From a virus: 20,391 nucleotides of DNA. Of the stretch, positions 1-20,391 are shown piece by piece. The position numbers and the translations under genes were made by a program. Location: positions 1 to 20,391 of IMG/VR virus record IMGVR_UViG_3300023284_000997. One strand, 5' to 3'. Within the stretch, counting starts at the first letter, position 1. Every line of letters starts with the position of its first letter. The notes under the pieces are model-generated. The model was not told the origin of the DNA, did not search any database, and worked only from the letters and a program-made list of their open reading frames with translations.

Positions 1-1116
1 GTCACCCGTGCAAAAATCTTCTGATACCTCCGAGAAAGTACACAGCGCGGTTACATCGACTTCGCCGTTCAGTACGGTAAACAGCCCATTAGCGCCAGAG
101 TAATCCCCATTCGCCCCGTTGCCATCGGTAGGGATAACATGAGAATCGTTATCCAAGTTGCCTGATATTCCATCGATGGCCTTGTTGAATTGGAATTTTA
201 TATTGAACCCAGAAGTTTGTTGAATCACCGCAGAAGGATCTAGGTCATTAAACGCTTCCAAAAACATGCCGTATTTGAATCGCTTTGCATCGCCAGTTCC
301 TATCGGCGTATATATCTGGTCAATCTCATAGATGTACCATTTGATGTCCGATATGTAATAAACGATCCGGTTGCCGAGCTTCAATGTGTCGTACAACTGA
401 TCTCTATCTGTCGTGCCAGTGTCTCGATGATTTATTAAGATGCCATCAACGCTGGCAAAACTATTATCAACTCCGCTCGTATCCGTACCCCGAGCTGAAA
501 GAAGTGCATACCGGCCAGCGCCAACAGCTTGCCCGCTGGTGTCCAAATCATCGTATACATACGATTCGGCAAACCCCGGCAAGCCCGGATCTCCAGCGCC
601 AGCATTCAACGGGAATACAACCTCAAACCCATCTGGCGGCGAGAATGGGCCAAACTCGGTTCCATCAAGCCCAAGCGCCCTCAACCAATACCGGTGAGTA
701 GCGCCAGGCGTCGGGTTGTCATCGCGTAACAGGCTCTTGGTCGTTGTGTCGATCAACACAGCGCCCTCTGGATCTACGATCTCTGTTCCCTTGAACAACT
801 GAATGGCCGAGATATTTGCATAAAACGGCGGAACAGTTTTGCCCGGTGGAACCTGTGGCTCGTTTATCAGCACTTGCATGTAGCTATCGAATGCCAACAC
901 CTGAAAATTCGATATGGATGGAACCCCCTCAAATGTGGACAATGCTGCATCAGAAGCGCCTTTAAGAAGTTCCTCCAGAGTAACCGGGGTTTCCTGTATC
1001 TCGGTCAGTTCAGAATCCATAACCTCAACACGATCCTTCAATGATTCAAGGAATCGATACATTGAGGCAGGTATCTCGTTTGGAACCCTCGGGATATTTC
1101 TGCGCTTTTGCACCAT
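1..1116 (-). CDS. Tail fibre/tip-like structural protein, C-terminus outside window
   Basis: An open frame without stops runs from the ATG at 1116 to the left edge (372 codons seen), so the gene is partial. Its ATG overlaps the stop of the upstream propeller-type gene (TAATG), which argues for coupling. The start reads MVQKRRNIPRV. A charged, probably helical segment (about residues 15-40) follows, then a beta-rich module at about 60-165 resembling the fibronectin-III-like modules of tail tip proteins; it ends in a YWLRALGLDG stretch and a GPFSPPDGF turn. After a Gly/Pro-rich linker (about 175-190) come further beta-rich segments with many Gly, Asp, Tyr and Ile residues. Being last in the tail gene order fits an external fibre or tip that contacts the host. 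I did not recognise the exact family, and the receptor-binding end would lie outside the window. Confidence 0.75.
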   Translation of the reverse strand, partial: MVQKRRNIPRVPNEIPASMYRFLESLKDRVEVMDSELTEIQETPVTLEELLKGASDAALSTFEGVPSISNFQVLAFDSYMQVLINEPQVPPGKTVPPFYANISAIQLFKGTEIVDPEGAVLIDTTTKSLLRDDNPTPGATHRYWLRALGLDGTEFGPFSPPDGFEVVFPLNAGAGDPGLPGFAESYVYDDLDTSGQAVGAGRYALLSARGTDTSGVDNSFASVDGILINHRDTGTTDRDQLYDTLKLGNRIVYYISDIKWYIYEIDQIYTPIGTGDAKRFKYGMFLEAFNDLDPSAVIQQTSGFNIKFQFNKAIDGISGNLDNDSHVIPTDGNGANGDYSGANGLFTVLNGEVDVTALCTFSEVSEDFCTGD

Positions 1117-3902
1117 TAAAGTAGCCTGCGAAGCTCATCCATATCGGGAGCGATATAGACTCCAGTAACCTCGTTATTTCCAGACACTTCAAATTGCCAC
1201 TGATCGGCCAGATATCCATCCGGCAATCTGAATGGCTGGGCGTCCTGCACCGTCTTATTTTTAGTTACAACCATGTCCTCTACATCAGGATCTTTGTTTG
1301 CAAGCAGCGTGAAGTAGACCGGATAAGATGTTGCCTGAATCAGACCAGCGCCCATATTTATGTGCCTGTTCATGCTGAAAATCTTTGACCTCCAGCGATA
1401 ATCTTGCGCGGAAGCTCCGGCATCAAACTGTGCTATGAATCCGTTTAAGACAATATACAAATCGCCTGTCCTCGGGTCTGTCCATGCTTCGTCTGCGCCG
1501 AAATCCAAAAACGTCAACGCTGAATCCCGCTCTTTCGGATCGAATACAAACCCGCCCTTGGTTCCATTTACTTTTGTGAAAAAACATACATACCGGTCGT
1601 CATACCGTGCGGCCATCATGCTCGGTGGGTTTAATTCCTGCCATTCTGTCTGTGTGAAATGCGTTTCCGTGGCAATAATGATCTGCCCGGATGACACGTA
1701 TGCCAGGCCATTGGGTGCGGCGTACAAAACCGTATATCCCATGTCCACCATCGACCGCTTTGACAGGCACGGCTGAATGACCTCGATGCGTTCCAGTGAC
1801 ATTGACTCTGGATGCACCCCCGTTGCAACGTATGGTGTTCCCTGTGTCCCGATAAATACCGATGAGCCAAAGTTTGCAATGGCAACAATGTCATACGTTG
1901 CTGTCAGCCGGTACTTGTCTGGATACGCATGTGGCTGGTTCGGTTCAGAGAAAATCAATTCATTCTTGGAAAATCCCGCCAATACCGCTTCGTGAATTTC
2001 GATAAGCCCCTGCATATCAGCAGGCGGTGGATCCCATTCTGTTGAAACAATCGTTTCGCCCAAATCCTGTGGCTTTGTAGTGTCTGTGTACACCGTGACT
2101 GTTGGGCCAATCTCGGCAACAAACTGAAATGCGGCGCTGCCATCTGTTCCTACGTTGCTGCGATAGATCCTCTTGGCAGTAATCAGGTAATCGCCTGCCG
2201 GCGCATCTAAAATGTTGGTCAGATCAACACGCTCACCGGCTCCAATCGCTATAATCTCGGACGCCACACTTGGCGGGCCTTCTTGATCCTTTCCGGCCGC
2301 GGTAGACAGGTACGTGTAAACCCACGCAGATTCCTGTAAATCCTGTTCTTTGAAATCCTGTGACCACGTTCCACCAGATATGTAAGTCTGCCCAGAGAAA
2401 ACTTGCACCATGAAATTATCGGCATCGACAATCTCAACGATCTCCAAATCTTCTTGATTGATGTTCTCAAACCCTAAGACATTGGTTATATCGACCAACT
2501 GACCAACATCAAGCCCATGGGCAACAGATTTAACTGTGGCTTTGTTGGATCGAACATGGCAATTGAAATCAAACAGCTCTGTAGATGGCGTGTTTGACAA
2601 AGTGTGCGTTATTTCAAACGTATACGCATACGTCCCGGCAGGAGGATGGTCTTGAACTTCAAGGGTAAATTCTGGCCTGGCAAACGCGATCTCTCCGGCT
2701 GTTCCGTCGATAAGAAAATCAACATTGGATGATCCAATCTCGCCCTTGCCACCATCCCTCGACACCTTGAATGTTGCTACCCCGCTTTCTCTGAATTCAC
2801 CGGCAACCGTGAGTTTGAATTTACAGCTTACTGTCACTGAATCGCCATCTGTAACGATCCCTGACAGTACGTGTGGAGTGGAGGTTCCGGTGGAACCGCC
2901 TAACCGGTTGGTGACGTTTGTGATTGCTGCTGTTAAGGGTACTACCAGAACATCCGGCGCTGCGGTCGGAACCGGTACACCCAGCAAATAGTCATCCAAA
3001 GGATATTCATCACCAGAGCCAGTTAAAGCTAACGGATCAAATGTGTAGCGCGGGGCATCATTATCGCTTGTGTAATAGGTTCGTTCGCTTGTATCGCCTG
3101 CGATTGGCCCTCTTGCCACATCAACATCACCGTCCCATCGGAACCAAAACTGATTTTTCCAAAGATAAATTGACCGCGCCAATTCAAATGGATTGGCCTC
3201 GGTCTTTCGGTAAGGTACTTCAACTTGTGTCTCAGCGAGCTGCATTCCCCACATGCTCAGACCTGATCCTGTATCACCCGCGTATGAAGCGGCGGCGTTG
3301 TAGATCAAGTATCTTAATTGGCAAGTGGTATGAGCATCGGATTTGCAAAACAGTATGCACCGGTTCCAGTTGCTATCAATCTGCGTAACTTTGGCAGAAA
3401 TAAACTCCCAGCCAGAACCCAAAGTGCTGTTGTTTATAACAACCTTGTTGACGCAATCGAAAGTAGCTTGAACTCGATCACCAAGGGTAACGCCAGAAAG
3501 ACGAATCTGTATGTGATCTCTCTCTTGCACTTTAACGTGAACAGCAACCATGAAGTATTGAGACTCAGCGGCCGACTTGGTAATGATTTCTCGGATATAA
3601 AAATTGTCGGTAACGGCAGTCTCTTGAACCCTCTCAGCGGTCGTCGTGCCATCTGGAGCAACAATGGTATCGATATTCTCAATCGTGACATTGCCTTTCA
3701 ACCAATCGGCATGATCTGGCTGCTCGACAAAGGTGAGCAAATTCTGGGACACGGCCACAATGTCGTTTGGAACCTGCCAGCTTTTCAGTTTGGTGTTCCA
3801 CAACTTACAATTTTCGGCAACAGCGGCCTCATTTGCAGACAACTCACGCTCATGTATGCGTGGCCGAGCGCCCTCAAATGTTCTAATCGCTATTGCTGGC
3901 AT
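1116..3902 (-). CDS. Large modular tail/neck (propeller-type) protein with inserted carbohydrate-binding-like domain
   Basis: 928 residues from the ATG at 3902. A GGGAG about nine bases upstream supports this ATG over an in-frame TTG at 3926. The N-terminus (MPAIAIRTFEGARPR, then an N-E-A...A-E-N-C pattern) and the C-terminal half (RIYRS, FSEP.QPHAYP, a SKRSMVDMGYTVLYA patch and a final W-rich region) match a family common in podovirus-like phages just before the fibre genes, thought to form a neck, stopper or tail hub. Modules in order: N-terminal strand; a jelly-roll-like insert at about 54-234 (begins NLLTF.EQ, has APDGTTTAE, ends MWGMQLAETQVEVPYRKT); the family core with SIYLW, GPIAGDTSERTYYT and APRYTFDP (240-290); a beta insert (about 320-450); an AHGL..GQLV small barrel (about 455-512); a Y-T-Y fibronectin-like stretch with EGPPS (about 528-555); the propeller-like C-terminus. 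The ATG overlaps the o-spanin stop by 20 bases. Confidence 0.8.
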   Translation of the reverse strand: MPAIAIRTFEGARPRIHERELSANEAAVAENCKLWNTKLKSWQVPNDIVAVSQNLLTFVEQPDHADWLKGNVTIENIDTIVAPDGTTTAERVQETAVTDNFYIREIITKSAAESQYFMVAVHVKVQERDHIQIRLSGVTLGDRVQATFDCVNKVVINNSTLGSGWEFISAKVTQIDSNWNRCILFCKSDAHTTCQLRYLIYNAAASYAGDTGSGLSMWGMQLAETQVEVPYRKTEANPFELARSIYLWKNQFWFRWDGDVDVARGPIAGDTSERTYYTSDNDAPRYTFDPLALTGSGDEYPLDDYLLGVPVPTAAPDVLVVPLTAAITNVTNRLGGSTGTSTPHVLSGIVTDGDSVTVSCKFKLTVAGEFRESGVATFKVSRDGGKGEIGSSNVDFLIDGTAGEIAFARPEFTLEVQDHPPAGTYAYTFEITHTLSNTPSTELFDFNCHVRSNKATVKSVAHGLDVGQLVDITNVLGFENINQEDLEIVEIVDADNFMVQVFSGQTYISGGTWSQDFKEQDLQESAWVYTYLSTAAGKDQEGPPSVASEIIAIGAGERVDLTNILDAPAGDYLITAKRIYRSNVGTDGSAAFQFVAEIGPTVTVYTDTTKPQDLGETIVSTEWDPPPADMQGLIEIHEAVLAGFSKNELIFSEPNQPHAYPDKYRLTATYDIVAIANFGSSVFIGTQGTPYVATGVHPESMSLERIEVIQPCLSKRSMVDMGYTVLYAAPNGLAYVSSGQIIIATETHFTQTEWQELNPPSMMAARYDDRYVCFFTKVNGTKGGFVFDPKERDSALTFLDFGADEAWTDPRTGDLYIVLNGFIAQFDAGASAQDYRWRSKIFSMNRHINMGAGLIQATSYPVYFTLLANKDPDVEDMVVTKNKTVQDAQPFRLPDGYLADQWQFEVSGNNEVTGVYIAPDMDELRRLL

Positions 3903-4251
3903 CGGTGGTGTCTCCCTGATCCTCAATACACTTACGGTAATACTTGATGATCTTCCTTTGCTGAGTCATGTACTGCCGCATCGACTGTATGTTTTTGGAA
4001 ATGTTCTCGTAGGCTTTCGCATCAAAAGCGAACCACCAAATCCCAAATTCATCCTTGATGGCATTCGGTGGGGTCTGGAACATGGTCAATGCGTCTGCTT
4101 TTGGAGACTGATTGCACACAACAGGGTCAATAGATGTGAACTCAATCGTGCTGGGCTTCGACAGAAGGCTGCACCCACTAATGAGATAACAATACGATAA
4201 CAATACGATAACAATACTATTGTTATTCACGACTTTCGGCCTCGATGTCAT
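3883..4251 (-). CDS. Outer-membrane spanin lipoprotein (o-spanin, Rz1-like)
   Basis: 122 residues from the ATG at 4251, which has an AAGG six bases upstream. The frame is open further upstream, but only inside the i-spanin gene. The N-terminus is a lipoprotein signal peptide: polar lead (MTSRPKVVNNN), hydrophobic core (SIVIVLLSYCYL) and a lipobox ISGC that would be cleaved and lipidated at Cys. The mature part is soluble, with two further cysteines and a helical C-terminus. The gene starts 29 bases inside the end of the i-spanin gene, the usual overlapping Rz/Rz1 layout. The expected role is to join the i-spanin across the periplasm and fuse the inner and outer membranes at lysis. It is longer than lambda Rz1 and not proline-rich, so it is a divergent member. 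The signal-peptide core is encoded by an 11-bp tandem repeat. Confidence 0.72.
   Translation of the reverse strand: MTSRPKVVNNNSIVIVLLSYCYLISGCSLLSKPSTIEFTSIDPVVCNQSPKADALTMFQTPPNAIKDEFGIWWFAFDAKAYENISKNIQSMRQYMTQQRKIIKYYRKCIEDQGDTTDASNSD
4185..4217. repeat. Three perfect 11-bp tandem copies inside the o-spanin signal peptide
   Basis: The plus strand reads gataacaatac three times with no mismatch (4185-4195, 4196-4206, 4207-4217). On the coding strand the three copies are read in three different frames and give I-V-I, V-L-L-S and Y-C-Y-L type stretches, all hydrophobic. Together they form the core of the lipoprotein signal. Because 11 is not a multiple of 3, loss or gain of one copy would shift the o-spanin frame. 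The repeat starts six bases past the i-spanin stop codon, so that gene would be unaffected. Confidence 0.95.
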
Positions 4252-4594
4252 TCCAGACCTTTGCGGTGGCCTTTTTCGCCCGTGACTCGATAAGCCCGGG
4301 TTTTGCCTGCAACAACGCACCAAGATTGTGTTCATTGAAGATCCGGGTCATCCGGGCTTTCTGATCGCGGGCCTCTTGCAGATCACCGGCCAGTTCAGCA
4401 GTTCGCTCTTTCTCCAGATCAACCTGATTCTCTAGGTTCTCGATATCGTGTTTGGCCTGCTCTGCGACGATCCTCTGCTCGCTGAGCGCGACTTCTGCGG
4501 CATTGGCCCGACTGTATTGCCAGTATCCGAACAAGCCCACAGACATCATCACGCCCGCGGCCATGGCGAATACCCCCAGCTTTCCCCAGATCAT
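4223..4594 (-). CDS. Inner-membrane spanin (i-spanin, Rz-like)
   Basis: 123 residues. It starts at an ATG overlapping the stop of the upstream holin-like gene (ATGA), with GGGAG in front. One N-terminal membrane segment (about residues 4-23, LGVFAMAAGVMMSVGLFGYW) is followed by a long periplasmic coiled coil rich in Glu, Ala, Gln and Lys (about 30-85). The conserved-looking tail has HNLGALLQAKPGLIESR and then a TAKVWNDIE stretch. The 'KPGLIE..ink/akkat..v..die' ending is typical of phage Rz-like proteins. It would span the periplasm and pair with the lipoprotein encoded in the overlapping downstream gene. Length and topology fit the i-spanin class well. Confidence 0.78.
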   Translation of the reverse strand: MIWGKLGVFAMAAGVMMSVGLFGYWQYSRANAAEVALSEQRIVAEQAKHDIENLENQVDLEKERTAELAGDLQEARDQKARMTRIFNEHNLGALLQAKPGLIESRAKKATAKVWNDIEAESRE

Positions 4595-4827
4595 GTCTTG
4601 CTCCCGTTCCAGCGGCGTCCTGATTTAACGTAGGTGTTGCTAAGATTTATCAACATGCCATTGACCGCAGCCAAAACAGCAGTCACAAAGCCAGCCTGCT
4701 CAAGCGTAGGCGCAGGTAACGCAAGAAACCATTTAATCAAGACCATGTGCAGCTTTACATTGGCAATAAAGTAGATGGCAACAATGGTGCGTGTGACGAG
4801 CCTGTGCGCATCTGCGATCTCGGCCAT
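4591..4827 (-). CDS. Two-TM holin-like membrane protein
   Basis: 78 residues from the ATG at 4827 (MAEIADAHRL). The frame also allows GTG starts at 4851, where it would overlap the DUF5675 stop as GTGA, and at 4875. I prefer the ATG because this N-terminus matches small phage holin-like proteins and a GGTGG lies six bases upstream, but the start is uncertain. Two hydrophobic segments are visible: TRTIVAIYFIANV...WFLAL (about 12-38) and QAGFVTAVLAAVNGML (about 43-60). The tail is basic and hydrophilic (SGRRWNGSK). Small size, two membrane spans, a charged C-terminus and a place directly before the spanin pair fit a class II holin or pinholin that opens the inner membrane at lysis. Its stop overlaps the i-spanin start (ATGA). 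Confidence 0.65.
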   Translation of the reverse strand: MAEIADAHRLVTRTIVAIYFIANVKLHMVLIKWFLALPAPTLEQAGFVTAVLAAVNGMLINLSNTYVKSGRRWNGSKT

Positions 4828-4847
4828 ATCCAGCCACCATTGCTTGT

Positions 4848-5447
4848 TCACTCTCCGAACATCCCACCCAGCCACTTTTTTGCCGGGTTGAGAAAGGATT
4901 TTACTTTTGGGTCATCTTTCTCCAACACTATTGCCGGCGATCCAGTGCCTATTTCCAAGACATTGGAGACTTCCGCAACTTCCGTTATCGTCAGCGTGTG
5001 TTCTTCCCTACCAAGCACTTCACGCAATTTCCTCATGGCCGGCCCGGAATGGCTTACAGCAGCCTGCATTGGCTCACCTTTGATTGCCATTTGTGTGCGC
5101 TCTGTGCCGACCAGAGTACAGCCGATGCTGTCAGAAACGATGTTGCCAATATGGATTAAACAAGCCGTTCTGGCCTTACCTTTCTTCTCTGCCGGAACAT
5201 CATCAGGCAAATGGTAGACATCCAGATCCGTATTGACAAAAGCATAAGCCTCGCCAAACCGATGCCCGCTGTGCGGCACCAGGCGATACTCGCCTACTGG
5301 CACACAAGATAAAGATCTCACTCCACCTTTTGCGTCATCGACTGGAATCCACGGCCGATCCAGAGTTTGCAACTCCAGACCATCGCCTTTGAGTACACCA
5401 AGAATCATTTTTCCACGAATATCATCACGGATCAGGGTCAGTTTCAT
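4848..5447 (-). CDS. DUF5675-type protein in the lysis cassette
   Basis: 199 residues from the ATG at 5447, with GGAGG nine bases upstream; an upstream in-frame start at 5558 would add 37 residues inside the preceding gene. The N-terminal half shows the DUF5675 pattern: MKLTLIRDDIRGKMILGVL, then LQTLDRPWIPV, then SCVPVGEYRL, then an IHIGN....DSIGCTLVG block at about 94-111. The order of a conserved His and a later Gly-Cys recalls the HG...S.GC.R active site of YkuD L,D-transpeptidases, but that link is inference and no function is established. The C-terminal 90 residues are less familiar and end in FLNPAKKWLGGMFGE, possibly amphipathic. No classical lysozyme, amidase or peptidase lies near this lysis cassette, so this protein is the best local candidate for a cell-wall role. 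Confidence 0.7.
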   Translation of the reverse strand: MKLTLIRDDIRGKMILGVLKGDGLELQTLDRPWIPVDDAKGGVRSLSCVPVGEYRLVPHSGHRFGEAYAFVNTDLDVYHLPDDVPAEKKGKARTACLIHIGNIVSDSIGCTLVGTERTQMAIKGEPMQAAVSHSGPAMRKLREVLGREEHTLTITEVAEVSNVLEIGTGSPAIVLEKDDPKVKSFLNPAKKWLGGMFGE

Positions 5448-5901
5448 TATGATCGTCCTCCGCGTCATCAGTTGAATCAGACCCAATCCCATACAGTTGA
5501 TCTGACAGGTTTTGCTCTCGCTCCAAAAGCCGATTATAAGAACGCATAGCGCCCTCATGCTTACGCTCCACGCTGGCTGGAATGGCCTCGCCTTTGTCGT
5601 TGTAGTCGTCGATTTCTTCCTCTAGCTGTTCAAGCTCACCCAGAACAAACCGCTGTTCCAATCCGACATCTTTCAGCTCAGAAACATCGGCCTGCTTCTC
5701 GATAGCTCGCAGCGTGTCGATCTTCATCTGCACGGCTGTCGCTTCGATATGCTGATGGTTATCTTCGGCAAAAGCGTGTGGCAACAAAAACTGTAGCCCG
5801 TTCCAGAAGCCGCCAACAAACGCCACGAACGCTGCACTTATGGCAGTCACAGCGCCTACTTTTTCAACTGCCGACATATCGGCCCAGCGTTTGATCTTCA
5901 T
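5425..5901 (-). CDS. Single-TM coiled-coil membrane protein, function unknown
   Basis: 158 residues. The start overlaps the upstream stop as ATGA, and the end overlaps the DUF5675 start by 23 bases. After a short basic and amphipathic N-terminus (MKIKRWADMSAVEKVG) comes one membrane segment of about 20 residues (about 17-36, AVTAISAAFVAFVGGFWNGL). A His/Ala linker follows, and then a long helical, strongly charged region with heptad-like spacing (about 50-140). The last 20 residues are almost all Asp, Asn, Glu, Thr and Pro. Topology resembles a holin accessory protein or an extra spanin-like protein, but no family was recognised. Its place among other membrane genes supports a lysis or membrane role only loosely. 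Confidence 0.6.
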   Translation of the reverse strand: MKIKRWADMSAVEKVGAVTAISAAFVAFVGGFWNGLQFLLPHAFAEDNHQHIEATAVQMKIDTLRAIEKQADVSELKDVGLEQRFVLGELEQLEEEIDDYNDKGEAIPASVERKHEGAMRSYNRLLEREQNLSDQLYGIGSDSTDDAEDDHNETDPDP

Positions 5902-6158
5902 GTGAAACTCATTATGTAGCGTTGCATAAAGCGGATATCACTCTCAGACATCTGGCCTTCCTCGAGTATTGATATCGCCTTTTCGTATTTCTCAAAACGC
6001 AAAACATCACCGCTTTCCGCTTCGATGCCAAGCTCAACGGCATAGATAGGATTTTGCACAACCTTGCGCACGATCTTTTCCTGCTCTGGCAACGGAAGCG
6101 TATCAAACCACTTCGGCCAAAGAGCGCAGACAACTACTTTGCATGGTGGGCCACTCAT
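5898..6158 (-). CDS. Small soluble hypothetical protein
   Basis: 86 residues, coupled by ATGA to the genes on both sides. It begins MSGPPCKVVVCALWPKWF with two cysteines five residues apart. The rest looks alpha-helical and acidic (PEQEKIVRKVV, EAESGDVLRFEKYEKAISIL, then SESDIRFMQRYI). No membrane segment, signal peptide or known motif was seen. It is the only clearly soluble short protein in a run of membrane genes, so it could act as a cytosolic partner or regulator of one of them; that is inference. The coupling at both ends and the normal amino-acid composition support it as a real gene. Confidence 0.6.
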   Translation of the reverse strand: MSGPPCKVVVCALWPKWFDTLPLPEQEKIVRKVVQNPIYAVELGIEAESGDVLRFEKYEKAISILEEGQMSESDIRFMQRYIMSFT

Positions 6159-6487
6159 GGCGTGTTCTCCTGTTGTAATGTTTGGTCTATTTCTTTAATG
6201 GATGGCGGGGCAGGGACTTCAAACCCACGCGCCTTCATTTCTGCGGTCAACTCAACGGTGTACATTCTCCATGCCTCGATATGAACCATAGCCCGCTCTG
6301 CCTTGTATTTGGCATCGCTGGCTTGCTGTACATACTGAGAATAGATGTACCAGTTGATGAAGATTGACCCGAGCAGGAATAGAACAAACAGCACAATTAA
6401 AAGCAAAAGGCCATGGATCTGACCATCCCCGACGACAGTTAGCTGAACATTCTTCGCATTTAAATCCTCAAGGTTTCTTTCTGTCAT
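6155..6487 (-). CDS. Single-TM membrane protein, function unknown
   Basis: 110 residues. The start lies 20 bases inside the end of the upstream holin-like gene and the end overlaps the next start as ATGA. A polar N-terminus of about 26 residues leads into one very hydrophobic membrane segment (about 27-48, LLLLIVLFVLFLLGSIFINWYI). A helical, charged C-terminal half follows (KYKAERAMVHIEAWRMYTVELTAEM) with a PAPPS turn and a Gln/Glu-rich tail. The segment order (short cytosolic lead, single span, helical tail) resembles spanin-like or holin-accessory proteins, but there is no recognisable family motif. Confidence 0.6.
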   Translation of the reverse strand: MTERNLEDLNAKNVQLTVVGDGQIHGLLLLIVLFVLFLLGSIFINWYIYSQYVQQASDAKYKAERAMVHIEAWRMYTVELTAEMKARGFEVPAPPSIKEIDQTLQQENTP

Positions 6488-6875
6488 TTTTGTCGCCTAT
6501 TGTCAGCTCGATTCTGATCCCGAATTTTTCCAGTACCATGCGAGCAACAACATTATGGGCGACAAGAAGCAGTGTCCCGGCACAACCGGACAGGAATGAA
6601 TAGCCAATCAAATGCGGGCTATCAAGAATAGCCACATCAAGAACCCACTCCCCAAAAACAATCATCATCACAGACAGCGCCAGGCCAATCATCGCGTATG
6701 CGAACATCAAGCTCAAAGTCATATGACGACGACCAACTACTTTACTTAAAGCAGCAGCAGAACATCCACCTACGCCACCAGAAACGGCAGCAAGAGCATA
6801 TAACAATGTTATCGTTCCAATTTTTGCGGGGCTGTCAAGCATAATTGCATATTCCGTTTCCAAATTGCGTCCCAT
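6468..6875 (-). CDS. Three-TM holin-like membrane protein
   Basis: 135 residues from the ATG at 6875, chosen because GGAGG lies four bases upstream (GGAGGTTTTATG). The frame is open 23 codons further up, but through AT-rich intergenic sequence. Three hydrophobic segments are visible: GTITLLYALAAVSGGVGGC (about 19-37), LSLMFAYAMIGLALSVMMIVFG (about 54-75) and LIGYSFLSGCAGTLLLVAHNVV (about 88-109). A charged C-terminal tail (KFGIRIELTIGDKNDRKK) follows. The topology and length suit a class I holin, or a phage membrane protein of the kind that sits with lysis genes. It is the first gene after a regulatory-looking gap and begins the membrane cassette. It was not assigned to a named family. Confidence 0.6.
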   Translation of the reverse strand: MGRNLETEYAIMLDSPAKIGTITLLYALAAVSGGVGGCSAAALSKVVGRRHMTLSLMFAYAMIGLALSVMMIVFGEWVLDVAILDSPHLIGYSFLSGCAGTLLLVAHNVVARMVLEKFGIRIELTIGDKNDRKKP

Positions 6876-7014
6876 AAAACCTCCGCAGTCTAACGCAAAA
6901 AAAAGCTGATCCTTTTTTCCCAAAATTTGGGAAGAAAAGTCCAACTAATTTCATTTGCGTAAAAAAAATTGGAGGCGCACGTTCCCTTTTGTGCTTAACT
7001 AACTTCCCTGTTTA
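6876..7014 (-). promoter_or_regulatory. AT-rich intergenic region with inverted repeats and A/T tracts
   Basis: A 139-base gap between two genes, clearly more AT-rich than its neighbours. On the plus strand ttcccaaa-a-tttgggaa (6917-6933) is a perfect 8-bp inverted repeat around one central base. Read on the minus strand it is followed by an A-run, a short spacer and a run of eight T's (about 6897-6904), which can pair as a second A/T stem. A separate run of eight T's (6960-6967) follows a weak GCAC/GTGC stem. A TTGGAC hexamer (minus strand) sits just upstream of the palindrome, but no convincing -10 box is placed after it. The gap may hold a promoter or operator for the membrane cassette and a weak terminator for the connector genes; this is not established. 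Confidence 0.4.
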
Positions 7015-7326
7015 TCACTCGCTACGACAAACGCTGTCGAATCTGTCTCTAAAATGAACGTAGTCGCGTTCTAAAATTTCTATTGATTTGTTTTGTTTCG
7101 CGTCTACTTCACGAACTCTATTAACCCATTCCTCTTGCCATTTTTTCAACCGGTCTACATCTGATTCTAGCCGGGCCGTATCTTCTAGCGCGGCAGTAGC
7201 CTTTTGCTCAGCATCCCGGTACTGATGCTGCATGTCGTCTGCTCTCATGGAGAGCTGAATCCATGAGCCAAATATCGCAGAAAGTATTACGATAAAAAGC
7301 CAGTTTGTCCTTAAAAATTCTCTCAT
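7015..7326 (-). CDS. Single-TM coiled-coil protein (i-spanin-like topology)
   Basis: 103 residues, with its ATG overlapping the upstream adaptor stop (ATGA). Tandem stops (TGA TAA) end it. A short basic lead (MREFLRTN) precedes one membrane segment (about 9-25, WLFIVILSAIFGSWIQL). The rest is a continuous charged helix with coiled-coil spacing (about 28-95), ending in a Cys near the C-terminus (DSVCRSE). Topology and size are those of an i-spanin, but a better candidate lies at 4223-4594 and no o-spanin overlaps this gene. It may be a second spanin-like protein or a virion or membrane factor. It is the last gene of the connector block before an AT-rich gap. Confidence 0.6.
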   Translation of the reverse strand: MREFLRTNWLFIVILSAIFGSWIQLSMRADDMQHQYRDAEQKATAALEDTARLESDVDRLKKWQEEWVNRVREVDAKQNKSIEILERDYVHFRDRFDSVCRSE

Positions 7327-8033
7327 GCGTAACTTTGTACCCGGCCAGCCGCTCTGTCATTCCTGTTATAGCCGCGCAGAGCTTCGGCACGAATCTTGTT
7401 GATCTTGGTATCAAATGCCGACCCTTTAACCCCCGCCATAACTTTGTCACTCCATGTCTTTTTCGGAATGGCGTAAAGCTCGGCCAGCGCCCCCAGCACA
7501 ATTGTCAGGTAGTAATCCTCAAACAACCAATCGGTTATTTCATGGGATGCGGCAAGCGTGGGCTTGATGCCAACACGCAAATCAATGCCATTGGTCAAAA
7601 CAGTGGTGGGGATTGCGACTAACCTGATCTGGTTAGGGTCGATCATGTAATAAAACCGCGGCTGGTCACTCTTTGCTTCGCGCCAATTCGATTGGTCAAG
7701 GCCGGCAAAAGCATGGTGATGGTACAGGCGGTATGTGTGTCCAGCAGATCGTTCTGCCCATTCAAGGTCGAGCTGATCTTCGGAAGTTGGAGTCAGCAAG
7801 ATTTTATCAACTTGGCAATCTCGGACATCGATAATTTGAAACCCTGTCGGATTCGACAAGGTATAGTTTGGTTGGTCAACAACAAGCGGGATCTCTGCCA
7901 ATTGCTGCGTAAGAACGCTGGTTTCTTCGTGCAATCTTATATTTGAATTCTGCAATGCACGGAGCGCCAGCAAGTCAGAGCATCCATCAAGATCGGGTAA
8001 CACTTGCGGCAATAAATTAGAAAGCGGTTGCAT
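7323..8033 (-). CDS. Head-tail connector/adaptor-like protein
   Basis: 236 residues from the ATG at 8033, chosen because GGAG lies seven bases upstream and because the N-terminus MQPLSNLLPQVLPDLDGCSD fits phage adaptor proteins (PxVLPxVxGC, then AL+...F/I..E..V). In-frame starts farther up, out to 8084, would only add a basic stretch read inside the preceding gene. Later features are a PNYTLSNPTG turn (about 57-66), alternating beta-strand and loop segments, IDPNQIRLVAIPTT, and an EDYYLTIVLGALAELYAIPKKTW helix near 175-198, a place where connector proteins often carry a packed helix. It would sit under the portal and join the head to the tail. It overlaps the upstream adaptor by 17 bases. Confidence 0.68.
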   Translation of the reverse strand: MQPLSNLLPQVLPDLDGCSDLLALRALQNSNIRLHEETSVLTQQLAEIPLVVDQPNYTLSNPTGFQIIDVRDCQVDKILLTPTSEDQLDLEWAERSAGHTYRLYHHHAFAGLDQSNWREAKSDQPRFYYMIDPNQIRLVAIPTTVLTNGIDLRVGIKPTLAASHEITDWLFEDYYLTIVLGALAELYAIPKKTWSDKVMAGVKGSAFDTKINKIRAEALRGYNRNDRAAGRVQSYA

Positions 8034-8733
8034 CTCTCGCTCCTTCTCTTTCAGCCTTCGGCGCAGCATTACTACGCGGATCAAAAGCCTTATCTACCTT
8101 AACCTTGACCCCAAGTGATCTTAAAAATGCGGTGTAATGACTGTTGGCCTTATTCTCATCCTTGTACAAGGAATCCTTGTTCCATGCCCGATAAAGAATG
8201 TAATCGACCAATGCCCCTTGGTAGATATCATCAAGGGTAATTGGATCGTCTATCGTTTCACCATCGACGCCATCCACCCGAACATCGAGCGGAGAAACTG
8301 AATACACGACTTCAATCTTGTGTGGTGAAGTAGTCTGCGGTGGAGACACGTAAAAGTTTTTGGGATACCGCCCATCGAACACGTAATTGGCGGCAACGTT
8401 ATTGGAACTTGCCGTGTGCCAGGTGGGCGATAGCTGGTCAAGTTGATGCCTGTCGATGTAACGAATAGGAGCGCCGGGGGTTGCCCCATCGACGCCCATA
8501 TTCCTAATAACATCAAGCAACCTCAATCCGCCAACCGGAAGCGTTTGCTTTGTTCCTGCGACAAGCTGTACTGAGCCGTTGATATAACTCGCATCCGGAC
8601 GGTACAACGCGACTGCCCGCTGGCCATCATTCAGCCAGTCCAGTAATTCGCTACCCGTCCATCGGTCGTTGTTTTTGTCCAGCAAAAGCGTTTGGCACCG
8701 CTTGAGCATATCTGCGGCCAGTATGGTTCCCAT
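8017..8733 (-). CDS. Phage adaptor protein, DUF6682-like (head-tail joining)
   Basis: 238 residues. The ATG at 8733 has GGAG ten bases upstream, overlapping the stop of the preceding gene. The N-terminal pattern, an LL.D..+RW...ELLDWLNDGQRAVALYRPDA stretch at about 16-48, is that of the phage adaptor family annotated DUF6682, found between capsid and tail genes. A beta-rich middle follows (LVAGTKQTLPVGGLRLLDVIRNMG, then FYVSPPQ and IEVVYSV). A helical block with DDIYQGALVDYILYRAWNKD (about 168-187) and a HYTAFLRSLG helix precede a disordered, charged C-terminus. The expected role is a ring of adaptors between portal and tail. Two adaptor-like genes in tandem with 17 bases of overlap fit a short-tailed virion. 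Confidence 0.7.
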   Translation of the reverse strand: MGTILAADMLKRCQTLLLDKNNDRWTGSELLDWLNDGQRAVALYRPDASYINGSVQLVAGTKQTLPVGGLRLLDVIRNMGVDGATPGAPIRYIDRHQLDQLSPTWHTASSNNVAANYVFDGRYPKNFYVSPPQTTSPHKIEVVYSVSPLDVRVDGVDGETIDDPITLDDIYQGALVDYILYRAWNKDSLYKDENKANSHYTAFLRSLGVKVKVDKAFDPRSNAAPKAEREGARDATAF

Positions 8734-8736
8734 GAC

Positions 8737-9249
8737 TTACTCCGGTTGCTTGTCATCGACCATGGCTTCTTTGATCGTCGCCCAACCAATATCGCGCATG
8801 TCCGGCGTCACAAGGAAACCAGTAATTCGCGACAGAGCATCGGATTTTGGCGCACCAAATTCATTCCACAGATTGATATCATCAGCGGAAAGCTGGCCAA
8901 TGGCTTCAATGACTGCCATGGCCTGTGCTTCTTCATCGACCGGTTCCGGCTCTTTCGGCTTATTCTGATCTTCATAAGCTGCCAATGCCGATGTCGTAGA
9001 TCCGTCATCCACTTGCTTGACGCGAATGTTTGAGCCAAAGCCTTTCGGATTGCGCAAACGCAGATCTACTTTATCCTCGGGCCTTGCCCAAACATCTTTA
9101 TGGCCGAGATATATTTCGGCATCTTCTTCCGGCACTTTCTGCACATCGCCGGGGCCATCCCACACAACGCGCTTGTGCAGCACATTGTCTTTACGTTTTT
9201 CCAGCGGGCCAAGGTATTGAACCGCTACTAAGTTTTTTGACTCGTTCAT
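8737..9249 (-). CDS. Capsid-adjacent conserved phage protein, function unknown
   Basis: 170 residues from the ATG at 9249, with GGAGG four bases upstream; a longer open frame to 9372 crosses a terminator and is rejected. The N-terminal half carries a pattern often seen in small proteins near major capsid genes: V.YLGP...R.D....+.VVWDGPGDVQKVPEEDAEIYLGH.DVW (about 9-55). An acidic, Pro/Glu-rich linker (about 85-110) joins it to a helical C-terminal domain (ADDINLWNEFGAPKSDALSRI, then DMRDIGWATIKEAM). It may be a head protein or a head-tail joining factor. Its RBS overlaps the U-tract end of a terminator, so it is the first gene of its block. Confidence 0.62.
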   Translation of the reverse strand: MNESKNLVAVQYLGPLEKRKDNVLHKRVVWDGPGDVQKVPEEDAEIYLGHKDVWARPEDKVDLRLRNPKGFGSNIRVKQVDDGSTTSALAAYEDQNKPKEPEPVDEEAQAMAVIEAIGQLSADDINLWNEFGAPKSDALSRITGFLVTPDMRDIGWATIKEAMVDDKQPE

Positions 9250-9258
9250 AATTCCTCC

Positions 9259-9290
9259 AAAAAAAAGAGGGGGAGCAAAAACACTCCCCC
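9259..9290 (-). terminator. Strong intrinsic terminator after the capsid block
   Basis: On the minus strand a perfect 7-bp stem GGGGGAG/CTCCCCC (9284-9290 with 9269-9275) encloses the eight-base loop TGTTTTTG and is followed by TC and eight T's. It sits 15 bases past the stop of the 9305-9742 gene and ends at the GGAGG of the next gene. It would end or reduce transcription of the scaffold-capsid block. Confidence 0.9.
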
Positions 9291-9304
9291 GTTTAGGACA
9301 TCCG

Positions 9305-9742
9305 TTACAGAGTGCCACCTGATCTGTACATGACAAATCCGGTAACAACGCTCGCAAGGACGTTGTTGGCAACCCGTACTGTCAGACGCAAAATGTACTT
9401 GTCGTCTGTAAGAGTGATAGGCCCAAAGAGCGTATCTTTCCTTAACAGTGCGGCTGCATCCAGGCCATTTGCTGTTATTAGCGCATTGGGATCGTCGTGA
9501 GCGCCGACAGCGATGTTCTTTGACTTGATACCCAACTCGACATCGGATGTTGCCGTGCCATTGCCATCAGTGACCATCTGAGCGTCCAAAATTTCGGCGC
9601 CCTGTGGAAGATCGAGCAAGTCTCCGAATTCAGCGACATCGACGCCATTCATATCAATACTGAATGACATGACCGCGACGTTGCCGAACACATGCTCATG
9701 TGAATTACGAGTTACATAATCCACTGCTACTTTACTTGTCAT
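9305..9742 (-). CDS. Small beta-rich head protein next to the capsid gene
   Basis: 145 residues; ATG at 9742 with GGAG seven bases upstream. The sequence is acidic and beta-rich with few helices: NVAVMSFSIDMNGVDVAEFGDLLDLPQGAEILDAQMVTDGNGT, then DVELGIKS, and a repeated valine-rich end (YILRLTVRVANNVLASVVTGFVMYR). No signal peptide or membrane segment is present. Genes of this size directly after an N4-gp56-type capsid gene often encode decoration or cement proteins, which is my best guess; the family itself was not recognised. It lies between a GC-rich hairpin and a strong terminator, so it belongs to the capsid transcript. Confidence 0.6.
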   Translation of the reverse strand: MTSKVAVDYVTRNSHEHVFGNVAVMSFSIDMNGVDVAEFGDLLDLPQGAEILDAQMVTDGNGTATSDVELGIKSKNIAVGAHDDPNALITANGLDAAALLRKDTLFGPITLTDDKYILRLTVRVANNVLASVVTGFVMYRSGGTL

Positions 9743-9772
9743 TGCATTTCTCCAGTTTCAAGTGAGTGGTCT

Positions 9773-9792
9773 GAGGCTGGCGAACCAGCCTC
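9773..9792 (-). other. Perfect 8-bp GC-rich hairpin with UUCG loop after the capsid gene
   Basis: The minus strand reads GAGGCTGG, loop TTCG, then CCAGCCTC. It lies 18 bases past the capsid stop and 30 bases before the next start. No T-run follows, so it is unlikely to be a full intrinsic terminator. It may stabilise the abundant capsid mRNA against 3' decay, or lower read-through. Confidence 0.75.
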
Positions 9793-9810
9793 GTCCCAAC
9801 TCAGGGTTGT

Positions 9811-11031
9811 TTACGGAGCAGGCGCATACGAATCAATCGTATATACACCGTGGTCGGTAACAACACCGTCCACATCCGTAAAGCGAAGTTTTGCCTTACC
9901 GCTCATGCTGGCAACGGAAAACTCGACCGTGTTTCCGTGGTCGGTTTCTTCTTCATGCCAGTTAAAGTAGTAGTCAGACTTCTGGTGACGACCATACACA
10001 ATACCTAACGCCTGGGCGCCGAGTAAGAATGCACGGTCGGTTGCCACTGCCGCAGCTACGGCCTGCTCGACACCAGCGCCATCAACTTCCTGCACAAGGT
10101 CGGCCGCTGCAAAGCGGATCGCACGGCGGGTTTTCTTGATGACGATGCCGTTCCAGACCCCGGTTGTTCCCATGAACAACGGATGCTTGAACCCTACAGA
10201 GCGCTTGTGGGCCTCTGCCAAGAACGAGCGCCAGTTGCCTGCATCGGAATTGGTCTGAATGAAATGCCACTGGCGAGAAGTCACGAACATGCAATACATG
10301 TCCTGTTCGTCGCCGTATGGATCTCCTTCAAGCCGGATCGGCTGTGGCGGGAAAACCTGATCGTCAATGACTGCCCTTAACCGGTCAATTTCTTGAAGGT
10401 CAAGGAAGTCAGTAGTGGCCAGATCGGCAACCGAATTGTTACCCGCGCCTGCGAACAAGCGACGGTTAGCGGTCGGAGCCAGTACCGGGTTTACCGTGAT
10501 GTCGGCAAAATCCGGGTCAGCGGCAAGCGGAACAACCCAATCGGAACCGGGCTGATAACCACGGGCGCCAGCAACATGGACTTGGCACAATTGATCTTCG
10601 TACCGATTCATCCAGCCAGAAAGGTTGGCTGTACCGATGGTGCGCAGATTGTGCAACGTGCGTTGCTGCGTCATACGGCCACCGGGATCGACACCCTTAC
10701 GAGACTGGTTGATGTGTATGTCCATCGAGCTTGAAGTCAGATCCGACATGGTGCCGGCCAACTTCTTGTCACCCATTACGGGCTTGCCAACGATGATGTT
10801 GAACAGGTCAACACTGACATTATCGCCTGCTGTCTTTGACAGGTCGGTAACACGAACGAACGGGTAATCTGACGACGTTTGCCCTTTCAGTTTCTTCTCA
10901 GCATCGGCCTGTTTAGGGGCCGGGCCAATAAGATTCTTCCTGAAAGAAGCAGCACGTTGCATGTTCGCAAATGTCGCGACACTGTACAGCTTGCGGGCCA
11001 GTGGATGACCAACGCCTACTACAGTTTGCAT
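9811..11031 (-). CDS. Major capsid protein, N4-gp56 family
   Basis: 406 residues; ATG at 11031 with GGAG eight bases upstream. The N-terminus (GHPLARKLYSVATFANMQRAASFRKNLIG) is followed by a family-like stretch with SDYPFVRVTDLSKTAGDNVSVDL (about 54-76) and G..VMGDK.L.G. The RKGVDPGGRMTQQRT segment (about 110-124) and the N-L+..A...L..WM.R..DQL pattern (about 128-147) match N4-gp56-type capsid proteins. Later come FVTSRQWHFIQTN, an HPLFMGTTGVWNGIVI block and a GAQALGIVYGRH stretch typical of the HK97-fold core. Size is right for a full-length protein. It lies 19 bases after the scaffold-like gene, and a stable hairpin follows its stop. Confidence 0.88.
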   Translation of the reverse strand: MQTVVGVGHPLARKLYSVATFANMQRAASFRKNLIGPAPKQADAEKKLKGQTSSDYPFVRVTDLSKTAGDNVSVDLFNIIVGKPVMGDKKLAGTMSDLTSSSMDIHINQSRKGVDPGGRMTQQRTLHNLRTIGTANLSGWMNRYEDQLCQVHVAGARGYQPGSDWVVPLAADPDFADITVNPVLAPTANRRLFAGAGNNSVADLATTDFLDLQEIDRLRAVIDDQVFPPQPIRLEGDPYGDEQDMYCMFVTSRQWHFIQTNSDAGNWRSFLAEAHKRSVGFKHPLFMGTTGVWNGIVIKKTRRAIRFAAADLVQEVDGAGVEQAVAAAVATDRAFLLGAQALGIVYGRHQKSDYYFNWHEEETDHGNTVEFSVASMSGKAKLRFTDVDGVVTDHGVYTIDSYAPAP

Positions 11032-11050
11032 TGTCTACTCCTAGAGTGAA

Positions 11051-12274
11051 TTAAATCGCCCTAGACAAATAATCCTCAATCTGTTCCGAACTCATACCAG
11101 ACATTTTCTTTTCCAAATCAATGGTCGAGATTGTCTCTGCACGTTCAGCATCAGATTGATCGGCATACTCGCCAGCGGGCAAATCTGAATGAGAGGTAGG
11201 CACGGTGCTGGCATCTACATCAGCCAACTTTTTGTCTACCCGGTCTTGCAATGAACTGGTATCAGAAGGTTTTGTCTCCGTATCATCGGCCTTTGGATCC
11301 GGGGGTGGTTCCGGCTCCTTATCATCAGTAACGATCACACCATCATCCCCGCGCTTGATTGGATGGCCAAGCCTGTTACACACTTCATCGAAGCGTTCAC
11401 GTATCGGCCTGCCTTGCCAATCAGGATCTTTCGTCAATGCTGTATCGGCAGCTTGAGCAGATGCCCACATCACAGGATTGTTATTGGCCCAATCCGATAA
11501 AATCGGGTTGGTATCAATTTCGTGTGTGATGGAATCATCTACCTCTTGCTCCTCTCGAGCATCACGCTGATTGATCGAATTGCGCAGTTCGGTATTTTGA
11601 GTACCAACAGCTTTGAGTCCATCGTTTAACCCTTTCAGGACAACGACGATGTCCTCTGGAAAATCCTCCGCCAGCTTTGCCATAGCTTCATCATCGATGA
11701 CGCCTGGCAATTCTTTTGGTGCATCTGGAATCGGTTCTACGGTCTTACCCGCGGCTCTGTCGGCCAAAACTTTACGGCCAACCTCGGCTTCTTCCAACCG
11801 CTGTTTCAATGTGGTGTTTTCGTCCTTAAACCCTTTGGCCTCAGAACGAGAATGTTGCAAAACTGAATATGGAATTGTCGATTTCCCATCCCTCGCAAGA
11901 ACAATGCTGTCGGCATCTTCTGTGTCGGCATCATCGGTCTTATCCGGCTCGGACGGTTCCGGCTTATCCGCGGCTTTCGCCTCGGGTTTATCGTCCTCTT
12001 TCTCCTTGGCCTCCTTGGCAGAATCAGCAGCAGCCTTTACGTCTGCTTCTTCCTGATCCTTTTTGGCCTGCCTGGCAAGTTCATTAACTTGCTCGACAGA
12101 GCCATCGCCTTTTGGTGCTGAGTCCGTGGTTTTGTCGCCAATTGCCATACCAAGCATTTCCTCAATTTCTTTTGGATCGCTTGGAATCTCGCCTGACTTC
12201 ATCATTTCCTCAGCTTTTGCCGTTGGATCGAGATTAGGGGTATCGTTTAATTCAGCTTTTCCTTCTTCACTCAT
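11051..12274 (-). CDS. Scaffold-like acidic coiled-coil protein
   Basis: 407 residues from the ATG at 12274, which has GGAG six bases upstream; an in-frame GTG four codons earlier lacks a ribosome site. Very rich in Glu, Asp, Lys and Ala, with long low-complexity charged runs (about 65-120 and 310-345) and a predicted-helical core containing KGFKDENTTLKQRLEEAEVGR. A more ordered segment with NPILSDWANNNPVMWASAQAAD, PDWQGRPIRERFDEVCNRLG lies at about 240-300. The C-terminus is a short helix-rich tail (EKKMSGMSSEQIEDYLSRAI), as expected for the capsid-binding end of a scaffold. Placement directly before the capsid gene supports a scaffolding role. No protease motif was seen. It is the first gene after a forked terminator. 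Confidence 0.78.
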   Translation of the reverse strand: MSEEGKAELNDTPNLDPTAKAEEMMKSGEIPSDPKEIEEMLGMAIGDKTTDSAPKGDGSVEQVNELARQAKKDQEEADVKAAADSAKEAKEKEDDKPEAKAADKPEPSEPDKTDDADTEDADSIVLARDGKSTIPYSVLQHSRSEAKGFKDENTTLKQRLEEAEVGRKVLADRAAGKTVEPIPDAPKELPGVIDDEAMAKLAEDFPEDIVVVLKGLNDGLKAVGTQNTELRNSINQRDAREEQEVDDSITHEIDTNPILSDWANNNPVMWASAQAADTALTKDPDWQGRPIRERFDEVCNRLGHPIKRGDDGVIVTDDKEPEPPPDPKADDTETKPSDTSSLQDRVDKKLADVDASTVPTSHSDLPAGEYADQSDAERAETISTIDLEKKMSGMSSEQIEDYLSRAI

Positions 12275-12312
12275 TTCATGCTCCACTATCGCAGGAGTAG
12301 CGACGGTTACTT

Positions 12313-12358
12313 AAAAAACCCCCGTGACCAATTTTCGCATTGGCAGCAAACACGGAGG
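12313..12358 (-). terminator. Forked intrinsic terminator before the scaffold gene
   Basis: On the minus strand an outer 8-bp stem pairs CCTCCGTG with CACGGGGG (one G-U pair; 12351-12358 with 12319-12326) and is followed by six T's (12313-12318). Inside it is a smaller stem, CCAAT with ATTGG around GCGAAA. It would end transcripts from the packaging genes 27-40 bases before the scaffold start. Confidence 0.85.
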
Positions 12359-12374
12359 AACAAAACAAATAGGT

Positions 12375-12416
12375 GGCCGGCAACGTTCGCCAAGTGGAGT
12401 GCATACGTCACCGGCC
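12375..12416 (-). other. 12-bp hairpin in the structured leader upstream of the scaffold gene
   Basis: The minus strand can pair 12405-12416 (GGCCGGTGACGT) with 12375-12386 (ACGTTGCCGGCC) as 12 bp, two of them G-U, around an 18-base loop. A smaller GGGCT/AGCCC stem lies just upstream and the forked terminator just downstream. Wobble pairs favour RNA from the minus strand. A T-rich stretch (TATTTGTTTTGTT) follows, so it may be a weak terminator in series with the next. Confidence 0.65.
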
Positions 12417-12443
12417 GGAGGGGCTATGAACAGCCCAAACTGG

Positions 12444-12557
12444 TCAAAAAATTTCAGGCCATATCACGTATCGGTATACGGCCCATCCTAAAAATCCAAG
12501 TGCTGCGAATATGACTAATACCGCGCACCATAAAACTCGGTCGTCATCTTCATCCAT
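12444..12557 (-). CDS. Very small single-TM protein
   Basis: 37 residues from the ATG at 12557, with GGTGA four bases upstream. Longer in-frame starts (12611, 12629) would lie inside the preceding 45-codon gene, so I take the short form. An acidic lead (MDEDDDR) is followed by one membrane segment of about 22 residues (LWCAVLVIFAALGFLGWAVYRY) and a short end (VIWPEIF). Orientation would be N-out or N-in with the acidic head free; the sequence does not say. No family was recognised. It is the last gene before the structured leader and forked terminator. Confidence 0.5.
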   Translation of the reverse strand: MDEDDDRVLWCAVLVIFAALGFLGWAVYRYVIWPEIF

Positions 12558-12582
12558 AAAATCACCGTAGCGCCCCCAGCTT

Positions 12583-12720
12583 TTACTTATGGTCAGCCAG
12601 TCCTTTGCCATACATAAACTCTCTGGCAACTTTTTTCGGTGGGCATTTGTCCCTGGCTTTTTTTGGCTTGTAATAACACAAGGCCATGAATTTCTGTTGC
12701 TCGGGACTCTTAGCTGGCAT
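12583..12720 (-). CDS. DUF3008-like small basic protein
   Basis: 45 residues, beginning MPAKSPEQQKFM and ending MYGKGLADHK. The MPAKS..QQ+.M start, the following KPKKARDKCPPKKVAREF and the small basic character match the DUF3008 family of short phage and bacterial proteins, whose role is unknown. The ATG lies two bases after the stop of the upstream 69-residue gene, a normal coupled spacing. The stop falls 25 bases before the next start. It would be missed by a 60-codon cut-off. Placement between portal and scaffold is a site where many phages carry DUF3008-like genes, but that is recollection and was not checked. Confidence 0.68.
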   Translation of the reverse strand: MPAKSPEQQKFMALCYYKPKKARDKCPPKKVAREFMYGKGLADHK

Positions 12721-12722
12721 CG

Positions 12723-12932
12723 TCAGGCACTCTTGTCAATGGCAACATCCTCACCATCACGCAGGCGCAGTAGTGCTTGCCGGGCATCTTCTATACGCCC
12801 TGTCTCTAGCAATTGCCGAATTGTGTCCAGCCCGCGATGCAGGCGATCAAATTCGCGCTGTGCGCTGTTGTGTGCGTCGTTCATATCGGTAGATGTTGCA
12901 TTGGCAAAAGAAACTACATTCTGGCCGCTCAT
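12723..12932 (-). CDS. Small helical hypothetical protein after the portal
   Basis: 69 residues, coupled to the portal by an ATGA overlap. After a polar lead (MSGQNVVSFANATSTDM) it is almost wholly alpha-helical and charged: AHNSAQREFDRLHRGLDTIRQLLETGRIEDARQALLRLRDGEDVAI. No motif or membrane segment is visible. The amphipathic helices suggest a coiled coil or an oligomer. No function can be given beyond its place among head genes. Confidence 0.62.
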   Translation of the reverse strand: MSGQNVVSFANATSTDMNDAHNSAQREFDRLHRGLDTIRQLLETGRIEDARQALLRLRDGEDVAIDKSA

Positions 12933-15010
12933 CTTGCTGCCCCACCATTGAGTTTGACAGAATCGCGCTCTGTGGGTTCTGGTTCGGCCTGACCGGCAAT
13001 GGCCAGGCGGGTTCCAACCCGGGTTTCCTCGGTCTGTGCCTCGTTGAGATCAGCTTTGGTGCGTTTTTCTTCGGCGCTGGCTTCTTTTTCCTCGGCCTCG
13101 GCGTCGAGCTTGCGTTTTTCCGCTGCTTCCATTTCCAGCATTCTCTGGTTTTCTTCCTCGCGCTGTTGCAGCTTTTGCTCCAACTGTTCCTTTTCCTCCG
13201 GAGACATTGCTTCCATATTCTCTGGCATGGTCAGACCAGTGGCATCGCGGAAACGCTGCGCAATGATGTCCTTGTCTGGCAAATCACTGGCGCCAATCAC
13301 GATGTCCATAATCATGCCTTGGAACTGAGGATCAAGCGACTTGACCATTTCAGACAATTCTTTGAATTGCTGCGCTCTGTATGTCGGGTTGCTTGGCGCA
13401 TCGGCCAGCTCGACATTCAAATTTGCGCGCATCACATCGTTGTCGCGATACTCCAAACCATTGCCCGTGTACTTGGTGTCATTCAGTATCACAATGGTTT
13501 TGTTACCGCTTTGTCCGGTAATCTCGACCTCGGTGAGCTGTGAACCCATGTCGTTCTGGATCAGCGATGTCAGTAATTTACCAACCCGCCTACGTGCATC
13601 GCGGTGGTTGTCGAATATCTTGGCCAGCGTGGTTGTGCCTTGCTCGACCAGTGAATTGATAGCAACACCGGAATCATTTTGCCCCTTACCCAGCATTTGG
13701 TGGAACACCCCGGCAGTATCTTGCAGGGTTTCTTTAGAGTCTTTATAGACATCGAATTGCTGGGCCGACAATCCTTTATGCTCGTTGATCTTGAATCGTT
13801 CATCAATCGAACGGCCTTTCGGATCGTCCTCTAAAACAATGTAGGCATCTGGCCGGGCAATTTCTTTTTGCACGGACGTATGATCTTTGACCACACCTTG
13901 CTCGGTGAGGACTTGACGCGATGAAAGCTGCCACAGCATCTTGTTACGCCTGGCGTTGATTTCATCCTGCAAAGGCATCATCGAACGGATCAGTCCATAC
14001 GGCATCCGGGTGCGATCTTCACGGTATCCCCAGAACGGCACATACGGGAATTCATTGTGCGGGTGCGGCGTCGGAATATCGTCAAATCTGACTGGCCCCA
14101 TCCACCACGACAATCTCATCTTGTTGTAAGAGGCAGATTCTACTTTGCCGAAATTCTGGTCAACGGCAATCTGGTGCATGATGTTTTTCTTATCGAACTC
14201 CATCACGCGACCGTCCTTCAATGTCAGCACATGCCCGCGCATCCATTTGCGATACCAGACTTCGTAAAGCATCACGCGGCGGCGTTCTGAATCTCTCCAT
14301 TCCGCTTCATCAAGCCCCCAATCTCGTTCGATCAGATTGTCTTGCAGATATGGGTAGGAGTGCGTGAACTGTGCCGGATCCCAATGGGCCATGAAATCGC
14401 CGGCATGTAACAAGATGTCTCGGTGCTGGGGGAATAAAGCGGCTACATGATCGACATCGTGCCATTTTCTACGGCAAACGTACCGCGCATCGGACAAATC
14501 GTTCTCCCGCGAACGAGTATCCCAATACATTTCACGCCGATGCGGGCTTCTGACGCGATACCGATAGCCGAAAGGATCTCCATTTTTCCCCACTTCTACC
14601 CACCCAATACCGGATTTTACTTGCTCGGCAAAGGCATCGGCAATGGACATATCAGCGCGTGTCATGCGCTCGGCCTTGTGCAAAAGCTCAGAAAGTGCCT
14701 TGGCTAGATTCTGATTGACCCTGCCATTTTCCGATTCCGGTAATACTTTCCAATCGGATCTGGTCTTGGCTTCCATACCCAGCACCACATCGATGGTGGG
14801 CTTGATGAGATTGACAACGATAACTGGTAAGCCACGGGCCTCAAGCTCAGCCACGATGGATGGGTCATACTGGTTCGAGTCATAGTAATCGCACTCGATA
14901 TCCGCACGAACCCGCCACCCCGGAGCATGGTGCATATCGTCAAGAAACCGATTGATTTGATCGATCTCCATGCCCGGATTTTTGGCTAGGTCTAATGACC
15001 AATGCAGCAT
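12929..15010 (-). CDS. Portal protein, P22-like
   Basis: 693 residues from the ATG at 15010, which overlaps the terminase stop (TAATG) and has GGAG nine bases upstream; an in-frame TTG at 15025 would add five residues. Recognisable segments are INLIKPTIDVVLGMEAKTRSDWKV-type sequence (about 70-90), DMSIADAFAEQVKSGIGWVEVG (about 120-140), RSPHRREMYWDTRSRE..L.DARYV (about 157-180), an R.RRVMLYEVWYRKW strand pair, a WMGPVRFDD.PTPHPHNEFPYVPFWGYRED.TRMPYGLIRSMMPLQDEINARRNKMLWQLSS block (about 315-375) and GVAINSLVEQGTTTLAKIFDNHRDARR (about 465-490). These match P22-like portals. The C-terminal 100 residues are a Glu/Gln/Lys coiled coil, perhaps the barrel. It would form the dodecameric DNA entry ring that docks the terminase. 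Confidence 0.88.
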   Translation of the reverse strand: MLHWSLDLAKNPGMEIDQINRFLDDMHHAPGWRVRADIECDYYDSNQYDPSIVAELEARGLPVIVVNLIKPTIDVVLGMEAKTRSDWKVLPESENGRVNQNLAKALSELLHKAERMTRADMSIADAFAEQVKSGIGWVEVGKNGDPFGYRYRVRSPHRREMYWDTRSRENDLSDARYVCRRKWHDVDHVAALFPQHRDILLHAGDFMAHWDPAQFTHSYPYLQDNLIERDWGLDEAEWRDSERRRVMLYEVWYRKWMRGHVLTLKDGRVMEFDKKNIMHQIAVDQNFGKVESASYNKMRLSWWMGPVRFDDIPTPHPHNEFPYVPFWGYREDRTRMPYGLIRSMMPLQDEINARRNKMLWQLSSRQVLTEQGVVKDHTSVQKEIARPDAYIVLEDDPKGRSIDERFKINEHKGLSAQQFDVYKDSKETLQDTAGVFHQMLGKGQNDSGVAINSLVEQGTTTLAKIFDNHRDARRRVGKLLTSLIQNDMGSQLTEVEITGQSGNKTIVILNDTKYTGNGLEYRDNDVMRANLNVELADAPSNPTYRAQQFKELSEMVKSLDPQFQGMIMDIVIGASDLPDKDIIAQRFRDATGLTMPENMEAMSPEEKEQLEQKLQQREEENQRMLEMEAAEKRKLDAEAEEKEASAEEKRTKADLNEAQTEETRVGTRLAIAGQAEPEPTERDSVKLNGGAAR

Positions 15011-16566
15011 TACATTGTTCTCCAATTAAGCGGTCTATTCGGATCTGGTGTGTCGTTCCTGTCTGTCGCATAGCCCAAATAGGCAAACGTCAGTGTCAGA
15101 GCATCACCGTCATCGGGCGACGGTTCACCGCGATCCCGAATATCATCTTTGGATTCCAACTTGACGCGATACTTCGAGTCCTTCTTTGACTGTGTGCAAG
15201 TCAGATCGGCCTGAATCTCATCTTCATCAGGCAGCGATACTTGCGGCTGTTCGCTCAGCCATTCGTTTGTACGGCCCCACATTTCAGCGCGTTTGTTGAA
15301 ATACTTTAGTGGCTCATCTGGTGAGCTACCGGCGTTTACCGGTGTCACCAAGTCGCCAAATTCTGAATGATTCATCTGGTCGTAGACTCCAGCGCCTATA
15401 CCGATGACATCAATGAAAATCCTCTTGGGGCGATCATTTACTGGTGTGTTGTTGAGCATGGCGAGCAACCGTCCGGTCGATTGAACCGTATCAAGTTTCT
15501 CCCATCCCCCCACCCTTTTGGCAACACAACCTTGTCGTTCCCAAATACGAAACCTGTCTTTTCCCAGCCACGCTGGATCCACACCCCAAATCCTGTTGCC
15601 TATCGCCTCGACGCCCTTGGCCTTACGGGCTTTCAAGACATCCACAGATTTGATGAGCGCATTGGTTTCATCACGCGAGAATGCTTCTTCCGGGGTTGCA
15701 GGATATTCCTGCTGGAAGCGAATCAGTCCAGAATCACCGCCTCCAAACTGCTCGATCTTGTCATGCCGCCATTGCATTTGAGAAAGTGTCAGCTCCCAAA
15801 TGCGAGCGTATTCTTCTTCCTCGATGGTCAGATCCAGATCCGACCGCGGCACGGATTGATATTCCTGCATCAAAAACCACGGCAGAAACATGAACTTGAA
15901 CTCGTTGAGTCCTTTCCTTGCCCGGGCGCACAGCCGATAAAAGTAATTCGACATACCCTTGGCAGTCGATTCCAGCCAAATCTCTGTGCCTGGAGCATCG
16001 GCTACGCCCTGCATCACACCGGTTGCAATACCTTCGGCATCACCCCAGAACGCGACCTCAGAGCCATGGAAATACTGAATAGTGAACGACCTACCGCCAC
16101 TGCCGGTCTTGGCCGTACCTACAGCGTAGGCGCTGTCGAGTTTCGAGAACACCAGCTCCTTGGCATTTGATTTCTTGGTGAACGGCTTGAAACGGTTATC
16201 CATGTTGTCATGGAAGCGCTTGGTCATGCCGAACAAGTTATTGGTGGCGCGATCTTCATGGGTCAGGATAAACGCCTGCTTACCCCGCTGGCCCGATGTG
16301 TTGCGGTAGAACCGGCCTTGGATGTAGGTGGAAATGCCTTCCTGCCGGGCTTTCAGCACCAGTGTACGAACCTTGCCATGCTCTTGGATCTGCCGTTCAG
16401 CATCTCTGTGAACGATCATCTGCGGCTCATTCAGCTCGAACGGGATAACCGAACCAATCTTGGTACGGATTTTCAGAAACTCTTTGGAGAAGTCAGGGAA
16501 TGGCTGGAACCGGGCGATGCGTACTGCCTTGGCGCCCATGGCCATTTTGTCTTGGGCAACGCTCAT
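15010..16566 (-). CDS. terL: Large terminase subunit (TerL)
   Basis: 518 residues; the ATG overlaps the deformylase stop (ATGA). The ATPase half has a variant Walker A, KARQEGIST (72-80), a YFHGSEVAFW segment (165-174) that fits Walker B with Glu170, and an EIWLESTAKG motif (195-204) typical of the coupling region. An EYPATPEEAF motif (287-296) marks the end of the ATPase. The nuclease half has the expected acidic residues: IWGVDPAW (Asp330), RIFIDVIGIGAG (Asp386) and a PDDGDAL stretch (Asp485-488). It would pump DNA into the head through the portal and cut the concatemer. Length and motif order are complete, so it looks functional. The type (headful or cos) cannot be read from the sequence. 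Confidence 0.92.
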   Translation of the reverse strand: MSVAQDKMAMGAKAVRIARFQPFPDFSKEFLKIRTKIGSVIPFELNEPQMIVHRDAERQIQEHGKVRTLVLKARQEGISTYIQGRFYRNTSGQRGKQAFILTHEDRATNNLFGMTKRFHDNMDNRFKPFTKKSNAKELVFSKLDSAYAVGTAKTGSGGRSFTIQYFHGSEVAFWGDAEGIATGVMQGVADAPGTEIWLESTAKGMSNYFYRLCARARKGLNEFKFMFLPWFLMQEYQSVPRSDLDLTIEEEEYARIWELTLSQMQWRHDKIEQFGGGDSGLIRFQQEYPATPEEAFSRDETNALIKSVDVLKARKAKGVEAIGNRIWGVDPAWLGKDRFRIWERQGCVAKRVGGWEKLDTVQSTGRLLAMLNNTPVNDRPKRIFIDVIGIGAGVYDQMNHSEFGDLVTPVNAGSSPDEPLKYFNKRAEMWGRTNEWLSEQPQVSLPDEDEIQADLTCTQSKKDSKYRVKLESKDDIRDRGEPSPDDGDALTLTFAYLGYATDRNDTPDPNRPLNWRTM

Positions 16567-17066
16567 GCGATCTCGCCAAGCCCCAGAATCTCCCTACTTG
16601 TGCGCTGCGGCTTGATCTGACGAACCTTGGTTGCCCTGTCGGTCATCAAAATGCCATTAAGGTGATCGATTTCGTGACACCACACGGAAGAATCGAATGA
16701 ACTCACCTGAACTCTAAGTGGTTGAAAGTCGCCAGGCGTCATGCCAACAACCGTAATTCGGTAAGGCCGGTATGTGGTGCATTGCATGTTGGGTATCGAA
16801 AGACAACGCTCTTGGAACTTCTTTCGGCCATAGCGGGCAACAATCTCCGGGTTTAGCAATGCAATCACTTGCCCGCCATGGCTCACTGTAACAACAACAC
16901 GGCGCATCCAACCGACTTGGGGGCCAGCAAGGCCAGCCCCACCGTGGTCGATCATCAGCTTGGCCATCTGGTGACATTTCTTCACCAGCTCCGGGCCATG
17001 CTCACCATGCACGAACTCAGAACATTGCTGAGTCAGATTTGGGTGAGGCCGTGTGAGAATTTTCAT
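16563..17066 (-). CDS. def: Phage peptide deformylase
   Basis: 167 residues from the ATG at 17066, which overlaps the upstream stop (ATGA). The three deformylase motifs are present in order: GAGLAGPQ (43-50; usual form GxGLAAxQ), ERCLS (86-90; usual EGCLS, so Gly is replaced by Arg while metal-binding Cys88 stays) and HEIDH (131-135) with both metal ligands and the catalytic Glu. The enzyme removes the formyl group from new N-terminal methionines. N-terminal MKILTRPHPNL and length are normal for the family. Phage deformylases are known from several lineages, usually not set between unknown genes and TerL, as here. The Gly-to-Arg change next to the ligand could alter substrate fit. Ligands intact, so activity is likely. 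Confidence 0.9.
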   Translation of the reverse strand: MKILTRPHPNLTQQCSEFVHGEHGPELVKKCHQMAKLMIDHGGAGLAGPQVGWMRRVVVTVSHGGQVIALLNPEIVARYGRKKFQERCLSIPNMQCTTYRPYRITVVGMTPGDFQPLRVQVSSFDSSVWCHEIDHLNGILMTDRATKVRQIKPQRTSREILGLGEIA

Positions 17067-17377
17067 TGTTTTACCGGTACGAACATTTTGCTGTGACCAA
17101 TTATGGTGCAACTGTTTCCATATAGATCACGGAAATAATCAACCAAACTATCCGCCACAACAAAAGTCGGCTTCTGGAAATCAGGTAAGCGATCCATCTG
17201 CTCCACCATGCGTTTGACGCAATCTATCAACCGCTCAGTTTTACCATACTGCCTGGCATAGCAAACTGGCGATAAAAGAGGCTTACCAAGCGGTATTTCC
17301 TCAATCTCTGAAATGTCCATCATTTGACGCTTTACTGTGGGCCATAGATCCATTAGATCCTGCACATTTTTATTCAT
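17063..17377 (-). CDS. Hypothetical protein upstream of the deformylase
   Basis: 104 residues with ATGA overlaps at both ends. Helical N-terminal part (MNKNVQDLMDLWPTVKRQMMDISEIEEIPLGKPLL), then a YARQYGKTERLIDCV stretch (about 41-55) in which QYGKT faintly recalls a P-loop, and a FVVADSLVDYFRDLYG segment (about 72-87) followed by CTIIGHSKMFVPV. The P-loop likeness is incomplete (no GxxxxGK[ST] form) and the protein is far too short for an ATPase. No family was recognised. Tight coupling on both sides says it is translated with the deformylase. Confidence 0.6.
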   Translation of the reverse strand: MNKNVQDLMDLWPTVKRQMMDISEIEEIPLGKPLLSPVCYARQYGKTERLIDCVKRMVEQMDRLPDFQKPTFVVADSLVDYFRDLYGNSCTIIGHSKMFVPVKQ

Positions 17378-17733
17378 GGCCGGCCCCGCCGATACCGCTG
17401 CATGAATTCATCGGACACCAGATCAGGCGAACCAATCAACCTCTGCTTGGTGCAGATATTGTCGATCATGCTCGCCCGCAACCGATTGATTTGATCCTGC
17501 TTTTCCTGCTTTTCCTTCATAGCCTCTGTTACAGGGTAGTAATCAACAGGTCGAATTGCATTGATGTGATCTTGAAGTTCCTTCACATCTTCTGTCAGAA
17601 GTCTGTTCCGAAGCCTCGGCAAATCAGCAACAGGGCCGGCCTCCGGTGCAACAATAGCCCGTGAAACTGCAACCATTGGCAGTGCAGCGGCAACCCCGAT
17701 GCCAGCCGACTTAAGAAAGTTACGCCGGTTCAT
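17374..17733 (-). CDS. Small exported protein with twin-arginine (Tat) signal
   Basis: 119 residues from the ATG at 17733, with AGGAGGAGG about six bases upstream; the longer frame to 17781 lies inside the previous gene. The N-terminus MNRRNFLKSAGIGVAAALPM carries a twin-arginine motif (N-R-R-N-F-L-K; consensus [ST]-R-R-x-F-L-K), then a mild hydrophobic stretch and a likely cleavage after VSRA (about residue 26). The mature part is short, helical and charged (LPRLRNRLLTEDVKELQDHIN, then EAMKEKQEKQDQINRLRASMI) and ends in RYRRGRP. It would be folded in the cytosol and sent to the periplasm by the host Tat system. No enzymatic domain is visible, so the signal may be inherited from a host gene; function unknown. 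Confidence 0.6.
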   Translation of the reverse strand: MNRRNFLKSAGIGVAAALPMVAVSRAIVAPEAGPVADLPRLRNRLLTEDVKELQDHINAIRPVDYYPVTEAMKEKQEKQDQINRLRASMIDNICTKQRLIGSPDLVSDEFMQRYRRGRP

Positions 17734-18124
17734 GGTGGGCCTCCTCCTCCTGCCGAGATTCAACTGGACTTTCCACTTCATCGGCCATGGTCATACCGTG
17801 TTGAATCTGCTGCGATTCATGACGCACGATGCCGGCTAAAATGGCATACCAAGTATCGCTACTACACTCGCCATCCGGAAGATCATTACCCCTGAACCAG
17901 TCCTCACCCGGGCGCATAATGCGCGAGCGCGAAGTACAGCCCAGATAAAAATGAGCGATGACAGCGCCAGAATCATCAAATGACGCTTTACACACGATTG
18001 AATAACGATTCTTGGCCGTGTACAGGAAAACCCGGAAATTGCCTGGCTCATCTACATCCACATGAACGCAAGTGCCAATTAAATCCCGAGACAAAAACCC
18101 TTTGAAAACTTCGATGTCGTTCAT
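17720..18124 (-). CDS. Conserved phage hypothetical protein (RPGEDWFRGNDLPDG type)
   Basis: 134 residues; ATG at 18124 with AGGAGG seven bases upstream. Beta-rich N-terminal part (VFLYTAKNRYSIVCKASFDDSGAVIAHFYLGC) leads to RIMRPGEDWFRGNDLPDGE (about 69-87) and a helix SSDTWYAILAGIVRHESQQI. The 'RPGEDW.RGNDLpDG....TW..I...I..yE' pattern is one I recall from many phage hypothetical proteins near packaging genes; its function is unknown. The last 30 residues are acidic and probably disordered. The end overlaps the Tat-signal gene by 14 bases. Confidence 0.7.
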   Translation of the reverse strand: MNDIEVFKGFLSRDLIGTCVHVDVDEPGNFRVFLYTAKNRYSIVCKASFDDSGAVIAHFYLGCTSRSRIMRPGEDWFRGNDLPDGECSSDTWYAILAGIVRHESQQIQHGMTMADEVESPVESRQEEEAHHEPA

Positions 18125-18142
18125 AACGAACCTCCTATCGAT

Positions 18143-18634
18143 TTATTTACGATATCCTTCTTCTCCATCAAAACGCTTGCGCATATCGTCCAGCACAAAT
18201 GCCGCTCTTTCAATCTGGTCGAACAACTTGCGCTGCTCATGACGCAGGCCAATCAAGCCACGCCGCGGTCTGACAGGCTCCAAAGTCATGTGGGAACCCG
18301 GCCGCATAGTAATGGTGGCCTTCCCCTCAATGTCCTCATCCGGTTTTGGATCGCTATCCATTTCCGGTGCCGGCTCATCGAATATGGTTTCGTACAAGTT
18401 ATCCAGATCGCGATGCAATTGCTGGATAGCAATAATATGATCGCAACAATTGCCGATCAATCCATCGATGATGTTGTCTGTACGAACTTCGTTATACTTG
18501 ATAACAATCGGATCACGGTCGGCTTGGCCTCTCTCTGTCAGCTCGGCTCGGCCTCTCTCGGCATCCTCCGTCAAAAAGCCATCCTCTGTGGGATCTGTCG
18601 GCCGATCACGTTCCAAATTCTTTTCACCGTTCAT
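18143..18634 (-). CDS. Hypothetical acidic protein, first gene after the candidate RNA
   Basis: 163 residues from the ATG at 18634, with GGAGG five bases upstream. An in-frame ATG at 18667, with a weaker GGAG, would add 11 residues and place a hairpin inside the coding region; I prefer the later start. N-terminal 40 residues are charged and hold an 8-residue repeat (ERGRAELT/ERGQADRD) from a 24-bp tandem duplication (16 of 17 identical bases at 18519-18535 and 18543-18559). A helical part (IGNCCDHIIAIQQLHRDLDNLY) and a C-terminal helix with GLIGLRHEQRKLFDQIERAAFVLDDM follow. No family was recognised. It begins the packaging operon. Confidence 0.6.
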   Translation of the reverse strand: MNGEKNLERDRPTDPTEDGFLTEDAERGRAELTERGQADRDPIVIKYNEVRTDNIIDGLIGNCCDHIIAIQQLHRDLDNLYETIFDEPAPEMDSDPKPDEDIEGKATITMRPGSHMTLEPVRPRRGLIGLRHEQRKLFDQIERAAFVLDDMRKRFDGEEGYRK

Positions 18635-18649
18635 AACATCCTCCAGTTC

Positions 18650-18665
18650 GCAACCAATCGGTTGC
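18650..18665 (-). promoter_or_regulatory. Small hairpin just before the 18634 start
   Basis: GCAACC and GGTTGC pair as 6 bp around the loop GATT on the minus strand. The stem ends 6-7 bases before the GGAGG of the following gene and covers the alternative upstream start at 18667. It could tune access to that ribosome site; no ligand is implied. Confidence 0.5.
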
Positions 18666-18690
18666 ATTGCACTCCACTTAAAAGAAAAAA

Positions 18691-19000
18691 TTTATCAGTG
18701 GCCGGACGCTACCCCGGCTATACGGGTTTCGGCTGAAAACTTGCCATTCCCGCAGGTCTAGGATTAGAAACCCTGACATCACACCTTTACACACAGCAAC
18801 CAGCTATCGCGTACGCTCACTCGCTCCCAAACAAGGGCCAAATTGCTTCTTGTGGTTCAAACGGTTTCCCTACTACTCACACTTAGGGACAAACGGAACC
18901 TTCCACTGCTGTCAAGGTCGTTTTCACTTCGGGCCGCGTGTCTCTAAGCCCTTACGCTGCCCAAAACATCGGGGGCTGCTTTCCACGCCGCACTGACAAA
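18691..19000 (-). ncRNA. Candidate structured noncoding RNA of about 310 nt
   Basis: No coding frame fits this stretch. Its minus-strand ends pair: TTTGTCAGTG (19000-18991) with CACTGATAAA (18700-18691), 10 bp with one G-U, a pair that would be an A-C mismatch in the other strand and so favours minus-strand RNA. Inside are further stems: GGGTTTC/GAAACCC, 7 bp (18773-18767 with 18730-18724); TCCCTA/TAGGGA, 6 bp (18889-18884 with 18872-18867), nested in GGTTC/GAACC, 5 bp (18900-18896 with 18858-18854); ACAAG/CTTGT (18853-18849 with 18835-18831); GCCGG/CCGGC (18718-18714 with 18705-18701). The closing stem is followed at once by TTTTTTCTTTT (18690-18680), like a transcript end. It does not match tmRNA, RNase P, 6S, rRNA or intron signatures I know. 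A pac or other DNA site is the main alternative. Confidence 0.55.
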
Positions 19001-19003
19001 ATC

Positions 19004-19294
19004 TTATTCAGGTTCCTTCGGCTCGAGTAAATTCTTGTCCACTTGGACGCCAACGGAACCCCGTATCAAATCATGGCGAATTCTCGACGCCATAATATCC
19101 AAATTGCCCAGCATATCGATACTGACAGCGCCAGGCGTCAACCAAGTCGAAACTCCAACTTTTTCAACGCAAGCCACAGCAAGCGATCTGATTTCGCCAG
19201 CCTCCGCTTTCTTCAAAATGTGCCGGGCAATCTCGACGCAACCTACGTCGCAACGATCCGTCACCAGCTTAACTACCTTGCCAGCATCAGACAC
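19004..19294 (-). CDS. Small conserved phage hypothetical protein
   Basis: 96 residues from a GTG at 19294, supported by GGAAGG about seven bases upstream and an 8-base overlap with the preceding gene. The stretch IARHILKKAEAGEIRSLAVACVEK (about 22-45) followed by a beta pair and MLGNLDIMASRIRHDLIRG resembles small phage proteins with a 'GEI..la.a.v..dG......' core and a 'LLG.l..l...l' helix; the family has no known function. It ends 3-4 bases before the closing stem of the candidate RNA, so a transcript from this block would run directly into that structure. Confidence 0.62.
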   Translation of the reverse strand: MSDAGKVVKLVTDRCDVGCVEIARHILKKAEAGEIRSLAVACVEKVGVSTWLTPGAVSIDMLGNLDIMASRIRHDLIRGSVGVQVDKNLLEPKEPE

Positions 19295-19508
19295 GATTCA
19301 CCTTCCTCGACCCCAACATCTGCTGATGAATACTGTCTCGCAACGACTGATACGCCTTAAACGCCTCCACTGTGGCAGGATCATGTTTGATCGGGTTAAG
19401 CTCGACTTTTTCCGGCACCAACGGCTTCCGTTCAAATTCCTCTTGCTCGAAACGACGCCGTATCTCCGGATCTTCTAACGCTGCAATCGCTCTATTGAAC
19501 TGCTCCAT
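19287..19508 (-). CDS. Small helical hypothetical protein
   Basis: 73 residues; ATG at 19508 with GGAGG six bases upstream. Highly charged and helical (FNRAIAALEDPEIRRRFEQEEF, then ATVEAFKAYQSLRDSIHQQML), with a proline-containing middle (KPLVPEKVELNPIKHDP). No membrane segment or motif. Overlaps the next gene by eight bases. Composition and ribosome site support a real gene; function unknown. Confidence 0.62.
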   Translation of the reverse strand: MEQFNRAIAALEDPEIRRRFEQEEFERKPLVPEKVELNPIKHDPATVEAFKAYQSLRDSIHQQMLGSRKVNRV

Positions 19509-19524
19509 GACCTACCTCCACTTG

Positions 19525-19770
19525 TTACGCCCATGTGCAAAACCCATTGATTACGTCTGCCACGGGCCGGTACGGTCGATCTACGTCAGCTCGGGCCGCA
19601 TACGATTTTTTTTCGTTCACCCTCGGTAACTGCTTTCTCACCGGAATCTCAATAGCAGACTCATACGTGCCGGGGCTATACGTATCACCATACACCTTAT
19701 ATATGGCCAATTCTCTCACGTCCAACACAACATCCCCTATTCCAAAAATTGGACTCCCAGCTATTACCAC
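19525..19770 (-). CDS. Small hypothetical protein, start uncertain
   Basis: 81 residues if read from the GTG at 19770, which lacks a clear ribosome site and follows an in-frame TAG. A GTG at 19728 has GGGG five bases upstream and would give 67 residues. The sequence is beta-rich at first (IFGIGDVVLDVRELAIYKVYGD), then YESAIEIPVRKQLPRVNEKK and a Pro/Tyr-containing end (DVDRPYRPVADVINGF). The opposite strand is also open here over almost the same span, but its translation has poorer composition and no neighbours in that direction. Function unknown. Confidence 0.45.
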   Translation of the reverse strand: MVIAGSPIFGIGDVVLDVRELAIYKVYGDTYSPGTYESAIEIPVRKQLPRVNEKKSYAARADVDRPYRPVADVINGFCTWA

Positions 19771-19893
19771 TCGGATCTAATATAGCTCAAACTCCACAGC
19801 AAACATCTACTGCTGTATGGGTTTCAAAGAAATCAATGACTTACAGAAATGGATCCAAAGCAGGGCACGCACGGAGAATGGGTGACTGTAATA
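19771..19893. other. Gene-free gap between the probable TerS and the next gene
   Basis: 123 bases without a supported frame on either strand. The minus strand holds one perfect 6-bp hairpin, ACAGCA/TGCTGT around nine bases, and a GAGCTATATTAGATCC stretch with a TATATT that could be a -10 box. No good -35 or T-run accompanies either. I see no tRNA. Confidence 0.4.
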
Positions 19894-20391
19894 TCACCCG
19901 CCTGCCTCTGCCGCGGCTCGTTCTGGAACATCCCCCCGGGTCTCGACTTCTCTGGCCTCACGCTCCGCTTCAACCTCATCCAGATAGTCCTCGTATCCGA
20001 AGCTGTCACCATCGTCCTCCTTGGTGTCCATGCCATACGCCTGCCGCTCCAGGTCGATGGCCCGCTTCAATGCTCGGGTAGCCCTCTCCATGATAGTGCT
20101 CACCCGATCAGCGAGCTTGAGCTGTTGCACTGGCGATCCAGCCGCATTGACTATGCTCAGCTTGGACGCCTTCTCGATCTGGCCTATGCAGTCCACCAGT
20201 ATGCCAGCCGCTTGCTTCGCAGCCTGGCGGTGCTTACGGATGATCGCCTGCACTACTTCCTTATAGTCCTCAACGATCTGCTCCACTGAGCTGTCGACAG
20301 CGTCACGAATACCGGACTCCACCAGTTCGCCGGCAGTCTGGCCCGTGGCCAGTAAGCTGAGCGAGTCACGAACCGCAGACTGGACGACACC
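19894..20391 (-). CDS. Probable terminase small subunit, N-terminus outside window
   Basis: The frame is open to the right edge (165 codons seen), so the start is missing; the GTG at 20322 is not the true start. Two helical blocks (VVQSAVRDSLSLLATG..., then IVEDYKEVVQAIIRKHRQAAKQAAGILVDCIGQI) precede LKLADRVSTIMERATRALKRAIDLERQAYGMD (about residues 94-125 of the visible part). The latter matches the 'R..tl..l..A...li.LERqAf.ld' ending I know from phage small terminase-like proteins that start packaging. An acidic tail follows (EDDGDSFGYEDYLDEVEAERE). No helix-turn-helix is visible in the part seen. Upstream of TerL by 3 kb, farther than usual, so the call is moderate. Confidence 0.5.
   Translation of the reverse strand, partial: GVVQSAVRDSLSLLATGQTAGELVESGIRDAVDSSVEQIVEDYKEVVQAIIRKHRQAAKQAAGILVDCIGQIEKASKLSIVNAAGSPVQQLKLADRVSTIMERATRALKRAIDLERQAYGMDTKEDDGDSFGYEDYLDEVEAEREAREVETRGDVPERAAAEAGG

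Follow-up and report, generated by a model that had tools for sequence, protein, structure and literature searches.

The window analysed here, the whole of a linear IMG/VR virus record of 20,391 bases, carries its genes on the minus strand. In the direction of transcription, a probable small terminase gene is followed by three small ORFs, a gene-free gap, four more small ORFs and the genes for peptide deformylase, large terminase, portal and capsid. The portal and the capsid protein share 42% and 50% identity, respectively, with their counterparts in Achromobacter phage CF418P1. The features that frame the gap are:

19894-20391, minus strand: probable small terminase subunit, truncated by the end of the record (phrog_1206, E 9.5e-7)
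19004-19294, minus strand: 96-aa ORF upstream of the gap (ORF list; PHROGs and Pfam searches)
18668-19003, minus strand: gene-free non-coding interval between the 96-aa and 174-aa ORFs (ORF list, codon-usage scores, six-frame Pfam searches)
18143-18667 (start possibly at 18634), minus strand: 174-aa ORF downstream of the gap, with no PHROGs or Pfam family
16563-17111, minus strand: peptide deformylase, in the accessory block that separates the small from the large terminase gene (Pfam PF01327, E 1.6e-30)
15010-16566, minus strand: large terminase subunit (41.9% identity to an annotated phage terminase)

The 96-aa ORF ends at 19004 and the 174-aa ORF begins at 18667, both on the minus strand, which leaves 336 bases between them. 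The interval grows to about 370 bases if translation of the 174-aa ORF begins at the second ATG (18634-18632), the one with the better ribosome site (GGAGGA at 18644-18639), and the gene-free stretch of roughly 370 bases described in the initial annotation is thus real; by the ORF list, it is the longest in the window. The accompanying statement that genes otherwise overlap holds for most of the window, but gaps of about 60-160 bases do exist elsewhere. The 174-aa ORF encodes many charged residues, and the place of the peptide deformylase gene, between small and large terminase, is unusual.

The gap is non-coding. Its minus strand contains no ORF of at least 40 codons, and its six-frame translations give no Pfam match at or above the cut-off. 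With 18 ORFs of the window as the training set, codon usage scores below zero in each of the gap's six frames, whereas the correct frame scores positive for 8 of 10 short test ORFs. That the gap is the remnant of a decayed gene is, in our view, very unlikely. Two plus-strand frames with few stops would fit such an origin, as would 35 bases that match a type I restriction gene and the gap's only two sub-threshold Pfam matches, to DUF1010 (E 0.031) and FliC_D2 (E 0.073); however, the negative codon-usage scores speak against it, both Pfam matches fall far below the cut-off, and the 35-base match, a single stretch found in one of 391 genomes (E 3.1e-4), is taken as a probable chance event. The excess of G on the minus strand, seen in the genes on either side, runs on through the gap, which is consistent with transcription on the gene strand.

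Neither ARAGORN nor Rfam detected a tRNA or tmRNA in the window, and none of the Rfam 15 covariance models matched it at or above the gathering score. For positions 18600-19100, a permissive Rfam search returned no match even at E<=10. The initial annotation had recognised no known RNA class at this site and had proposed such a search; the outcome agrees with that view, and fits equally well with a sequence that is not a structured RNA. It also removes a group I intron, or any other Rfam family, from the candidates for the identity of the gap. While phage group I introns are of similar length, the gap differs from them further in lying between two ORFs and in showing no sign of a split gene. 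A distant relative of the phage (L023) does carry a group I intron at 14624-14886 (Rfam RF00028, 59.6 bits), and the 176-aa ORF directly ahead of it (14092-14622) reads like an HNH-type endonuclease. GOLLD and ROOL are large RNAs of unknown function found in phages and prophages, and GOLLD, many members of which exceed 800 nt, often lies near tRNA islands (PMC12286853). The candidate in the gap, by comparison, would measure about 310 nt, in a window with no tRNA, and the permissive search matched it to neither class.

L144 and L145 are two relatives in which the portal and the large terminase both find a match, as does, weakly, the small terminase, which makes them the closest relatives of the packaging module. 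The probable small terminase is 29% identical to the ORF just ahead of the large terminase in L144, and in both relatives some 570-610 bases, with one small ORF, lie between the small and the large terminase. Here, that distance is about 3.3 kb, taken up by unrelated small genes, the deformylase gene and the gap, and the gap region is absent from L144 and L145. Since the terminase genes of these relatives are only about 600 bases apart, we assign the gap to a lineage-specific accessory block, apparently an insertion of about 3.3 kb; that the gap lies in a block which these two relatives lack at this place is shown. Its location there lowers the odds of an RNA of the packaging motor or of a packaging site. 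A role in packaging, or in the regulation of packaging genes, had been suggested for the element, and it finds no support in relatives that maintain their compact terminase arrangement without it.

The gap would resemble the pRNA of phi29 in being a phage RNA encoded near packaging genes. The pRNA is 174 nt long, is encoded near the end of the phi29 genome and is described as unique to phi29 and related Bacillus phages (PMC11476376). The genes of the present record are, in contrast, those of another tailed-phage group with a two-gene terminase, and the gap belongs to an accessory block and is without an Rfam match. As the large terminase, portal and capsid all match other phage groups, the locus falls outside the phi29-type pRNA systems.

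The same comparison bears on whether the gap acts as DNA, be it as a packaging start, as a binding site for the small terminase or as an operator, which of all the explanations considered we find the most improbable. About 0.9 kb separates the gap from the probable small terminase gene upstream of it, and one weak 21-bp direct repeat (76% alike) connects 18880-18900 with 19040-19060. However, no inverted repeats of at least 12 bases occur in 18600-19900, the core CAAACGGAACC is not clearly enriched (10 occurrences in the window against 5.8 expected, a count that 8 of 100 shuffles reach), and the nearest relatives do without the region. With no convincing repeats at hand, a pac site was set aside.

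We then come to the structure drawn in the gap, all of it read on the minus strand. Its outer elements are:

18991-19000, minus strand: 5' strand of the closing stem, UUUGUCAGUG (exact pattern, once in the window)
18972-18989, minus strand: predicted inward extension of the closing helix, 5' strand (GGC, UGGA, GC, GCCCC; MFE fold)
18700-18715, minus strand: predicted inward extension of the closing helix, 3' strand (GGGGU, GC, UCCG, GCC; MFE fold)
18691-18700, minus strand: 3' strand of the closing stem, CACUGAUAAA (exact pattern; P 0.08-0.26 by shuffling of the ends)
18680-18690, minus strand: T-run UUUUUUCUUUU, immediately behind the closing stem (the 11-mer with the most T in the window)

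The 10-bp closing stem is present exactly as first described: the pattern TTTGTCAGTG/CACTGATAAA occurs once, at 18691-19000 on the minus strand, where it joins the ends of the gap, and its lone non-Watson-Crick pair is indeed a G-U when read from the minus strand, the plus strand having A-C there. Together with the inward extension, it forms 23 interrupted pairs in the MFE fold. The U-rich run said to follow it is likewise found at 18690-18680, where TTTTTTCTTTT is the sole 11-mer with at least 10 T on either strand of the window. In a consensus scan of 18400-20391, no minus-strand sequence was recognised as an intrinsic terminator; there is no canonical terminator hairpin beside the T-run, and no promoter-like site was found on the minus strand of the gap.

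How unusual is it for the ends of such a sequence to pair? Shuffling produces a helix of 10 bp or longer between the gap ends in 8% of cases when the ends are taken as 35 nt and in 26% when they are taken as 60 nt; throughout this genome, 2-9% of equally long windows have one. The energy of the end-to-end duplex gives a P of 0.22 with 40-nt ends, 0.05 with 60-nt ends and 0.13 with 80-nt ends.

The inner part of the minus-strand fold is made up of the following elements:

18925-18968, minus strand: predicted hairpin of 8 + 4 bp with a mismatch (local fold z -1.64, P 0.074)
18783-18918, minus strand: predicted branched domain, the largest predicted domain (local fold z -0.14, P 0.41)
18854-18900, minus strand: predicted hairpin within the branched domain (local fold z -1.84, P 0.05)
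18724-18773, minus strand: hairpin closed by the 7-bp GGGUUUC/GAAACCC, arms 18773-18767 and 18730-18724 (local fold of 18723-18775, z -1.63, P 0.066)

The 7-bp GGGTTTC/GAAACCC stem put forward among several internal stems of 5-7 bp exists, but the number of such stems is about what chance would provide: 14 Watson-Crick stems of at least 5 bp were observed in the gap (10.3 expected), 2 of at least 6 bp (2.5 expected) and 1 of at least 7 bp (0.5 expected). The MFE of the minus strand has a z of -0.77, with 18 of 100 shuffles as good, and in an independent run 16% of 400 shuffles folded at least as well. The plus strand is, if anything, the more unusual of the two (z -1.48, 5% of shuffles), and several coding windows of the same record have a stronger fold z than the gap. 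The minus-strand ensemble is somewhat better defined than that of shuffled sequences, if marginally so (diversity P 0.07, centroid energy P 0.06). The layout is real, yet not clearly beyond chance. Because the energy, the length of the closing stem and the stem counts all lie within or near the shuffled range, the stems alone are no evidence for a functional structure. As argued in PMC8250186, a single-sequence fold or hand-drawn stems do not prove a functional structured RNA, and the present case illustrates how stems drawn by hand in one sequence fall short of establishing one.

These data can be set against the possibility that the gap encodes an independent, structured non-coding RNA. Such an RNA, of a class outside Rfam, would be transcribed from the minus strand and measure about 310 nt, with the long-range stem closing it and the T-run marking its end. 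We consider this possible but doubtful. The gene-free length argues for it, as do the end-to-end stem with its extension, the position of the window's only strong T-run directly behind that stem, the moderately well-defined ensemble and three hairpins that each reach a P of 0.05-0.07. Those hairpins were, however, chosen after the fold had been seen; the folding energy is unremarkable, above all in the largest predicted domain; the RNA would have neither a promoter-like site in the gap nor a canonical terminator hairpin by the T-run; and no homologue was found. The more specific proposal, that the accessory block gives rise to a phage RNA of this size and of an undescribed class, whose long-range closing stem would also terminate transcription, is a little more doubtful again. 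Should an independent RNA exist here, host take-over, protein binding and regulation of the block would be candidate functions. Few large phage RNAs are known, and their functions are mostly open. An RNA of such size, if real, would stand beside them as a new class. The interpretation of the gap as a new RNA is presently unsupported.

At the DNA level, no homologue of the gap was found among 50,697 phages or 72,556 plasmids. About 150 relative loci were collected through the large terminase, portal and capsid, with best identities of 42-45%, 49% and 64%, respectively, and blastn and nhmmer detected nothing above chance for the gap in them; the whole records behind 60 of these loci held merely 13-29-base matches. 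The best blastn match among relatives (L080, 1225-1260; 36 bases, E 1.2) lies inside an ORF and was dropped. The gaps that relatives have upstream of the portal gene show no similarity to this one. In IMG/VR viral contigs, two exact 15-base probes from the gap gave 23 and 27 matches, none of which extended meaningfully, as expected of chance. Around 790 genomes (399 + 391), sampled in the orders to which two hosts of distant relatives belong, yielded no homologue of the gap, the 35-base match noted above being the one hit.

Searches that started from the neighbouring proteins behaved similarly: the 174-aa ORF had no relative in viral contigs, the portal used alone as a query for homologues gave nothing, and a joined query of the eight proteins around the gap found none among phage records. 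In 1.6 Mb of sequence from relatives, a covariance model made from this one sequence and its fold matched the window alone, and in 60 genomes it matched nothing; this negative is weak, since a one-sequence model adds little over a sequence search. Nor do the homologue negatives as a whole refute an RNA, because the phage is without close relatives in the collections and an RNA conserved within its lineage could escape such searches.

A perfect 6-bp hairpin, GCAACC-GATT-GGTTGC, at 18665-18650 overlaps the first ATG of the 174-aa ORF and lies just upstream of the GGAGGA site that serves the second. The gap might be a cis-acting leader, an attenuator or a protein-binding operator, the folding of which would govern how the 174-aa ORF and the genes downstream of that ORF are transcribed or translated. 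We rate this as unlikely. The gap does sit directly upstream of that ORF, the hairpin covers its first ATG, and a possible alternative pairing, spotted by eye, would join CCACU on the 3' side of the closing helix to AGUGG just past the T-run. However, no homologue is at hand in which switching pairings could be tested, and the minus strand shows no recognised terminator. A cis-regulatory leader overlaps in part with the interpretation that we prefer.

We favour the interpretation of the gap as a non-coding intergenic spacer or untranslated leader within the accessory block between the small and the large terminase, to which we attach about as much belief as doubt. The gap would be transcribed within a minus-strand message together with the neighbouring genes, and its sole role would be to space the next gene or to lead into it. 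Its working parts would be the ribosome site that serves the 174-aa ORF, together with the short hairpin in front of that ORF, and its pairing would be what any G-rich transcript of 340 bases may show by chance rather than a conserved fold. We count in favour of a spacer or leader the absence of coding potential, a fold close to that of shuffles, the lack of an Rfam match and of a homologue, the placement in an accessory insertion and the continuing G excess. Against it, we count that no other gene-free stretch of this compact phage segment is as long as the gap, and that phages rarely retain some 340 idle bases; that the gap ends pair over 10 bp, with the window's only strong T-run beginning directly after; and that the structure predicted for the minus strand of the gap is defined somewhat better than in most shuffles (P ~0.06-0.07). 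The gap shares with ordinary phage intergenic leaders and spacers that it is non-coding, lies on the gene strand, precedes a ribosome site and has no conserved structure shown, and it differs from them in exceeding the other gaps of the window in length. For now, the gap counts as yet another phage spacer that is non-coding and has no relatives.

Genes are also sparse in the window at 12287-12722, where the ORF at 12444-12629 has a weak codon bias and an apparent single membrane helix. The 135-aa ORF at 17374-17781 has, close to its start, a signal for twin-arginine (TAT) export (PF10518, E 5.5e-5), which is uncommon in phage proteins.
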